DNA of 64,000 nt from Pedobacter frigiditerrae (GTDB lineage Bacteria > Bacteroidota > Bacteroidia > Sphingobacteriales > Sphingobacteriaceae). Of this stretch, positions 1 to 64,000 are shown piece by piece (position 1 is the stretch's first letter; each line of letters opens with the position of its first letter). The position numbers and the translations under genes were made by a program. The DNA lies in NCBI RefSeq assembly GCF_004331645.1, contig NZ_SJSK01000007.1, positions 1-64,000 on the forward strand, given 5' to 3'. The notes under the pieces are model-generated. The model had not been told where the DNA came from. It searched no databases and worked only from the letters and a program-made list of their open reading frames with translations.

Positions 1-258
1 CTTGATACGAAATTTTAGTTCCTCGGCAGACGGTTCAGGCGGGGTTGGTTCTTCTGGGTTCAATGGCATGGGATGGTTGAGCAAATTTAGTGAACATGTT
101 CCATACTTTTCATAGTTGCGAAGCCAATATAAAACTCCACTCTTGCTCTTTATGCCATATCGGCGACGAGCTTCCTCTTTGGTGATTGAGCCACTTAGAA
201 CCTGATCTAAGATAGAGCGTTTAAGAGACTCGCTGAAAACATACTTTTCTTTCTTCAT
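1..258 (-). CDS. IS3-type transposase OrfA, N-terminal part (runs off window)
   Basis: An open frame runs from an ATG at 258 to the window edge, giving 86 residues without a stop. The start reads MKKEKYVFSESLKRSILDQV and continues with a helix-turn-helix-like stretch (SITKEEARRRYGI, then SGVLYWLRNYEKYG). That is the usual N-terminus of Bacteroidota IS3-family OrfA proteins, which bind the IS ends as the first part of the transposase. A proline/glutamate-rich linker follows (EEPTPPEPSAEELKFRIK), the expected entry into the OrfA coiled coil. OrfB and the IS ends lie outside the window, so it cannot be said whether the element is intact. Family assignment is by sequence feel, not a search. Confidence 0.7.
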   Translation of the reverse strand, partial: MKKEKYVFSESLKRSILDQVLSGSITKEEARRRYGIKSKSGVLYWLRNYEKYGTCSLNLLNHPMPLNPEEPTPPEPSAEELKFRIK

Positions 259-301
259 TTAGTTTACATTTTGTGTAAACCTATTTTAGGACAAGACAAG
301 T

Positions 302-620
302 CGTTATGCTTCCCGATATAAAATCGGGAGGCATCGTAATGCGACTGCACAGCAATTTATTAACTCTTCGTACTTTCCTATGCATTTAAGGCCAGTCCTC
401 GTACTTCGGATAGAGTTGTGGGGTTTTGAGGGATTGCAGAGTTCCCTAACACGCCACGTCATTGCGATCTCTTCATCGTGCGTCATATCGAACGCAGCGC
501 AGCGAGGAGATATCTGTTCGCTAACAGTATTGGCTTAAACCAACCCCCACAGGCTTGTCCCATTCCCTGCCTACCGCAGGCAGGCGAATTGGAGGAATCT
601 ATGAGTCTAATCAAACAATG
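302..620. repeat. Composite of dispersed palindromic repeats
   Basis: The 465-base gap before the propeller gene is filled largely by short repeat modules that recur in the window. They include a TCCCGAT...ATCGGGA hairpin followed by GGCATCGTAATGCGACTGCACAGC (302-353; near-copy at 61968-62030). A second module reads GGGGTTTTGAGGGATTGCAGAGTTCCCTAACA (related to 10168-10200 and 10320-10345). A third reads TCGAACGCAGCGCAGCGAGGAGATATCTG (488-518; related to 12800-12845, 13050-13115 and 13170-13215). No gene is visible here; the 60-residue frame on the minus strand (304-486) is made of repeat sequence. Confidence 0.7.
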
Positions 621-723
621 AATTTGTAACCATTGTCACTCATTTTCGGCTCGCTAATAATTTCAATAACTCAAGTAAAAAATATATCTTTCAATAATTT
701 ATCATCTCTAATCTTTACACTCA

Positions 724-2166
724 TTGAAAACAATCTTATTAGCTGTTGCCCTAATTATATTTTCTAACACGCTTTATTCACAAAACCTTTATCCCGAAAA
801 GTTCGAAGACTGCAAATTGACTACCTTTTGCCTTGATTGTGGCACTCAGAAAGCGCAACCTCCAAAGTCTATTTTACAAAGCTTGTTTAATGGAATGGGC
901 GAAAAAAATCTAGCTGCACTTAAAGGCACTATTGAGCTACAAATCCTTATTGATCAAAATGGTAAACCTTGTTTGCTAAGTGCCGAAAACAAGACCAATA
1001 TCAGCTCTGCTGACCTTAAACTTAAAGAATCAGTAAATGGGGGTGAAAATTGGGCAGCAGCCACAACGGGTTCGAAAACAGAGAACAGTTCAGTTTGTAT
1101 CATACTTAAATTTGAGAATGGCAAATACGAGGCAAAAAGGAGGGTTTTTGATTTTGCCAATCAGGCTAACATGTCTTCTAAAGGTACTCCAGACCAAAAA
1201 GGAAGCGACAAGGCACAGCTCACAGAAAATTGGCAGCTTTATGACCAAGCTAATTCAGAATTGCCATGGGACATGACTAGGGCAGTAGCAAGCGACCAAA
1301 AGGGCGATGTTTGGATTGGTACAGATAACGGGATCGTAAAAATAACAAATGGAAAATGGGAACATTATAACTCATCTAATACCATTATCGCATCGGCTCC
1401 TAAAAATAAAAATGAAACAAAGTCTGTAAGGGATATGGTGGTTGATCAAAAGGATAACAAATGGTTTGTAATTGGTTATGAGGTGTACAAATATGATAAC
1501 CATGTATGGAGCAAATTTGATTCGCTCAATTCGCCTATCAATTGGGCAAGAACAAGCTATGCAGACCATTTGGGTAATGTATTTTTTACCTCATGGGATG
1601 GGGTTGCTAAATTTGATGGTGAAAAGTGGAGCCAGCTTACCAAAAAGAATGCAAAACTGCCATCGGATAAAACGCTAGGTGTATTTGTCGACAGCAAGGA
1701 GCGAACTTGGATTGGTACATTTGAGGGCAACGTAGTTATTGAAAAAGGAAAAACCACACTCCTTAACGATAAATCTTCGCCACTTTCTAAAGCTTATATG
1801 GCTCAGATGCACGAAGACAAAAAGGGAAACCTCTGGTTCTCGCTTCATAACGAAGAAGGAACTGCGGCAGGGATTTATAAACTATCTCCCGATGGCGTTT
1901 GGGAACGACTACTGAATGATGATCCAAAAATGTTTGTTGCCAATAGCATTAACGAATTCTTTTTAGATGAGCGAAATGGTACGCTGTGGATTAGCCAAAA
2001 CAATGTAGGGATTTTAAAATATACCATTGCCAGCAAGAAACTGGAGATTTATACTAATGAAAACTCAAACGTGCCTAGTGTTCATATCGAAAGGATAACC
2101 AAAGATAAGGATGGCGCTATTTGGGCTGCCACTTATGCAGGGGTAATTAAAACAGTGTTGAAATAA
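724..2166 (+). CDS. Secreted two-component-type beta-propeller repeat protein
   Basis: 480 residues. The TTG at 724 is preferred because it directly opens a signal peptide (MKTILLAVALIIFSNTLYSQ). Residues ~55-105 look like a degenerate TonB C-terminal-type fold (GTIELQILIDQNGKPCLLSA). From ~165 onward the protein is built of Reg_prop-type blades, each with a W-I-G-T or W-x-A core, e.g. VWIGTDNGIVKITNGKWEHY, TWIGTFEGNVVIEKG, LWISQNNVGILKYT and IWAATYAGVIKTVLK. Such propellers usually form the periplasmic sensor part of hybrid two-component systems. Here there is no membrane or kinase part, so it is probably a free secreted or periplasmic protein. Its last ~30 codons and downstream sequence are duplicated at 3963-4192. 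Confidence 0.8.
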   Translation: MKTILLAVALIIFSNTLYSQNLYPEKFEDCKLTTFCLDCGTQKAQPPKSILQSLFNGMGEKNLAALKGTIELQILIDQNGKPCLLSAENKTNISSADLKLKESVNGGENWAAATTGSKTENSSVCIILKFENGKYEAKRRVFDFANQANMSSKGTPDQKGSDKAQLTENWQLYDQANSELPWDMTRAVASDQKGDVWIGTDNGIVKITNGKWEHYNSSNTIIASAPKNKNETKSVRDMVVDQKDNKWFVIGYEVYKYDNHVWSKFDSLNSPINWARTSYADHLGNVFFTSWDGVAKFDGEKWSQLTKKNAKLPSDKTLGVFVDSKERTWIGTFEGNVVIEKGKTTLLNDKSSPLSKAYMAQMHEDKKGNLWFSLHNEEGTAAGIYKLSPDGVWERLLNDDPKMFVANSINEFFLDERNGTLWISQNNVGILKYTIASKKLEIYTNENSNVPSVHIERITKDKDGAIWAATYAGVIKTVLK

Positions 2167-2297
2167 TAATATTTCAGGATGCATATACTTCAGGAATATA
2201 TAATCGCTGGGTGGATAATTTAGGTAATTCTTCTTTGGTAAATAAAACTGTTTGTTATTAAAGCACATTCACACTGTGCTTAAGAATGCGCTAAGTG
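2071..2297. repeat. Direct repeat copy 1 (3' end of propeller gene plus tail)
   Basis: This ~227-base block covers the last ~32 codons of the propeller gene and ~130 bases beyond its stop. It is repeated with high identity at 3963-4192 in the same orientation, so the two copies flank the serine hydrolase gene. Both end in a hairpin (GCACATTC 2263-2270 with GAATGCGC 2284-2291) whose arms differ between copies. Confidence 0.9.
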
Positions 2298-2332
2298 AGG
2301 TTTGAGGGGTTGCACATCACTACCAATATAAC

Positions 2333-3805
2333 CTATTTTATCTTTTCAATCTTCCTGTTGTCATCAGTATCTATAAAGCCATCAACCAGGCCGTTTGGGG
2401 CAGTGCTAAACTTGAAGTGCGCCTCTCTTTCGGCTAGGTAAAATGCTGAATTAGAGGTGAAGTAAAGCCTACTTTTAACCGCTGCATTGAGCCATAATTG
2501 GCCATTTTCTATGGAGATGGCAACAGGTTTTCCTTGCCATTGATAGTTGCCAACATATTTTTGCATCAAGTCTATAGGTAACGAAATGGTCTTGTTGATT
2601 TCTGGCTTGTAAAAACCTTTCCAGTTGTAAACAAGGGCTACGCTGTTAAAGATTTCCTTGGTAAGCCCAGGGTTAGCGCTATTGGTCATTACCACCACGC
2701 CATTACCGTTTTCAAAGCTGCCGATATACTCGGAGATGAAGCCCTTTGTTCCCCCGCTATGGGTGAAATATTTTTCGTTTCCTTTTTGCTTGATGAATAC
2801 ACCCATTGCGCTTTCATTATCAATATAGGGGGTAAGCCTTAGCATGGTCATCTTTTGGGAAAGTACCTTGGCTGATTTTCCCTTTAGCGACAGTTGTGTT
2901 TCGATGATGTATTTAGCTAGGTCGGTTGGGTTGGTCCAGAGTGAGGCAGCGGCCATTTCTGGATAAAAATTGTAGCCACCTTCATTGGCTTTTTTTCCAT
3001 CAGGGTAGTATCCTGATGCCAATAGGTTCTTTTTGCTTGGAGTGGGCTCACTAAAAAAGCTTTCGGTCATTCCAAGAGGTTGCAGTACCTGTTGCAGCAT
3101 GTAGTCTTCGTATTTCTTGCCAGTGATATCGGTAAGCATGAGTTGGGAGATGGTGATTCCGCCACCAGAATATTCAGCGGTTTTTCCAGGCTCGTACATC
3201 GAGCGTACGGCCTCTGAATTTGCAGGTTTTTTACCATCAAGAATCTCATAGATGGTTGGAATAGCTTCGCCTTTCATGTAACCGCCGAAGCCATGGCCCG
3301 AAAGGCCTGCAGTATGGCTCAGTAAGTTTGCCGTAGTTATCTTTTTTCCTTTTGAGAGCGAATCGTAGGGGAATTTCCAGCTGCTTAGGTAATTGTTGAT
3401 GTCCTTATATAAGTCTAATTTACCATCCTGTACCAGTTTCAGCATAGCGACGCCATTTAGCGACTTGCTGATTGAACCGGCCTGGAAAAGCGTTTTTGTG
3501 CTAACAGGCTTTTTCTGCGCAACATCTGCCCAGCCGTAGCCTTTTGCCCAAGCTATCTTATAGTTTTTAATCACTACAATGCTTAGTCCGTTAACCTTGT
3601 ATTTCTCCATTCTCTCCTTTAGGGAATACCTTTGGTGCTCTTGATCGGTTGCCCAGGTAGCAAGGTTCTGTTCAGTCATTTCGATGCTGTCCCTTAGTTG
3701 TTTTTGCCCTTGGCTTTTTGATTGTGCAAATAATGTCGAAGAGCAGATAGAGAACTGAATAAAAAAAAGTGTGCAAAGGATAAGGTGGCTTGGCTTGATG
3801 GTCAT
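2333..3805 (-). CDS. Serine hydrolase, class C beta-lactamase / PBP-like
   Basis: 490 residues with an N-terminal signal peptide (FFIQFSICSSTLFAQS), so periplasmic or surface. The beta-lactamase/esterase fold is supported by the S-x-x-K nucleophile motif SISK (S111-K114), a tyrosine motif YSG at 212-214 where YxN is usual, and HSGG at 349-352 in place of KTG. Residues ~405-490 form a C-terminal beta-rich extension (LMQKYVGNYQWQGKPVAIS), like the lipocalin-like tail common in these Bacteroidota hydrolases. Likely activity is a D-amino-peptidase, esterase or beta-lactamase-like reaction; the substrate cannot be read from sequence. The gene is bracketed by two copies of the 3' end of the neighbouring propeller gene, suggesting it arrived or rearranged by recombination. 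Confidence 0.85.
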   Translation of the reverse strand: MTIKPSHLILCTLFFIQFSICSSTLFAQSKSQGQKQLRDSIEMTEQNLATWATDQEHQRYSLKERMEKYKVNGLSIVVIKNYKIAWAKGYGWADVAQKKPVSTKTLFQAGSISKSLNGVAMLKLVQDGKLDLYKDINNYLSSWKFPYDSLSKGKKITTANLLSHTAGLSGHGFGGYMKGEAIPTIYEILDGKKPANSEAVRSMYEPGKTAEYSGGGITISQLMLTDITGKKYEDYMLQQVLQPLGMTESFFSEPTPSKKNLLASGYYPDGKKANEGGYNFYPEMAAASLWTNPTDLAKYIIETQLSLKGKSAKVLSQKMTMLRLTPYIDNESAMGVFIKQKGNEKYFTHSGGTKGFISEYIGSFENGNGVVVMTNSANPGLTKEIFNSVALVYNWKGFYKPEINKTISLPIDLMQKYVGNYQWQGKPVAISIENGQLWLNAAVKSRLYFTSNSAFYLAEREAHFKFSTAPNGLVDGFIDTDDNRKIEKIK

Positions 3806-3949
3806 ACGTTTTTTGTGCTAGGATATAGGGGCTATATTCCATTAGGTATGTTTGGATGCGCTAAAGTAGTTAATTTTTTCATTTCACTAAATAGATCATA
3901 TTTAGATTTCTATTGATGAAGATCTTTCACATCATAGGATAAGCAATAG

Positions 3950-4057
3950 AAATATTGGTCATGTGCCTTTGTTCATGTTCAATGGATAACCAAAGATAAG
4001 GATGGTGCTATTTGGGCTGCTACTTATGCAGGGGTAATAAAAACAGTGTTGAAATAA
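3950..4057 (+). pseudogene. Remnant 3' end of a propeller gene (duplicate of the 724-2166 terminus)
   Basis: After a stop at 3947-3949 the frame reads ...VHVQWITKDKDGAIWAATY and then AGVIKTVLK, ending at a TAA at 4055-4057. The last 23 residues (ITKDKDGAIW onward) are identical to the C-terminus of the propeller protein ending at 2166. Almost all of the gene upstream of this point is missing, so it is a non-functional fragment. The DNA differences are mostly silent third-position changes (GGC/GGT, GCC/GCT, ATT/ATA). That suggests the duplicate was once a selected paralogous gene rather than a fresh copying error. Confidence 0.8.
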
Positions 4058-4192
4058 ATATATTTCAGGATGAATATTTACTTCAGGAATATATAATCGC
4101 TGGGGGAATAATTTAGGTAATTCTTCTTCGGTAAATAAAACTGTTTGTTATTAAAGCATAAGTCACGCTGCGCTTAAGACTTGTGCTAAGTG
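3963..4192. repeat. Direct repeat copy 2
   Basis: Second copy of the 2071-2297 block. Its terminal hairpin has arms GCATAAGTC (4156-4164) and GACTTGTGC (4178-4186). The sequence differs from copy 1 on both arms yet the pairing is kept. Confidence 0.9.
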
Positions 4193-4206
4193 GATAATTG
4201 CGCTTG

Positions 4207-4656
4207 TTAAATATAAGGTTTAACATTATTCCGTTCAGAATCATCGTTTCCATAATCGCCATTATCTCCATCAACACCACAAACTGCCATTTCCGATACT
4301 TTCCATTTTCTCTTTTGATATAACCTATACCACGCTGTCCTGGTAAGATTATATCGGTGCTCAAGAATATTTCTTGAAATAACATCCTTCGCTTCCTTAT
4401 GACTTATGATATATCCAAATATCTCTAAACAATCCTTGGCATAAAGTTCTTTTTTCTCAATGTGAAAGTGCCAAACGATATCAATGTATTTAGTTGGGAC
4501 TGCTCCAATTTTTGGGTATAACTTCACAAGAAATATGAATTTTTCATAGTCTGCAACATATTTAACCCCAATGTGATTTGACAAGCACAATAGTTTCCGT
4601 AGTTCGTTGAGCCTAGGTACTTTATTAGTGCTCGGTTTCATATCCAGTAATGTCAT
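4207..4656 (-). CDS. GRDP-like protein (glycine-rich domain-containing protein-like)
   Basis: 149 residues. The central region YPKIGAVPTKYIDIVWHFHIE (~48-68), followed by KKELYAKDCLEIFGYIISH, matches the conserved D-x-x-W-H-x-H signature of the GRDP-like family (PF07173). Those proteins are of poorly known function in plants, fungi and some bacteria. The C-terminus is Asp/Asn/Gly-rich (VDGDNGDYGNDDSERNN). Two ATGs are possible (4656 or 4641); either overlaps the end of the upstream gene by 15-32 bases, which implies translational coupling. No signal peptide, so probably cytoplasmic. The family call rests on this one motif. Confidence 0.6.
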   Translation of the reverse strand: MTLLDMKPSTNKVPRLNELRKLLCLSNHIGVKYVADYEKFIFLVKLYPKIGAVPTKYIDIVWHFHIEKKELYAKDCLEIFGYIISHKEAKDVISRNILEHRYNLTRTAWYRLYQKRKWKVSEMAVCGVDGDNGDYGNDDSERNNVKPYI

Positions 4657-5395
4657 AGTTGATCATAGATTTACCATCTTTTTTGAAAAATTTAGAGCCA
4701 AAATAAGGCATCGCTTTTTCCATTTCCTCTCTCAAGGTTTTTCTTGAGTTTTTTATATCTTCAAACGAACCAAAACGTTTCCCCATATATTTTACCATAC
4801 ATACTCCACATTTTACAATATTATTAGAGTTGCGCCAAAGTGCAACGAAATACTTTAAGTCAGCATTATCTGAGTTGTTACCAAGATAGAATTCATAATT
4901 CTTTTTATTCACTGTACTTTTTAAAATGAAACTATAAGTATTATTATCTAGAACAAGTATGCCCTTCGCTTGCTTTGGACGGGACCACATTTCTACTTGT
5001 AGACCATCTATAAGTAATACAAAATGGATGATTTCGTTGAGTTCTTCTGACTTAAAATATCCATAATAAGTTCCGTTCTTAAACTGTTTGGGACTAGTTG
5101 TATCTTTCATGTAAAATCGCGTATCGTGAGAATTAAAATGTACGCGTGAAAAATCTGGCTGTAACAAGTGATAGAAGGAGTTATAAATAAATATTTTTGA
5201 AGATGTTGTGATCTCAAAGCCCATGCGTTTCAATCCTTTGAAAGTCGCTAGTGGGATTTTCCCAATAGCCGCCATTCGTTGTCCATCCATCCCTAACTCT
5301 TCAAAGATTGATATAATATTATCAAAAAGCTCACGTGTGTAAATTATGTGCTCGCCTTCATAATATAAATCAATAATTTCTTTTTTTTTGTTCAT
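4625..5395 (-). CDS. Unknown protein, cytoplasmic, ~256 aa
   Basis: I do not recognise this protein. The start is placed at the ATG at 5395 (MNKKKEIIDLYYEGEHIIYT); a GTG four codons upstream is also open. It has no signal peptide or membrane segment and mixes Lys/Asn-rich helices with beta-rich stretches (TYYGYFKSEELNEIIHFVLL, LVLDNNTYSFILKS). Two cysteines lie in KCGVCMVKYMGKR near residue 205. It overlaps the GRDP-like gene downstream, so the two probably form one operon, read away from the small peptide gene at 5538. Its AT-rich codon use matches the neighbouring accessory genes. Confidence 0.6.
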   Translation of the reverse strand: MNKKKEIIDLYYEGEHIIYTRELFDNIISIFEELGMDGQRMAAIGKIPLATFKGLKRMGFEITTSSKIFIYNSFYHLLQPDFSRVHFNSHDTRFYMKDTTSPKQFKNGTYYGYFKSEELNEIIHFVLLIDGLQVEMWSRPKQAKGILVLDNNTYSFILKSTVNKKNYEFYLGNNSDNADLKYFVALWRNSNNIVKCGVCMVKYMGKRFGSFEDIKNSRKTLREEMEKAMPYFGSKFFKKDGKSMINYDITGYETEH

Positions 5396-5537
5396 AACTC
5401 TAATCACAAAGTATGAAATTAAAGATATTTTGATACTTTTTTTAATTTAATTTTCATTCCTGCTCAATTAAATATCTATCTCAAAACCAAGGGGATAAAA
5501 CTTTAGTAGTTTTATATCGTATTTAATTTTTAAAATA

Positions 5538-5729
5538 ATGGGAAATTTTTTAGAATCATTAGGTGGGATTGTAGCTGGAGCTATTATCGCTACCGGCAGT
5601 GCATTGAGCACGGGTTGTGATGTTGTTACTTCAGCAGCATGTCAGGCTGGTAAAATTGTTTCTGACGTTGCAGAAGGGGTTGCATCAATTGCTGAGGATA
5701 AGTCAAAAAATGATAGACTTGGAAGTTGA
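5538..5729 (+). CDS. Small Gly/Ala-rich peptide (63 aa), unknown, bacteriocin-like composition
   Basis: 63 residues with an ATG start. The N-terminal half is hydrophobic and glycine-rich (SLGGIVAGAIIATGSALSTG), the middle has two cysteines (C27 in STGCD, C35 in SAACQAG), and the C-terminus is charged (EDKSKNDRLGS). That composition resembles class II bacteriocin precursors or small membrane-active toxins, but there is no Gly-Gly leader motif and no transporter gene nearby. A perfect 10-bp hairpin (5741-5765) lies 12 bases after the stop, so it looks like a monocistronic unit. It stands alone between two gene groups facing away from it. Function is not known; the bacteriocin idea is only from composition. 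Confidence 0.55.
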   Translation: MGNFLESLGGIVAGAIIATGSALSTGCDVVTSAACQAGKIVSDVAEGVASIAEDKSKNDRLGS

Positions 5730-5740
5730 TGGATCAAAAT

Positions 5741-5770
5741 AAAGGATGACTTTAGGTCATCCTTTATTTG
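5741..5770. terminator. Rho-independent, possibly bidirectional terminator
   Basis: Perfect stem AAAGGATGAC (5741-5750) / GTCATCCTTT (5756-5765) with a TTTAG loop. T-rich sequence follows on the plus strand (CTTTATTT) and also on the minus strand (CTTTATTTT). It sits 12 bases after the small peptide gene. Confidence 0.75.
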
Positions 5771-5817
5771 AAAAAAAATACTTTCTAATATAAAGTATAG
5801 CCATTGCAGAAATTTAT

Positions 5818-6024
5818 TCATATGCAATTTTTATTCCTAGTAATCTCTAAAGCTTTAAGGTCAGAAAACCCTGGTAAAACTTCAGCTCTTCTTTGAGCTG
5901 CTTCAGCAAGCTCGCGGCTAGCATAAATTCCAATCACTTTGAAATCTTCTTCTCCAGGCAAATCATCATCAGTATGTGTGTGCCATAACAAAAATTTTTG
6001 TAAGCTGATTATATGAAACAGCAA
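5818..6024 (-). CDS. DUF7336-like small protein, possibly eroded
   Basis: 68 residues, with core KFLLWHTHTDDDLPGEEDFK followed by VIGIYASRELAEAAQRRAEV and LPGFSD. This is the pattern of the DUF7336 family (LLWHxH...EDxKxIGxYxSxExAxxA...PGF), which are short proteins of unknown function often found beside accessory genes. There is no ATG in frame; the best start is a TTG at 6024. The C-terminus (KALEITRNKNCI) is shorter than usual, so the gene may be decaying at both ends. It is divergent from the AbiTii gene at 6072, with 47 bases between them. Confidence 0.55.
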   Translation of the reverse strand: MLFHIISLQKFLLWHTHTDDDLPGEEDFKVIGIYASRELAEAAQRRAEVLPGFSDLKALEITRNKNCI

Positions 6025-6071
6025 TAAATTGAAGATAATCTCTGTATCTTAGAAGTTTTACGTTCGATCTA

Positions 6072-6980
6072 ATGAAATTAATCAGTGATATTATAAATGA
6101 TCTTGTTGATGATCAGCTCCCAATCACCGTTGCGTTAAATAAGACTAAGATTTTGGCGACAAGAATTGGTAATCGAAACCTTTTAAATTGGGTGAACTAT
6201 GAACTTAAAGGTTATCCTAACAGAGAATCATTGCCAGAATATAGGATAACAAACGGTACGATAATTGGCGATTTTGTAAACGGGAGGCACCAAGTCACAA
6301 ATTATCCTATTCCTTTGCCTGAATTCGGTGATGGTATGGATGATCAACTTCGGGAATTTCGATTTTTGGAAAGTGCTGCTACCTTGGAATTGTTTTCGAA
6401 AAATGAAAATCCCAGTCTGGTATTTCGGTTTCCAGAGCAATTGAAAAACTCACTTGAAGATATTTTAAGAAATACAAATGGCCCATATTTTCAATTATTA
6501 AACATTGGTGTAACAATTCCCATCCATATTGCCGCCCAGGCTTTGTCTGCGACAAAAGATAAGCTCCTGGAGTTTATGTTGGGAATAGAAAAAGAATTTG
6601 GGGTTGAAACAGAAATATCAGAATTAAAGAGTAACAATGCTAAAATTAATTATATTATGAACAATACTATAACAAATAACGGTGATGGTAACGTGGTTAA
6701 TGCCGGTGCCAATTCATCGATTAGTGCCATTATAAATATCACCAAAGGCAATAAAGAGCAGTTGGTACAAACGCTGAAGGACAGTGGAGTGGAAAATGAC
6801 GACGTAGCAGAATTGCTCACAATAATAGATTCGGAACAACCAGTAAATAATGGTTTTGGAATTAAGGTGAACGAGTGGATGAAAAAAATGCTTTCAAAGT
6901 CGCTAGATGGAACTTGGCAGGTTGGAATTGGAGCAGCTGGTACTTTACTCGCAGAAGCTCTTAAGGCGTATTATGGTTAG
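6072..6980 (+). CDS. AbiTii-domain protein (abortive-infection type), long form
   Basis: 302 residues. The first ~190 match the AbiTii domain (PF18864): IINDLVDDQLPITVALNKTK followed by ILATRIGNRNLLNWVNYELKGYP and LPEYR. The hallmark is the W-[VL]-x-x-E-L-x-G-Y core with the downstream L-P-x-Y-R. A low-complexity, Asn/Gly-rich joint follows (NNTITNNGDGNVVNAG), then a C-terminal module ending GTWQVGIGAAGTLLAEALKAYYG, a tail I associate with bacterial defence proteins. AbiTii domains are linked to phage abortive infection, but the biochemical activity is not established. It converges on a second AbiTii gene, stops 5 bases apart. No nuclease or membrane segment is visible. Confidence 0.8.
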   Translation: MKLISDIINDLVDDQLPITVALNKTKILATRIGNRNLLNWVNYELKGYPNRESLPEYRITNGTIIGDFVNGRHQVTNYPIPLPEFGDGMDDQLREFRFLESAATLELFSKNENPSLVFRFPEQLKNSLEDILRNTNGPYFQLLNIGVTIPIHIAAQALSATKDKLLEFMLGIEKEFGVETEISELKSNNAKINYIMNNTITNNGDGNVVNAGANSSISAIINITKGNKEQLVQTLKDSGVENDDVAELLTIIDSEQPVNNGFGIKVNEWMKKMLSKSLDGTWQVGIGAAGTLLAEALKAYYG

Positions 6981-6985
6981 TCACG

Positions 6986-7690
6986 TCATTGCTTTTTCTG
7001 TAAATTAATTTTTGATTTGTCACCAGTATTACTGACGTTTTGATTGCCATTGTTGACTATTTTGTTTTTAATATAGTTGTTTATGATTTGGTTGTTCAAT
7101 TCTTGTTTGTCTTTAAATGTGGAAATTTCAATACTATAACCGAACTTTTCAGCAATATCTGTAGCAAATGCCAGTAGTCTATACCTTACTGTACTAACGA
7201 TCTGCATTGTTAATGTTGGGTTACCACTTATCATGGCGGCAGTAGGGGTAAGACCTTGATTAGAAATTTTATCTACTGCTTTCTTTACATAAGCTAGCAT
7301 ACCAGGAGGTACTGGCGTGCCTAGCGAGCTAGAATTATCGACAATTTCTTTTGCCGCCATAGCTTCAATAATTCTAATACCTTCTGTCATTTTTACGTAT
7401 TGTAACTGAGTGTCAAACGGTGCTTCCAAATTGGAAATTGGGAGTTCAAATGTTGTACTTTCATAACCCTTTTGTAAAACCACAGTTAATTTTGCTATCG
7501 TCTGTCTATATTTTGGAGGTGTTTCTCCTTTATATCCATTAATCTCGAGCTCCGTAAATCGAAGCAATTTTTCATTTTTTACCAATCTTGAGAAATAATT
7601 CAGCTTTAATAGAGGGATTTCTAGAGAATTATTTCCATTTAGAAGATCTTCGATTACTTGTTGCAAAAGGAATGTGTAATTATCATTCAT
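6986..7690 (-). CDS. AbiTii-domain protein, short form
   Basis: 234 residues. The domain matches the neighbour at 6072-6980 by pattern: VIEDLLNGNNSLEIPLLKLN, then LLRFTELEINGYKGETPPKYR (the E-L/E-I-x-G-Y and P-x-Y-R core). It ends in the same Asn/Gly joint (NNYIKNKIVNNGNQNVSNTG) but stops just after it (DKSKINLQKKQ), so it lacks the C-terminal module of the long form. The two are diverged paralogues rather than a recent duplication. Their convergence suggests they may work as a pair, with one possibly modulating the other. Cytoplasmic, no signal peptide. Confidence 0.75.
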   Translation of the reverse strand: MNDNYTFLLQQVIEDLLNGNNSLEIPLLKLNYFSRLVKNEKLLRFTELEINGYKGETPPKYRQTIAKLTVVLQKGYESTTFELPISNLEAPFDTQLQYVKMTEGIRIIEAMAAKEIVDNSSSLGTPVPPGMLAYVKKAVDKISNQGLTPTAAMISGNPTLTMQIVSTVRYRLLAFATDIAEKFGYSIEISTFKDKQELNNQIINNYIKNKIVNNGNQNVSNTGDKSKINLQKKQ

Positions 7691-8098
7691 ATTTTTATCG
7701 ATTTGTCTGGTTATTAAGATAGGAAGTTTTAGCTGTTGAATTTCAACCTCATCTCATCAATGATTTTTTATTAAACATCATTTTTGGCAGATTCAATTGA
7801 GTTACTATAAATTGTTTATACTTCCAATGACTTAAGGCAATTGTAAATATATTAGGTCAAAGAAATTCAATTAAATTTTGGAAGTTAAGCATTAATTAAT
7901 AATTTGTAACGCACTAACGCTCGATCTCCCCATCTATCGCAAGCGTCCCGCCTGTAATGGAATATTATCTGTTCAGTAAAAGATGCTGTACTTTTTGTTT
8001 TAAGCCATTTGATTAGTTGATGTACTTGCTTCAGTTATATATAGATTTACACGAAGGGTACAATCATCAACCTATATAGAATACTTGGTTTTTATGAG
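7691..8098. other. 408-base gap with no recognised gene
   Basis: AT-rich spacer upstream of the short AbiTii gene and downstream of the PIN-like gene. A GC-richer island at ~7912-7960 (CGCACTAACGCTCGATC, CGCAAGCGTCCCGCCTG) looks like remnant dispersed-repeat sequence. I see no gene or RNA. Confidence 0.6.
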
Positions 8099-9151
8099 TT
8101 AGTTATTGTTTAACTGTTTAAGCAAGTTCATGATTTCTAATGGTTCTGAATAAATTTCGCATTTGTAATAAGAGGTACAATCAATGGGCTTTGATTTCAA
8201 GAGGTGATGAAACTTCTTTTCAGTGAAAAAGTAGTCTGCATAACCAACACCAATACAGGAATGGGAAAGGTCATAAAAGTCATTCTTATGGACTTTTCTT
8301 GATATTTCAATGTTTATTGCAGCGTGTATAGCAGAGTGAAGGTAGAGAAATGGTGCATGCGTACGATAAAGTGGCAAATGCTTTACTGGATCAATTTGGC
8401 CAATTGGGCTATGCTTAAGTATGTTTTTTAGGGGTTCAATTTGAGATTTTAAACCTTGTATTAAGAGCCCTTTATAGTTATGGGGAGATGTATCTATTTG
8501 CTTCGTGTCATTCATTATTTGGGCAAACTGTTCGGAAGCATCATAGAAATCCCCATCGGTTTCCTTTAAGTATTCCTCTACTGTCATCCCTGATATAGAG
8601 TCGTATAAGAGGTTGAAAAGAAGGTTTGGCTCGTCTTCAAGCTTCTTGAATGTCATTGCAGTCAGAAACCTATTTGCTTCGTATACTGAACTTAGATGAT
8701 AATTTTCTATAGGCTGTTTGCCTACAGAAATTCGGTCGATATTGATGAATTCAAGGGAACAAGCATTAAGGCCATTTAGTATAACAGTTATCTTAAGCTT
8801 ATCCATTAATGAGGCTGTTTTTAATTTCTTCTCCAACGGCATCTTTTCGATTTCGGTCAAAATTGAATCCGACACTACGCAGGCTACCTCAGCTTTTTCT
8901 GTTAATTGAATTAATTGGTGGTAAATGTTCTTATATAGTATCTTCTGCTCTTGAGCCATCGATGTAGTTTCATTGTCTAGCACAATTCTAAAGCTGATCC
9001 AATACTTCATATCGATGAAAATCAATTTTTTGCCACGCACTTCTTCATAAGGTCTTTGTCGCATAATCTCGGCAAATGCTGCTCTTGGCAAATGATGGAT
9101 GCCGTTGGTGTCTAATATAAAAGCTTGTACTTCTTCCTCGGAATAACGCAT
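8099..9151 (-). CDS. PIN-like domain protein
   Basis: 350 residues without a signal peptide. Acidic residues fall in PIN-type context: an early KLIFIDMKYWISFR (Asp after a beta-strand), a middle VVSDSILTEIEKMP, and a late NDFYDLSHSCIGVGYADYFF followed by TEKKFHHLL. The last is the usual 'D-h-x-H...YAD-hFhTxxxx' end of PIN-like metal-dependent RNases. The N-terminal ~40 residues (EEEVQAFILDTNGIHHLPRAA) and the helical middle are not assigned. Stand-alone PIN-like proteins occur in toxin-antitoxin and other defence loci. No antitoxin partner is adjacent; the AbiTii pair lies ~400 bases downstream. Good fold guess, untested activity. Confidence 0.55.
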   Translation of the reverse strand: MRYSEEEVQAFILDTNGIHHLPRAAFAEIMRQRPYEEVRGKKLIFIDMKYWISFRIVLDNETTSMAQEQKILYKNIYHQLIQLTEKAEVACVVSDSILTEIEKMPLEKKLKTASLMDKLKITVILNGLNACSLEFINIDRISVGKQPIENYHLSSVYEANRFLTAMTFKKLEDEPNLLFNLLYDSISGMTVEEYLKETDGDFYDASEQFAQIMNDTKQIDTSPHNYKGLLIQGLKSQIEPLKNILKHSPIGQIDPVKHLPLYRTHAPFLYLHSAIHAAINIEISRKVHKNDFYDLSHSCIGVGYADYFFTEKKFHHLLKSKPIDCTSYYKCEIYSEPLEIMNLLKQLNNN

Positions 9152-9345
9152 ATTTTTTCAATGGCTAAAGTGTAAATATAGTGCAAAACGACGAATGCTC
9201 TAATCTGCTTTCTCAAAACGCTGTTTCTTTAACCCTAACTCAAAAAGCTAAACCTTATATACAAGAAAACTTCTCACTTCGGGAGTCCCAAAAATGGGAG
9301 TAAGTAATATGCTGTGCGGGTGGGAATTAAACTGCACCTAACAGG

Positions 9346-9435
9346 GGTTTGGCAAAACTTGGTGGGAATTCTTCTATACCGTTCCAATCTTTTAGTAACT
9401 TTACTCGAGCCACCAAGCTCAGTAATACCCAAACC
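9346..9435. repeat. Imperfect hairpin upstream of the DUF2199 gene (attC-like architecture)
   Basis: Two nested inverted repeats: GGTTTGG (9346-9352) with CCAAACC (9429-9435), and CTTGGTGG (9358-9365) with CCACCAAG (9410-9417). A 44-base loop separates the inner arms and the inter-arm spacers are unequal (5 and 11 bases). CCTAAC boxes flank it at 9337-9342 and 9449-9454, in direct orientation. The left arm is echoed at 10441-10460 (GGTTTAGCAAAATTGGCGG) before the TPR gene. The remaining 9152-9345 sequence shows nothing I recognise. Confidence 0.55.
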
Positions 9436-9482
9436 GTTGGCCGCTACGCCTAACGACCATTCATTAACTGACAAAAATCAAA

Positions 9483-10034
9483 ATGAAACTCTTCTCATTT
9501 TTAAAAAAGAAAGAAAAAAAAATAGGTTATACATGCTCGTGCTGCGGACAGGTTTATGATGAAGCGCCGCTTTGTTTTGGCGCTGCCTATCCAGACTATT
9601 ATTTTTCTGTTCCGCCTGAGGAACGAAGTGAAAGAATAGAATTGCAACCAAGCCTTTGTGTTGTTGACAAAGAACATTTCTTTCATCGTGGCTGGTTAAC
9701 AATTCCAATAATTGACCATAATGAAAATTTAATTTTCAATGTATGGACTTCTATAAGTGAAGAGAATTTCGGGATCAGAATGGATGTTTGGGAAAACCCA
9801 AAAAGAATTGACGAAGACCCTTATTTTGGTTGGTTACAGACCCTTGTTCCCACTTACGGCGACACCTTGAACATCAAGACAAAGGCTGTTGAACAAGCTG
9901 TTGGACTAATTCCAGAAATTATAGTGATTGAAGAAAACCATCCTTTGAAAATCAATCAGGACAATGGGATTACTTACAAACAGGCTTTGGAAATAGTTGA
10001 GAAAATAATGAAAGAGCAACATCAAGAAAATTAA
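9483..10034 (+). CDS. DUF2199 domain protein
   Basis: 183 residues. A Lys-rich start (MKLFSFLKKKEKK) leads into YTCSCCGQVYDEAPLCFGAA with two close cysteine pairs, then PDYYFSVPPEERSERIEL, LCVVDKEHFFHRGWLTIPI and FNVWTSISEENF. That order is characteristic of the DUF2199 family of unknown function: a Cys pair, P-D-x-Y, a C-V-x-D-x-x-x-F-F-x-R-G strand, and 'W-x-S-[IL]-S'. The cysteines could hold a metal. It is cytoplasmic and stands alone between repeat-rich gaps, like a gene cassette in a variable region. Confidence 0.8.
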   Translation: MKLFSFLKKKEKKIGYTCSCCGQVYDEAPLCFGAAYPDYYFSVPPEERSERIELQPSLCVVDKEHFFHRGWLTIPIIDHNENLIFNVWTSISEENFGIRMDVWENPKRIDEDPYFGWLQTLVPTYGDTLNIKTKAVEQAVGLIPEIIVIEENHPLKINQDNGITYKQALEIVEKIMKEQHQEN

Positions 10035-10460
10035 CTTTTGCCTTTCCATGGCAATGACGCACGTATTTTGTTAGGGGATTTGCAATCTCTCAAAACCCTT
10101 TCTATCGCATTACGATTGCCAGTCAGCCTGTCCCGAATTTACTTCGGGAAGCTGGCAATGACGTACGTGGTTTGTTAGGCAATCTGCAACCCTTCAAAAC
10201 CCCACAATACGCCATAAACTTAACTCATAGATTTCTCCCCGATGTAAAATCGGGACAGGCCGAAGTCGCTTGCCTGCCGGTAGGCAGGGAATGACAGACA
10301 GGGCGTGTTAATTTATGAAACTATGCAACCCCTCAAAACCCCACAACCCTTTCGTCCAAAGGGATATGCCAAAGGCATTGCGATCTAACCTTTGGTATAG
10401 CACATCTCGAACAGTGGGAGCGCTTACTTACATTAATAAAGGTTTAGCAAAATTGGCGGA
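10035..10460. repeat. Dispersed repeat cluster
   Basis: The 517-base gap contains GCATTACGATTGCCAGTCAG with a TCCCGAATTTACTTCGGGA hairpin (~10128-10150). Two copies of the CTGCAACCC-TTCAAAACCCCAC type module follow (10176-10205, 10322-10346), plus TCCCCGATGTAAAATCGGG and a TGCCTGCCGGTAGGCAGG palindrome (10266-10290). The last ~100 bases (10441-10551) hold a half-copy of the 9346 hairpin and presumably the promoter of the TPR gene. Confidence 0.65.
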
Positions 10461-10551
10461 AATGGCTTTAACCAGTTATATTGCACAATAATTTAAATAG
10501 CAGCCACTATCATAACTCTAAAAATTTAGCACAAGCCTTAAACATAGCACT

Positions 10552-11988
10552 ATGGGATTATTTGACTTTTTAAAAAGGAAAAAAACAGTTGCTGATGAAC
10601 AATCAAAAACAGTTTATTCGAGCAATGAAACTGAATCAAAATTGGACGATCCAGCAGTTACAGTAAACAATAATGAGAAGGCGAAAAGAGTGAGTCAGGT
10701 TGAATTTAATTCGATACCTTTTCAACAGCAAGCACTTGCTTTGGCGCTATGGAAGATTAAAGAAAATGACTATTTGCGAGAAACGGCGATTAATGAATTA
10801 GCTAATATTGGATTGGATAATAATCAGGTGAATTTTATTCTTAACCAAGTTAAACCATATCTAAATGAAAGTTTAAATGAAACTTTTGTGGTTAATTTAG
10901 GTATAGAAAATAATGTTTTTGAGAGCGCTAAATATCAAGAGGAAATTTTTAAGAAAGCTGAAAGTTTGTATGAAAAAAATATCTTGAACTATGAGCTAGT
11001 GAAGTTCAATCTTTTGAAGGAGGGATTAAATATTGCTCAGGCCGATTTGATTGTTGCAAAGCTTTATAAAAAAGTTTCTGCAATGGTCAAAGATTTTCAA
11101 GAAAAATTAGATTCAGGAGTAATTTCAGAAATAAAAATCCAACCAAATCCAGAACACCAAAAGGGAAATGTTGGCAAAGACCAAGTAGACAGATATATTG
11201 CTTATGGAGCCCACCAAATGGAACAAGGCTATTTAGACAATGCTTTAGAATTATTTGACAAAGCAATTGAATTAGATGAAAATGCTACACTAGCCTATGC
11301 AAATAAAGGGCAGCTATTTGCGTTAAAAAATGACAAGGAAAAGGCACTTTATTTCACAAATAAGGCACTTGAATTAGAACCAAATCATCCGCAAATATTA
11401 GATAATAAGGTAGATATCGTATATGATTTGCTTAATGAGCGTAAAATAGAGGAGCAAGAGTTTATTTCCATTATCAAAGATATTTTGACAAAGGATTCTG
11501 AAAACCCTAATGCACTAATCTATATTATCCAGTATTTTTTAAAACAAAATCAACTAGACGATGCATTGCAAAAAGTAAAAAAATTGTTTACAAATTATCA
11601 TAACGAGCAGGTTACAACTCAATTATTATTGAACACCCTGGAGCAACTACCAGAAGAAGAAGCTTTAAGACAATTTGGTATCATTGAAAGTGAAGCGAAT
11701 GAGGAAGCAAAATACCAATTGAAATACAATAAAGGATTATACTTAAAAGGGATCCGTAAATTTGAGGAAGCGCTTAAACTATATGATGATTTAAATAAAA
11801 TCCAAGAGTTTTCCTGGAGTTACTATCAAATGGCGATAATGAAAAACCTGCAAGGTAAAACAACCGAGAGTCTAGAACTGCTTAAAATCACCTTTAATTT
11901 AGAACCGTCATTAAAAGCAGATGCAAAAAACTATCCCGAATTACAAAACTTGTGGACAAACCCTGATTTTATAGAATTAACGACCTAA
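10552..11988 (+). CDS. Tetratricopeptide-repeat protein
   Basis: 478 residues, no signal peptide, starting MGLFDFLKRKKTVADE (an amphipathic Lys-rich start like that of the DUF2199 protein). Residues ~55-180 are helical and may form a recombination-regulator-like or RecX-like fold (DYLRETAINELANIGLDNNQ, KEGLNIAQADLIVAKLYKK). TPR units begin at ~220 (AYGAHQMEQGYLDNALELFD then KAIELDENATLAYANKGQLF, ALKNDKEKALYFTNKALELE) and continue with weaker repeats to the end (NPNALIYIIQYFLKQNQLDD; YNKGLYLKGIRKFEEALKLY). TPR solenoids bind other proteins; no partner can be inferred. It is a single gene with repeats on both sides. Confidence 0.8.
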   Translation: MGLFDFLKRKKTVADEQSKTVYSSNETESKLDDPAVTVNNNEKAKRVSQVEFNSIPFQQQALALALWKIKENDYLRETAINELANIGLDNNQVNFILNQVKPYLNESLNETFVVNLGIENNVFESAKYQEEIFKKAESLYEKNILNYELVKFNLLKEGLNIAQADLIVAKLYKKVSAMVKDFQEKLDSGVISEIKIQPNPEHQKGNVGKDQVDRYIAYGAHQMEQGYLDNALELFDKAIELDENATLAYANKGQLFALKNDKEKALYFTNKALELEPNHPQILDNKVDIVYDLLNERKIEEQEFISIIKDILTKDSENPNALIYIIQYFLKQNQLDDALQKVKKLFTNYHNEQVTTQLLLNTLEQLPEEEALRQFGIIESEANEEAKYQLKYNKGLYLKGIRKFEEALKLYDDLNKIQEFSWSYYQMAIMKNLQGKTTESLELLKITFNLEPSLKADAKNYPELQNLWTNPDFIELTT

Positions 11989-12323
11989 AAAAATCTATGA
12001 AGGGCAGCCGGTAACACATGTGAATGTTATAAGCAAACGCTGACAGATTGGTTGGTTGTACTGTTTCATAAAGATGTTATAAGCGTTTAAATAAAGATTT
12101 TTGTAATTCCTTCCCTCCGATGTAAAATCAGAACTGGCTCTCCAAAGGGGAACAGCATAGTTCAAGAAAGCAGGGCGTCTGGTATGGTTTACAATGATTT
12201 TAAGTTTATGTTACAAAAAGGCATACTGCGCTTTTTGTTTGGAGCTTATATGTTTAATTATTGTATTTTGGTTTGTGATTTAGACACAGCCAGGGTGAGT
12301 AAGGAACAATAACGAAGCTTGAT
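11989..12323. other. 335-base gap, no gene seen
   Basis: Mixed sequence with a faint repeat trace (CCCTCCGATGTAAAATCAGAAC near 12115, related to the CCCGATGTAAAATCGGG hairpin at 10239). AT-rich DNA just before 12324 presumably contains the promoter of the small lipoprotein, but no box is clear. Confidence 0.5.
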
Positions 12324-12695
12324 ATGAGTAAACTTATAATAACCATTCTTTTTTTTACATTGATTAGTTGTTCAACGAATTTGAAAGAATATGAAATAGT
12401 TGGAAAATACGAAGTTGACAAATTCTCCTATCGGGACAAATCAGTTTTAGTAGACGACTATAGTACATTGTCCCTTAACCCAGACAGCACATTTGAGTTT
12501 CAAATGTATAATAAGCCTAAAGGTTTAACGGGTAGGTGGAAGATTGTTCAATCAAAAAAAGAAACACTTATAGAATTTACATGTGCTAATAAAAAGATGA
12601 ATGGTCGTTTAAAAGGGACGATAATTTCATTTGACTATCCTAATGATCCATTTAATGGGAGATATAATTCAATTTTATTTGTAAGATTAAGATGA
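12324..12695 (+). CDS. Small lipoprotein, lipocalin-like
   Basis: 123 residues with a lipoprotein signal peptide and lipobox (ITILFFTLISC, Cys at 16). The mature part alternates short beta strands: KEYEIVGKYEVDKFSYRD, YSTLSLNPDSTFEFQMYN, LTGRWKIVQSKKETLIEFTC, RLKGTIISFDYP. The G-K-Y...L-x-x-D-x-x-F...G-x-W order is that of small lipocalin-like or DUF4488-type Bacteroidota lipoproteins. Probably anchored in the outer or inner membrane facing the periplasm. No partner gene. The function is unknown. Confidence 0.65.
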   Translation: MSKLIITILFFTLISCSTNLKEYEIVGKYEVDKFSYRDKSVLVDDYSTLSLNPDSTFEFQMYNKPKGLTGRWKIVQSKKETLIEFTCANKKMNGRLKGTIISFDYPNDPFNGRYNSILFVRLR

Positions 12696-13240
12696 ATTGT
12701 CAAATAGACTGTTTCTGGATTTAACTCATGGATTAGCTTCGCTGAGCCCTTAGGTGGCGAACCGAGGCAAGCCTGTGGGCAGGGGAAATTAATGCTAGCA
12801 ACTAACAGATTTCTCCTCACTGCGTTCGTTCGAAATGACGGTACGGTAAAGGAGTCTCTCACACATCCTCCACACTGCCTATGAGCCAGCTAAGAACCAG
12901 AACCACACAACAAACACACAAGGATCACTAAACAATCACACATAAACGAGACATAAATGACACACCACTCACACATCAATGACACATAAAATTTACCTTT
13001 TTATTAGGGGATATTGAAAGGTCTGTGGATTGGGTAAGGTTGGTGCGAATTGCTAACAGATATCTCGTCGCTGCCTGCCTGCCGGACAGGCGGGCGCTCC
13101 GTCGATATGACGGTTAACGATTAGGAATCTCAATTGCAAAGCCTGCGGGTTGGGTAGGATGGTGCTGATAGCTAACAGATTTCTCCTCGCGAAAAGCTCG
13201 TTCGAAATGACGGGTCGATAAAAGAGTCTAGCACGATACT
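12696..13240. repeat. Dispersed repeats and CA-rich low-complexity stretch
   Basis: Three related modules of the form GCTAACAGATTTCTCCTC...CGTTCGAAATGACGG lie at ~12793-12845, 13051-13115 (with a CTGCCTGCCGGACAGGCGGG palindrome) and 13170-13215. Between them, ~12890-12990 is CA-rich, with many ACACA and GACACA runs. There is no gene. Confidence 0.65.
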
Positions 13241-13245
13241 TCAAA

Positions 13246-14256
13246 TTAACTACTCGAATCCCTCACCACTAACGTACTCTGTATCATGAAATCTTCTTTT
13301 ACTAAACTGAAGTTTCTATTTTCTAAAGCTTTAAATAGGAGGGTTGCTGCCATTTTACCCATTTCGAATGCGGGTTGGGTAATGGTAGTGAGCGATGGAT
13401 TAAGGATGGCTGCTATTTCTAGGTTAGAGAAACAAACGATCTTTAAATCCTCAGGTACTTTTATTTGCAAATCTTTGCAAGCGGTGTAAATAGGTGTGGT
13501 TAATTTTTCTACAGAAGCCACAATGCCATTGGGTTTGTGCTTTTGTTGTAGTAGCTTTTTAATCAGCTTGTAATTTTGCTCGGGGTCATTGGTACAGTCT
13601 ACGATGTATTTTTGGTCTACCTTGATGTGATGGTCTTCCAATGCTTTGAGGTAGCCTTCTAATCTTTTATTGCTAATGGAAAGACTCTTTGAAATACTTA
13701 AAAAAGCAATGCGATCAGCCTTTTGTTGGATGAGGTGTTCGGTGGCTTTGTAAGCACTCTCGAAATCATCTGTTGTAATTTTTGCAGTTTCTACATCATC
13801 GCAAGCACGATCGAAAAATACAATGGGTAGGCCATTTGTAATTAAGTCGCTGATATGACTGCAATTGGTGGTTTCTGTAGAAACCGATAGGAGCACACCA
13901 TCTACTCTTCCACCTTGAAATTCTTTTAAAATGGTTTTTTCATTCTCGAAACTTTCATGGGTTAAACAAATGAGTACATGGTAACCTTTTGTTTTGGCTA
14001 CCGATTCTATACCGTTAATGGCCAAAGAGAAAAAGCTATCTGCTACTTCGGGTATCACTACGGCAATGTTTTTACTTTTCCGGCCCCGTAAGCTACTGGC
14101 GTAAGGATTGGGTACATAGTTAAGCCTTGCTGCTGTTTCCAGTACACGTTGTTTGGTTTCTTCGCTTATTTCGTAACTGTCATTTAAAGCCTTTGATACG
14201 GTAGAAACGGAGAGGTTAAGCTCTAGCGCCAATGCTTTAATGTTGATGTGTTTCAT
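13246..14256 (-). CDS. LacI-family transcriptional regulator (inositol locus)
   Basis: 336 residues. The N-terminal LacI helix-turn-helix is textbook (INIKALALELNLSVSTVSKA followed by LNDSYEISEETKQRVLETAA and RLNYVPNPYASSLRG hinge). From ~60 a periplasmic-binding-protein-like effector domain follows (IAVVIPEVADSFFSLAINGI, FFDRACDD, VDGVLLSVS). It faces away from the inositol oxygenase gene, with 143 bases between them holding a clear operator palindrome. It most likely represses itself and the inositol operon and releases on binding a sugar or inositol-derived ligand. The ligand is inferred from context only. Confidence 0.9.
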   Translation of the reverse strand: MKHINIKALALELNLSVSTVSKALNDSYEISEETKQRVLETAARLNYVPNPYASSLRGRKSKNIAVVIPEVADSFFSLAINGIESVAKTKGYHVLICLTHESFENEKTILKEFQGGRVDGVLLSVSTETTNCSHISDLITNGLPIVFFDRACDDVETAKITTDDFESAYKATEHLIQQKADRIAFLSISKSLSISNKRLEGYLKALEDHHIKVDQKYIVDCTNDPEQNYKLIKKLLQQKHKPNGIVASVEKLTTPIYTACKDLQIKVPEDLKIVCFSNLEIAAILNPSLTTITQPAFEMGKMAATLLFKALENRNFSLVKEDFMIQSTLVVRDSSS

Positions 14257-14307
14257 TTAACGTGTTTGGTGTTACAACTTACAAAATTTCCTTGTCATTT
14301 AACTAAA

Positions 14308-14327
14308 TTACGAAAACGGTTTCGTAA
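14308..14327. promoter_or_regulatory. LacI-type operator palindrome
   Basis: TTACGAAA-ACGG-TTTCGTAA, a perfect 8-bp inverted repeat with a central CG, as LacI-family sites have. It lies 52 bases upstream of the LacI-type gene's start and 73 bases upstream of the oxygenase start. It is well placed to block both promoters. Confidence 0.8.
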
Positions 14328-14399
14328 ATAAACCTGTATGGTTATGCTACAACCAATTGAAAAAAATATCAATTTAGATATAACCAAATATACTAGCTG

Positions 14400-15290
14400 A
14401 TGGATATATCTCAAAACAACTTTAGCGATAAGGAAGTGAATCCACTAAACAACCTCGAAGAATGGGAGGAAGATTTATTGCAGCGTTATCCTGATCCGGA
14501 TAGCATAGCCACTGCAAAAAAAACGGAAGAATACCGTACTTATGATGAAAATACAAAAGATCATGTACGTGAGTTTTACCGCATTAACCACACTTACCAA
14601 ACCTATGAGTTTGTACAGGAAAAACGTAACAACTATTTAAAGTTTGATAAAAAGGAAATGCCCATTTGGGATGCCTTTCAGTTTTTAAACCAGTTGGTAG
14701 ATGATTCTGATCCTGATACAGATTTAGATCAGTTTCAGCACCTGCTGCAAACTTCTGAAGCGATACGCATGGATGGTCACCCAGATTGGATGGTGCTGGT
14801 GGGTTTAATGCATGACATGGGCAAAGTGTTGTGTTTATTTGGCGAACCGCAATGGGCAGTGGTTGGCGATACCTTCCCGGTAGGTTGTGCGTTTTCAGAC
14901 AAAATAGTCTATTCAGAATTCTTTAAGAACAATCCAGATTTTACAAACCCAGCCTATAATACCCAACTAGGTGTTTATGAAAAAGGCTGCGGCTTGCGCA
15001 ATGTAACCATGTCATGGGGTCATGATGAATATGTATATCACATGCTCAAAGACCGTATTCCGGAGGGAGGCTTGTACATGTTGAGGTACCATTCGTTTTA
15101 CTCATGGCATAGGGAAGGGCAATATGATTACCTGTTAGATGACCATGACCGCGAAATGCTGAAATGGGTAGAGTTGTTTAATCCTTATGATCTATATTCC
15201 AAGAATCCAGAACCACCAGATTGGAATAAATTACGACCTTATTATGAAGACTTAGTTGCCAAATACATGCCGGCAACACTGAAGTTTTAA
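14400..15290 (+). CDS. myo-Inositol oxygenase
   Basis: 296 residues; oxidises myo-inositol to D-glucuronate with O2 at a di-iron centre. All iron ligands known from the animal enzyme are present by alignment: H114 (QHLLQTSEAIR), H138-D139 (GLMHDMGKVL), H208 (MSWGHDEY), H231 (RYHSFYSWH) and D264 (FNPYDLYSK). The diagnostic FGEPQWAVVGDTFPVGC stretch at 147-163 is nearly unchanged. Only the first ~45 residues are unlike the animal protein. It is cytoplasmic. Downstream SusC/SusD and an SSS symporter supply the substrate; glucuronate would feed the uronate pathway, whose genes are not here. Expression is probably controlled by the adjacent LacI-type operator. Confidence 0.93.
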   Translation: MDISQNNFSDKEVNPLNNLEEWEEDLLQRYPDPDSIATAKKTEEYRTYDENTKDHVREFYRINHTYQTYEFVQEKRNNYLKFDKKEMPIWDAFQFLNQLVDDSDPDTDLDQFQHLLQTSEAIRMDGHPDWMVLVGLMHDMGKVLCLFGEPQWAVVGDTFPVGCAFSDKIVYSEFFKNNPDFTNPAYNTQLGVYEKGCGLRNVTMSWGHDEYVYHMLKDRIPEGGLYMLRYHSFYSWHREGQYDYLLDDHDREMLKWVELFNPYDLYSKNPEPPDWNKLRPYYEDLVAKYMPATLKF

Positions 15291-15317
15291 TTAACCAAAA
15301 GTTAATATTGATAGTAC

Positions 15318-15346
15318 ATTGAAGATGACATTGAATGATAATTTTG
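15318..15346 (+). promoter_or_regulatory. Candidate Bacteroidota promoter before SusC
   Basis: A -7 box TAATTTTG (15339-15346), an exact TAnnTTTG match, is preceded by ATTG (15318-15321) at a 17-base spacing, about 62 bases before the SusC start. It would let susC/susD be transcribed separately from the oxygenase gene. This is prediction only. Confidence 0.4.
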
Positions 15347-15408
15347 CGTCGTCTAAATCCTTTTATGTATACAATTTTTTCTAAAGCATTAAACCCAAAA
15401 CAAACTAT

Positions 15409-18400
15409 ATGAGCAAATTTTACTTTTATCATTTAAAGCGCTGCCTAAAATTATTTGCAGCTGCGCTTATGATCTGCTGTTGTTTTTTCTCTCCAGAAAG
15501 AACGTTTGCCATGAATGGCACGGCAAGTATCATCAAACTAAAAACAATTACAGGAACTATTGTAGATGCCCAAGATGGGATGCCATTGCCAGGGGCGGGT
15601 GTCTCGGTTAAAGGGGGTACACAATCTGCCACTACAGATGCAAATGGGGCTTACACCATAGCCGTTCCTGATGATAATGCAGTTTTAGTGATTAGCTATG
15701 TTGGTTATGTAAGCCAAGAGATATTGGTAGGTAACAGAACTAAGATTAATGTTTCTTTAAAGGCTAACGCAACAGATTTATCGCAGGTTGTGGTAATGGG
15801 TTACGGTTCGCAAAACAAAAAAGACGTAACGGGAGCTGTAAAGTCTTTAAAAAGCGAAGATTTTAACAAGGGTATCATTAATTCTCCTCAGCAATTGCTA
15901 CAAGGAAAGGTATCTGGTGTTAACGTAACTTCTGCCAGTGGCGAACCTGGATCTGTTACCGGTGTGGTGATAAGGGGAGCTGGTGGCGTAAGATCAGGAA
16001 GTAGTCCACTGTATGTAATTGATGGTTTACCATTAGACAACTCGAATACCGGTAATGGCGATCCACTTACTTTTATCAATCCGCAGGATATCGAATCAAT
16101 AGATGTATTGAAAGATGCATCAGCAACTGCCATTTACGGTTCTCGTGGTGCGAATGGTGTAATTATCGTAACTACAAAAAAAGGTAAAGCTGGTACTTCG
16201 ACACTGAATGTTGCCACAAGCCTAGGTGTTTCGAAATTAGCTAGGGCCATCCCTGTTTTAACGGCAGATGAATTTCGTGTAGAGGTGCCAAAAACTGGTG
16301 CTGTTTTAGATGACAAGGGAGGGAATACCGATTGGCAAAAAGAAGCCATGCGGACTGCCTTAACACAAAATTATAACTTAAATTTAGGTGGAGGTGCTGA
16401 TAAGCTGGCGTATTTCGCGTCTATTGGTGCTCAAAAACAAGAAGGTATTATCAAGAAAAACGATTTGAACAGGTATTCTGGAAGATTTAATGTAACGCAG
16501 AAGTTCTTAGAAGATCGATTAATCTTAGACATGAACGTGAATGTGGCGAATACCAAGCAAACACGTCCACCGATTGGTACTATTTTAGCAAATATTTTGA
16601 GTAATAACCCAACCTATCCTACTAAGGATGCTAATGGTAATCCAATTGCTAGCCTAATTGTTCCCAATCCATCCTTTTATTTCGATTTTGAAAAGGAAAC
16701 CACGGTTACGAATCGCGTAATCGGTAATGTTTCTCCTTCTTTGAGGCTTATAAAGGGTCTTGTTTATAAGGCAAACTTAGGTATTGATAATTCGACAGCA
16801 ACTCGTGATGCACTAAACATGCCAAATCCTATCACCACTCGTGAGAGTAGGTTAGAAACTTTCAACAACATCAATAAGAACACATTGATAGAAAATTACT
16901 TGACCTACAACTGGGCTAATACCAAGCATAATATATCTGCCTTAGCTGGTCATTCTTACCAAAGAATTTTTATTCAACAGAGAAATACAAGCATCAATAG
17001 ATTTGTGAATGGTGGTATTGATCCTATTTACAATCCTGGAGTTGGGCAAGATTTAACTTTGGCGAATAACCGTCCGGGTGGTTTTGCATTCATTAATGAG
17101 CTACAATCATTTTTTGGCAGGGTAACTTATCAATTTAATAACAAGTACTTGTTTACTGCTAATTTCAGGGCTGATGGGTCATCTAAGTTTGGAGCGAATA
17201 ACAAGTATGGTTATTTCCCTTCTTTCTCGGCAGGATGGAAAATCTCTGAAGAAGAATTCATGAAGAACTCTATATTCAGCAACTTGAAATTAAGAGCAGG
17301 CTATGGTGTTACCGGTAATCAAGAAATTCCACCTAAAATTACACAAGCGCTGTTTAGTTCATTAGCTGCTTCAGGTTATCCGCTTTATCCTACGGGTGCT
17401 TATCCGGCAGGTACCACTTATACCAGATTAGCTAATCCTGATATCCAGTGGGAGACTTCAAAACAAACGGACATAGGTCTTGATTTCGGTTTGTTCAAAG
17501 GAGCGTTAACTGGTACAATTGATGTGTTTAGAAAAGTATCAGGTAACATTTTATTACAAGTAATTCCTGCAGACCCGATTCAACCAGCACCAGAGGTTTG
17601 GGGTAATGTGGAGGACATGACGGTAACCAACAAGGGTATCGAATTTGAATTAGACTACAGACATCAATCAGATAATGGTTTTACCTACAATATTGGCGGT
17701 AACATTACCTATTCTAAAAACAAGGTAGAAAACTCGCCCTATACAGTTATTTCTGCTGGGTCTGTAGGCGGATCTGGTCTTACCGGACAAACCATTAACG
17801 GTTATGTGAACAATCAACCTATCGGTACGTTCTTTATGAGAGAGTACCTTGGCCTTGGCCCAACTGGTTTAAGTATTTATCGTGACTTAGATGGCGATAA
17901 TTTGATTACTGACAAGGATAGGGTTTCTGCAGGAACTGCACTGCCAACTACGGTTTATAGCTTCTACGCTAGTGCTGCCTACAAAGGCTTTGATTTAAGT
18001 GTTAATTTTAATGGTGTTGCAGGGAACAAAGTTTATGATTACACCCATAATCAGAGTTTCTCTAAATTGAATTTATCGAGAAATCTTAATACAACAAGAG
18101 AGGCTATCGCTGATGCAGCAGAATCAATCAACAATAATAATTTCGTGAGTACCAGATACCTTAAAAGCGGTGCTTTCTTAAGATTGAACAACGTGGCTTT
18201 AGGTTATAGTTTAAACACTAAGGATTTAGGAATTAATAAATGGTTCTCTACCATTCGTTTATCGGTTACCGCACAGAATCTTTTTGTGATCACTGATTAT
18301 CCTGGTTACGATCCCGAAGTAAATATAGATAGGTCAATAGGTGGGGTATCGTCTTACGGCATTGATTACCTAAGTTATCCGAAAGCGAAATCTTTCATTT

Positions 18401-18423
18401 TTGGTCTTAACTTCTCATTTTAA
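15409..18423 (+). CDS. SusC/RagA-type TonB-dependent outer-membrane transporter
   Basis: 1004 residues. After the signal peptide (LKLFAAALMICCCFFS) comes a carboxypeptidase-D-like plug extension at ~47-120 (TITGTIVDAQDGMPLPGAGV). Next is the TonB box region and plug (VVMGYGSQNKKDVTGAVKSL; VIDGLPLDNSN; DVLKDASATAIYGSRGANGV, the SusC signature). The rest is a large beta barrel ending in FIFGLNFSF, with the terminal Phe needed for BAM insertion. It imports a glycan or related ligand across the outer membrane with the SusD lid encoded 18 bases downstream. Given the oxygenase and symporter, an inositol-containing compound is the likely substrate (inference). There is no STN domain, so it does not signal through FecR. 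Confidence 0.93.
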   Translation: MSKFYFYHLKRCLKLFAAALMICCCFFSPERTFAMNGTASIIKLKTITGTIVDAQDGMPLPGAGVSVKGGTQSATTDANGAYTIAVPDDNAVLVISYVGYVSQEILVGNRTKINVSLKANATDLSQVVVMGYGSQNKKDVTGAVKSLKSEDFNKGIINSPQQLLQGKVSGVNVTSASGEPGSVTGVVIRGAGGVRSGSSPLYVIDGLPLDNSNTGNGDPLTFINPQDIESIDVLKDASATAIYGSRGANGVIIVTTKKGKAGTSTLNVATSLGVSKLARAIPVLTADEFRVEVPKTGAVLDDKGGNTDWQKEAMRTALTQNYNLNLGGGADKLAYFASIGAQKQEGIIKKNDLNRYSGRFNVTQKFLEDRLILDMNVNVANTKQTRPPIGTILANILSNNPTYPTKDANGNPIASLIVPNPSFYFDFEKETTVTNRVIGNVSPSLRLIKGLVYKANLGIDNSTATRDALNMPNPITTRESRLETFNNINKNTLIENYLTYNWANTKHNISALAGHSYQRIFIQQRNTSINRFVNGGIDPIYNPGVGQDLTLANNRPGGFAFINELQSFFGRVTYQFNNKYLFTANFRADGSSKFGANNKYGYFPSFSAGWKISEEEFMKNSIFSNLKLRAGYGVTGNQEIPPKITQALFSSLAASGYPLYPTGAYPAGTTYTRLANPDIQWETSKQTDIGLDFGLFKGALTGTIDVFRKVSGNILLQVIPADPIQPAPEVWGNVEDMTVTNKGIEFELDYRHQSDNGFTYNIGGNITYSKNKVENSPYTVISAGSVGGSGLTGQTINGYVNNQPIGTFFMREYLGLGPTGLSIYRDLDGDNLITDKDRVSAGTALPTTVYSFYASAAYKGFDLSVNFNGVAGNKVYDYTHNQSFSKLNLSRNLNTTREAIADAAESINNNNFVSTRYLKSGAFLRLNNVALGYSLNTKDLGINKWFSTIRLSVTAQNLFVITDYPGYDPEVNIDRSIGGVSSYGIDYLSYPKAKSFIFGLNFSF

Positions 18424-18441
18424 GTTTTAAATTTTACAGAC

Positions 18442-20115
18442 ATGAAAACGAAAATATTAATAACGTTACTGGGTTTTGCAACTTTAACAGTAAGCTATAG
18501 TTGTTCAAAGTTAGAAGAAAAAGTACTGGATGAAGCTTCGGTTGTGGGCCTTACAGACAAGCAACAAGCGGAAGGAATTATTGCCCCTGTGTATGCAAAA
18601 TTAGAAGATGTCTTTCTTCATACCAATTATTTTGCCTTACAAGAAATCTCCACTGATGAAGCAATTTTGCCTTATCGTGGAGGTACTGATTGGGGTGACA
18701 ATGGAATCTATTTGCAACTTCACCAACATGCAAACATTAGTTCTGATGCGAACGTGAGAAATACCTGGAATAACATTGTGACTGGAATTTCGAGAAGTGT
18801 GACTGCAATTAATTCTTTGCCTAGCAATCCAGATCCTAGTGCTAAATTGTTTTTGGCCGAAGCTAGGGGTATGAGAGCTTATTACAATTTATTGATGTTA
18901 GACCTTTTCGGATTAGTTTTCGTTAAGGAGGACGCGAGTGAAACTTCAAAAATTTTAAGGGGTGAAGCAGCTATTGGTTACATTAAATCTGAATTATTGG
19001 CCATTGAACCAGTGGTAGAGAATACAACTGGTCCGGGACGTATTACTAAAGGTGCGGTTTGGGGTTTATTGGCTCGTTTGCACATGAATGCAGCAGTTTA
19101 CAGAGATGTTTATGCTACTTCCTTTACCTTTAAAACAGAGGATATGGATGCAGCTATTGATTATTGCAACAAGATCATTAGTTCAGGTCAGTATAACTTA
19201 GCTACCGATTATTTCTCTTTGTTTAACGACAATAATCATACGAACAAAGAATTGATTTTTGCTGTTGATCAGCGTGCAGACTTAAATGGTCATAATCGTA
19301 TGGCCTATTTCTCTATTTCTGGTGACCAATTTCCATTGCCAGCTTATACTGGCTCAAATGGAACTGACGGGCCAGCTATTACCTCTGATTTTTATCGTAC
19401 TTGGGTAAATGCTTATGCGCCATTAGATCCAGCTGGGGCTGATCCACGTTTTTATAAACAAAACCTAGCGCAAGCAACAGGTTGTGTTGATGCTGCTTCG
19501 TTTAACATGAACCGCGGTATTTTAAGAGGGCAGCAATATGGTTTAAAAAGGGTTAATAATGCGTTCTTAAAATGTCCAGATGGAAAAATGACGGTAGATA
19601 AGCTTTTTTACGATACACGTAGTAGACCTACTTTGGCAGTTGACTTTACAGAGCAGGTAGATTTTACAATTGCTGGAAGTAATTACAATACTGGATACCG
19701 AGTGCTTAAATATGAGTTCAGTAAAACTTCGGTAAGTGGAAGGAATTTTGGAGAGCATGACATCATCATTTTGCGTTTAGCAGACATCTATTTGATGCGT
19801 GCGGAGGCAAAATTGAGAAAAGGAGATGCAACAGCATTGGCTGATGTAAATATCGTGAGAGCTTCAAGAACAGCTTCTACTCCAGCGCCACCACTTCCTG
19901 CAATTACATTAGATCTTTTGTTCCGTGAAAGAGGATTTGAGTTTTATTGGGAAATGGTTAGACGTACAGACATGATCCGTTTTGGAAAATATGAAGGTAC
20001 TTGGACAGAAAAAACAAATACTGATGTAAGAAAAAGAATTTTCCCTATTCCACAAACTGCAATAGATGGGGCTTCTAACTTGCCTGGGTATTTAGTACAG
20101 AATGCAGGTTATTAA
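18442..20115 (+). CDS. SusD/RagB-type surface lipoprotein
   Basis: 557 residues with lipoprotein signal peptide and lipobox (ATLTVSYSC). A SusD-type helical TPR-like scaffold follows (AEARGMRAYYNLLMLDLFGL, ITKGAVWGLLARLHMNAAVY). The conserved C-terminal elements are ILRLADIYLMRAEAKLRKGD and LLFRERGFEFYWEMVRRTDM, then FPIPQTAID. It forms the ligand-binding lid over the SusC barrel encoded immediately upstream. Length and order are usual for the family. Transcription ends at a terminator at 20133-20161. Confidence 0.93.
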   Translation: MKTKILITLLGFATLTVSYSCSKLEEKVLDEASVVGLTDKQQAEGIIAPVYAKLEDVFLHTNYFALQEISTDEAILPYRGGTDWGDNGIYLQLHQHANISSDANVRNTWNNIVTGISRSVTAINSLPSNPDPSAKLFLAEARGMRAYYNLLMLDLFGLVFVKEDASETSKILRGEAAIGYIKSELLAIEPVVENTTGPGRITKGAVWGLLARLHMNAAVYRDVYATSFTFKTEDMDAAIDYCNKIISSGQYNLATDYFSLFNDNNHTNKELIFAVDQRADLNGHNRMAYFSISGDQFPLPAYTGSNGTDGPAITSDFYRTWVNAYAPLDPAGADPRFYKQNLAQATGCVDAASFNMNRGILRGQQYGLKRVNNAFLKCPDGKMTVDKLFYDTRSRPTLAVDFTEQVDFTIAGSNYNTGYRVLKYEFSKTSVSGRNFGEHDIIILRLADIYLMRAEAKLRKGDATALADVNIVRASRTASTPAPPLPAITLDLLFRERGFEFYWEMVRRTDMIRFGKYEGTWTEKTNTDVRKRIFPIPQTAIDGASNLPGYLVQNAGY

Positions 20116-20132
20116 GAATATATGATTATATG

Positions 20133-20162
20133 AGGCCGTCTGGAATGGGCGGCCTTTTTATT
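20133..20162 (+). terminator. Rho-independent terminator after susD
   Basis: Stem AGGCCG (20133-20138) / CGGCCT (20150-20155), extended by TC/GG pairing towards the loop and followed by a T run (TTTTTATT). It separates susC/susD from the downstream symporter gene. Confidence 0.75.
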
Positions 20163-20164
20163 GG

Positions 20165-20470
20165 TTTCGTCATTCCCACAGTTTATCCCGACTTTTTCGG
20201 GACAGGTGGGAACCCCGAAGGGCTCAGCACAGCTAATCGTAATGCGATAGAAGGGAGAGAAGAATAGCTGTGCAGTCGCTTTAAGATGCCCTCCCGATAG
20301 CTATCGGGACAAGCTGAGCATGACGACTTTTCAAAGAGTTCACGTCATTCCCACGCAGGTGGGAATCGTAATGCGGTTGCAAGGCTAGGATATGTTAGAA
20401 GATATAACATTGTGCATTGAGATGCCCGTTCCGAGTACTTCGGGAAGCTGAGCATGACGGGTTTTTCTCT
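20165..20470. repeat. Dispersed repeats left of the GIY-YIG gene
   Basis: Contains CGTCATTCCCAC...GTGGGAA followed by CCCCGAAGGGCTCAGCACAGC and TAATCGTAATGCG (20168-20250). A CCCGATAGCTATCGGG palindrome lies at ~20300-20315. CGTCATTCCCACGCAGGTGG with GAATCGTAATGCG follows at 20343-20375. The same modules recur right of the gene. Confidence 0.75.
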
Positions 20471-20498
20471 AGTTCAAAGATTACCGTATATTAGGTAG

Positions 20499-20792
20499 AT
20501 GGAAAGAGGTGGTTGTGTATATATCTTGACGAATGTATTTAATACAGTTCTTTATATTGGTGTTACTTCTGATTTATTTTCAAGAATAGCTGAACATAAA
20601 GACAAGTTATATCCTAAATCATTTACTGCAAAGTATGATTGTAATAAACTAGTGTTTTATGAAATGTATTCAACTATTGAAGAAGCAATTGGCATGGAAA
20701 AGAGACTGAAAAAGTGGAATAGGGATTGGAAGATTAAGTTGATTGAGAAAAACAATCCCATGTGGTTGGACTTGTATAGCGAAGATTTATAG
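20499..20792 (+). CDS. GIY-YIG endonuclease-domain protein
   Basis: 97 residues, essentially one GIY-YIG domain. The motif pair is VYILTN (9-14 region) and LYIGVTSDL, followed by FSRIAEHK with the catalytic Arg, and YEMYSTIEEAIGMEKRLKKW with the metal-binding Glu. Short stand-alone proteins of this type (UPF0213-like) cleave DNA in vitro in some cases, but their role is unclear; many sit beside dispersed repeats. Here it is flanked on both sides by the same repeat modules and interrupts the run from susD to the symporter gene. That fits insertion as a repeat-associated unit (inference). Confidence 0.9.
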   Translation: MERGGCVYILTNVFNTVLYIGVTSDLFSRIAEHKDKLYPKSFTAKYDCNKLVFYEMYSTIEEAIGMEKRLKKWNRDWKIKLIEKNNPMWLDLYSEDL

Positions 20793-20799
20793 TTTTTCT

Positions 20800-21053
20800 C
20801 TAGTTAGCGTCATTCCCACGCAGGTGGGAACCCCGAAGGGCTCAGCACAGCTAATCGTAATGCGTTAGGAAGGGGAGTTGAATAGCTGTGCAATTGCATT
20901 ACGATGCCCTCCCGATAGCTATCGGGACAAGCTGGGTATGACGACTCTCGCTAGATACTCCTTCGAACTGAGCATGACGACTCTCGCTAGGAAGGAGCGA
21001 AGCGTTATTAAATAGAAATAAATTGAAATACGATTCCCAATCAATTTGGGAAT
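20800..21053. repeat. Dispersed repeats right of the GIY-YIG gene
   Basis: CGTCATTCCCACGCAGGTGG with GAACCCCGAAGGGCTCAGCACAGC and TAATCGTAATGCG (20809-20862) nearly repeats 20168-20250. CCCTCCCGATAGCTATCGGG follows (~20908-20928). A further hairpin ATTCCCAA-TCAAT-TTGGGAAT is at 21033-21053. The last 40 bases before the symporter carry a TAAACTAA/CCAAACTAAACC low-complexity run. Confidence 0.75.
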
Positions 21054-21095
21054 GATTACCTTGACTAAACTAAACTAACCAAACTAAACCAAATA

Positions 21096-22724
21096 ATGAA
21101 CCATTTGCAAACCGCAGACTACATTGTCTTTTTTATTTATTTTATTGCCATATCTGCTTATGGCTATTACATCTATCACAAAAAGAAGTCGAAAGATATC
21201 AGTTCAAAAGACTTTTTCTTAGCCGAAGGATCACTTACCTGGTGGGCAATTGGCGCTTCCTTAATTGCTTCTAACATTTCTGCTGAGCATTTTATCGGGA
21301 TGTCTGGCTCGGGTTTCGCCTTGGGTTTGGCCATTGCATCCTACGAATGGATGGCAGCTGCTACACTGATCATTGTGGCCATTTTTATCATTCCGGTCTA
21401 TCTCAAGAATAAGATTTTTACCATGCCTCAGTTCCTTGCCACGCGATATAACGACAAGGTAAGTACAGTAATGGCGGTGTTTTGGTTATTGGTTTATGTA
21501 TTTGTAAACCTTACCTCTATCATTTATCTGGGTGCTTTGGCTATTTCTTCTATCTCTAACATCAGTTTTGAGTGGTGTATTGTTGGTCTCAGTGTTTTCT
21601 CTATGATTGTAACCTTGGGTGGGATGAAGGTAATTGGGTATACGGATGTGATTCAGGTTTTGGTATTGATTATTGGTGGTTTAGTGACCACTTATTTAGC
21701 CCTTTCTTTACTCTCTAACGAATATGGTTTTGGAGATGATATTTTTGCAGGACTTTCTGTGCTTCGTAAAGAAGCGCCTACACATTTCCACATGATCTTT
21801 AAGTCGTCTGATCAATATTACGACAAGTTACCAGGGCTCTCGGTGTTGATTGGTGGCATGCTGATTAATAACTTGGCTTATTGGGGATGTAACCAGTACA
21901 TTGTACAACGAGCTTTGGGCGCAGATTTAAATACCGCACGTAAAGGAATTTTATTCGCTGCATTTTTGAAATTGCTTGTACCTGTTATAGCGGTGCTGCC
22001 GGGTATTGTGATGTTTGTATTGCACAACAAAGGTCTGTTTCAGGCAGAAATGTCAAGTGAAGGGGTTCTTAAGCCAGACCATGCTTACCCAACCTTAATG
22101 AACCTATTGCCTCCAGGGTTAAAAGGCGTTGCTTTTGCTGCACTTACTGCGGCTATTGTAGCTTCTTTAGCGGGTAAGGCAAATAGTATCTCTACTATTT
22201 TCTCTTTAGATATTTATAAGAAATTCTTTAACAAAGAAGCCTCAGATCGTAAAATGGTTAATGTTGGTCGTTGGGCAGTAGCTATCTCTATGACCATTGC
22301 CGCCATTGTAACACCTGCCTTAAAATCATTAGATCAGGCCTATCAATTTATTCAGGAATATGTGGGCTTTATTTCGCCAGGGGTATTGGCTATTTTCTTG
22401 TTGGGTTTCTTTTGGAAACGTACAACGGCTGCGGCTGCAATGACAGGTGCACTGATTACCATTCCACTTTCTACAGTATTAAAGTTTTTACCTGTGTGGA
22501 CAAATGGTGCCTTCCCAGATTTGCCGTTCTTTAACCGAATGGAAATAGACTTTGTGGTAATTGTATTGTTAATGGTTGGTATTAGTTTAATGAAACCGCA
22601 AACTTTGGCAAATGAGAAGGCCATTGAAGTGGATACCTCTATGTTTAAATTCAGTACCAGTTTTGCGGTGGGCTCAATTATTATCACAGGTATTCTCGCA
22701 GCTTTATATACTGTTTTTTGGTAG
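21096..22724 (+). CDS. Sodium/solute symporter (SSS family), probable inositol transporter
   Basis: 542 residues, about 13-14 hydrophobic segments, inner membrane. Family landmarks include the start DYIVFFIYFIAISAYGYYIY, DFFLAEGSLTWWAIGASLIA and SNISAEHFIGMSGSGFA, and mid-protein WGCNQYIVQRALGA. These match SLC5/SGLT-type sodium:sugar and sodium:myo-inositol carriers. Its position after inositol oxygenase and SusCD points to inner-membrane uptake of myo-inositol; sequence alone does not fix the substrate. It ends at a strong bidirectional terminator at 22748-22783. The gap upstream contains the GIY-YIG unit, so it probably has its own promoter. Confidence 0.88.
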   Translation: MNHLQTADYIVFFIYFIAISAYGYYIYHKKKSKDISSKDFFLAEGSLTWWAIGASLIASNISAEHFIGMSGSGFALGLAIASYEWMAAATLIIVAIFIIPVYLKNKIFTMPQFLATRYNDKVSTVMAVFWLLVYVFVNLTSIIYLGALAISSISNISFEWCIVGLSVFSMIVTLGGMKVIGYTDVIQVLVLIIGGLVTTYLALSLLSNEYGFGDDIFAGLSVLRKEAPTHFHMIFKSSDQYYDKLPGLSVLIGGMLINNLAYWGCNQYIVQRALGADLNTARKGILFAAFLKLLVPVIAVLPGIVMFVLHNKGLFQAEMSSEGVLKPDHAYPTLMNLLPPGLKGVAFAALTAAIVASLAGKANSISTIFSLDIYKKFFNKEASDRKMVNVGRWAVAISMTIAAIVTPALKSLDQAYQFIQEYVGFISPGVLAIFLLGFFWKRTTAAAAMTGALITIPLSTVLKFLPVWTNGAFPDLPFFNRMEIDFVVIVLLMVGISLMKPQTLANEKAIEVDTSMFKFSTSFAVGSIIITGILAALYTVFW

Positions 22725-22747
22725 GAGGTTGAGGTAGCCTACTAAAT

Positions 22748-22783
22748 AAAAAAGCATCCCGATAATTAATGGGATGCTTTTTT
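22748..22783. terminator. Bidirectional Rho-independent terminator
   Basis: Perfect 13-bp stem AAAAAAGCATCCC (22748-22760) / GGGATGCTTTTTT (22771-22783) with a 10-base loop. It has T tracts on both strands and sits between the convergent symporter and SWIM genes. Confidence 0.92.
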
Positions 22784-22824
22784 GTTTCCAGTCCTGTTGA
22801 TGTGTATATGAGAAAAAGTATGCC

Positions 22825-24150
22825 TTAGGTTAACATCTTTACCGCCAGGATATGCTTACAGATTCCTCTTTTTCCCTGATAGGCGGTAAACCAATCGCAA
22901 GTACATCTGTGATCTTCATTATGGATAACTACTTTGTGTTGTACTCCCGTACCTCTTACGTTAGCTTCAATATAATTTTCTTCTTTTTTAAGAATCAAAA
23001 CATCTGCATTATCAACCAGTTTTTTGGCATTTTTTAGCCTGGGGTTTAGACTTAATATTCTATCTGTTTTGAAAGGTAGCTGTCGGTAAAAATGATTTCC
23101 AGCGCTTAGGTCATAACCCAGCAAACCGATTGAGGATAAACTTGAAGTAAGTTGGCCCATGGTGCCAAAATCAATATCATTTTCAATGGATAACAGAGTA
23201 GGGTCAAATGTTTCATTAGCTTTTAACAAGCTATTAAGCCCGTAAACCCATTCTAAGGGCAGGTTATCTGTCATATGTTCCAATGCTTTTCCCTCGCCCG
23301 AAAAACCTCGGTAAGCATCAGGGGAAAATGCCATCAATAGTTGCATTTTTCCAAATTCACATACGATAGCGCAACTTTCTTGATCTAGAGATACATATAC
23401 ATGTATTTTATCTACTATGGGTAAAATTCCCTCTAACAGTCGGAGCCTATGGATTCCGCCTATGCGTACACCATCTGCTGTTGGAAGTGTAGAGAACATG
23501 AATTTACCAGTTCTTTTGGTGATGAAAAAATCACTCTTTACGTTTCCTTTCGGTAAGGTTTGAAAAAGTTGTATGGTCTGTACCTTATTCAGTTCGAACC
23601 TAAGGTTCATGTCTGCTAGGTATAACTGCACACTGGTAAGGCCTTTGATCCAACGCATGGGCAAGGTTACTTTTTTCTCCTTTACGGTTGTTTTTGAGGT
23701 GATGACTTGTAATTCGCGATGGCCAACAGCGAGGGTTACCTTTTCGTTTTTCTGAATGGAGTTTAACGCGTTTAACATCGGGTCGTTAAAATCCACGTTG
23801 GTTGTACCATTGGCAATAAATTCTCCATCAATTGACTCTGGCTTCATATCTAGTCTTACGTAAACACCATTACATGAAGAGAACCCCTCAAACCTAATCC
23901 TCTCTGTTCCTGCAGAAACGATAGGGTCACGTAGACTGGGTGGTATTGGGCCAAAGCTTGATCGAACTACCTTTGCAATGGTGCTCCAGCATTTTGCTGT
24001 GATATAGGGGTCGGTAAGGCTGCCCCAAAAGAAGCAAGGTATGTTATTGATAGTTTCAATTTCTGTTTGGTGGGCTAAAATCAAGCTATTTACGCCTTTT
24101 ACTTTAGTATAAGTGGAGACACCGTTATAATGGTATTGCAGGTCTGTCAT
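22825..24150 (-). CDS. SWIM zinc-finger protein
   Basis: 441 residues. The C-terminal ~50 residues carry the SWIM motif C-x-C-x(n)-C-x-H (HRCTCDWFTAYQGKRGICKHILAVKM). The upstream ~390 residues are a unique beta-rich region with no recognisable enzyme motif (e.g. SLTDPYITAKCWSTIAKVVR; RLRLLEGILPIVDKIHVYVS). SWIM fingers bind DNA or proteins. The gene starts 6 bases after the stop of the large WGR gene upstream of it, so they form a two-gene operon. SWIM proteins next to WGR proteins are a recurrent bacterial pairing, as in the E. coli yeh region (family knowledge), but their job is not settled. Confidence 0.82.
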   Translation of the reverse strand: MTDLQYHYNGVSTYTKVKGVNSLILAHQTEIETINNIPCFFWGSLTDPYITAKCWSTIAKVVRSSFGPIPPSLRDPIVSAGTERIRFEGFSSCNGVYVRLDMKPESIDGEFIANGTTNVDFNDPMLNALNSIQKNEKVTLAVGHRELQVITSKTTVKEKKVTLPMRWIKGLTSVQLYLADMNLRFELNKVQTIQLFQTLPKGNVKSDFFITKRTGKFMFSTLPTADGVRIGGIHRLRLLEGILPIVDKIHVYVSLDQESCAIVCEFGKMQLLMAFSPDAYRGFSGEGKALEHMTDNLPLEWVYGLNSLLKANETFDPTLLSIENDIDFGTMGQLTSSLSSIGLLGYDLSAGNHFYRQLPFKTDRILSLNPRLKNAKKLVDNADVLILKKEENYIEANVRGTGVQHKVVIHNEDHRCTCDWFTAYQGKRGICKHILAVKMLT

Positions 24151-24156
24151 GCCTTT

Positions 24157-27100
24157 TTATTTTAAGATTTGTTTGGTTAGGGATTTGAGTGAAGCGTTGT
24201 CTTTATGTTTCTCAAAAAAAGTAATGGTATTTGGAGAAGGTGGTTGATTTGTGCGGTAAAGTAGATCGACATAATGCTCTACAAAGCGTTTAAAATTAAG
24301 GGGTAGTTTATCAGCTAGATGCAAATGCATAAAAAAGCGTTCCATTAATTGCAAAAATGCCGAATTGTGAATTGCGGAAATGTCTTTTAAGGTAGCAAGG
24401 CTTTCGACTAACCTTGAAAAAACGCCGTATTTGTTTGATGCAAGGTAGGCTATTTTTTCTGCGAGCAGATCTACGTCGATGGTTCTTTTTTCGATTAAAT
24501 TGATCAGTACTTCTGCTGCCATTATCCTGATCTCTTTCTTTTCTTGGAAGAATATACTGGCAAAAGCTAACATGGTGATTTCTGAGAACCTGAACCCGGG
24601 GGCATTGATTACATTTAGAAATCCCTTTAGCTCTAGGCTACCTCCACTGGCGTTTACGCAGGATCCGCGTAGTAAAAAATAGCTTAATGCATCTGTATGT
24701 TGTGGCATCAGACTATTCCAGTAGTAAACGTCTCCTTCGTTTAACTGGTATTCCCATCCTTTTTTTGAGCCATAAAGATCTTGAGCAAATAGATAGGGGG
24801 AAGGAACGATCTTATAGGCAGAAAAGTCGAAATTAAATTCATACCAAGAAGGTGTTCTTTCTTTTTTCTTGGTCACGTAGTTCATGAATTCATTCCACTT
24901 CTCTTCCATCCTGGGTTTAGGCCTGAAGGGTGCAACAGCGAAATCCAAATCTTTAAGCTGGGTTTGTTCAAATTCCTTAAAAACTTCATTTGGATAATAT
25001 GTCCTTGCAGCTATAGCCCATGTATAACTCAGGTCATCAGGTGCTGGGCCGCTAATCTTTGTAAATAACTTGTTGAATAAGGATGAAGGTTTAATTGAAA
25101 TTTTTGTAGTTGTGCCTAAGCAGAATGCCATTAATTCTTTAAGCTCACCTTTTAGTTGGTCTAGCAATGGGATGGCCTCTTGTATGTTTTTACGAGGCAT
25201 TCTACTAATGGCAACACTTAAGTCTAATTTATTTATTGTTTCATTGTGATGTTGACGGGCAATGAGTCTTTCCATTAAAACTTTAGGGGCTACCCAATGC
25301 GGGTAGTGCGTAGGAAAGGAAAGCAAAGGCGACTTCAACCCACTCCGCATTCGGGCATCTGCTGCTTCTAGTATCTCTTTACCTAATAATAAGGTTTTGA
25401 TTTTGTGATACTGGCTATTTTTTACCCTGTATATTGTGTTGTAATTTTCTATTTTTTGCTCAAGAAAAACCGAAACATAAGCCTTAAATACATTATTAAA
25501 GTACTTATTATCTAGTTGCTTTTTATAGGGTTGAAGTTGCACTGAGTAATCGACAGGGAATAAGCTGGTTTGCATGATAAAAGCGTTCACTAATATTTCT
25601 GAGTGTGCTACATCATCTGATGCAATAAATTTGCCGAACAAATAGAGAATGTCATTCCAGTTTTTTGGTAGTTCAATTGGAGTTGTGAGTACTTTTTCTT
25701 CTTTTGATTCAAAAAAATAGTTCTCTGCTTGCTCAGGTGAGCCATGTATGATTTCCTTATCTAAAAAATCACTTAAGCTAGAAGAGATATTTCCCTGCAT
25801 CAATGGAGTATAACCAGATAATTTTTCTTGTAAGTTTTTATCTTTTACGGATGCTATTTTCAATAGCGTTTTGGTGGCTCTTTCCTGAAGGTTCATGTCT
25901 GGTACTACAAATACATCTGCAACCAGGTTGGTAATCTTTTTATTGAGTTTTGGATATAGCTTATTTATTTTTTCTAAAATCGGAAGACCATTTTTGATGG
26001 CAGCTTTGTTGTCATTACTCATCATTACAGGCTCCATCCAGTCAAGAAAGGAAGTGGCATTAAATTTTTGATGGTCGTAAATTTTCTTGATCAGCTCTAT
26101 GGCAAAGTTGATAACAGGTGGTATGGCATTGTGTAAACAAGAAAAGATATTCTCTTGGTGAACAATCAGTTCTTCTGCGGTTGGTTGGATGTCTACCAGT
26201 CTTTTTCGGAAAAATGACCTTAGATTACTGTTCCAGTCCTTGGTCTGAATCAGTACAGCTTGCTCGATAAAATGATTTCTGTTGATTTTGCCATCTTGCA
26301 ACAACGTTTTAAAGATAATTTCCCAAGTATTATAGGCATTGTATGGTTCATCTTTATCATCCCTGAAATGGTGAATGTGTAGGTCAGTTTCATAGTTGAA
26401 AAGCTCTAGAATATCACGTTCATAGGCCAAGGGATCATTTACTACATTGCGGATAAAATCTCTGGTTTTTAGTTTGCCATGGTATTCGTTGAAACCTGCT
26501 ATACATATGGCAAATAGTTCGGGGTGATGAACAATCAGGCTTTCGTGCTCTAATAGGCGTAAGGTGGGATAGCTAAATCGTCTCCATTCATTTTTTTTAG
26601 TATGTTCCAGTAGGTAATCAGCAATCCATGCTGGATTGGCCCATTTAATGATTTCCAGAATGGGTGGTTCCATTATTTTGCTAAAAAAATCGAAAGCCTC
26701 GTCCCAGGACAGGATATCTGTTTTATTAAATATGGCAACGGCACTTGCAGTGATAATCTGCTTTTGTTTTTCATCTCCACGTGTTCCCCAACTAGAGCCG
26801 GCTCTTGTAAATGCCGGTTCATCTTTAAAATCAATGAACGTCATCCAATACTTTTTACTCTTTTTGATGTGTTTTTTTAACACCTCAATATTGCCAGTTG
26901 AATTTTCTTTTAGAAATGGTAACAACTGCGAGAAAGCTCTAGATTTGATGATGGAATCATAAACATTCAGGATTTTATCAGTGTCTTTTGTAACCGTATT
27001 GCCAACTCTTGAAGTTTGGCTTTTAACTACATCTCCACTTTCTGAATAACCCTTCTTGATTTTTTCATTTAATAGTTTCTCTGCCGCCTTTAGGCATTCG

Positions 27101-27240
27101 GTTTGATCTGCAAATGTTTTGGTCTGGGAAACACCATTAGTGCCGTTTTTACCATAAGTAACCGTATAGGCTGTGTCAACTACTTCAATCTGCCAAAATT
27201 TATTCGAGGTATCGTCAATGTATTTAAGGTGTTTCTTCAT
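24157..27240 (-). CDS. WGR-domain large helical-repeat protein (DUF6493/MolR-like)
   Basis: 1027 residues. Residues 1-~70 are a WGR-type domain (KYIDDTSNKFWQIEVVDTAY then TVTYGKNGTNGVSQTKTFAD), with YGKNGTNG where W-G-R-x-G is typical. The remaining ~950 residues are long alpha-helical repeats of HEAT/armadillo character (KAYVSVFLEQKIENYNTIYR; IMAAEVLINLIEKRTIDVDL; LAEKIAYLASNKYGVFSRLV) and resemble DUF6493 proteins. WGR domains occur in PARPs and MolR-like proteins and bind nucleic acid ends. It is translationally close to the SWIM gene (6-base gap). I am fairly sure of the WGR call, less of the DUF name. Confidence 0.75.
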   Translation of the reverse strand: MKKHLKYIDDTSNKFWQIEVVDTAYTVTYGKNGTNGVSQTKTFADQTECLKAAEKLLNEKIKKGYSESGDVVKSQTSRVGNTVTKDTDKILNVYDSIIKSRAFSQLLPFLKENSTGNIEVLKKHIKKSKKYWMTFIDFKDEPAFTRAGSSWGTRGDEKQKQIITASAVAIFNKTDILSWDEAFDFFSKIMEPPILEIIKWANPAWIADYLLEHTKKNEWRRFSYPTLRLLEHESLIVHHPELFAICIAGFNEYHGKLKTRDFIRNVVNDPLAYERDILELFNYETDLHIHHFRDDKDEPYNAYNTWEIIFKTLLQDGKINRNHFIEQAVLIQTKDWNSNLRSFFRKRLVDIQPTAEELIVHQENIFSCLHNAIPPVINFAIELIKKIYDHQKFNATSFLDWMEPVMMSNDNKAAIKNGLPILEKINKLYPKLNKKITNLVADVFVVPDMNLQERATKTLLKIASVKDKNLQEKLSGYTPLMQGNISSSLSDFLDKEIIHGSPEQAENYFFESKEEKVLTTPIELPKNWNDILYLFGKFIASDDVAHSEILVNAFIMQTSLFPVDYSVQLQPYKKQLDNKYFNNVFKAYVSVFLEQKIENYNTIYRVKNSQYHKIKTLLLGKEILEAADARMRSGLKSPLLSFPTHYPHWVAPKVLMERLIARQHHNETINKLDLSVAISRMPRKNIQEAIPLLDQLKGELKELMAFCLGTTTKISIKPSSLFNKLFTKISGPAPDDLSYTWAIAARTYYPNEVFKEFEQTQLKDLDFAVAPFRPKPRMEEKWNEFMNYVTKKKERTPSWYEFNFDFSAYKIVPSPYLFAQDLYGSKKGWEYQLNEGDVYYWNSLMPQHTDALSYFLLRGSCVNASGGSLELKGFLNVINAPGFRFSEITMLAFASIFFQEKKEIRIMAAEVLINLIEKRTIDVDLLAEKIAYLASNKYGVFSRLVESLATLKDISAIHNSAFLQLMERFFMHLHLADKLPLNFKRFVEHYVDLLYRTNQPPSPNTITFFEKHKDNASLKSLTKQILK

Positions 27241-27414
27241 GTTGTTACTTAATTCTCCAGTTTCTTTTGATTAAAAAATTAACTGATTGAAATATTGGGA
27301 TGTTGGATTTCTAGGGCGACTATCTTGAAAGTGATGAATGTTTTTAGTGTTGGGGTTTAATGCTTTTTCAAAGTAAAAAGTTCAACTTATAGCATGAAAT
27401 AATGTATTTAAGCT

Positions 27415-28416
27415 CTAAACCTCATTTGCTAACCTTGCGAACTTATTTCTGTACTCAATAGGCGTAAGGCCGGTAATTTTTTTAAATATTTCCCTAAATG
27501 CTTTTGTATCTGTGTAACCTACATCAAACATGATTTCTGTAACGTTTTTTCTCGATGCTTCGAAGTAAGTTTTGGCAGCTTCAATTCTTACTCTTTGTAT
27601 ATATTCTAAGGGTGTGTTATTGGTAGCTTCCTTAAATCGCCTTTCGAAAGTTCTACGGCCTGAATTAATTAAATTGGCTAAAGTCTCTATTGAGATCTTA
27701 TCGCCATAATGGTTTTCAATGTAATCTTGTACTTTTTGGATATCACTATCGCCATGATTTCTTTGTCCCTTGAATATGGCGAATTGAGATTGACTATCTC
27801 TGCCGATATCCAATGCAAAGTATTTTGAAACCATGATTGCTGTTTCTCTATCTGAAAATTTTTCTAGCAAGTACAATATTAAATTCCATAAACTACTTGC
27901 TCCGCCACTGCTGTAAATGTTACCATGTTCTGTTATAATTGCTCCATCTTCAACCTCTATATCTGGGTATCTTTCTCTAAACTCATTGATGTGCGCCCAA
28001 TGTGTAGAGCATTTTTTGCCATTCAGTAAACCTGTTTCTGCTAAAAGAAAAGCACCAATACACAAACTAGCCAGGCTTGAGCCTTGATCGTGCAGTTTTT
28101 TAAAATAAGGAATTGCTGCTGCATTGGCTTTTATACCCTTAAGGGTATCACCAAAGGTAGGTGGTATAATCAGTAAGTCTGTTTCAGCGACATCTTTGAG
28201 CAAGCGATCAGTTTTTATAACATACTCGCCATTGTTGGCAGGTACATATTCTGTTAAGCCTACATATTCAACTTTAAAAATGGGCTTTTTACCAAATGCA
28301 GTTAGAAACTCATTGGCGGTATTAAATGTTCTAAATGGTGGCGTAATGGCTTCAATTACGCCATGGTCAGGCACAAAGACAGAAATCTGCATATCAAACA
28401 AAAAATATTGAAACAC
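27415..28416 (-). CDS. GATase1-like / AraC-family transcriptional activator
   Basis: 333 residues. Residues ~5-190 form a DJ-1/PfpI-type domain with the nucleophile elbow ASLCIGAFLLAETGLLNGK and the preceding LLIIPPTFGD. Residues ~225-330 hold the two AraC helix-turn-helices (ISIETLANLINSGRRTFERR; MFDVGYTDTKAFREIFKKIT, GLTPIEYRNKF). This is the FtrA/GlxA architecture: a sensing domain that lost enzymatic activity in most members, plus DNA binding. It faces the SRPBCC-DoxX-AHSA1-VOC operon across a 115-base divergent gap and is its probable regulator (inference). Confidence 0.9.
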   Translation of the reverse strand: MFQYFLFDMQISVFVPDHGVIEAITPPFRTFNTANEFLTAFGKKPIFKVEYVGLTEYVPANNGEYVIKTDRLLKDVAETDLLIIPPTFGDTLKGIKANAAAIPYFKKLHDQGSSLASLCIGAFLLAETGLLNGKKCSTHWAHINEFRERYPDIEVEDGAIITEHGNIYSSGGASSLWNLILYLLEKFSDRETAIMVSKYFALDIGRDSQSQFAIFKGQRNHGDSDIQKVQDYIENHYGDKISIETLANLINSGRRTFERRFKEATNNTPLEYIQRVRIEAAKTYFEASRKNVTEIMFDVGYTDTKAFREIFKKITGLTPIEYRNKFARLANEV

Positions 28417-28490
28417 AAGTTAAAATTAATTTGTCATAATTCACCCCTAATTTGTCGTTTTCGCAACAGCTATAATTTTAGGTGCTACTG

Positions 28491-28498
28491 TACTTTTG
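28491..28498 (+). promoter_or_regulatory. Candidate -7 box of the SRPBCC operon
   Basis: TACTTTTG, an exact TAnnTTTG match, ends 33 bases before the SRPBCC ATG in the divergent gap with the AraC-type gene. No good TTTG box is visible at the usual distance. That would fit an activator-dependent promoter. Confidence 0.35.
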
Positions 28499-28531
28499 AA
28501 TTGTAAAAATTAACCAACAAAAATAAAAACA

Positions 28532-28957
28532 ATGGCACAATCAATAAAAGTTACGGTAGAAGCAACAGTAAATGCTCCTGTAGAAAAAGTATGGAAGGCT
28601 TGGAATACACCGAGCGATATCATTAAATGGAATACTCCCGATCCAAGCTGGCATACGCCAAGCAGTGAAAACGATTTAAGAGTAGGCGGTAAATTTAAAA
28701 ATAGGATGGAGGCTAAGGATGGAAGTTTCGGTTTCGATTTTGAAGGCGTATATGACAGTGTGGTATTAAATCAAGAAATCACCTATACCATGGGTGATGG
28801 TAGACAAGCGACTACACTATTTACTGAAGAAAATGGTAAAACCCATTTGGCAACCACTTTTGATACTGAAACGCAAAATGAGCCTGAATTTCAGAAACAA
28901 GGATGGCAGTCCATCTTAAACAACTTTGTGAAATATGTTGAATCAACCAATTCATAA
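28532..28957 (+). CDS. SRPBCC/AHSA1-type ligand-binding protein
   Basis: 141 residues, one START-like fold: KVTVEATVNAPVEKVWKAWN, TPSDIIKWNTPDPSWHTPSS, DLRVGGKFKNRMEAKDG, then FDFEGVYDSVVLNQEITYTM and the closing helix QKQGWQSILNNFVKYVE. AHSA1-like SRPBCC proteins bind hydrophobic ligands or act as co-chaperone-like factors; most are uncharacterised. First gene of a four-gene run of short enzymes and binding proteins. Confidence 0.88.
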   Translation: MAQSIKVTVEATVNAPVEKVWKAWNTPSDIIKWNTPDPSWHTPSSENDLRVGGKFKNRMEAKDGSFGFDFEGVYDSVVLNQEITYTMGDGRQATTLFTEENGKTHLATTFDTETQNEPEFQKQGWQSILNNFVKYVESTNS

Positions 28958-28975
28958 ACCTTAATCCTTAATCAA

Positions 28976-29359
28976 ATGAAAAAGAATAAAATCATCTTTT
29001 GGGTGGCAACTGCCATCATCATCCTTTGGGAAGGCATCATGCCACTTAGCACCATTCTATTTACACCAGAGTATGTAACTGTTGGTACAAGGCCATTAGG
29101 CTATCCAGATTACTTTGCCTATGCGCTGATCATCTGTAAGGCATTAGGCACATTGGCCATTGCATTGCCTCAAACACCAAGTAGGTTAAAGGAATGGGCT
29201 TACGCAGGGTTAACCTTTAGCCTGATCTTTGCATTCATAAGCCACGCATGCGTAGATAAAAACATCATGTATATGCTATTACCAATTATAGTTTTGGCTA
29301 TACTTATGGTTTCGTATACCTTTAATCGTAAACTAAATCTTAATAACAATGGAAAGTAA
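28976..29359 (+). CDS. DoxX-like membrane protein
   Basis: 127 residues with four hydrophobic helices (IIFWVATAIIILWEGIMPLS; YFAYALIICKALGTLAIALP; WAYAGLTFSLIFAFISHACV; MYMLLPIIVLAILMVSYTF). The pattern and the YPDYF...K..G..A motif fit DoxX-like/DUF small inner-membrane proteins. It lies 18 bases after the SRPBCC gene, and its stop overlaps the next start by 11 bases, so it is co-translated. The role is unknown; DoxX-like proteins are often linked to redox or stress operons. Confidence 0.85.
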   Translation: MKKNKIIFWVATAIIILWEGIMPLSTILFTPEYVTVGTRPLGYPDYFAYALIICKALGTLAIALPQTPSRLKEWAYAGLTFSLIFAFISHACVDKNIMYMLLPIIVLAILMVSYTFNRKLNLNNNGK

Positions 29360-29798
29360 TTCAGTTTCTTTACACAGGGTGATCAAGGCGAGCCCCGAAA
29401 AAGTATTTAAAGCATTTGAAGATCCTACAGCCCATTCAACATGGTTGCCACCTTATGGTTTTGTATGTACCATACAGGAAATGGATTTTAAAGTAGGCGG
29501 TAAATTTAAGATGACCTTTATTAATTTTGGTACAGGTAATGGGCATTCTTTTGGTGGAACATATCTTGACATTAAACCTAACGAATTCATCAAATACTCA
29601 GATAAATTCGACGATCCTAATTTACCTGGAGAAATGACAACCACGATATGGCTGAATAAGGTTTTGTGTGGTACCGAACTTAAAGTGTTACAAGAAGGAA
29701 TCCCTGCAGTAATACCTGTCGAAATGTGCTATTTAGGTTGGCAAGAATCATTAGAGAAATTAATAAAATTGGTAGAACCTGAAATTCCAGATGCTTAA
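29349..29798 (+). CDS. SRPBCC/AHSA1-type protein, second copy
   Basis: 149 residues with the same fold and order as the protein at 28532: VSLHRVIKASPEKVFKAFED, DFKVGGKFKMTFINFGTGNG, SFGGTYLDIKPNEFIKYSDK, and the final YLGWQESLEKLIKLVEPE helix. It overlaps the DoxX gene by 11 bases and the VOC gene by 8, evidence for tight coupling. The two SRPBCC proteins in one operon are diverged, suggesting different ligands. Confidence 0.88.
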   Translation: MESNSVSLHRVIKASPEKVFKAFEDPTAHSTWLPPYGFVCTIQEMDFKVGGKFKMTFINFGTGNGHSFGGTYLDIKPNEFIKYSDKFDDPNLPGEMTTTIWLNKVLCGTELKVLQEGIPAVIPVEMCYLGWQESLEKLIKLVEPEIPDA

Positions 29799-30204
29799 TA
29801 CTTCGGTTATGACTAGTTCTAAAGGTGAATTTAAGAGTGCGATCTTCCTTACATTTTCTGGGAATTGTAAGGAAGCACTCTCATTTTATCAAACTTGCTT
29901 TGGAGGTACATTGCAATTTGAAACTTTTGAAAAAGAATTACCAGGTTATAAAGAAACGCCTGTTGTTAGCGGATCGCTTATTGCTGATGATATCATTATC
30001 CATGGTTCTGACTTAGTGCACAACGAGGGAAGAATAATAGGGAATTACATGGCTATTTTTATCAGTTGTGCAAATGCGGATGCTAGAAAGGCACTTATTG
30101 AAAAACTGGAATTGAGTAAGCATGATTCTTCTACTAGAAATGATGATGATCAATTGATTGAGCTAATTGATGCTTTTGAGGTAAGGTGGGTTTTAGGTGT
30201 TTGA
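29791..30204 (+). CDS. PhnB-like VOC-family protein
   Basis: 137 residues. The vicinal-oxygen-chelate half barrel is visible as IFLTFSGNCKEALSFYQTCF, GGTLQFETFEK, IIHGSDLVH and AIFISCANADARKALIEKLE. That is the PhnB/3-demethylubiquinone-methyltransferase-like layout (the name is historic, not functional). An inner Met at residue 7 (MTSSKGEFK) could be the true start and would remove the 8-base overlap with the preceding gene. Fourth and last gene of the operon. Confidence 0.82.
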   Translation: MLNTSVMTSSKGEFKSAIFLTFSGNCKEALSFYQTCFGGTLQFETFEKELPGYKETPVVSGSLIADDIIIHGSDLVHNEGRIIGNYMAIFISCANADARKALIEKLELSKHDSSTRNDDDQLIELIDAFEVRWVLGV

Positions 30205-30272
30205 TAATAGGTTTAATTTTAGGATGCCATCCAAGGGCGGTTTCAGATCTTTGTGATGGAAAGCTTTTTGTC

Positions 30273-31229
30273 TCATTTCAAAAGGGCAAATTTTTTGTTC
30301 TTGGTATCTAGAATAAGTTTGTATGATAGAAAAAGTTTGTTTCCCGTCATCCCCCCTATACCCAATTTCGTCATCATTTCGACCTGTGCACTGCTAACGC
30401 CTTCCATATAAGTTGCGTAGCCAATAGGAATGGCCTGACCCGAGATTTCAATGTTGGCTGTGGTGCTAAGGCTGTTAGCGGTAAGGACCTTGTCCCAAGA
30501 ACTGACCTTGCTGGTGAAAAGAGGCGCATTGGTAGTAGCTAAGGCTAGAACAGTTTTCTGATCTGTAAGCAGGGAATACCTGCTAGAACCCGTATCGAAG
30601 AATAACATGGTTTGTTTCCCATTCACTTTTGCTGGCAGTATGACACTGCGCCTGAAATAGGTAAAACTTGTATAAGTGCTACTTTTTAGAAGAGTTACTG
30701 CTTCAGGAGAAATGGTAAGCTTTTGTTTTGGGTAATCAAGAGTCATGGTTTTACCATCGATAAGGTCGACACCAAGGGTGCCGATGATTATTGGCGAATT
30801 GTCGTTCCAATCGATATTGCCATTGCCGAAATCTCGCATCACGATCTTTTCCGCTCCAATCTTTGTTTTTCCAATGCTGAAATCTATAGTAGCAGTAGTG
30901 CCATTGATTGTTGCCTTTGCCTTTGGATACTTTATGGTAATGGTTTGGAGCTTTTTCTGGTAGAATAATGAATATGGCGAGCCAAGATCAAACTGCATGT
31001 AAAAGGTCTTTGGGCAGCCTGTAAGTTTTACAGGAATTAGGATGGCAGAATGTTTTTCCCAGTGATTGAGTACTGAATCTCCCTGCCATTTAAAGGCTAT
31101 CGTATATTCAGTTGTTGGTAAGTGCAATTTGTTTTCGACTGCTTGTGGCGTACTCTGAGACTTTGTAGGTAAGGTGAAACATACTAAGCAGGCGATGGTG
31201 AGTATGAAAGTTTTTTTTAGGTTTTGCAT
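30273..31229 (-). CDS. Secreted bilobal pepsin-like aspartic protease homologue
   Basis: 318 residues with signal peptide (TFILTIACLVCFTLPTKSQS). Two lobes each repeat the aspartyl-protease pattern. In lobe 1, FYMQFDLGSPYSLFY (D81-L-G-S) is followed by a hydrophobic-hydrophobic-Gly loop (PIIIGTLGVDLIDGKTMTLD). In lobe 2, MLFFDTGSSRYSLLTD (D212-T-G-S) is followed by LGIGGMTGNKLFLSYKLILD and TKNKKFALL. That is the eukaryotic pepsin layout; bacterial homologues are rare. The lobe-1 Thr of D-T-G is Leu, so activity is uncertain. It is single-gene, convergent with the VOC gene, and upstream of nothing it obviously works with. Confidence 0.7.
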   Translation of the reverse strand: MQNLKKTFILTIACLVCFTLPTKSQSTPQAVENKLHLPTTEYTIAFKWQGDSVLNHWEKHSAILIPVKLTGCPKTFYMQFDLGSPYSLFYQKKLQTITIKYPKAKATINGTTATIDFSIGKTKIGAEKIVMRDFGNGNIDWNDNSPIIIGTLGVDLIDGKTMTLDYPKQKLTISPEAVTLLKSSTYTSFTYFRRSVILPAKVNGKQTMLFFDTGSSRYSLLTDQKTVLALATTNAPLFTSKVSSWDKVLTANSLSTTANIEISGQAIPIGYATYMEGVSSAQVEMMTKLGIGGMTGNKLFLSYKLILDTKNKKFALLK

Positions 31230-31307
31230 ATCTTTTTGTTTGAGATTGCAAAGCTATTTACGAGAACTGTTTCTAGTTATGTTTTTAAGGTGTCATTTGC
31301 CCGACAA

Positions 31308-31892
31308 TCACCCGACATTATTGGTATAAAGTTCTCTTTTTATCTTTATAAAGTCTTTGGTAAGGAGGTATGCATTAAAGAAGTACATTAGAAGTAAAGG
31401 CCAAAGAAAGTTAATCAGAATGATTCGATCTAAGTAAAAGGCACTAACAATATTGAAACACAGGCAGAGTAATAAAAGTAGATTGGTTGCCGCTACCCAG
31501 ATGACCTGTGTTTTAATGGTTTTTCTGGAAAGGGTTTTTGTTTTTTGATCTTTAATATCTGCTCTTTTCAATAGCCACATGGGAATGAGGAAATGAATGA
31601 TGGGGATAAAGATGAAGCTAAAACAACTCAAAGTGAGTAGTTGTAGGAAGTGTATGTTGTCCTCACTCAATGTACCTTGGTTTTTCGCATTTCCTGGTGC
31701 CTCAAAGATCAGTGATTCATAAGAAGTGTCTAGTGCTTTCGCAATAGCTGAAACTGTAAATGATCTAGGTATGCTATTACCATTTTCAATCCGCTGGATG
31801 GTGCGCACGGTGACATTTGTGAGTTCAGCAAGTCGCTCTTGGGTGATTCCCTTGCGTTTTCTTTCAGCTGCTATTTTTTCGCCCAGTTCCAT
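31308..31892 (-). CDS. XRE-family regulator with membrane tail
   Basis: 194 residues. An N-terminal XRE/Cro helix-turn-helix spans ~1-62 (IAAERKRKGITQERLAELTN, VTVRTIQRIENGNSIPRSFT). From ~85 come about four hydrophobic helices (FLQLLTLSCFSFIFIPIIHF; TQVIWVAATNLLLLLCLCF; FYLDRIILINFLWPLLLMYF). Such membrane-tethered XRE regulators are common in Bacteroidota and may sense envelope changes. The target is not evident; there is no strong palindrome nearby. Confidence 0.85.
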   Translation of the reverse strand: MELGEKIAAERKRKGITQERLAELTNVTVRTIQRIENGNSIPRSFTVSAIAKALDTSYESLIFEAPGNAKNQGTLSEDNIHFLQLLTLSCFSFIFIPIIHFLIPMWLLKRADIKDQKTKTLSRKTIKTQVIWVAATNLLLLLCLCFNIVSAFYLDRIILINFLWPLLLMYFFNAYLLTKDFIKIKRELYTNNVG

Positions 31893-32053
31893 TTTCCTTA
31901 TTTAGGTAGGTAAATATAATAAGTTTGATGATGAATTTAAGTCAAGGTCATAAAAAGCCTTCAGTCCTCTAAATATTTTAATTCGTCTAAAAAAAAATGC
32001 CCTTTACAGCTCTCTGGATGAAGTAGTAAGATTTTTATCTACCAAGATTTAAA

Positions 32054-32290
32054 TTAAATACTAGGTCTAAATTCTAAGGCAACAATAAATCTTCCAGGTT
32101 TCTGGTAGCAAAAACTTCGTTTTAACCGATTATAGCGTATTGCTGCTCCATTTTCATTCATCATTTCCAGGTACCTACTGATGGTACGTTCACTAACACC
32201 AAATTTATTGGCAAGCTCTTTCCTTGTGCCCGTGCTGCTAGAGGAAATGAGGTAATCTAGACTTTCGTAAAGGTTGATTTTGCTTCTCAT
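32054..32290 (-). CDS. Small HTH protein (DeoR/HTH_11-like)
   Basis: 78 residues. A single winged-helix-like domain reads YESLDYLISSSSTGTRKELA followed by NKFGVSERTISRYLEMMNEN and GAAIRYNRLKRSFCY. The recognition helix and following wing resemble the N-terminal domain of DeoR/YobV-type regulators with no effector part. It is probably a short DNA-binding protein of unknown target. It lies 178 bases from the divergent serine protease gene. Confidence 0.65.
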   Translation of the reverse strand: MRSKINLYESLDYLISSSSTGTRKELANKFGVSERTISRYLEMMNENGAAIRYNRLKRSFCYQKPGRFIVALEFRPSI

Positions 32291-32468
32291 CTAATTTTGT
32301 CGCCTTTGTTTAGTATAAAGAGTAAAAAATTAAGCTATTTGCCCATTTTGATGATAACTTTCTTTTGTGAAGTGTAAAAAAATATTGTCAAATTATTTTT
32401 GAGTGACAAATTATGGCAAGTAATGATGCTAAAATTGCGGTTTTAACAAAAGAACTAGCATTGGGATA

Positions 32469-34193
32469 ATGATTATAAATAAAATTAAGCTTAAAGTAGA
32501 TGTTTGTGTCAAATTAAATCGCCTTTTGAGTTTGGTAAGTTTGATTTTACTTGCCTGTTGCTTAACTAATGTAAGCGCACAACAAAAGGAAACAGCTAAA
32601 GCACAGACTTTTTTAGATATGGCTATTCAAAAAGCATATGCTGCAAGTGTTAGGATTTGGGGATTTGATGTTGAAAAAAACGAACGTACCTCAGCACAGT
32701 TTAGCGGTGTTGTGGTTAATGAAAAAGGAATAATACTTACTGCTGCCCATACTATTTCTCCTGGCAGAACCTATAAAATATTTTTTCCTGATGGTAGAGC
32801 CGCAATTGCTAAAGCACTTGGACGGATAGATTTAGCAGCAACTCCAGGAATTCCAGATGCAGGTATGCTACAGTTGTTGGATAAGGGGCCGTTCCCATTT
32901 GTTGAGATGGGTTTTTCGTCATTACTTAAAACCAATGATCCTTGTATCAGTATTTCTTATCCAGAAAAGATAAATCTAACCTTGCCCACATTAAGATATG
33001 GGAACATAGCTGAAGTTAAAAATGAATATGGTTTTATCAGGTCTACCTGTAAAATGGAACCTGGAGATTCTGGTGGTGCATTGTTTGACCAGTATGGAAG
33101 GTTAATTGGCATTCACAGTGCTATTGATGTTAAAGAAGACCAGAATTTTGAGATCCCAATTGATATTTATCACAAATACTGGACTGCGTTGCAGGAAGTA
33201 ATTAATTATAGTAAGTATCCAATTAAAGAAGATAATTACAGTCCAAACAAAGCTATTTTTGCTGATAAAGCCATAACGATTGATGCCATTGTTGCTAAAA
33301 ACGCTATAAAGTTGGCCAAAGTAAAAAATACTGTATTGGCACTAACAAGTAAAATAGATGGTTTAGACAGTGAAGCAATGGGAACCATCATTAACTACTT
33401 CAGTCTTGAAAAAACAACGGAACAATTTATTCTTAGTAAAAACAGTATCGTTGGAGATTTACCAATTTTAAATATTGAAGGTTTAAAAATTCGGCTGCAC
33501 ATTGTTAAAAGAGATTTGCAAAATGATTTAATTTTATTAAAAGCAGATAAAAACATTAAAGGAGGTGTGAATATTGATGCAAGTAAAAATATGGAGGTAA
33601 AGCTTGGCGGAATAGTCGTTGCATTATTGCCCGACGGAAAGTACCAAAGAGGGATAATTGGAAACGAGCCTTTAGCATTGGAGAAAAATAGTAGCATCCC
33701 TTATTTGGGTGCATCTATATTATTTAAATCAAGTCCGGCGGCTGTTACAGTTGTAAAACCTGGAAGCCCTGCGGCATTGGCAGGCATACAAACAGGCGAT
33801 TTTATCATGAATATTAATGGTGTAAATATAAAGCAGGCTAATGAATTTGCACCAGAACTGGCAAAATATTGGGCTGGTGAAGAGGTAACAATTGAATGGC
33901 TAAGGGCTGACCAAAAATATACTAAATCAATTAAATTGGTAAACAAACCATTCGTGGCTAGTAAACATCCTGTTGATAAATTTGCGGGTGGAGGTTCTGA
34001 AAGGAGGGATGGGTTTAAACAAGTATTTACCTTTGATGCTATTTTGTTGCCCAAACAAAGCGCTGTCCCGGTATTTAGCCTTAACGGTCAATTTTTAGGA
34101 ATTAATATAGCAAGGTATAGCAGGGCTATAAGTCTAGGTATTCCTTATGGCATAATCGTTGATTTTTTAAAAGAAATACCAAGTCTGAAATAG
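32469..34193 (+). CDS. Trypsin-like serine protease with PDZ domain
   Basis: 574 residues with a signal peptide (LVSLILLACCLTNVSAQQ), so periplasmic. The chymotrypsin-fold triad is H94 (GIILTAAHTI), D130 by position (GIPDAGMLQL) and S201 (MEPGDSGGALF). A second beta-rich region without the full triad spans ~250-400 (TVLALTSKIDG...GGIVVALLPDGKYQRG). A PDZ domain at ~415-490 (AAVTVVKPGSPAALAGIQTG then DFIMNINGVNI) is followed by a further S1-like strand set ending AISLGIPYGIIVDFLKEIP. The protein contains more protease-like parts than DegP-type proteins. Quality control or regulated proteolysis is the likely role, but the neighbouring ECF cassette is not clearly linked. Confidence 0.82.
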   Translation: MIINKIKLKVDVCVKLNRLLSLVSLILLACCLTNVSAQQKETAKAQTFLDMAIQKAYAASVRIWGFDVEKNERTSAQFSGVVVNEKGIILTAAHTISPGRTYKIFFPDGRAAIAKALGRIDLAATPGIPDAGMLQLLDKGPFPFVEMGFSSLLKTNDPCISISYPEKINLTLPTLRYGNIAEVKNEYGFIRSTCKMEPGDSGGALFDQYGRLIGIHSAIDVKEDQNFEIPIDIYHKYWTALQEVINYSKYPIKEDNYSPNKAIFADKAITIDAIVAKNAIKLAKVKNTVLALTSKIDGLDSEAMGTIINYFSLEKTTEQFILSKNSIVGDLPILNIEGLKIRLHIVKRDLQNDLILLKADKNIKGGVNIDASKNMEVKLGGIVVALLPDGKYQRGIIGNEPLALEKNSSIPYLGASILFKSSPAAVTVVKPGSPAALAGIQTGDFIMNINGVNIKQANEFAPELAKYWAGEEVTIEWLRADQKYTKSIKLVNKPFVASKHPVDKFAGGGSERRDGFKQVFTFDAILLPKQSAVPVFSLNGQFLGINIARYSRAISLGIPYGIIVDFLKEIPSLK

Positions 34194-34543
34194 AAACCTG
34201 TGACTGTTTTACATAATAGTGTAAAAATAACACTAAGTGCGGCTTTATTTTCAGGTTTGCCATAAATGCTACGTAACCATTTTTTAATCTGATTTTCTAG
34301 TCATTAGTTGGTTTCCGTAAATAAATAAATGAGAAAAATAGTTTATTTATTTTATCAAATTATTGATTTTAAGTTAATTGCAAAAATATAGTGTAGCTGG
34401 TGTGATCAATTTAACATGCTGATTTTTAATGCTTATCTAATTAAATTTAAAGAGGTAAATAGCTTGTTTATAATGCTTTTGTATTTTTATTGGGCCAATT
34501 AGAAATTAACATTAAGCGAATTATTTATAGCTTTGGGTTGAAT
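34194..34543. other. AT-rich gap before the sigma gene, no gene seen
   Basis: About 350 bases (taking the ATG at 34544) without a recognisable gene. GTGTAAAAATAACAC at ~34220 is a small inverted repeat (GTGT/ACAC). Several TTTG and TAxxTTTG-like stretches are present, but no pair has standard spacing that I trust. Confidence 0.5.
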
Positions 34544-35131
34544 ATGAAAATGCAAAGGGAACATCTTCATGGTGCTGAAGATTCCGAACTGCTATTGGAA
34601 CTTACTAACCGTAACAGACACGCTTTTGATATACTTTATAACAGGTATTGGAAGATGGTATTTGATGCAGCTTATAAGCGGGTTGAAAGCGTTGACGACG
34701 CAAAGGATATTGCCCAGGAAGTATTCGTTCAGTTATGGCAGCGAGGTTCTAAAACGCCTATCAAACAGCTTAATAGCTATCTTTTTATAGCTGCAAGAAA
34801 TGGTGTTTTCAGACATTTTGAACTGGAGAGTAGGTTTGTTTCTGATCCAGACAAAAGCCATACCTTGCAGGAACCAACATCAGCAGATCAACATATAATG
34901 TATAAAGACTTTGTGCGTTCATTTGCGAATTTGGTTGATACTCTTCCACCACAACAACGACAAATATTTAAAATGCGATTTGAGCAAGACATGACCAGCC
35001 AAGAAATAGCGCTTGCATTAGATATTTCTCCAAAAACAGTTAGAAATTTGCTTGGTAAATCGCTTTCACGTCTAAAATCTTCTTATTTTGTTATTTTTTT
35101 ATTGCTTTCTTATGTTCCTGTAACGAAATAA
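34544..35131 (+). CDS. ECF-type RNA polymerase sigma factor
   Basis: 195 residues from the ATG at 34544 (MKMQREHLHGAEDSELLLEL); a TTG at 34490 would add 18 residues without family resemblance and is rejected. Sigma region 2 is seen in FDILYNRYWKMVFDAAYKRV, ESVDDAKDIAQEVFVQLWQR, and region 4 in LPPQQRQIFKMRFEQDMTSQ, EIALALDISPKTVRNLLGKS. This is the RpoE-like subgroup that Bacteroidota pair with FecR anti-sigma factors and SusC transporters bearing an STN domain. Here the FecR gene lies 316 bases downstream with a likely terminator between them. Confidence 0.92.
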   Translation: MKMQREHLHGAEDSELLLELTNRNRHAFDILYNRYWKMVFDAAYKRVESVDDAKDIAQEVFVQLWQRGSKTPIKQLNSYLFIAARNGVFRHFELESRFVSDPDKSHTLQEPTSADQHIMYKDFVRSFANLVDTLPPQQRQIFKMRFEQDMTSQEIALALDISPKTVRNLLGKSLSRLKSSYFVIFLLLSYVPVTK

Positions 35132-35272
35132 ATGGCATTAGCCTTTTTCTTGTTTCTGTTTTGGAGAATTATGTTTTCTTAATCTCTTGATTTTTCTATT
35201 TGAAGTTTATTTTTCTTTAAACTGATATTTTTTATCGGTTAAAACGTCTGTATATCTTTTATTTTTTATGTT

Positions 35273-35308
35273 TCATCGATAATTTATCGGTGATTGAGCT
35301 TTTTTTAT
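35273..35308 (+). terminator. Probable terminator after the sigma gene
   Basis: Inverted repeat TCATCGATAA (35273-35282) / TTATCGGTGA (35284-35293), nine Watson-Crick pairs and one G-T wobble around a one-base centre. TTGAGC and then a T-rich run (TTTTTTTATATTTTTTTT) follow from 35300. The centre is too tight for the full stem, so the real loop would open a few pairs. Confidence 0.45.
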
Positions 35309-35447
35309 ATTTTTTTTCATTGGGCGTGGGCGCATTGATGAGTTTTTTGCTCTAGTATGTAAAGGCAATTAAAAAACGGTTAAGGAATTGTGAAAATAAT
35401 GGTGTTTTTAATTGATAAAAAATAAAAATAAACTCATACTTCAGGTT

Positions 35448-36593
35448 ATGGAAGAAAAAGATCTAAAATATTTTAATGTCATCTTAAGAAAGTTCAATCA
35501 GGGGATTGCGAGCCCAGAGGAGGTTGAATTTTTAGAAAAATATTACAATCTATTTGAGGAAAAGGAAAGTTTTCTTAACTGTCAGACCCCTCAATTGCAA
35601 GAAACGATTAAGCATGATATTAAAAATAAGGTTGATGCGGAGATAAATCTACAAACCAAAACATCTTCCCTGTTTAATAATAATTATCTGAGGTATTTTG
35701 CTGCTGCCAGTATCTTGTTAGTATTGTCTGTTACAGGTTATTTTGCACTTAAATCGCCAACCTATCAGGCAATTGGCAAAAACAACGACTTTACTCCAGG
35801 GGTAAATACAGCAACCCTTGAACTTGCAAATGGCACCAAGATTTTATTGGACACGGCAGCTAAGGGTGTTATAGCACAACTAGATGGGATTAAAGTATAC
35901 AAAAATGCGGCTGGAGAAATTCAATATAAAGTGCAATCTGCTCCAGAGATGGAGGAAGTTACTTTTAATACCATAACCACGCCAAAAGGGGGTCAATATC
36001 AGGTTGTGCTTCATGATGGCTCAAAAGTATGGCTCAATGCTGCTTCCAGTCTAAAATATCCCACTGCTTTTAAAGGCAAGGATAGGACGGTAACCATTAC
36101 TGGTGAAGCCTATCTCGAAGTAGCAAAAAATAAACAGATGCCTTTTAAAGTAACATGTGGCAAACAAACCATTGAAGTATTGGGAACACATTTTAACGTT
36201 AATGCTTATGAGGATGAAGCGACAATTAAAACAACATTACTTGAGGGTGCCGTTAGGGTGTCTGCCGATAGAAACTCAACCACGATAGTCCCTGGCGAAC
36301 AGACATCTTATGATTATTCAGCTGGTAGCTTACAAAAAAAGACTGTTGATGTTGAGCAAGAAATGGCTTGGAAAAATGGACTGTTCTCTTTTAAAGGAGA
36401 GGATGTAAAGGCAATCATGAGGCAGATATCTCGCTGGTATAACGTAGAAATTGAATATAGTGGCTCGGTAACGGATGAAAAGTTTTATGGCCAGATTTCT
36501 AGAAACAGCAAGCTTTCTGAAGTTTTTGCCATACTCGAACTCAATAATGTACACTTTAAAAGCAATGGCCGGAAAATTACTGTCTCCAATTAA
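35448..36593 (+). CDS. FecR-type anti-sigma factor
   Basis: 381 residues from the ATG at 35448 (MEEKDLKYFNVILRKFNQGI); a TTG at 35412 gives a 12-residue longer version. The cytoplasmic helical part (~1-80) binds sigma. One membrane helix lies at ~85-105 (YFAAASILLVLSVTGYFAL). The periplasmic FecR domain is marked by TTPKGGQYQVVLHDGSKVWL, NAASSLKYPTAF, GEAYLEVAK and VTCGKQTIEVLGTHFNVNAY. The C-terminal DUF4974-type part follows (AWKNGLFSFKGEDVKAIMRQ, ISRWYNVEIEYSG). It receives the signal from the STN domain of the SusC protein downstream and releases the ECF sigma factor. Confidence 0.92.
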   Translation: MEEKDLKYFNVILRKFNQGIASPEEVEFLEKYYNLFEEKESFLNCQTPQLQETIKHDIKNKVDAEINLQTKTSSLFNNNYLRYFAAASILLVLSVTGYFALKSPTYQAIGKNNDFTPGVNTATLELANGTKILLDTAAKGVIAQLDGIKVYKNAAGEIQYKVQSAPEMEEVTFNTITTPKGGQYQVVLHDGSKVWLNAASSLKYPTAFKGKDRTVTITGEAYLEVAKNKQMPFKVTCGKQTIEVLGTHFNVNAYEDEATIKTTLLEGAVRVSADRNSTTIVPGEQTSYDYSAGSLQKKTVDVEQEMAWKNGLFSFKGEDVKAIMRQISRWYNVEIEYSGSVTDEKFYGQISRNSKLSEVFAILELNNVHFKSNGRKITVSN

Positions 36594-36852
36594 TCAGCTT
36601 TCAGCTAACCGTTTCACAATGAGCAATGAATTAATGAACCAATAAATTAATGAACCAATAATTAACCATACAACCTAAACCATTAAACCAAAGAAATTAT
36701 GAAGAAATAGATACTCCCAGCATTCAGAAATAGAGAATCAACTATGACCAAAAAAACCGGAAGTGTTCGAAGCACCCCCGGTTGTAAAAAAGGTCAGCAG
36801 CTAGACATTGCAAGACCGGCTGCCATTATTCACCTCATCTTAAATCAAAAGT
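36594..36852 (+). promoter_or_regulatory. Leader region of the STN-SusC operon with hairpin and small ORF
   Basis: The 259-base gap has a tandem AATTAATGAACCAATA pair (~36627-36665). A hairpin follows (AACCGG 36755-36760 with CCGGTT 36778-36783; inner GTG/CAC). A 50-codon frame from the ATG at 36744 (MTKKTGSVRSTPGCKKGQQL...) runs into the SusC start region and stops at 36896. It reads through the hairpin and overlaps the SusC ATG (36853) in another frame. That would suit translational coupling or attenuation, but nothing proves the small frame is translated. Confidence 0.4.
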
Positions 36853-39800
36853 ATGAAATTAACTTTTCTTTACCACTATGTATGTTCAATACATAGGGTA
36901 AAGTATAAATTCCTCATAGTGATGAAATTAATCGCTATTTTATTACTCACCGCAACGATGCATTTATCGGCTGCGAGTTATTCTCAGAACATAACGCTAT
37001 CGGTACGTAACGCCGATCTGCAAAATGTTTTTAAGGAAGTTAACAAACAATCTGGCTATTTATTTTTTTATGCCGGAAAAAATAACATCTCACAGAAAAA
37101 GGTTTCAGTGGTATTAAAATCTGCTACCATAAAACAAGCGCTAGATGAAATTTTAAAAGACCAAGCACTTACTTATACTATTATCAACAATACCATTGTA
37201 TTACAGAATAGTGTAGATAAGCCCCAGCTTCCTGATGCAGTAGATAAGCCCATGCCGCTGTCGGGAAGGGTGGTAGATGCCCAAACCAAAAAAGGCATTG
37301 TAGGAGTGAATGTTTATCAAAAAGATAACAAGGCAAACGGAACCACAACCGCATCTAATGGAGAGTTTAAAATCAATGCAAACCTTGGTGATACATTAGT
37401 TTTCAGTTTTATCGGATACAAACTAAAACAAGTAAGGGTAGTAGACTCCAAACCAATGAATATCTCTCTGGAAACTGAAATTAAGGACATGAGTGATGTG
37501 GTGATCACAGGTTATCAAACCATTAAAAAGGAGAGTTATACAGGTACTGCCATTACCATTAAAGGAGATGATTTGAAAAAAATGAACTCACAAAACCTAA
37601 TAAAGAGTATTCAATCTTTCGATCCTTCATTTAAAATTCTTGATAATAACCTCGCAGGTTCCGATCCGAATGCCCTGCCAAAAATCAATGTACGTGGCGC
37701 CACTGCCTTACCATCTATCAACGATAATGTATTAGATCGAAATAACCTTTCGAGCAGCTACAACCTTCCAGCATTTATCATGGATGGTTTTGAAGTTAGC
37801 TTACAGAAGGTAACCGATTTGGATATCAACAGGATTGAATCAATTACCTTGTTAAAGGATGCTGCAGCAACTGCAGTTTATGGGTCTCGTGCTGCCAATG
37901 GCGTTTTGGTAATTACTACCAAAGCTCCAATTCCAGGGAGGCTTCAGTTTGCCTACAATTCTGAATTTGTATTTACGGCGCCTGATCTGTCAGACTATCA
38001 TTTGCTTAATGCAGCCGATAAATTGCGGTATGAGCAAATAGCCGGACTTTATACCTCAAGTCCAAACAATACCAACATGGGTACGCCCGATGAATTGGAG
38101 GCTGCCTATTACAGCAAATTAAGAAATGTGGCAAGTGGCGTAAACACCTACTGGTTATCGCAGCCATTGCGCAATACCTATGGACAAAAACAATCCATTT
38201 TTGCACAAGGTGGTGATACTACTTTTAGGTATGGTGTAGACCTGCGCTACCAAACCAGACCGGGTGTGATGAAGGAATCTGGCAGAAATCAGTTTAGTGG
38301 GGGCATGAGCTTTAGCTATAATCCAAGTAGGAAATTGCTTATCAAAAATGAAGTTACCCTAACGCAAGTAAACGCTACAAATTCAAAATATGGTGATTTT
38401 TCAACCTATGTGTATATGAACCCTTACTATCCGATGACCGATGCCAGCGGAAAATTAATCAGGGAAATTGCCAATTGGCGTGTAGATACCAGACAAAGCG
38501 GTGCTGATCAATATAAGAATGTTGCAGTTTACAATCCCTTGTTCGAGGCTTCATTAGCTAATTTTGATAAGAATGAGTACATGGAATTTATGGATGCACT
38601 CTCTACTGATTGGAAACTTACACCAGCTTTGAGATTGAGAGGCCAGGTAAACTTAATTAAATATAAGGCAAGTGCCGATCGTTTTGTTTCGCCTTTAAGT
38701 AATACTTTCTTTAACGGCCCAGCAGCCGAAATAGAAAACCGTGGAAGTTATGATTATTCAGTTGATGAGAATCTAAAATTAGATGGAAACGTAACATTAA
38801 CGTACAACAAGATGATCAAAGATCACTTTTTTAACGTGGTACTGGGTGGTAATGCGATTTCGGCGAGATCAGATTTTAAGTATTTTCAGGCACGTGGATT
38901 TTCTAATGATCGATTTACCAATATTGGATTTGCACGTACCTATCAGCCTGATACACATCCTGGAGGTAATGTATCAAAAAGTCGTTCTCTCGGTACTTTC
39001 TTTTCGGGAAACTATTCTTATAAGGATAAATACCTAATGGATGCTACTTTCCGCCTGGACGGCTCATCAGCCTTTGGCGCAGCAAGTAGGTTTGCTCCGT
39101 TTTATGCGGGGGGATTGGGCTGGAACATGCACAAGGAGAAATTTATGGAACCATTGGCAAATGTGATAAGCAGGTTGAAGTTTACCGTAACTGGGGGTTT
39201 AACTGGATCGGTTTCTTTCCCGCCTTATTTAAGTAAGTCGATTTATGCTTATCAAACCTCAAACTGGTATGCTACCGGTCTTGGTGCTGTGGTACAAGGC
39301 TATGGCAATGATAACCTGAAATGGCAAAAGACCACCAATATTGATGCAGGTATTGATATTGGGCTTTTCAAGGATAGGTTAATGTTGAGGCCAGCATATT
39401 ATTACAAATTAACAAAAGGTTTATTAATTGATATTAATGTTGCTCCATCTACAGGTTTTACAACTTATAAAGAAAATTTGGGCAATATGGAGAATAAAGG
39501 ATATGAGTTATATGCAACTTTCAACGCCATTCGAACCTCAAACTGGAACATTAATTTCACTGCCAATGTTGCCCATAATACCAATACGATTGTAGAAATT
39601 GGCAATGCATTAAAAGCTTATAACGAAAGTGTTGATGAGTTTCAATCTGACGACAATAATAAAGCTGCTGGTTTTCCATTGCTGAGATATAATGAAGGCC
39701 AATCTCTAAATACCTATTATGCGGTAAAATCTAGGGGTATAGACCCTGAAAATGGGAAAGAGATTTATGTAAAAAGAGATGGTTCATTAACCTACGACTA

Positions 39801-40287
39801 TGATATTAGAGATACGCAGCCAGTAGGTGATTCTACGCCATTTGCCGAAGGGAGTTTTGGAGGCAATATTAGTTACAAACAGTTCATGTTGAGCTTTAGC
39901 TTCTTTTATCGTTTTGGTGGCGATATGTACAACCAGACTTTGGTTGATCGGGTTGAAAATGCAGATCCCCGTTATAATGTAGATAGCAGGGTACTTGCCC
40001 AACGCTGGCAAAAGCCTGGTGATATTGTTTTTTATAAGAATATCGCTGATTTGGGACAAACAAAGGCTACTTCAAGATTCATCCAAAAAGATAATCAGCT
40101 TGAACTTAGATCGGTATACCTTTCTTATGACCTTAAGAAAACAGTAGCCAAAAAACTTTGGATGCAGGGTTTAAGAGCTTCTTTTACCGCTAACGATATT
40201 TTTAAATCTACAAGTGCTCAAATTGAGCGTGGTATTGACTATCCATTTGCAAGAAGTGTAATGTTTGCACTTCAAGCTACATTTTAA
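36853..40287 (+). CDS. SusC-type TonB-dependent transporter with STN signalling domain
   Basis: 1144 residues. A long N-terminus (an inner Met at residue 24, MKLIAILLLTATMHLSAASY, could be the true signal-peptide start) is followed by an STN domain at ~50-115 (LQNVFKEVNKQSGYLFFYAG; IKQALDEILKDQALTYTIIN). A carboxypeptidase-like extension (LSGRVVDAQTKKGIVGVNVY) comes next, then the plug (AFIMDGFEVSLQKVTDLDI; TLLKDAAATAVYGSRAANGV) and the barrel, ending FALQATF. The STN domain contacts FecR to switch on the ECF sigma factor when ligand is imported. Its SusD partner starts 11 bases downstream. Confidence 0.93.
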   Translation: MKLTFLYHYVCSIHRVKYKFLIVMKLIAILLLTATMHLSAASYSQNITLSVRNADLQNVFKEVNKQSGYLFFYAGKNNISQKKVSVVLKSATIKQALDEILKDQALTYTIINNTIVLQNSVDKPQLPDAVDKPMPLSGRVVDAQTKKGIVGVNVYQKDNKANGTTTASNGEFKINANLGDTLVFSFIGYKLKQVRVVDSKPMNISLETEIKDMSDVVITGYQTIKKESYTGTAITIKGDDLKKMNSQNLIKSIQSFDPSFKILDNNLAGSDPNALPKINVRGATALPSINDNVLDRNNLSSSYNLPAFIMDGFEVSLQKVTDLDINRIESITLLKDAAATAVYGSRAANGVLVITTKAPIPGRLQFAYNSEFVFTAPDLSDYHLLNAADKLRYEQIAGLYTSSPNNTNMGTPDELEAAYYSKLRNVASGVNTYWLSQPLRNTYGQKQSIFAQGGDTTFRYGVDLRYQTRPGVMKESGRNQFSGGMSFSYNPSRKLLIKNEVTLTQVNATNSKYGDFSTYVYMNPYYPMTDASGKLIREIANWRVDTRQSGADQYKNVAVYNPLFEASLANFDKNEYMEFMDALSTDWKLTPALRLRGQVNLIKYKASADRFVSPLSNTFFNGPAAEIENRGSYDYSVDENLKLDGNVTLTYNKMIKDHFFNVVLGGNAISARSDFKYFQARGFSNDRFTNIGFARTYQPDTHPGGNVSKSRSLGTFFSGNYSYKDKYLMDATFRLDGSSAFGAASRFAPFYAGGLGWNMHKEKFMEPLANVISRLKFTVTGGLTGSVSFPPYLSKSIYAYQTSNWYATGLGAVVQGYGNDNLKWQKTTNIDAGIDIGLFKDRLMLRPAYYYKLTKGLLIDINVAPSTGFTTYKENLGNMENKGYELYATFNAIRTSNWNINFTANVAHNTNTIVEIGNALKAYNESVDEFQSDDNNKAAGFPLLRYNEGQSLNTYYAVKSRGIDPENGKEIYVKRDGSLTYDYDIRDTQPVGDSTPFAEGSFGGNISYKQFMLSFSFFYRFGGDMYNQTLVDRVENADPRYNVDSRVLAQRWQKPGDIVFYKNIADLGQTKATSRFIQKDNQLELRSVYLSYDLKKTVAKKLWMQGLRASFTANDIFKSTSAQIERGIDYPFARSVMFALQATF

Positions 40288-40298
40288 CATTTAACAAG

Positions 40299-41762
40299 AT
40301 GAAGAAAATATTTTACCTTATTATTCTGGCGATGATTACCTCATCGTGCAAGAAATTCTTGGATGTGCAGCCAGAATCGCAAATTGATAAAAACCAACTC
40401 TTTAATTCTCAAGATGGTTTTAAGGAGGCATTAAATGGCGTATATACCTTATGTTCATCTGGTAGTCTTTATGGTGACCACCTTACATTTGGCGACCTGG
40501 AAGTGAAAGCACAAAATTTCGATTTCATAGATTTCTCTTATCAGAACATCGCAAATTTCAGGTATTCAGACCTGAGTTATATTTCACGGAATGATAGAAC
40601 ATGGACGGCAGCTTATCAGGCAATCGTGAATTGTAATTATATTCTTAGCGTTATTGATTCGAAAAAAGACCTCTTTACGGGCAATAACTACGAAATCATA
40701 AAAGGGGAGACTTTAGCGCTGCGTGCCTATCTCCATTTTGACTTGTTGAGAATTTACGGCCCATCTTACAGCAGGGCTAATTCAAAAGCTATTCCCTATT
40801 TAACTGAAGTAAAGGTGCAGAGTACTCCATTTTCTACGGTAAAAGAAGTGATGCAGAAGTTGGTAGCTGATTTAATTGCTGCAAAAGCCCTCCTGAAAAA
40901 AGCAGATCCAATTGTATCAAGTGCTTATGTTGTTGGTTATCCAAGTACTATTGGCGCCACAGAAACCAACAATAGTGATCTCTTTTTACAGAACAGGCGC
41001 CTGCGGATGAATTACTACACTACCTGTGGCGAGTTGGCAAGGGTCTATCTGTATATGAATGAGTCGGCCTTAAGCCTTTCGAATGCATTAGAGGTAATCG
41101 GTTCCAATAAATTCCCTTTTACCAAAGAGGCTGATTTTGTGGCTACAGATATCACCAAAAAAGATAGGATATTTTATCCTGAACTGGTTTCTGCTTGGGC
41201 AATCCCTGGTCAGGCGAAAAGATTGGAATCGTTATTCGGTGGTTCAAATCCAACATTTAGTGCAACTACCTCCCGTATTGATGATATTTTTGAGAAAAAT
41301 GATGTTGGGGGTTATGATTGGAGGCTTGCACAATGGTTCATGAAAGGAACATTAACCACTGGTGGTGCAGAGCGATCATTTCTTCAAAAATATATCACCA
41401 ATACCAAGCCAATTGCAAACTTGCACCCGCTTGTTGCACCAGCCATTAGGTTAAGTGAGATGTATTACATTGCCGCAGAGGCAGGATATGATGTTAATCC
41501 AACTGCAGCACTAGAAACTTTTAACACATTTAGGCATAAAAGGGGTATTCCAAATAATGTGGTGGTTACTGATAAGACGAGCTTGATAGAACTATTGGTC
41601 TCAGATGCCAGGAAAGAATTTTATGGAGAAAGCCAGTTCTTTTTTATGCTAAAAAGACTTAACCATAGCATTCGTGTCTCGCCAACCCAAGTTGTAGCCG
41701 GTAAAGACGCCATCTTCATATCACCAATCCCTGATGATGAACTTGCATATAGAAACAATTAA
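40299..41762 (+). CDS. SusD/RagB-type surface lipoprotein
   Basis: 487 residues; lipobox in LAMITSSCKKFLDVQP (Cys 17). The family landmarks are LFNSQDGFKEALNGVYTLCS, ETLALRAYLHFDLLRIYGPS, APAIRLSEMYYIAAEAGYDV and the C-terminal VSDARKEFYGESQFFFMLKR then PIPDDEL. It forms the lid of the STN-SusC channel. DUF4843 and PKD-like lipoproteins follow within 15-20 bases, the standard order in Bacteroidota loci of this type. Confidence 0.92.
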   Translation: MKKIFYLIILAMITSSCKKFLDVQPESQIDKNQLFNSQDGFKEALNGVYTLCSSGSLYGDHLTFGDLEVKAQNFDFIDFSYQNIANFRYSDLSYISRNDRTWTAAYQAIVNCNYILSVIDSKKDLFTGNNYEIIKGETLALRAYLHFDLLRIYGPSYSRANSKAIPYLTEVKVQSTPFSTVKEVMQKLVADLIAAKALLKKADPIVSSAYVVGYPSTIGATETNNSDLFLQNRRLRMNYYTTCGELARVYLYMNESALSLSNALEVIGSNKFPFTKEADFVATDITKKDRIFYPELVSAWAIPGQAKRLESLFGGSNPTFSATTSRIDDIFEKNDVGGYDWRLAQWFMKGTLTTGGAERSFLQKYITNTKPIANLHPLVAPAIRLSEMYYIAAEAGYDVNPTAALETFNTFRHKRGIPNNVVVTDKTSLIELLVSDARKEFYGESQFFFMLKRLNHSIRVSPTQVVAGKDAIFISPIPDDELAYRNN

Positions 41763-41773
41763 ATAACATTGAT

Positions 41774-42607
41774 ATGAAAAAATATATTATACTCATAATA
41801 GTTGCAATCACGGTGTTAATTGGTTGCAAGAAAAATGCAGCGTTTACCTACGAATCAGACGATAATGTTTACCTGGATTATCCAAACTTGGATACAATTA
41901 CCTATTCATTTTCTTATAAGCCAAGCATAGAGCAAGATACCGTTTGGATTCCGGTAAAGATTTCTGGCATCAGGGTGGCAAAAGACAGGAAATTTGTCAT
42001 GTCTGTTGTAGAGGGTTCGTCATCCGCTGTGCGGGGTTTTCACTATGAGAAGTTAAAGGACTTTTACATCATACCCAAAGATTCTGGCGTGGTAAAGGTG
42101 CCTGTTATTGTAAAAAACATAGATACTGGATTGGTGAGCAACTCTGTATCACTTACGCTGAGAGTTGAGGGAGGACAAGATTTTAAAGGTGAGCTGCCAG
42201 CTGCGAAAAGGACTAAAACACTTACATTTTCAAATAGATTGGAAGAACCGTATTGGTGGAAATACTGGGGGCAATTTAGAGGCTACGGTAGGGTTAAACA
42301 TGAATTTTTCCTTATTGTAAATGGTAACGTTAATTTGGCCGATATGAGCAAGCCTAGTACTGCCTTTTACGATATCCCAAGAACTTTATATTATATCGAG
42401 AATGTGCGTCTTTTTGTAACCTACCCATTTGATTGGGTAAAACAGAACCCAACAAGAGGTTATGAATTGAAGTTAAGGACGGATAATAGTGGCGACTATG
42501 ATTTTTACAATGTAAATGCGCCAAGTAAAAAGTTTCACCTCAAATATTTTAAACAGGCAGATGAGTATGTATTTCTTGATGAAAAGGGAAACCAGATCAA
42601 AATGTAA
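41774..42607 (+). CDS. DUF4843-type lipoprotein
   Basis: 277 residues with lipobox IVAITVLIGCKKN (Cys 18). The mature part is beta-rich (VYLDYPNLDTITYSFSYKPS, WIPVKISGIRVAKDRKFVMS, GVVKVPVIVKN) and ends with a helical-beta tail. DUF4843 proteins are found third or fourth in SusC/SusD operons and probably form part of the surface complex. Function is not known. Its stop lies 19 bases before the next ATG. Confidence 0.82.
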   Translation: MKKYIILIIVAITVLIGCKKNAAFTYESDDNVYLDYPNLDTITYSFSYKPSIEQDTVWIPVKISGIRVAKDRKFVMSVVEGSSSAVRGFHYEKLKDFYIIPKDSGVVKVPVIVKNIDTGLVSNSVSLTLRVEGGQDFKGELPAAKRTKTLTFSNRLEEPYWWKYWGQFRGYGRVKHEFFLIVNGNVNLADMSKPSTAFYDIPRTLYYIENVRLFVTYPFDWVKQNPTRGYELKLRTDNSGDYDFYNVNAPSKKFHLKYFKQADEYVFLDEKGNQIKM

Positions 42608-42626
42608 CCAAATCAAAAAAACAACC

Positions 42627-44087
42627 ATGAAACAGATATTAATATTTACCGTAGCTATATTGTTGTTCGGCGCCTGTAAAAAGGATCTTGGGAACTACGA
42701 GTATAACCCACCATCAGAACCAACAATCTATAATTTAAAAGATACCACCATAAATGCCGTAGTTGGTGATACGCTAACCATTAATCCGAAAGTAACCTTT
42801 CCTGATGCAGATCCGCTTAAAGACCTGAAGTTTGAATGGGAAATTGAAATCCAGGAAGAGCTGCGTTCAATCAAGATAAGTGGATATCCGCTAAAAATGC
42901 TGTATAATTTAGGAACTGGAGTTAGGCGTACAAAACTACATGTTACCGACCAAAGAAACGGTTTGAAATACACTATACCCTTTAAAATTAACGGTACTAC
43001 GCAATTCACAACTGGTACCATCGTACTCAGTGTTGATAATGGCGTGACCAAACTCTCATTTATCAGACCAGACAAGAGTGTGATCAGTAATCTCTATGAG
43101 GGGCTTAATGGAAAGGTGCTACCCATCAATCCACTACAGCTCTATCATTCAAAACCACTTCCATATCAGCCTAATAATAAAGAGGAAATATGGGTGTTGT
43201 GTGATGATCCGGCAAAGGAAAGCGTAATTTTAGATGGATCAACCTTGTTGTACAGAAATCCTTTCTCGACCCAGTTTTTTAAAACGCCTAGTAGCATCAA
43301 TATTGGTCGTATTGAAGGTATTCAAGACATGGGGATTGTAGCCCATGGAACGATTAACAATAAACTTTATCGTGGGATCATGTCTACCGCACCTTTTGTG
43401 CCAGATTACGGGAAGTTTGCAAACTCGCAAGATGGAGACTACCTCTTATCTCCTGATTATGCCCTGATCTTCGGACAAAACAACACAGGACAATCCTCAA
43501 GTTTTTACTTTGGCTTTGATACCAAAGCTAAGGCATTCGTGTCCTTTGATAGCGGAGGTGAGTATAGGGGTACAGATTATGTGCTAGACAATTCTATCAG
43601 CCAGCCAAATTCTTTCGATCCAAGAAATATAGGCCCTGTCCAATTACTCTATATGAAACCAGCTTCTGGTATTTCGTATGCATTTGTTAAAGATGCAGCA
43701 GGAAATATCCAAGAATTAAGTTTCCGCATTGCGATGGAAAATTACGCAACAAGAACACTTAGCCCAATTTATAAACGCTCGTTTAAAGGCAGTTCATTAG
43801 TAAATCCAGAGACCAAATGGCAACGTTCAGCAGTGAGTGTCTTCTATTTTTCTTCTAACGACAAGATTTACAGGTATAACCCAGTAAATGAAGACTTGGT
43901 GCTGTTGGAAGGTACTTATAACGGCAAGAAAGTAACGATGTTAAAGCTGAGTGCAGATGGTACGCAGCTAAGGGCAGGTTATGAAGGGGCAATTCTTACG
44001 CTCGATGTAAGTGTAGGGAAAAATGGAAACATTACCCAAACCCAAACAGGTATTCAGGGAAGCGTAATTGATCAGGTAATTAAATAA
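42627..44087 (+). CDS. PKD-like family lipoprotein
   Basis: 486 residues from the ATG at 42627 (MKQILIFTVAILLFGACKKD, lipobox Cys 17). The longer frame starting at 42516 overlaps the previous gene and is not used. The N-terminus (LGNYEYNPPSEPTIYNLKDT) opens the PKD-like domain (VVGDTLTINPKVTFPDADPL) that names this family in SusCD loci. The rest looks like a beta-propeller-type region (GIVAHGTINNKLYRGIMSTA; YKRSFKGSSLVNPETKWQRS). It is surface-exposed and may bind substrate. Confidence 0.82.
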   Translation: MKQILIFTVAILLFGACKKDLGNYEYNPPSEPTIYNLKDTTINAVVGDTLTINPKVTFPDADPLKDLKFEWEIEIQEELRSIKISGYPLKMLYNLGTGVRRTKLHVTDQRNGLKYTIPFKINGTTQFTTGTIVLSVDNGVTKLSFIRPDKSVISNLYEGLNGKVLPINPLQLYHSKPLPYQPNNKEEIWVLCDDPAKESVILDGSTLLYRNPFSTQFFKTPSSINIGRIEGIQDMGIVAHGTINNKLYRGIMSTAPFVPDYGKFANSQDGDYLLSPDYALIFGQNNTGQSSSFYFGFDTKAKAFVSFDSGGEYRGTDYVLDNSISQPNSFDPRNIGPVQLLYMKPASGISYAFVKDAAGNIQELSFRIAMENYATRTLSPIYKRSFKGSSLVNPETKWQRSAVSVFYFSSNDKIYRYNPVNEDLVLLEGTYNGKKVTMLKLSADGTQLRAGYEGAILTLDVSVGKNGNITQTQTGIQGSVIDQVIK

Positions 44088-44200
44088 TCAAAAGATAACA
44101 AGATATTATTGTGAAAGCATCATGAGCATGCCGACCACAAACAGAAATGGATGTGCTCATGATAGCTTCATCTCTTTTTAAACAAAAAAAATACATATTC

Positions 44201-45145
44201 ATGAAAACAAAAATGATAAATCTCGCCCTAATTTTGGTGGGGCTGCTACTCTCATGCAGTAAAAAAGACAAACTAGTCGAAAAAATAGAAACGGTAAAAG
44301 AACCAACTGAGACACTTCAGGAGCATTGGCCAAACCATGATCTTTTGGTTACCAAGGTGTATCAAGATGAACATGTTGTATTTTATTATGATGATAAAAT
44401 GGATAAATCGATTAAATGGCCGTTCAAAACAATGTCTGATACTTGGGCTTATGTGAAAAAAACTTATGGTGCCTTCGGACTTGATCCAAAATTATATGTG
44501 GTGTTCCATAAATCTGAAGTTACCAATCCGGGAACGCCGTTTGAGGATTGTCTTACCTGTGGTGGACACCCCGCAGGGTATAAAGATCCAAGTCATGATT
44601 ACCGAAACTTTATCGATTGCGGATTGGCTGGTCAGGATGATTGGAAAGAGGCCACCGGACAGGCCATTGGCATTCCAGTTCATGAAGTTGGACACATTGT
44701 TTGTGGCGATAGTCATGAGGTAAACGGTTCTCCATCTGATGTGCTTTGGAAGGATAGTAAGTTCATGGAGATCTTTAACTACGATGTGTATAAAAATATT
44801 GGCAGAAAAGACGAAGCCGATAAGGTATATGCAGAGATGCAAACTAAGGTTGATACATTTCCACGAGCAAACAGTTATTGGTTTAGGGACTGGTTTTATC
44901 CAATCTACTCGAAATATGGTGAGGGAAAACTTTTGAACGGCTATTTTGCATTGTTGGCTAAAGAATTCCCAAAAAAGAATGGCGCTTACACCAGAAATTT
45001 AAACTGGGGAGAATTCCTTCATTTTTGGAGCGGAGCAGCAGGAACTGACCTTAAAGAACAATTTACGATAGCTTTTGGTTGGACATCAGAATGGGAAGCC
45101 ATGCTGAAAAATGCAAAAACGGATTTTCCAAATGTTAAATATTAA
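44201..45145 (+). CDS. Lipoprotein zinc-peptidase-like protein (HEVGH), copy 1
   Basis: 314 residues from the ATG at 44201 with lipobox LILVGLLLSC (Cys 19); the upstream start at 44147 lacks a leader and is rejected. The metal-site motif H-E-V-G-H is at 161-165 (GIPVHEVGHIVCGDSHE). A third ligand could be H172 or E190 in DSKFMEIFNYDV. N-terminal landmarks are EHWPNHDLLVTKVYQDEHVV and SDTWAYVKKTYGAFGLDPKL. I do not recognise a Pfam family, and the exact fold is unknown. A close paralogue follows immediately, lacking the lipobox, so one copy is anchored and the other probably free. Confidence 0.75.
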   Translation: MKTKMINLALILVGLLLSCSKKDKLVEKIETVKEPTETLQEHWPNHDLLVTKVYQDEHVVFYYDDKMDKSIKWPFKTMSDTWAYVKKTYGAFGLDPKLYVVFHKSEVTNPGTPFEDCLTCGGHPAGYKDPSHDYRNFIDCGLAGQDDWKEATGQAIGIPVHEVGHIVCGDSHEVNGSPSDVLWKDSKFMEIFNYDVYKNIGRKDEADKVYAEMQTKVDTFPRANSYWFRDWFYPIYSKYGEGKLLNGYFALLAKEFPKKNGAYTRNLNWGEFLHFWSGAAGTDLKEQFTIAFGWTSEWEAMLKNAKTDFPNVKY

Positions 45146-45155
45146 TTACTCATTA

Positions 45156-46070
45156 ATGCTCAAAGGCCATAAGATAAAAGGGTTGTTTTACGGAATCATC
45201 ATCCCCCTGTTTCTTGATTCAACCCCATCTTTTGGTCAACAGGCACCAGCAATATGGAAAGAACATTGGTTTGAGCATGACCTAACTGTAAACAAGGTTT
45301 ATGAAGATGATCATGTTGTAATGTACCATGACGAAAATATGGGTACTGAAGCGGTGTGGGCTAATGAGGTATTGTCCAAATCATGGGCATATGTTAAAAA
45401 AACATATGGGTCATTTGGACCAGACCCAAAATTATATGTGGTTTTGCATAAAGCAATAAATAACAAAATGGGAGGAGGACATCCGTCTCCTTATTTTGAT
45501 GAGAGCCACGATTACCGTAATGTAATAGATTGTGGCCTTGGTAATTGGAACAAGCCTTTTGGAGAGCAGATTGGTATGCCGATTCACGAAATAGGGCACT
45601 TGGTAACGAGTGTGAGTCATGATACCAAAGGATCGCCATCTGATATAATTTGGGGCGATAGCAAGTTTATGGAAATTTTTAATTACGATGTGCTGTTGCA
45701 TATTGGTAGGGAGGATGAGGCCGAACGTGTTTTTAAACAAATGCAAGGTCAACATGATTCATTTCCAAGGGAAGGGACGCAATGGTTTAAAAATTGGTTT
45801 TATCCAATTTACAAACAATATGAAGGAGCTAAGGTACTGAATAGCTATTTCACGCAGTTAGCCAAGCATTTCCCAAAAGATAAGGACAATCGATTTACAA
45901 GAGACTTAAATTGGGGTGAGTTTATTCATTTCTGGAGCGGTGCAGCAGGGGTGAATCTGCAACCTCTAGCGGCGAAAGCATTTGGTTGGCCATCAAATTA
46001 CCAGCATGAATTTGCTAAGGCCCAAATAGATTTTAAAAACGTTAAATACACAAAAAATACACACAATTAA
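45156..46070 (+). CDS. Secreted zinc-peptidase-like protein (HEIGH), copy 2
   Basis: 304 residues from the ATG at 45156 (MLKGHKIKGLFYGIIIPLFL then DSTPSFGQQ, a plausible signal peptide without a lipobox Cys). The same architecture as copy 1 is plain: EHWFEHDLTVNKVYEDDHVV; KSWAYVKKTYGSFGPDPKLY; GMPIHEIGHLVTSVSHDT with H-E-I-G-H; GDSKFMEIFNYDVLLHIGRE; NWGEFIHFWSGAAG. The stop of copy 1 lies 10 bases upstream. The pair looks like a tandem duplication that separated into anchored and secreted forms. They may process a peptide or proteinaceous substrate for the SusCD pair (inference). Confidence 0.75.
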   Translation: MLKGHKIKGLFYGIIIPLFLDSTPSFGQQAPAIWKEHWFEHDLTVNKVYEDDHVVMYHDENMGTEAVWANEVLSKSWAYVKKTYGSFGPDPKLYVVLHKAINNKMGGGHPSPYFDESHDYRNVIDCGLGNWNKPFGEQIGMPIHEIGHLVTSVSHDTKGSPSDIIWGDSKFMEIFNYDVLLHIGREDEAERVFKQMQGQHDSFPREGTQWFKNWFYPIYKQYEGAKVLNSYFTQLAKHFPKDKDNRFTRDLNWGEFIHFWSGAAGVNLQPLAAKAFGWPSNYQHEFAKAQIDFKNVKYTKNTHN

Positions 46071-46085
46071 ACAATAATTATACTA

Positions 46086-47219
46086 ATGAAAAAAACTATT
46101 CTATGGCTAGCATTAGCTTTGCCAATTTTTGCCACAGCGCAAACGAAAAACTTCAGCATCACCGGTAAGATAGGTACGCTGAACCAACCAGCAATGGTTT
46201 ACATCGATTACATGGACGCTGGTGTAAGCCGTCAAGATTCGATACCAGTTGTGAACGGAAACTTTACAATAACTGGTCATGTAGATGGGATTTCCAATTC
46301 AAGAATGGCCATAGGTAGGGCAGGAAAAGGAAAAGGTTATGCTATTTATGTAGAGAAGGATGTGATTTACTTCTATTTTTCAAACGATAAGATTGTGATG
46401 GATTCTCGTGATTCATTAATTAATGCTTCCATTACTGGTTCAAAAATAAATGACGAGTACGTTGCTTATAACAAAATAATTGGTGGTACCATCATGGACT
46501 TAGCCAAAGCTGCAAATGATGAATTTAACAGCCTAACTGCTGATGAGAAAAGAGATTCTGTTATCATGGCTGATGTTAATGCTAGATATCTTAAAAGCAT
46601 GGAGGAAAGGAACAAGAAAATGATAAAGTTTGCCAAAGATTTCCCAAATTCTTACTTTGCCGTAGTAGCACTTTCTGAAGGCGCTGGAAGTAAGGTGAAT
46701 GTTGCAGTGGTAAAACCGATTTACGATGCGTTAAATCCAACTTTAAAAGCAACCGATACGGGAAAAGAAATTGCACAAAGAATTGCTGCGGCAAGTTCTA
46801 CAAAAGCTGGGCAAGATGCTCCAATGTTTACTCAAAATGATCCTTCTGGGAAACCAATTTCATTAGCAGATTTTAAAGGAAAAACTGTATTGGTAGAGTT
46901 TTGGGCTAGTTGGTGCGGCCCTTGTCGTTCAGAAAATCCCAACTTGGTAAAACAATACAATCTTTATAAGGATAAAGGATTTACCATTCTTTCGGTGTCT
47001 CTTGATGGGGAAAAAGACAAATGGTTGGATGCTATTAAGCAAGATGGTTTAACATGGTTGCATGTGTCTGATTTAAAGGGTTGGAATAATGAGGTTGGAA
47101 GGTTGTATGGTGTTAGGGCAGTACCTGCAAGTTTTCTGGTAGATGCAACAGGTAAAATTATTGCCAACGACTTGAGAGGTGAGAGCTTAAATAAAAAATT
47201 AGAAGAGTTAATGAAATAA
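46086..47219 (+). CDS. TlpA-like thioredoxin with DUF4369 domain
   Basis: 377 residues with signal peptide (LALALPIFATAQT). The N-terminal ~1-225 is a DUF4369-type beta domain (FSITGKIGTLNQPAMVYIDY; FTITGHVDGISNSRMAIGRA). The C-terminal ~235-377 is a thioredoxin-like TlpA domain with WASWCGPCRSENP (redox CxxC) and a cis-Pro region (GVRAVPASFLVDATGKII). It is periplasmic, probably reducing or isomerising disulfides in the exported proteins of the locus. It ends at a terminator (47257-47286). Confidence 0.92.
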   Translation: MKKTILWLALALPIFATAQTKNFSITGKIGTLNQPAMVYIDYMDAGVSRQDSIPVVNGNFTITGHVDGISNSRMAIGRAGKGKGYAIYVEKDVIYFYFSNDKIVMDSRDSLINASITGSKINDEYVAYNKIIGGTIMDLAKAANDEFNSLTADEKRDSVIMADVNARYLKSMEERNKKMIKFAKDFPNSYFAVVALSEGAGSKVNVAVVKPIYDALNPTLKATDTGKEIAQRIAAASSTKAGQDAPMFTQNDPSGKPISLADFKGKTVLVEFWASWCGPCRSENPNLVKQYNLYKDKGFTILSVSLDGEKDKWLDAIKQDGLTWLHVSDLKGWNNEVGRLYGVRAVPASFLVDATGKIIANDLRGESLNKKLEELMK

Positions 47220-47256
47220 TTGCCATCTACCTTTAGTTAATAGTTATAGTTAAGTT

Positions 47257-47290
47257 AAATGCGGATCCGGATGGTTCCGCATTTTTAAAA
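47257..47290 (+). terminator. Rho-independent terminator after the TlpA gene
   Basis: Perfect stem AAATGCGGA (47257-47265) / TCCGCATTT (47276-47284) with a 10-base loop, followed by TTAAAA. It closes the long SusCD operon. Confidence 0.8.
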
Positions 47291-47356
47291 TCTATTTAAG
47301 AACCGGATTTAAATTTTACACTTCAACTTCTGAACCATCATCAATTTAACACACAA

Positions 47357-48775
47357 ATGAAAAACGTTAAGATTTACACAATTGCATTACTGATTATTGC
47401 ACTACTCCCAACAATGGGTAAAGCTCAAGGAAAAGTTGCTGCCAATAAAATGCCACTAAATGAGCTTCAACAGCAGTTTGTTGACCTTGGATTTGGGATG
47501 TTCATTCATTACAACATACCAACTTATATGGAAGATGACTGGGCTGATCCAGATGCATCTCCAGCTATTTTCAATCCAAAGCAACTCAACACAGATCAAT
47601 GGGCCATGGCTGCCAAATCTGCAAACATGAGCTACGGATGCTTAACTACCAAACACCATAGCGGCTTTGCCATTTGGGATACCAAAACCACTACCTACAA
47701 TGTGATGAACAGTCCGCTGAAACGCGATGTGGTTAAGGAATACGTAACCTCTTTTCGCAAACAAGGGCTAAAAGTGATGCTTTATTATTCTATCCTTGAT
47801 ACGCACCATAAATTAAGGCCGGGACATATCACTCCCAACCATATAAAAATGGTTAAGGAACAGTTAACTGAACTGCTAACTAATTACGGTGAGATTTCTG
47901 CATTGGTAATCGATGGATGGGATGCGCCTTGGTCTAGAATTTCGTATGATGATGTTCCTTTTGAGGAAATTTATAGCCTAATCAAATCAATACAGCCAAA
48001 CTGTTTGGTAATGGATCTAAATGCCGCAAAATATCCAGCTGAAGCCTTATTTTATACAGATATCAAATCTTATGAGCAAGGTGCAGGCCAGCATATTTCT
48101 AAAGAAACCAACAGGCTGCCAGCACTCGCATGCTTGCCTCTTCAGGCCAATTGGTTCTGGAAATCATCTTTTCCTACCACAGCAGTGAAATCACCTACAG
48201 TGATGATCAATGACAATGCTTTGCCTTATAATCAGGTCTATTGTAACTTTATTTTAAATGTTGCACCAAACCGCGATGGCTTGATTGATGAGAATGCACT
48301 AGCTGCACTAAAGGAAATGGGTAAGTTATATAAACCAGGTTTAAGCCTACCAAAATTTCCAAAGGCCGATGCACCAATCATTTCGCACAACCTGGCAAAG
48401 GGACGCCCTTGCAACTCGAGTTGGAGCAATGACATGGATATCATGGATTTCGCGGTGGATGATGATTTTGGCACCAGCTGGCATGCTAACCCGAAAGTTG
48501 AAGACGCCTGGTTTGAAGTGGAATTGGGTAAGAAAGCTGCCTTAAACATGATTGTACTTTCAAGGAGAAAAGCTGTGCAGTCATCTTATATATTGGAATA
48601 TTTCAGTAACAACAAGTGGTATCCTCTATTGGGTGGTCTACATCAGGTTTCTAATTCTAAAATAGACATACATAGGTTCACCCGTGTTTTTGCAGAGAAA
48701 GTTAGAATCAAATTTGATAAAACAGCATCTGCACCATCACTGGCTGAACTTGGAGTTTTCAATGAGGGGATTTAA
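47357..48775 (+). CDS. GH29 alpha-L-fucosidase-like protein with F5/8-type C domain
   Basis: 472 residues with signal peptide (TIALLIIALLPTMGKAQ). The GH29 barrel is clear: GFGMFIHYNIPTYMEDDWAD, YGCLTTKHHSGFAIWDTKTT and LKVMLYYSILDTHHK. ALVIDGWDAPW places D186 at the nucleophile position of the family (W/[IV]-x-D-G-W). The acid/base Glu of GH29 is not conserved at a single position and I could not assign it. Residues ~345-470 are an F5/8-type carbohydrate-binding domain (GRPCNSSWSNDMDIMDFAVD; TSWHANPKVEDAWFEVELGK). It is exported and probably acts on a fucosylated or related glycan; the substrate is not certain. Confidence 0.85.
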   Translation: MKNVKIYTIALLIIALLPTMGKAQGKVAANKMPLNELQQQFVDLGFGMFIHYNIPTYMEDDWADPDASPAIFNPKQLNTDQWAMAAKSANMSYGCLTTKHHSGFAIWDTKTTTYNVMNSPLKRDVVKEYVTSFRKQGLKVMLYYSILDTHHKLRPGHITPNHIKMVKEQLTELLTNYGEISALVIDGWDAPWSRISYDDVPFEEIYSLIKSIQPNCLVMDLNAAKYPAEALFYTDIKSYEQGAGQHISKETNRLPALACLPLQANWFWKSSFPTTAVKSPTVMINDNALPYNQVYCNFILNVAPNRDGLIDENALAALKEMGKLYKPGLSLPKFPKADAPIISHNLAKGRPCNSSWSNDMDIMDFAVDDDFGTSWHANPKVEDAWFEVELGKKAALNMIVLSRRKAVQSSYILEYFSNNKWYPLLGGLHQVSNSKIDIHRFTRVFAEKVRIKFDKTASAPSLAELGVFNEGI

Positions 48776-48908
48776 AAAAAAGTGTAGTAATTTGAGATAT
48801 TAAAGATAAAATGACTGGATGTTTGTGAGCTATCTAGTTTAGTTTAAATAGCTATTTATTTTATGTTATTTTACGCTCATGATAGCATCTCTCTAAAAGA
48901 ATTCAGAT

Positions 48909-49244
48909 ATGGAAAGAAATAATATAATTGATCAAGAAATTACACACTATGTTTTGTTTTGGCTTAAGAAAGAATTAAGCGAGCAAGAGATTAATGAATT
49001 TGCCAATTTTTTTGAGTTGTTAAAAACTATCTCAGTTGTTAACTCATTAAAGTATGGGAGGGCAGCTAATACCAATCAGCGAGATGTTGTAGATAATTCT
49101 TTTACCTACAACTTGATTTGCACCTTTAAAAATCACACAGATTGCGCAATTTATGAAACACATCCCATTCACTTGGATGCAATAGCAAAATACCACCACC
49201 TCTGGGAAAAAGTGGTTGTGCATGATTCTTGTGTAGCTAGTTAG
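48909..49244 (+). CDS. Dabb-family (stress-responsive A/B barrel) protein
   Basis: 111 residues with no leader. The dimeric alpha-beta barrel pattern is seen in ITHYVLFWLKKELSEQEINE, FANFFELLKTISVVNSLKYG, NLICTFKNHTDCAIYETHPI and HLDAIAKYHHLWEKVVVHDS. Dabb proteins are small homodimers; some act on aromatic or polyketide substrates, but most are uncharacterised. It stands alone after the fucosidase gene. Confidence 0.85.
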   Translation: MERNNIIDQEITHYVLFWLKKELSEQEINEFANFFELLKTISVVNSLKYGRAANTNQRDVVDNSFTYNLICTFKNHTDCAIYETHPIHLDAIAKYHHLWEKVVVHDSCVAS

Positions 49245-49667
49245 GGTGTAAATGGATTCGTTTGAATGCGGCAAGTTGTTTTATAAAATAATTATTTGAA
49301 AAGAAAAAGCAGTAAAATTTTAAAGTTTGTCTGGCTTTTCATTACAAGTCCTCTCCCGATGAAGAATCGGGATGTGGGCTTTTCATTTCAATCCAGTTTA
49401 GCAAACGCAGGTTTGTGCTTTTGCAACCCTAAATAGTAGCAAAGACCTTTGTTCATAAACCTTATTGCAGCGGTATCCTTTTTGGTTAATTTACGAAGTC
49501 TTTTGGCTATTGGGCGGGAAGACTTCGTAAATTTCTAAGACCAAAAAGATGTAGCGGAAAGAAGGAGTGATTTTAATAGGTGTAGGGTTTTGCTTTCCAA
49601 ATGATTGCTATTTTGCTATAAATCTTTACATTAGCTTTAAGATAAGTTTTACAAAAAATAACCAAGT
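49245..49667. repeat. Repeat-bearing gap with a large hairpin element
   Basis: A TCCCGAT-gaaga-ATCGGGA hairpin is at 49354-49372, of the same type as the dispersed modules elsewhere. At 49478-49548 a long imperfect inverted repeat is built from CTTTTTGGT (49478-49486) / ACCAAAAAG (49540-49548) and a perfect 15-bp AATTTACGAAGTCTT (49488-49502) / AAGACTTCGTAAATT (49519-49533). It is flanked by GCAGCGGTATC and GTAGCGGAAAG. No gene was found; there is no protein-like frame. Confidence 0.7.
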
Positions 49668-50537
49668 ATGAAAGCTATATGTTTGAGTTTACTCACCTTT
49701 TTGAGCGTGCTATCGTTGAATAATACCGTTTCAGCCCAACAAAAAACTCCTAAATTAGGTATTGCAAGCAGTTTAAGTCAGGATAGCCTAGTGTATGCCG
49801 CTGGTTTTAAGTTGATAACTGAATCGGTTAAAAAAATGCTTTCTCCTGCACTAACTGCTGATGAATTTAATAACAACTTAGAAAAGATAAAGGCGGCAAA
49901 ATGTAAGGTGTTAACCTGTAATGTTTTTTTTCCTGCAGATATTAAAATAGCTGGGCCAGACGTAGATGAGGCTAAGGTGTTAACTTATGCTGAAGGGGTA
50001 CTTTCAAGGGCTAAACAAGCAGGTGTAAAATATATTGTACTAGGTAGTTCTGGTGCTAGAAGTATTCCTGCTGATTATGATGTTGGTAAAGCAAAAGCAG
50101 ATTTCGTTAAACTATGTAAAAAATTAGGAGAAATTGCAGGGAAATATCAAGTATTAATTGTGCTAGAGAACTTACAGTCATCCGAAACCAATTTTCTTAA
50201 TTCGTTAAAATCTGCAGCAGAGATTGTAAGGAAGGTGAATCATCCTAATTTCAGGTTGAATGCAGACATATTCCACATGATGCGTGAGGGAGACTTGCCA
50301 GAGGAAATTATTGCAGCTGGAGATGTGATTGCCTTTGTGGAAGTTGCCGAAAAAGAAACTCGTTCGTTACCTGGCGTAAAGGGCGATGATTTTAAGCCTT
50401 ACCTAAATGCATTAAAACAAATTAATTATAAAGGTTATTTGTTTATTGAAGGAAGTGTTAAAAATGCTGCCGTAGAAATTCCTGCTGCATTTAAATATTT
50501 ATCAGCTCAAATAAATGAGGTTTATTTAGGTAAATAG
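49668..50537 (+). CDS. Exported sugar phosphate isomerase/epimerase-like protein
   Basis: 289 residues with a signal peptide (LLTFLSVLSLNNTVSAQQ). An AP-endonuclease-2-type TIM barrel is indicated by KCKVLTCNVFFP, AGVKYIVLGSSGARSIPADY, YQVLIVLENLQSSETNF, NFRLNADIFHMMREGDLPEE and GYLFIEGSVKNAAVE. The usual metal-binding E/D/H positions appear (LENL, NADIFHM, EVAE, EGS). It is periplasmic in Bacteroidota sugar loci, probably an isomerase or epimerase of a breakdown product. The ligand is unknown. Confidence 0.85.
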   Translation: MKAICLSLLTFLSVLSLNNTVSAQQKTPKLGIASSLSQDSLVYAAGFKLITESVKKMLSPALTADEFNNNLEKIKAAKCKVLTCNVFFPADIKIAGPDVDEAKVLTYAEGVLSRAKQAGVKYIVLGSSGARSIPADYDVGKAKADFVKLCKKLGEIAGKYQVLIVLENLQSSETNFLNSLKSAAEIVRKVNHPNFRLNADIFHMMREGDLPEEIIAAGDVIAFVEVAEKETRSLPGVKGDDFKPYLNALKQINYKGYLFIEGSVKNAAVEIPAAFKYLSAQINEVYLGK

Positions 50538-50558
50538 GTGTATTGACTTAAAATATAT

Positions 50559-51323
50559 TTAAACGGCTAATAATCTATTTTGAGCTGCGTAAATTACCTC
50601 TCGTGCTTTTACCACATTTCCTATAATGATAATAGCTGGATAGGCCAATCCTTCTCTTAATGCCGCTTCCGAAAGGTCTTTTACTTCACAAATTACTTGT
50701 TTTTGATGTGAAAGCGTGGCATTTTGGATAATCGCTGCTGGCATTGAACCTAATCCTCCTTTAATATAGGTGTTAGAGATTTCATCCATTTTTTTCATGC
50801 CCATGTATATAACTACTGTTGCCGAACTTTTCATGGCACATTTTAAGTCGTTAGAAAGGCTGCCATCTTTTTTTGTTCCGGTAATCATCCATACACTTTC
50901 ACTTATTCCTCTATGTGTTAAGGGGATGTCCATGAAACCAGCGCCTTGCATACTGCTAATGCCAGGAATGTAGGTTACTTTAATGCCTTGCTCTTCTGCA
51001 TATAGTAATTCTTCAAAGCCTCTTCCGAAAATATAAGGATCTCCACCTTTTAATCTTACTATAACTTTATGCGTTTTGGTGTGTGCAACAATTAACCTGT
51101 TGATTTCTTCTTGTGGAGTATAACATCCATAAGGTTGTTTGCCGACATAAACCATTTTACAAGACTTTGGTGCTATTTCTAGTAGGTCTTTGTTGCTTAA
51201 GTTGTCATAAAGTACAACATCTGCTCTTTTTAATACATTATATGCCTTCATTGTGATCAATTCTGGGTCTCCTGGACCACCTCCTACAATAAATACTTCA
51301 AAATCGTTCGTTTTTACTTCCAT
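50559..51323 (-). CDS. cobA: Uroporphyrinogen-III C-methyltransferase
   Basis: 254 residues. It methylates uroporphyrinogen III with S-adenosylmethionine, giving precorrin-2 for siroheme. The SAM-binding start VFIVGGGPGDPELITMKAYN, the LRLKGGDPYIFGRGFEEL-type stretch (VRLKGGDPYIFGRG), GISSMQGAGFMDIPLTHRGI and VVIYMGMKKMDEIS are all hallmarks. It is divergent from nirB, whose product needs siroheme, across 262 bases containing a Crp/Fnr-type palindrome. It lacks the CysG oxidase/ferrochelatase part, so that step is encoded elsewhere. Confidence 0.93.
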   Translation of the reverse strand: MEVKTNDFEVFIVGGGPGDPELITMKAYNVLKRADVVLYDNLSNKDLLEIAPKSCKMVYVGKQPYGCYTPQEEINRLIVAHTKTHKVIVRLKGGDPYIFGRGFEELLYAEEQGIKVTYIPGISSMQGAGFMDIPLTHRGISESVWMITGTKKDGSLSNDLKCAMKSSATVVIYMGMKKMDEISNTYIKGGLGSMPAAIIQNATLSHQKQVICEVKDLSEAALREGLAYPAIIIIGNVVKAREVIYAAQNRLLAV

Positions 51324-51385
51324 AATTTTAAATATTCTAGTATTATTTCGTAAAAATGATAAAAAATATCTTAAAAATTAAATTA

Positions 51386-51405
51386 TTTATGATAAAAATC
51401 ATAAA
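51386..51405. promoter_or_regulatory. Crp/Fnr-type palindrome before nirB
   Basis: TTTATGAT-AAAA-ATCATAAA, a perfect 8-bp inverted repeat with the TGAT-N4-ATCA core of FNR/Crp sites. It lies immediately upstream of the predicted nirB -33 box and ~72 bases upstream of the cobA start. The Crp/Fnr regulator encoded at 62675 is the natural candidate to bind it (inference). Confidence 0.7.
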
Positions 51406-51409
51406 AAGT

Positions 51410-51440
51410 ATTGTTTATTTGATTTTAGAGTCTATATTTG
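51410..51440 (+). promoter_or_regulatory. Candidate nirB promoter
   Basis: -33 box ATTG (51410-51413), a 19-base spacer, and -7 box TATATTTG (51433-51440, exact TAnnTTTG). It sits 145 bases before the nirB ATG, giving a long AT-rich leader with further TGAT/ATCA arms. Spacing is typical for Bacteroidota. Confidence 0.55.
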
Positions 51441-51585
51441 AATATCAAAAATCATATAATTGATATTTTAATATATTTAAAATTGAAAATTGTATGAAAA
51501 AATGATTGATTTTTAATTTTTTACATTAAAAAATCATAATATCTAAGCGAAAACCTGTTTAATTTTAAGAAAACACTAAAAAATT

Positions 51586-54099
51586 ATGAAAAAAGCTCAA
51601 ATTATCGTGATTGGAAATGGAATGGTGGGATACAAGTTCTGCGAAAAGCTAAAATCTAAGTCTGAGTCTTTCGATTTAATTGTTTTTGGTGAAGAATGCA
51701 GGAGAGCTTATGATCGTGTTCATCTAAGTGAGTACTTTAATGGTAAAACAGCAGAAGATCTTTCTTTATCTACAGCAACTTGGTATGAAGAACAAAACAT
51801 TACCCTTTTCTTGAGTAATCCGATTGTTAAGATAGATCGCGATTTTAAAATGGTTTACGCTGCTGATGGTTTAAGTTATGCTTATGACTATTTGGTATTT
51901 GCTACAGGTTCTGCTGCGTTTGTGCCAACCATACCTGGTGTAGAAAAAGATGGTGTTTTTGTATATCGTACCATAGAAGATTTAGAGTTGATTAGTGAGT
52001 TTGCAAAAAAAGCAAAAACGGGAGCTGTGATAGGTGGTGGTTTATTGGGTTTAGAAGCGGCAAAGGCCTTAATAGATTTAGGAATTGAACAAACTCATAT
52101 TATTGAATTTGCGCCTCGTTTAATGCCGAGGCAAATAGATCCTGCTGGCAGTGAAATGCTAAAATCTAAATTGGCAGATCTAGGATTAAAAATTCATTTG
52201 AATAAAAATACAACAAGTATAGAAGGTGAAGAAAAAATTATCGCTATGCAATTTAGTGATGATACAAAACTAGAAGTAGATATGTTGGTAATATCTGCAG
52301 GTATAAAACCAAGAGATGAATTGGCTAAAGCTTGTGGTATTGAAGTTGGACCTAGAGGTGGCATTTTGGTGAACGAGAAAATGCAAACTAATGACCCATC
52401 TGTATTTGCCATTGGCGAATGTGCATTATATGATGGGATGATCTATGGACTTATTGCGCCAGGATATGAAATGGCAGAAGTTTTAGCGGCTAATTTGTGC
52501 GAAGGCAATAAAGAGTTTACTGGCTTTGACATGAGTACTAAGCTTAAGCTGATAGGAATTGATGTAGCGAGCTTTGGTGATAATTTTATTGATGAACCAG
52601 ATTGTAGGACAATCATTTTTGAAAATAAACATAAAGGAATTTACAGCCGAATAAATGTAAGTAATGATGGACAACACCTTTTAGGAGGTATATTGATTGG
52701 TGATGCAACGGCGTACAATATGCTGTTGCAAACTGTCAATAACAAGATTGTATTGCCAGAAAACCCAGAAGAACTGATTTTTGGTAGTAGAAGTGGAGGT
52801 GATGGTGTTGAAGGTGCAGGAATTGTAAGCTTGCCAGATTCGGCGTTGATTTGTAGTTGTGAAGGTGTAAGCAAGGGCGATATCTGCGGGGCTGTTACCA
52901 ATCTGAATTGCGAAAACCTAGACGATATTAAAAAATGCACAAAAGCAGGTACCGGTTGTGGTGGCTGTATCCCTATGGTTAAGGATTTAATGGTTCATAC
53001 TTTTAAATCTCAAGGTAAGTACATTAAAAATGTAATATGCGAACACTTTAATTATAGCAGACAAGAGCTTTTTGATTTGATTCATATCCACGAATTGAAA
53101 AGTTATGATGAAGTTTTAAATGAATTTGGCAAAAATGATGGTTGTGAGGTTTGTAAACCTTTAGTTTCATCACTATTAGCAAGTTTATGGAATGAAATGA
53201 TCCTTAAAAAAGGAAACGATGTGGCTCAAGATAGTAATGATCGTTTTTTGGCGAACATACAAAAGGGTGGCTCGTATTCTGTAGTTCCTCGTGTGCCTGG
53301 GGGAGAAATAACACCAGATAAATTAATCATCATCGGCGAGGTAGCCAAAAAATATAATCTCTATACCAAAATTACTGGAGGACAACGCATTGATATGTTT
53401 GGTGCACATCTCAACGACCTTCCAGTTATTTGGGAAGAGTTAATTGCAGCTGGTTTTGAGAGCGGACATGCTTATGGCAAAGGTTTAAGAACTGTTAAGA
53501 GTTGCGTTGGTAGCACTTGGTGCAGATTTGGTTTGCATGATAGTGTAAGTTATGCCATTAGAATTGAAGAAAGATATAGGGGGATTAGAGCGCCGCATAA
53601 ATTTAAATCGGCTGTTAGTGGTTGTATTAGGGAATGTGCTGAGGCGCAAAGTAAAGATTTTGGAATCATAGCAACAGAAAAAGGATGGAATTTATATGTA
53701 TGTGGCAATGGCGGTAGCAAACCTCAACACGCTTTGTTGTTGGCTACCGATTTAGATAGCGAAACGTGTATCAAATACATCGATCGCTTTTTGATGTTCT
53801 ATATCCGCACTGCAGATCCATTAACTAGAACCGCTACTTGGCTAAATAAAATGGAAGGCGGAATTGATTACTTACGTAATGTGGTAATTAACGATAGCCT
53901 AGGGATGGCTGCACAGTGGGAGCAAGAGATAGAGAATTTAATTAGTTCTTACAAATGCGAATGGAAGGAAGCAGTAGAAAATCCTGCCATCAGGAAAAGA
54001 TTTTCCCACTTTGTGAATGCACCAGAGGAGAAAGATCCTACCATCGAATTTGTAGATATGCGTGGACAGAAACGCGTAGCAGAATGGAAAACAGTCTAA
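51586..54099 (+). CDS. nirB: NAD(P)H-dependent nitrite reductase, large subunit
   Basis: 837 residues. The protein reduces nitrite to ammonium in the cytoplasm. The FAD/NAD region occupies ~1-400 (IIVIGNGMVGYKFCEKLKSK; GAVIGGGLLGLEAAKALIDL; VFAIGECALYDGMIYGLIAP). Two BFD-type [2Fe-2S] regions follow at ~423-470 (CSCEGVSKGDICGAV, CTKAGTGCGGC) and ~485-540 (KNDGCEVCKPL). The siroheme/[4Fe-4S] domain has CVGSTWCRFG and SGCIRECAEAQSKDFG, then GNGGSKP. All expected cysteines are present. NirD starts 52 bases downstream. The promoter and palindrome upstream suggest regulated, probably nitrate- or oxygen-linked expression. Confidence 0.95.
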   Translation: MKKAQIIVIGNGMVGYKFCEKLKSKSESFDLIVFGEECRRAYDRVHLSEYFNGKTAEDLSLSTATWYEEQNITLFLSNPIVKIDRDFKMVYAADGLSYAYDYLVFATGSAAFVPTIPGVEKDGVFVYRTIEDLELISEFAKKAKTGAVIGGGLLGLEAAKALIDLGIEQTHIIEFAPRLMPRQIDPAGSEMLKSKLADLGLKIHLNKNTTSIEGEEKIIAMQFSDDTKLEVDMLVISAGIKPRDELAKACGIEVGPRGGILVNEKMQTNDPSVFAIGECALYDGMIYGLIAPGYEMAEVLAANLCEGNKEFTGFDMSTKLKLIGIDVASFGDNFIDEPDCRTIIFENKHKGIYSRINVSNDGQHLLGGILIGDATAYNMLLQTVNNKIVLPENPEELIFGSRSGGDGVEGAGIVSLPDSALICSCEGVSKGDICGAVTNLNCENLDDIKKCTKAGTGCGGCIPMVKDLMVHTFKSQGKYIKNVICEHFNYSRQELFDLIHIHELKSYDEVLNEFGKNDGCEVCKPLVSSLLASLWNEMILKKGNDVAQDSNDRFLANIQKGGSYSVVPRVPGGEITPDKLIIIGEVAKKYNLYTKITGGQRIDMFGAHLNDLPVIWEELIAAGFESGHAYGKGLRTVKSCVGSTWCRFGLHDSVSYAIRIEERYRGIRAPHKFKSAVSGCIRECAEAQSKDFGIIATEKGWNLYVCGNGGSKPQHALLLATDLDSETCIKYIDRFLMFYIRTADPLTRTATWLNKMEGGIDYLRNVVINDSLGMAAQWEQEIENLISSYKCEWKEAVENPAIRKRFSHFVNAPEEKDPTIEFVDMRGQKRVAEWKTV

Positions 54100-54151
54100 C
54101 CAAATATAAGAGCACAATTAACAGATTATCAAACCCTAAACCCCTAAGAAG

Positions 54152-54499
54152 ATGACAGAAACATCAAATTGGTTAGCAGCTTGCCGAGTCGAAGACGCCG
54201 TAGAAAATGGCGGCGTTTGTGTAAAAAATGGTGAAGAACAAATAGCCCTTTTTTATTTTAAAAGAAGAAATGAATGGTTTGCAACGCAGAATGAATGTCC
54301 GCACCGCAAACAAATGGCTTTAAGCCGAGGAATGATTGGATCTACTACCGACGAACCAAAGGTAGCCTGCCCATTCCACAAAAAGACTTTTTCATTGCAT
54401 ACTGGAGAATGTTTAAGCGGCGATGAATGTGGCGCTATCAAAACCTATCCTGTTAAAATTGATAATGGAGTTGTCTACATCGGGAAATACCCGAAATAA
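54152..54499 (+). CDS. nirD: Nitrite reductase small subunit, Rieske-like
   Basis: 115 residues. A Rieske-like fold is seen in ALFYFKRRNEWFATQNECPH, RKQMALSRGMIGST, KVACPFHKKTFSLHTGECLS and VKIDNGVVYIG. The C-x-H and C-x-x-H pairs (CPH, CPFH) are kept here, though many NirD proteins have lost the cluster ligands. It forms a complex with NirB for nitrite reduction. Operon position directly after nirB is standard. Confidence 0.92.
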   Translation: MTETSNWLAACRVEDAVENGGVCVKNGEEQIALFYFKRRNEWFATQNECPHRKQMALSRGMIGSTTDEPKVACPFHKKTFSLHTGECLSGDECGAIKTYPVKIDNGVVYIGKYPK

Positions 54500-54558
54500 A
54501 TCATAATCGTATGAAATAACCACTCATACGCAATTTAAACCAACAAAAAACTGAAATC

Positions 54559-54954
54559 ATGAATTATAAAAAATTTGTAGCCTTAACTGGCTGCCTAGCA
54601 TTAACTATGCTTTTTTTTACCGTTAAAGCTCAAACCAAAGCTGTTTTATTTGATGGCATTTTTGTAGCAGGATATGTAGATAATGGCGCTTTCATCAATT
54701 GCGCAGGACCAAGTATAAAGTTTGCTAAAAAACCTTACGCCATATTAGTGGGTATGTTACCAAGTTTAAGAATAAAAGAAGACAAGGTTGCACCTGGTGC
54801 GAAACAAAATAGCATGGTAACACCAAACTTAGGTTTTGGTGCTACAGCTGTTTTTCACCATGTAGCCTTACAAGTACCCTTTTACTATAATGCTAAAACA
54901 GCAGCTAAAGATGGAAAATGGAATGTGGGCGTAGGCTTGGGTTATAAATTTTAA
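54559..54954 (+). CDS. Small exported protein of the nitrate operon, unknown
   Basis: 131 residues with signal peptide (LTGCLALTMLFFTVKAQT). The mature ~107 residues alternate short amphipathic strands (VLFDGIFVAGYVDNGAFINC, AILVGMLPSLRIKED, VTPNLGFGATAVFHHVALQV, WNVGVGLGYKF) and end in Phe. That looks like a small outer-membrane-protein-type barrel or a barrel fragment. It sits between nirD and narK with normal spacing, so it is probably part of the operon and may help nitrate or nitrite cross the outer membrane (inference). I do not recognise a family. Confidence 0.75.
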   Translation: MNYKKFVALTGCLALTMLFFTVKAQTKAVLFDGIFVAGYVDNGAFINCAGPSIKFAKKPYAILVGMLPSLRIKEDKVAPGAKQNSMVTPNLGFGATAVFHHVALQVPFYYNAKTAAKDGKWNVGVGLGYKF

Positions 54955-54981
54955 TTAATTACTCCTTTAAATTAAGCAATC

Positions 54982-56343
54982 ATGACTAATATAACCGCTC
55001 AGCCTTTAAGCAGGCTTAATATATTTTCGCTAAAAGGTATTCAAATGAAAACCTTTCACATTACTTGGCTTACTTTTTTCTTTTGTTTCTTTGCATGGTT
55101 TGGGATGGCTCCCTTAATGAAAATAGCAAGGGAACAACTACACCTAACAAAAGATCAAGTTGGTAACATTCAAATTGCATCAGTTTCTGCCACCATTATT
55201 GCCCGTTTATTAATTGGTAGGTTAATAGATAAATTCGGGCCAAAATTGATATATACTTGGTTATTGGTCATTTGTGCCATACCAGTTTTGCTCATTGGTA
55301 CCAGTCATTCTTACACTTCTTTTTTACTTTTTAGGTTAGCAATTGGCGTTATAGGTGCTTCGTTTGTAATTACCCAATTTCATACTTCAATCATGTTTGC
55401 CCCAAATATTAAAGGTACGGCTAATGCCACTGCTGGGGGGTTTGGTAATGCTGGCGGTGGAGCAGCTAACTTTTTTATGCCTTTAATTGCATCTGGCTTT
55501 ACGGCGCTTGGTCTTTGCAGTACCGAAGATAGTTGGAGGTTTGCAATGATAGTACCAGGGGTGATGTTATTGGTTTGTGCTTTTTTATATCATCGTTATA
55601 CGTTAGATAGTCCAAAAGGTGATTTTAAAGACTTACCTGCAACAGAAAAAAGCACAAAAAACACCTTTTTACTTGCAGCTAAAGATTACCGTACCTGGAT
55701 TTTAACCATTGCCTATGCTGCTTGTTTTGGCGTAGAAATTACAGTAGATAATTTTGCGCCAATCTTTTTTACGGATTCATTTGGATCTACCATCGCCATT
55801 GCAGGAATGGTTGCAGGTATTTTTGGCTGGATTAATATTTTCGCCAGACCACTAGGTGGAATTGTTGCTGATAAAATTGGCAAGACTTGGGGTTTTGATG
55901 GTAAAACACTTTTACTATCTGTTTTACTTTTAGTAGAAGGTATTGGAATAGTTTGGTTTGCCAAATCAGGAAACATTAGCATGGCTATTTTAATGATGTT
56001 CATTTTTGGAATAAGCTTAAAAATGGCAAATGGAGCAACTTACAGTTTAGTTCCTTTTATTAATCCACTGGCAGTAGGTAGTGTAGCTGGTATTGTAGGT
56101 GCAGGAGGCAATATCGGTGCCATGTTAATTGCTTTCATGTTCAAGGCTAAAGCGACCCACGTTGTTAAAAACGTAGTAGAAAACGGGGTCACCGTTCAAA
56201 AAGATTTGATTGATTATACGGCGGCTTTCACCTTGCTGGGTTACATTATTTTAGGAATTGGTATCGCGGTGCTTGTTTTTAGAACCGTTACCGCACAAAA
56301 GCGCTCAGGAATTGAAGACTTGAATATGGCGACTGCTAAGTAG
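54982..56343 (+). CDS. narK: Nitrate/nitrite transporter (MFS, NarK/NasA type)
   Basis: 453 residues, 12 hydrophobic segments, inner membrane. Both nitrate-signature regions are present: GGFGNAGGGAANFFMPLIAS and GIVGAGGNIGAMLIAFMFKA. The start reads FHITWLTFFFCFFAWFGMAP, and AIGVIGASFVITQFHTSIMF contains the usual R-x-x-x-G...Q pattern. It imports nitrate for the reductase encoded next. The C-terminal loop (KNVVENGVTVQKDLIDYTAA) is slightly long. Confidence 0.93.
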   Translation: MTNITAQPLSRLNIFSLKGIQMKTFHITWLTFFFCFFAWFGMAPLMKIAREQLHLTKDQVGNIQIASVSATIIARLLIGRLIDKFGPKLIYTWLLVICAIPVLLIGTSHSYTSFLLFRLAIGVIGASFVITQFHTSIMFAPNIKGTANATAGGFGNAGGGAANFFMPLIASGFTALGLCSTEDSWRFAMIVPGVMLLVCAFLYHRYTLDSPKGDFKDLPATEKSTKNTFLLAAKDYRTWILTIAYAACFGVEITVDNFAPIFFTDSFGSTIAIAGMVAGIFGWINIFARPLGGIVADKIGKTWGFDGKTLLLSVLLLVEGIGIVWFAKSGNISMAILMMFIFGISLKMANGATYSLVPFINPLAVGSVAGIVGAGGNIGAMLIAFMFKAKATHVVKNVVENGVTVQKDLIDYTAAFTLLGYIILGIGIAVLVFRTVTAQKRSGIEDLNMATAK

Positions 56344-56385
56344 GAAATAGGGAATAGGAAATAGGGAATGAGAAATAGAGAATAG
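56342..56385. repeat. 14-base tandem repeat between narK and the reductase gene
   Basis: AGGAAATAGGGAAT at 56342-56355 is repeated exactly at 56356-56369 and, with changes, at 56370-56383 (GAGAAATAGAGAAT). The unit overlaps the narK stop region. Confidence 0.85.
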
Positions 56386-56421
56386 GTTAAAATCATCAAT
56401 CATAGGAATTAAATCAATAAA

Positions 56422-59400
56422 TTGAATTTAGAAAAAAACATATCAATAACTCAAACCACAACCTGCTGCTATTGCGGAGTAGGTTGTGGTATTGTTGTTA
56501 CTAAGGATGCGCATCAGAATATCACGTTGGTGGGTAATGAAAATCATCCTGTTAACAAAGGTATGTTGTGTAGCAAAGGTATGAATTTGCATTATACGGT
56601 AAACGATAAAACTGATCGTTTACTTTATCCGCAAATGCGGTACAATAAGAATATGCCTTTGCAAAGGGTAAGTTGGGATGTGGCTTTAGAAAGAACGGCT
56701 GCAGTTTTTAAAACCCTGATTAAAAAACATGGTCCAGATAGTGTTGCTTTTTATGCTAGCGGACAATGTTTAACCGAAGAATATTACGTAGTAAATAAAC
56801 TGATCAAGGGTTTTATAGGTAGCAATAACATAGATACCAATAGCCGTTTGTGCATGAGTAGCGCAGTAATGGGCTACAAAATGAGTTTGGGAGAAGATAG
56901 TGTCCCGATTAGTTATGATGATTTAGAATTGGCCGATTGCTTATTCGTTTCGGGTGCAAACCCAGCTTGGTGCCATCCCATTTTATGGAGAAGGGTAGAA
57001 GCGGCTAAGGAAAAAAATCCATCCTTAAAAATTATTGTAAGCGATCCTCGGAAAACACAAACTTGTTCTTTGGCCGATGTTCATTTACAGTTAAATCCAG
57101 GAACCGATATTACTTTGCATCATGCCATAGGAAGGTGTTTGATAGAAGATGGAAAAGTAGACCAAGATTTCATTAACAACAGCACCAATGGTTACGAAAA
57201 ATATAAGGCAACTGTTTTTGAGAAATCCGTTTTTGAAGCAGCTATTATTTGTGGTGTAGCTGAAAGTGATATACGCATCGCGGCATCTTTTATAGGAAAT
57301 ACCAAAGGTTTCATCACCATGTGGACAATGGGCTTAAACCAAAGTGTAATTGGTACCCATAAAAACTTATCGTTAATTAACCTTAACCTTATTACTGGTC
57401 ATATTGGCAAACCTGGCAGTGGTCCATTTTCTTTAACCGGACAACCTAATGCAATGGGCGGTAGAGAAGTTGGTGGATTAAGTAATTTGTTACCTGCGCA
57501 TAGAAACTTGACTAATGAAAGTCACAGAAATGAGGTAGAAAAGTTTTGGCAAATTCCTTTGGGAACAATTAGTGCAAAACCAGGATTAACAGCCACTGAA
57601 ATGTTTGAGGAGCTGAATACAGGAAAGTTGAAAGCAGTTTGGATTTTATGTACCAACCCGCTTATTAGTTTGCCAGATGTTCGGATAGCAGAAGCAGGTT
57701 TAAAAAAAGCCAAATTTGTTGTGGTGCAAGATATCAGCAATAAAGTTGAAACTTTAAAATATGCTGATGTTGTTTTACCAGCGGCAGCTTGGGCTGAAAA
57801 AGAAGGTACAATGACCAATGCTGGTCGTTATATTTCTTACCTCAGTAAAATAGTTGAAGCTCCAGGAGAGGCAATTCCAGATGCAGAAATCATTTGTCGT
57901 TTTGCCAAAAAAATGAATTTTAAGGGTTTTGATTATGAAAATTCATCAGCAATTTATGATGAACACGCTGCACTAACGGCAGGAACTCACATTGATATCA
58001 GCGGATTAAGTTATACAATTTTAAAAGAAAAAGGTGCCGTTCAATGGCCATATCCGAAGGAAGAGAAAGGTTTTGGCACTGCAAGATTATTTACAGACCA
58101 TCAATTTTATACACCAGATCAAAAAGCAAATATTCAATCTTTTGGTGATGAAAACCAGTCGGAGCCGCTAACGCCAGAACATCCATTAATTTTAACTACA
58201 GGAAGAATTAGAGATCAATGGCATACCAGAAGCAAGACAGGCAAGGTAAATAAGCTTAACCAACATATTAGCGAGTCGTTTTTAGAGATTAATCCTGCTG
58301 ATGCAAAAGCAAGAAGTATAGCGGATAATGATGTAGTTGAAGTGTTAAGCTTGAGAGGAAATGTAAGGGTTAAAGCTAAATTTTCTGATGATATAAAAGC
58401 TGGCGTTGTTTTTATGCCGATGCACTGGGGAAAGATTTTAGGTAGCGATTTAAACAGGGTAAATAACTTGACCAATAACTTGGTTGATCCCATTAGTAAA
58501 GAACCTGATTTTAAGTTCACTGCTGTAGAAGTTAAACCTTACCAAAAAGCAAGGCAGAAAATTATTGTAATTGGTGCGGGAGCTGGGGCTTGTGGGTTTG
58601 TGAAGAGTTACAGGGCATTAAACACTACAGACGATATAGAGATTTTTAGTAAAGAGAATTTCCCTTTTTATAACAGGGTTTTATTGCCCGATTATATCAT
58701 TGGCACTTTACCTTGGCAAAACCTGATTAAGATGAGCGATAACGAAGAGCATGATTATCACATTAAGTTACATCGTGGCTTAGGTATCGAAACGATTGAT
58801 AAACAAAATAAAACCGTAACAGATAGCAATGGCGTAATCCATAATTACGATGTATTGTTATTGGCTACCGGCAGTAGGGCATTTGTTTTAAAGGACATTC
58901 CGAAATTGGGTGGTATATTTACCATGAGAAGCAGAGATGATGCAGATGGCTTTAGAAAACACATTGATACAACCACAGGCAGGGTGATTATTGTTGGTGG
59001 TGGTTTATTGGGGATTGAATTGGCAACTTCTTTAGCAGAAACTGGATCAAAAGTAACCATCATTCAAAGGATTTCGAGGTTGATGGGTAGGCAATTGGAT
59101 GCTTTAGGTAGCCAGCTTTTGCATGAGGAATTGATAAGCAAAGGCATAGACATATTTTATAACGATGAAGTAGATCGTTTTGTTGGAGACCAAAACATTT
59201 CGGGCATTCGTTTAAAAAGTGGCTTGCTCATTGATTGCGAAACATTAGTTATCGCCATTGGTACAGTACCTAACATAGAAATGATTAAGGAAGCTGGAAT
59301 TGACTGTAAAAGAGGAGTAGTAGTTGATGAATATTTGAGAACCAGCGAAAAGGATATTTTTGCGGTTGGCGAAATTGCAGAATTTGATGGCGAACTTTAC

Positions 59401-59976
59401 GGGATAACAGCTGCAGCAGAACAACAAGCGGCAATTGTTGCCAGATTTCTTTGTGGTGATATTGCTAAATATTACAGTGGAAGTTTGTTAATGAATATCT
59501 TAAAGATGCACAGTTTAGCTGTTTGTTGTTTAGGTTTGGCAGAAATACCAAATGAAGATCCAACTTATGAAGAAATCGTTTTTATAGATCGTGCCAAGCG
59601 CTACTACAAAAAATGCATAGTACACAATGATAAATTGGTAGGTGCTATTTTAATTGGAGATAAGAGTGAGTTTTTAGAGTTTAGAAACTTGATAGAAAAT
59701 AAGATGGAGTTGAGTGAAAAACGACTTCAATTATTAAGGAGTGGAAATACGGCTGAACCCATTATTGGCAAAACAGTTTGTAGTTGTAATAACGTTGGCG
59801 AGGGAAATTTGATTAATAAAATTAAGGATGGTTGCACAGATCATTTACAGCTTTGTCAACTCACTGGGGCAGGTATGGGTTGCGGCAGTTGTAGACCAGA
59901 AGTTAAGGCTATTTTAGATTCATTTGTAAACGTGATGAAGAGTGATGTTGAACCTGCATTGGTAGAAGTTAATTAG
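56422..59976 (+). CDS. Assimilatory nitrate reductase fused to FAD reductase and BFD [2Fe-2S] domain
   Basis: 1184 residues from a TTG at 56422. Part 1 (~1-705) is a molybdopterin nitrate reductase: N-terminal [4Fe-4S] cysteines TTCCYCGVGCGIVV...GMLCSKGMN, GANPAWCHPILWRRVEAAKE, and late LTTGRIRDQWHTRSKTGKVN plus FMPMHWGK. Part 2 (~713-1100) is an FAD/NAD reductase (KIIVIGAGAGACGFVKSYRA; RVIIVGGGLLGIELATSLAE; DIFAVGEIAEFDGELYGITA). Part 3 (~1118-1165) is a BFD-type [2Fe-2S] domain (VCSCNNVGEGNLINKIKDGC; GAGMGCGSCRPEV). The parts are usually separate NasC and NasB-like proteins, so here electrons from NAD(P)H can reach the molybdenum site within one chain. It needs Mo cofactor from mobA nearby. 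Confidence 0.92.
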   Translation: MNLEKNISITQTTTCCYCGVGCGIVVTKDAHQNITLVGNENHPVNKGMLCSKGMNLHYTVNDKTDRLLYPQMRYNKNMPLQRVSWDVALERTAAVFKTLIKKHGPDSVAFYASGQCLTEEYYVVNKLIKGFIGSNNIDTNSRLCMSSAVMGYKMSLGEDSVPISYDDLELADCLFVSGANPAWCHPILWRRVEAAKEKNPSLKIIVSDPRKTQTCSLADVHLQLNPGTDITLHHAIGRCLIEDGKVDQDFINNSTNGYEKYKATVFEKSVFEAAIICGVAESDIRIAASFIGNTKGFITMWTMGLNQSVIGTHKNLSLINLNLITGHIGKPGSGPFSLTGQPNAMGGREVGGLSNLLPAHRNLTNESHRNEVEKFWQIPLGTISAKPGLTATEMFEELNTGKLKAVWILCTNPLISLPDVRIAEAGLKKAKFVVVQDISNKVETLKYADVVLPAAAWAEKEGTMTNAGRYISYLSKIVEAPGEAIPDAEIICRFAKKMNFKGFDYENSSAIYDEHAALTAGTHIDISGLSYTILKEKGAVQWPYPKEEKGFGTARLFTDHQFYTPDQKANIQSFGDENQSEPLTPEHPLILTTGRIRDQWHTRSKTGKVNKLNQHISESFLEINPADAKARSIADNDVVEVLSLRGNVRVKAKFSDDIKAGVVFMPMHWGKILGSDLNRVNNLTNNLVDPISKEPDFKFTAVEVKPYQKARQKIIVIGAGAGACGFVKSYRALNTTDDIEIFSKENFPFYNRVLLPDYIIGTLPWQNLIKMSDNEEHDYHIKLHRGLGIETIDKQNKTVTDSNGVIHNYDVLLLATGSRAFVLKDIPKLGGIFTMRSRDDADGFRKHIDTTTGRVIIVGGGLLGIELATSLAETGSKVTIIQRISRLMGRQLDALGSQLLHEELISKGIDIFYNDEVDRFVGDQNISGIRLKSGLLIDCETLVIAIGTVPNIEMIKEAGIDCKRGVVVDEYLRTSEKDIFAVGEIAEFDGELYGITAAAEQQAAIVARFLCGDIAKYYSGSLLMNILKMHSLAVCCLGLAEIPNEDPTYEEIVFIDRAKRYYKKCIVHNDKLVGAILIGDKSEFLEFRNLIENKMELSEKRLQLLRSGNTAEPIIGKTVCSCNNVGEGNLINKIKDGCTDHLQLCQLTGAGMGCGSCRPEVKAILDSFVNVMKSDVEPALVEVN

Positions 59977-59978
59977 TT

Positions 59979-60476
59979 ATGAAAAAAGTTATCGAACCAT
60001 CTGAATTTATAAACTTGAAAGGAATTGAATATTTCAATTTCGAAGAAGATTTTATTGAGGATAATGTTCGTTGCATACCAATGGTTGTTCGTTTTAAGAT
60101 GGATGCCGTTGGTATCAAATTAAAGCTTGCAGAATGGAGTAAGTTTAGTGCTGATGAAAGAGTAGAATTAGCCATTATGCCGATTTCAAATTCAGCAGCC
60201 CTCAATAATTATCATGGTTATTTAGTTACCCTGATTAAAAAATATACTAATAATGAGGCTACAATTATTGCTGTTGATACAGCACCTGTTTGGAGGGAAT
60301 TGGATCAAATCCAGCCCATATTAACAGAGAAATTACAAGAACTTAACTTGAAGATTTCTTTGATTCAATGGAGGGATTTATCAGATATGCAGCGTTTTGT
60401 GTTATTAAAATTATGTAGGCCTGGGCACGAGAATAAAAACTTTCCAAAGGCAATGGTAGAATTTGGATTAAGCTAG
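59979..60476 (+). CDS. Nitrate reductase-associated protein (Nitr_red_assoc-like)
   Basis: 165 residues beginning two bases after the reductase stop. IEYFNFEEDFIEDNVRCIPM then VVRFKMDAVGIKLKLAEWSK and LSDMQRFVLLKLCRPGH fit the conserved nitrate-reductase-associated family (PF09655), known mainly from cyanobacterial nar clusters. It is cytoplasmic. The role is not known; perhaps assembly or cofactor loading of the reductase. The placement supports it. Confidence 0.8.
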   Translation: MKKVIEPSEFINLKGIEYFNFEEDFIEDNVRCIPMVVRFKMDAVGIKLKLAEWSKFSADERVELAIMPISNSAALNNYHGYLVTLIKKYTNNEATIIAVDTAPVWRELDQIQPILTEKLQELNLKISLIQWRDLSDMQRFVLLKLCRPGHENKNFPKAMVEFGLS

Positions 60477-60481
60477 CGAAT

Positions 60482-61960
60482 ATGGAACAGACGGTTATCA
60501 TCAATTTTCCTGGTGGCATTATTTCTCCTGGAGGCCTTTACAATATCCTTGTTGCAGCCGCAAAGGTGAGGTTAAGGTATGTTCGCTTTGGTTTAAGACA
60601 GCAATTACTGATTGATTTAGAATCTTATAATTTAGAAACATTTACTGAGGACCTGGATGAACTAGGTATTGATTACGAAGTTGATACCCATCATTTTCCA
60701 AACATCATTAGTTCTTATCCTGCAGAAGAAATATTTATTCGTAATACTTGGCTAACCGAGGGTGTATATAAGGATATTTTTGATGCCATTAATTTTAGGC
60801 CGTCGGTTAAGGTAAATATTTGCGATAATAATCAAAGTTTTACGCCAATGTTAACCGGAAACATCAATTGGGTAGCTTCTTCGCAATCGGCACATTATTG
60901 GCATCTGATTATTCGTTTTCCTAAAACCAATGTAGTTTACGAATGGAATCAACTTTGTTATACCAACAATATCGCATCGCTAACTCAAAAAATAGAAGCC
61001 ATTATTAATGCCAATCCTGATGCGTTTATTGATAACGAAAAAGCAAAAGGTGAAAAGCTTTTTGCTGCATTGGATGTTTCAGGTTTTATCATTAAACCAG
61101 CTGAAAACCCAGTTTCACTTTCTGCTTTCAATTTACCTTACTACGAAGGATTAAATCGTTACAACAATAAATACTGGTTAGGCATTTACCGACGAGATGA
61201 GCTGTTTTCCGTTGATTTTTTAAAGAAAATCTGTTTGCTCTGCCTAGAAACCAAATTGGGGCAGCTTTGCTGTACCTCTTGGAAAACCATTATCATTAAA
61301 GGAATTGACGAACAAGATAAACAATCTTGGAATGCATTATTAGAAGAATTTGAAGTGAACATGCGCCATGCGGCAAACGAATTGAACTTTCAGGTAGAAG
61401 ACCATTGTGTAGAAGGATTGGAGCTAAAGAACTATTTAGTTAAACATTTAAGCGTAAATGATACGCGTACTTTCGGGATTTGTTTTGGCATAAAAACAAG
61501 AAAAAAGAGTGAGGTTTTTAGTAGTATCCTGATTAGAAAAAGGCATTTACTTAATTTTTTAGGGATAAAGCTATTTGCTGTTTATGACATCTTATGTGCT
61601 AAAAACTTTAATCCCAATGAGCGTACTGGCTTTGTTTTTAGTAAGGGTAATCCAAAATCATTATTGCCAGAGCAATTGCGTAGGGCAGTACTTAAGTTCT
61701 ATCAAACTAGGTTAGAAGTTAAAAGTGAACAACTCGTTTCCCAAACAGGCTCCAACCAATCTGTGCCTAAGGAAATAGAGTTTTTATATCAATGTAGAGA
61801 TTGTTTCACGGTATATAGTGAAGATTTAGGAGACATGACACAAGGCATAACTGCAGGTACAAAATTCGATGATTTACCTGCTAACTTTTGTTGTTCACTA
61901 TGTGAGAATGAAAAAGCCAAGTTCTTAAAAGTAGAAAAGACGGCGCTTCAAGTTTTGTAA
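60482..61960 (+). CDS. NiR ferredoxin-like half-domain protein with C-terminal rubredoxin
   Basis: 492 residues. The start FPGGIISPGGLYNILVAAAK, VRLRYVRFGLRQQLLIDLES is a nitrite/sulfite-reductase ferredoxin-like half domain. The following region has NiR-like spacing (SSQSAHYWHLIIRFPKTNVV) but I find no clear siroheme/[4Fe-4S] ligand set. At ~433-480 a rubredoxin domain is complete: LYQCRDCFTVYSEDLGDMTQ, GITAGTKFDDLPANFCCSLC, with the CxxC pairs. It may donate electrons to the reductase or act as a regulator. It is the last gene of the nitrate operon; a repeat module follows. Confidence 0.75.
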   Translation: MEQTVIINFPGGIISPGGLYNILVAAAKVRLRYVRFGLRQQLLIDLESYNLETFTEDLDELGIDYEVDTHHFPNIISSYPAEEIFIRNTWLTEGVYKDIFDAINFRPSVKVNICDNNQSFTPMLTGNINWVASSQSAHYWHLIIRFPKTNVVYEWNQLCYTNNIASLTQKIEAIINANPDAFIDNEKAKGEKLFAALDVSGFIIKPAENPVSLSAFNLPYYEGLNRYNNKYWLGIYRRDELFSVDFLKKICLLCLETKLGQLCCTSWKTIIIKGIDEQDKQSWNALLEEFEVNMRHAANELNFQVEDHCVEGLELKNYLVKHLSVNDTRTFGICFGIKTRKKSEVFSSILIRKRHLLNFLGIKLFAVYDILCAKNFNPNERTGFVFSKGNPKSLLPEQLRRAVLKFYQTRLEVKSEQLVSQTGSNQSVPKEIEFLYQCRDCFTVYSEDLGDMTQGITAGTKFDDLPANFCCSLCENEKAKFLKVEKTALQVL

Positions 61961-61964
61961 CTCG

Positions 61965-62093
61965 TGTAGTTCGTCATGCTTCCCTATATAAAATCGGGAG
62001 GCATCTTAATGCGACTGCACAGCTATTTATTAATCCTGCTCTCCTTTCTAACGCATTACGATTCCCGTTTGCACGGGAATGACGAAACTTACT
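61965..62093. repeat. Dispersed repeat module after the nitrate operon
   Basis: CGTCATGCTTCCCTATATAA and AATCGGGAGGCATCTTAATGCG then ACTGCACAGC nearly repeats 302-353. It continues with GCATTACGATTCCCGTTTGC and ACGGGAATGACG, which form the inverse partner of the CGTCATTCCC...GTAATGCG modules at 20168, 20343 and 20809. Confidence 0.8.
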
Positions 62094-62675
62094 TCACTTA
62101 TTAAGCTCGCTAGGGGAGTTAAAGTTCTTGAAATAACCTTGCTCAGCAGCAGATAAGTTTATTTTATAAGTATTCAGCAAATCTAGCGTAGCGTGCATGC
62201 TGTGTTTTTTCAAGTTCCCCTTGTTGTACAGCTTCATGATCTTGGCTAAACCATTTGCTGTATAGATACCACATAAAGGTTCGTAAAATTCATTGTTTAG
62301 GTAAACATAAGCATCAAAATCAGGATACTGTTTCTTTTCATCTATCAGTCTATTCATTAAGCTGATGTCCATTTTAATCAAATCGCAAGCTAAAACGTAT
62401 AAATCTTCGGCAGGTGCTGATAAATGAGCCGATAAAACCCCTTTTAATGGTCCGCCAATATTTAAAGTTAGATCATCAGGTATGAGGTTTTCCTTTTGAA
62501 ATAAGTTGCCATAATTGCTTTCTTGATTGGCATTAACTGAAAACTGAATAGGAAGGTTTAGTGCTTTCAGTTTTTCTTCTGCTAGGCTTGCCCAAGTTTG
62601 ACCATCAGCCAATAAGATTCCTTTGTCTGAACCCATTCGCTCACTTTGGCCACCACAAAGTACTAAACCTATCAT
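62094..62675 (-). CDS. mobA: Molybdenum cofactor guanylyltransferase
   Basis: 193 residues. The nucleotidyltransferase signature is present at the very start (IGLVLCGGQSERMGSDKGIL), with GGPLKGVLSAHLSAPAEDLY and VLACDLIKMDISLMNRLIDE following. It attaches GMP to molybdopterin, giving the bis-MGD form that the nitrate reductase needs. Its start overlaps the stop of the Crp/Fnr gene by one base, so both are co-transcribed on the minus strand. Confidence 0.9.
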   Translation of the reverse strand: MIGLVLCGGQSERMGSDKGILLADGQTWASLAEEKLKALNLPIQFSVNANQESNYGNLFQKENLIPDDLTLNIGGPLKGVLSAHLSAPAEDLYVLACDLIKMDISLMNRLIDEKKQYPDFDAYVYLNNEFYEPLCGIYTANGLAKIMKLYNKGNLKKHSMHATLDLLNTYKINLSAAEQGYFKNFNSPSELNK

Positions 62676-63364
62676 TATTTAATCTGGTTACTTAAATCTC
62701 TTAAGCCTTGTTCATCAGCAATACTAATCATTTTGCCCTTTAACAAAATCAGTTTCTCGGCAATTAATTCATTCATTGTTCTAAAAACAGTTTCGTAGGT
62801 AGCGCCAGTATATGCGGCTAAATCTTGTCTACTCAACTCTAAATTTAGGCAATCATCGGCATTTAAGCCAAATTGGTCTCTTAAGCTTAATATCGCTACT
62901 GCTAACCTGCTTTTTACAGACATTAACGCCAAGTTTCGCATTTTCTTTTCCGATGCATTCAATTCATCAGCAAAAAACATTAACATTCCGTAAGCAAACT
63001 CGTGATTAACTTTTAAGGTTGCCTTAAAAAAATCGATAGGTACAAAACAAAGTGTAGTAGTTTCTAATGCAGTTGCAGAGATTGGATAAATAGATAGGTT
63101 AGAGGCAATTCCTCTATGACCAAAAATAGCACCATCATTAGCAAAACGCAAGATTAATTCTTTATCGCCCCACTTTTTATGAACCTTAACATTGCCAGAA
63201 GTTACAAAATAAACACCCGTTACTGGATCGCCCTCTTTAATGATCAATTCGCCTTTTTTAGCTGTGAAATTTTGCTTGTGACTGGCTATTGCTGGATGCC
63301 ATTCTTGCAAAGAGAGTTTACACATGAAACAGGTTTGTAAATCGCAGCTTTTATTTTTCTTCAT
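62675..63364 (-). CDS. Crp/Fnr-family regulator with N-terminal cysteines
   Basis: 229 residues. The cyclic-nucleotide-binding-type fold spans ~30-145 (GELIIKEGDPVTGVYFVTSG; IFGHRGIASNLSIYPISATA). The Crp-type HTH follows (LSRQDLAAYTGATYETVFRT, MNELIAEKLILLKGK). Residues 5-16 hold C7, C12 and C15 (KSCDLQTCFMCK); FNR has a similar but not identical cysteine cluster, so oxygen or nitric oxide sensing by an Fe-S cluster is possible. The likely target is the TGAT-N4-ATCA palindrome before nirB. It is co-transcribed with mobA. Confidence 0.9.
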   Translation of the reverse strand: MKKNKSCDLQTCFMCKLSLQEWHPAIASHKQNFTAKKGELIIKEGDPVTGVYFVTSGNVKVHKKWGDKELILRFANDGAIFGHRGIASNLSIYPISATALETTTLCFVPIDFFKATLKVNHEFAYGMLMFFADELNASEKKMRNLALMSVKSRLAVAILSLRDQFGLNADDCLNLELSRQDLAAYTGATYETVFRTMNELIAEKLILLKGKMISIADEQGLRDLSNQIK

Positions 63365-63448
63365 GGTGTAGGCTATTGAACAAAAATAGAATTTAAAAGG
63401 ATAAAATTGATGTTAAAATAAATATAGAGAAGCTTAGTTTGGATAATT

Positions 63449-64000
63449 TTAGTTTAAAAGAGCCTGTTCTAACGGCAAGGTGAACCAAAAGGCGGTACCT
63501 TTTCCTTGCTCGCTCTCTACTCCAATTGTACCATCATGTTTTTTAATGATTTCTGAGCAGATATAAAGCCCTAAACCAAGCCCGTTATACTGGCTTTCGC
63601 TGCTATTAACTCTGTAATAACGATCAAAAAGATGTTTGAGTTTTTCCTTAGGTATACCGGGACCGTTATCTATGACAGACACTTTAGCTGATTCGTTAAT
63701 CTTTTCGATTAAGATTTTGATGTTTTTAGAGCCTGGTGCATACTTAATTGCGTTATTTACAAAATTATTAATGATCTGTTCAATTCTTAAAGCATCTGCA
63801 GCTACTTCTAATTGTAAATCTCCTGTGGTGGAAATGATATATTTGCCATCAGAACGCACATCTAAACAACATTGATCTATCATTTCGGCAATGCGAAACT
63901 TTTTGGCTTTAATATGTAGCTTGCCGTCATTTGCCATACTAGAATTTAAAAGTTCATTTATTAAGGCATTTACCTTGTCCATACTTTTGTTAGCCTGTAA
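63449..64000 (-). CDS. Sensor histidine kinase, C-terminal part (runs off window)
   Basis: The frame is open to the window edge (184 residues; the Met at 63982 is internal). LQANKSMDKVNALINELLNS is the end of a HisKA dimerisation helix. The ATPase boxes are IINNFVNNAIKYAPG (N), VSVIDNGPGIPKEKLKHLFD (G1), FDRYYRVNSSE and GLGLGLYICSEIIKKHDGTI (G2). The rest of the protein lies outside. It may regulate the nearby Crp/Fnr-mobA unit or something upstream; no response regulator is visible. Confidence 0.9.
   Translation of the reverse strand, partial: LQANKSMDKVNALINELLNSSMANDGKLHIKAKKFRIAEMIDQCCLDVRSDGKYIISTTGDLQLEVAADALRIEQIINNFVNNAIKYAPGSKNIKILIEKINESAKVSVIDNGPGIPKEKLKHLFDRYYRVNSSESQYNGLGLGLYICSEIIKKHDGTIGVESEQGKGTAFWFTLPLEQALLN

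Follow-up and report, generated by a model that had tools for sequence, protein, structure and literature searches.

The nearest named system to the gene pair described here is AbiT of Lactococcus lactis (abiTi/abiTii), likewise a two-gene system with an AbiTii-domain protein. The 2002 AbiT paper is said to describe AbiTi as 127 aa long with an essential hydrophobic C-terminus and AbiTii as 213 aa long; we take this to be a short AbiTii adjoining a protein whose tail resembles an output part. Phages that escape AbiT have been reported with mutations in capsid or early genes. Among abortive-infection systems AbiT is an old one, and its mechanism was still termed unknown in 2023 (PMC10286901). 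The AbiTii domain is described in PMC3710099 as an alpha+beta fold with a conserved glutamate, and the AbiTii-HEPN fusions treated there (c2405 and Ymh families) carry an AbiTii head before a C-terminal output domain. A different kind of likeness is offered by the bacterial amyloid signalling motifs (BASS), which were found via a motif common to neighbouring proteins; in the Bell effector/NLR pairs of that group, neighbouring proteins share one short motif (PMC8086366), as they do here.

Two AbiTii genes have been identified tail to tail in the window, which is the whole 64,000-nucleotide stretch of Pedobacter frigiditerrae DNA that was analysed. The long gene (6072-6980, + strand) encodes 302 aa, with an AbiTii head at residues 1-197, an Asn/Gly joint at about 198-214 and a C-terminal module, here called the C module, at about 223-302. 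The short gene (6986-7690, - strand) encodes 234 aa, with an AbiTii head, the joint at about 209-225 and a poorly conserved tail of 11 residues; 5 bases (6981-6985) separate the convergent stop codons. The original prediction had described this layout, with the joint in both proteins and the short one stopping just past it, and the ORF coordinates and the Pfam and PADLOC matches bear it out; the C module is present as claimed, though at about 80 residues it is slightly smaller than the ~100 suggested. Unlike the AbiT proteins, both window proteins have an AbiTii head and share a joint, and their genes lie on opposite strands.

Both proteins belong to the AbiTii family. Against Pfam PF18864, with a cut-off of 27.6 bits, the long protein scores 117.6 bits (E 9.7e-34) and the short one 78.9 bits (E 7.5e-22), and the PADLOC AbiTii model matches both (E 1.1e-32 and 1.1e-25, respectively). 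They are the only AbiTii genes above cut-off in the 5.8-Mb genome, and they are 29% identical over residues 3-218. The core motifs E-x-x-G-Y and P-x-Y-R were located by alignment in both, at E44, G47, Y48, P55, Y57 and R58 in the long protein (aligned with 20 relatives) and at E49, G52, Y53, P59, Y61 and R62 in the short one; the Trp that had been included in the predicted core is W40 of the long protein, and it is not conserved in the short one (FTELEINGY). E44 and E49, within E-x-x-G-Y, are invariant across the alignments and would presumably be the glutamate meant in PMC3710099. No terminator-like site is predicted between the convergent stops, and promoter and terminator scans of the region gave scores at shuffle level. 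We read the pair, with about an even chance of being right, as a mobile cassette of two AbiTii genes whose products assemble through the joint, the short protein being a regulatory or second sensing subunit of the long effector.

With its flanks, the joint lies at 6645-6737 (+) in the long gene, INYIMNNTITNNGDGNVVNAGANSSISAIIN, and at 6992-7084 (-) in the short gene, INNYIKNKIVNNGNQNVSNTGDKSKINLQKK; the joint sequences themselves are TITNNGDGNVVNAGANSSI (long) and KIVNNGNQNVSNTGDKSKI (short). These matched a 31-column joint profile at E 1.4e-9 and 1.7e-9, respectively. Since that first profile included joints from non-AbiTii neighbours, it was rebuilt from AbiTii joints only and run on 26 genomes; the rebuilt profile matched the window joints at E 3.6e-11 (long) and 3.0e-10 (short) and recovered the non-AbiTii neighbours in L054, L061, L063 and L102. 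In 17 whole genomes, the 31-column profile gave 36 matches at E <=0.1, all of them within AbiTii/joint clusters, and it detected no further joint copies in the window's genome outside the pair. In 18 genomes with no AbiTii match the rebuilt profile gave a single match under E 0.1, to a joint and C-module protein in L187. Across the seven convergent-pair shorts, mean pairwise identity is 58% in the joint and 48% in the head, a modest excess and not an exceptional one, being matched by 47 of 173 head windows; identity in their final nine residues drops to 11%. The joint is thus still conserved in short proteins although nothing follows it; decay would be expected of a linker with nothing left to link, and the joint has not decayed.

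The AF2 models have a mean pLDDT of 81 (long) and 82 (short) and predict confident alpha+beta heads, with the joint unstructured in both monomers (pLDDT under 50; residues 204-219 in the long one). Foldseek found no usable match to the long model in the PDB (best E 0.94), and VIA-align Z scores peaked at 5.8 (long) and 4.7 (short), within that tool's unspecific range. The disordered state of the joint in the monomer models, together with the occurrence of one short Asn/Gly-rich motif in neighbouring proteins with unrelated heads, is what one would look for if the joint signalled by templating, in an amyloid-like manner, and did not form a stable oligomer interface; a triggered short protein would then seed the joint of the long one, as happens in Bell/NLR pairs. 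We regard this as distinctly improbable: Asn/Gly composition by itself proves nothing, no NLR/STAND gene is seen adjoining the pair, and the Pfam scan of the window pair's neighbours found no NLR-type partner.

The C module of the window (6735-6977, +; about 80 aa) was delimited by alignment, genome searches and the AF2 model, which predicts four helices in it (228-237, 242-254, 264-279 and 286-301). Solo long AbiTii proteins (PF18864) share head, joint position and C module with the window's long protein, and genome searches also found the module behind a non-AbiTii head in other genomes. It has no family name in Pfam, NCBIfam or PADLOC and no convincing structural match. By its position, and by likeness to the AbiTii-HEPN fusions (PMC3710099), whose order of domains is that of the long protein, it may be the output or effector part. 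Unlike the tails of those fusions, it matches no HEPN model: the long protein has no Pfam match besides AbiTii, and no Arg and no His occurs in residues 223-302, which leaves no R-x4-6-H motif. A strongly hydrophobic C-terminal helix was also considered for the long protein but not supported, as its most hydrophobic 18-mer sits in the head; membrane insertion of this protein is therefore not claimed. PHROG 16090 (123 aa, of unknown function) spans the joint and C module. Its standing as a stand-alone phage module is doubted, since a 123-aa ORF in a viral contig, L129:803-1174(+), proves to be the end of a long AbiTii gene whose frame is broken; PHROG 16090 may be a family of fragments.

The joint also occurs in non-AbiTii proteins neighbouring AbiTii genes: one of 119 aa (L054), two of 206 and 230 aa (L061), and others of 305 aa (L063), 359 aa (L071) and 210 and 201 aa (L102). 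Several of these have been called winged-helix-like, which is a reading of their sequences, weak profile matches of that kind being found only for the 230-aa and 201-aa proteins. A winged-helix-like head (the "ENQCKNLD..." type) followed by joint and C module, with no AbiTii domain, is encoded at L061:4481-5101(-), L102:6164-6796(-) and L187:1201-1821(+); it adjoins another joint protein in L061 and L102 and is solo in L187, whose genome has no AbiTii match. The L187 protein is a true relative. In the same L061 and L102 clusters, a second winged-helix-like protein bears the joint and has a C-terminal helix that is strongly hydrophobic (L061:5107-5799(-) and L102:6817-7422(-)); for the L061 copy, PADLOC gives a weak match to its candidate PDC-M14B that covers joint and tail (E 6e-4). 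L063:4723-5640(-), the divergent neighbour of a long AbiTii gene, combines a winged-helix-like head and joint with a different C-terminal domain, and L071:6158-7237(-), the 359-aa protein, is of no known family, lies between convergent AbiTii genes and ends in the joint.

PF18864 was scanned in samples at genus, family, order and phylum level. The counts refer to these sampled genomes, whose clusters are few in number and almost entirely from Bacteroidota. AbiTii was above cut-off in 9 of 145 genomes of the genus, and 8 of those 9 have at least two adjacent copies. The tail-to-tail long/short pair was found in 8 genomes, 6 of Pedobacter (including the window) and 2 of one Mucilaginibacter-type genus; named relatives carrying it are P. 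frigidisoli, P. hiemivivus, Pedobacter sp. L105 and Mucilaginibacter. The gap between the stops is +5 bases in the window, +20 in L055, L064 and L090, +9 in L056, +2 in L057, +3 in L058 and -4 (an overlap) in L060; L064 and L090 are nearly identical pairs from two genomes of one genus. The short gene is conserved among the convergent-pair loci. The AbiTii genes of L071 are convergent as well, but with one gene between them, and L054, L059, L070 and L092 have long/short pairs in tandem. In L057 a third AbiTii copy (L057:5471-6385), broken by a stop into two ORFs, lies beside the convergent pair and is the remnant of a long gene.

Comparison of the flanks (~5 kb) at seven pair loci turned up no homologous genes, with two exceptions: one pair of 95/105-aa ORFs, and an extra AbiTii copy adjoining two of the pairs. 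Because the flanking genes differ among the loci, the pair moves as a unit, and since the long/short layout recurs in other genomes amid different flanks it is not due to chance. The original prediction had named rare adjacency elsewhere as something that would refute it; the outcome speaks in its favour, with a recurrent pair, convergent at 8 loci, that behaves as a mobile unit. One might still suppose that two independent defence genes merely accumulate in the same islands, AbiTii genes being mobile and common on plasmids and defence genes being known to cluster. This seems very improbable, as it accounts neither for tail-to-tail order at -4 to +20 bases across 8 loci (seven were compared for their flanks, which are unrelated), nor for a joint profile without matches elsewhere in the same genomes, nor for the dependence of short on long genes described below.

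AbiTii genes occur widely on conjugative plasmids, where their products are listed as hypothetical proteins; long-type relatives so annotated were found on plasmids of Klebsiella, Aeromonas, Serratia and others, and long-type relatives also occur in viral contigs. The scan found no short-clade relatives in viral contigs, tblastn of the joint with C module, and of the head, gave no match in phage records, and a search of plasmid DNA with the region gave none.

In a maximum-likelihood tree of AbiTii heads (50 rows), the short protein of the window falls in a clade of 13 rows with support of 100/100, and well-supported branches force at least five changes involving the module-less state. The roles are swapped in L070 and L092, where the module-bearing protein is in the window-short clade and its module-less partner outside it; three other proteins of the short clade, in L088, L089 and L091, carry the module and lack any AbiTii neighbour. 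When the window is compared with L060, dN is 0.27 for the short gene and 0.20 for the long, with dS saturated. By these sequence comparisons, the short protein represents an old separate clade under purifying selection and is not a recent truncation. The term "truncated paralogue", used in the original prediction, thus says too little of the short protein, given the age of the clade, the purifying selection and the two role swaps. It is hardly credible that the short gene is a decaying duplicate, a copy persisting by chance after losing its module. Module loss beside a full copy would be an easy route to the layout, and L057 does hold a broken extra long copy; the partners, however, come from old separate clades rather than from recent duplication, dN is low where dS is saturated, the joint has been retained, the pair survives amid new flanks, the tree requires at least five changes of state, and joint-ended shorts are never alone.

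In genome scans, all 13 joint-ended shorts adjoin a module-bearing gene and none was found alone. Twelve of these neighbours are AbiTii longs, and that in L061 is the winged-helix-like head with joint and C module. The reverse does not hold: 20 of 32 long loci in the scans lack a short, and no module-less partner was seen at the solo long loci examined. Fisher p for this asymmetry is 0.0001, or 0.014 with the shorts collapsed to five origins, values that serve as guides only, the genomes being sampled and the rows related. The rule covers joint-ended shorts only; an AbiTii protein with neither joint nor module can stand alone, as does the 171-aa one of L083.

A short protein without a module whose module-bearing neighbour is always present would suit an antitoxin-like control, in which the long protein is toxic alone and the short one binds and silences it until phage infection removes the short, and separate convergent genes would permit their unequal expression. 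We think this unlikely. With 20 of 32 long loci lacking a short, a solo long gene must be tolerated, and, among the AbiT pairs tested in PMC3985639, the toxicity of C. catus AbiTi was not neutralised by AbiTii, and the lactococcal AbiTii proved non-toxic in E. coli; the many solo long genes and the lack of antitoxin activity against the C. catus AbiTi both weaken the antitoxin reading. Nor do the genes form the co-directional, co-transcribed operon typical of type II toxin-antitoxin systems, since they converge both in the window and at the seven other pair loci.

In the joint-assembled cassette, the long protein would be a complete unit, with a sensing AbiTii head, a joint for protein-protein contact and a helical C module delivering the output; the short protein would be another AbiTii head, of ancient divergence, with the joint retained and the output module lacking. 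The two would assemble via the common joint, and the short protein would set whether or when the C modules of the long one meet, either by regulating it or by serving as a further sensor for a single output. Some trigger derived from a phage might then release or cluster the C modules, and the cell would be stopped. What is inferred here is that the two proteins assemble by way of the joint, that the short one regulates, that a phage acts as trigger and that the output is toxic; the same goes for the two-part abortive-infection switch suggested in the original prediction. The disorder of the joint in both monomer models counts against such an assembly. As long proteins are often solo, the short one is not required for function in general.

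A broader proposal, which we advance tentatively and with the balance somewhat against it, makes the Asn/Gly joint the pairing tag of a modular defence chassis that accepts different heads (several AbiTii clades, the winged-helix-like proteins and the 359-aa protein), module-less sensors signalling to a single output protein by joint contact or templating; usually one protein per cluster bears the C module. If so, the window pair, made up of AbiTii proteins alone, would represent in its simplest form an as yet unnamed family of multi-sensor abortive-infection systems. With a common joint, a module-less partner always adjoining a module-bearing protein, and roles that are interchangeable, the pairing rule reduces the mechanism to two questions -- whether the joint unites the proteins, and whether the short one controls the C module of the long one -- and the pair hints at how a poorly understood phage-defence family might be switched on.

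As the original prediction supposed, the long/short AbiTii pair has no name in the libraries and open-licence papers searched. A PADLOC scan of eight genes of the region found nothing besides AbiTii and no AbiTi-like gene, though PADLOC may lack an AbiTi model. The PIN-like and DUF7336-like neighbours that had been pointed out do have matches, but weak ones, below the curated cut-offs: the 350-aa protein at 8099-9151(-) resembles the PIN-family toxin model TIGR00305 (E 0.0022), and the 68-aa ORF at 5818-6024(-) resembles DUF7336 (E 0.007). Since flanking genes are not common to the pair loci, these two are not considered part of the unit. The 63-aa Gly/Ala-rich ORF at 5538-5729(+) has no match. 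On the Enterococcus faecium plasmid pW47, a module-less AbiTii gene of 208 aa shares 8 bases with a gene for a 192-aa protein that has an N-terminal hydrophobic stretch (L197:2492-3689(+)); both are annotated as hypothetical proteins, and this gene pair may be closer to AbiT.
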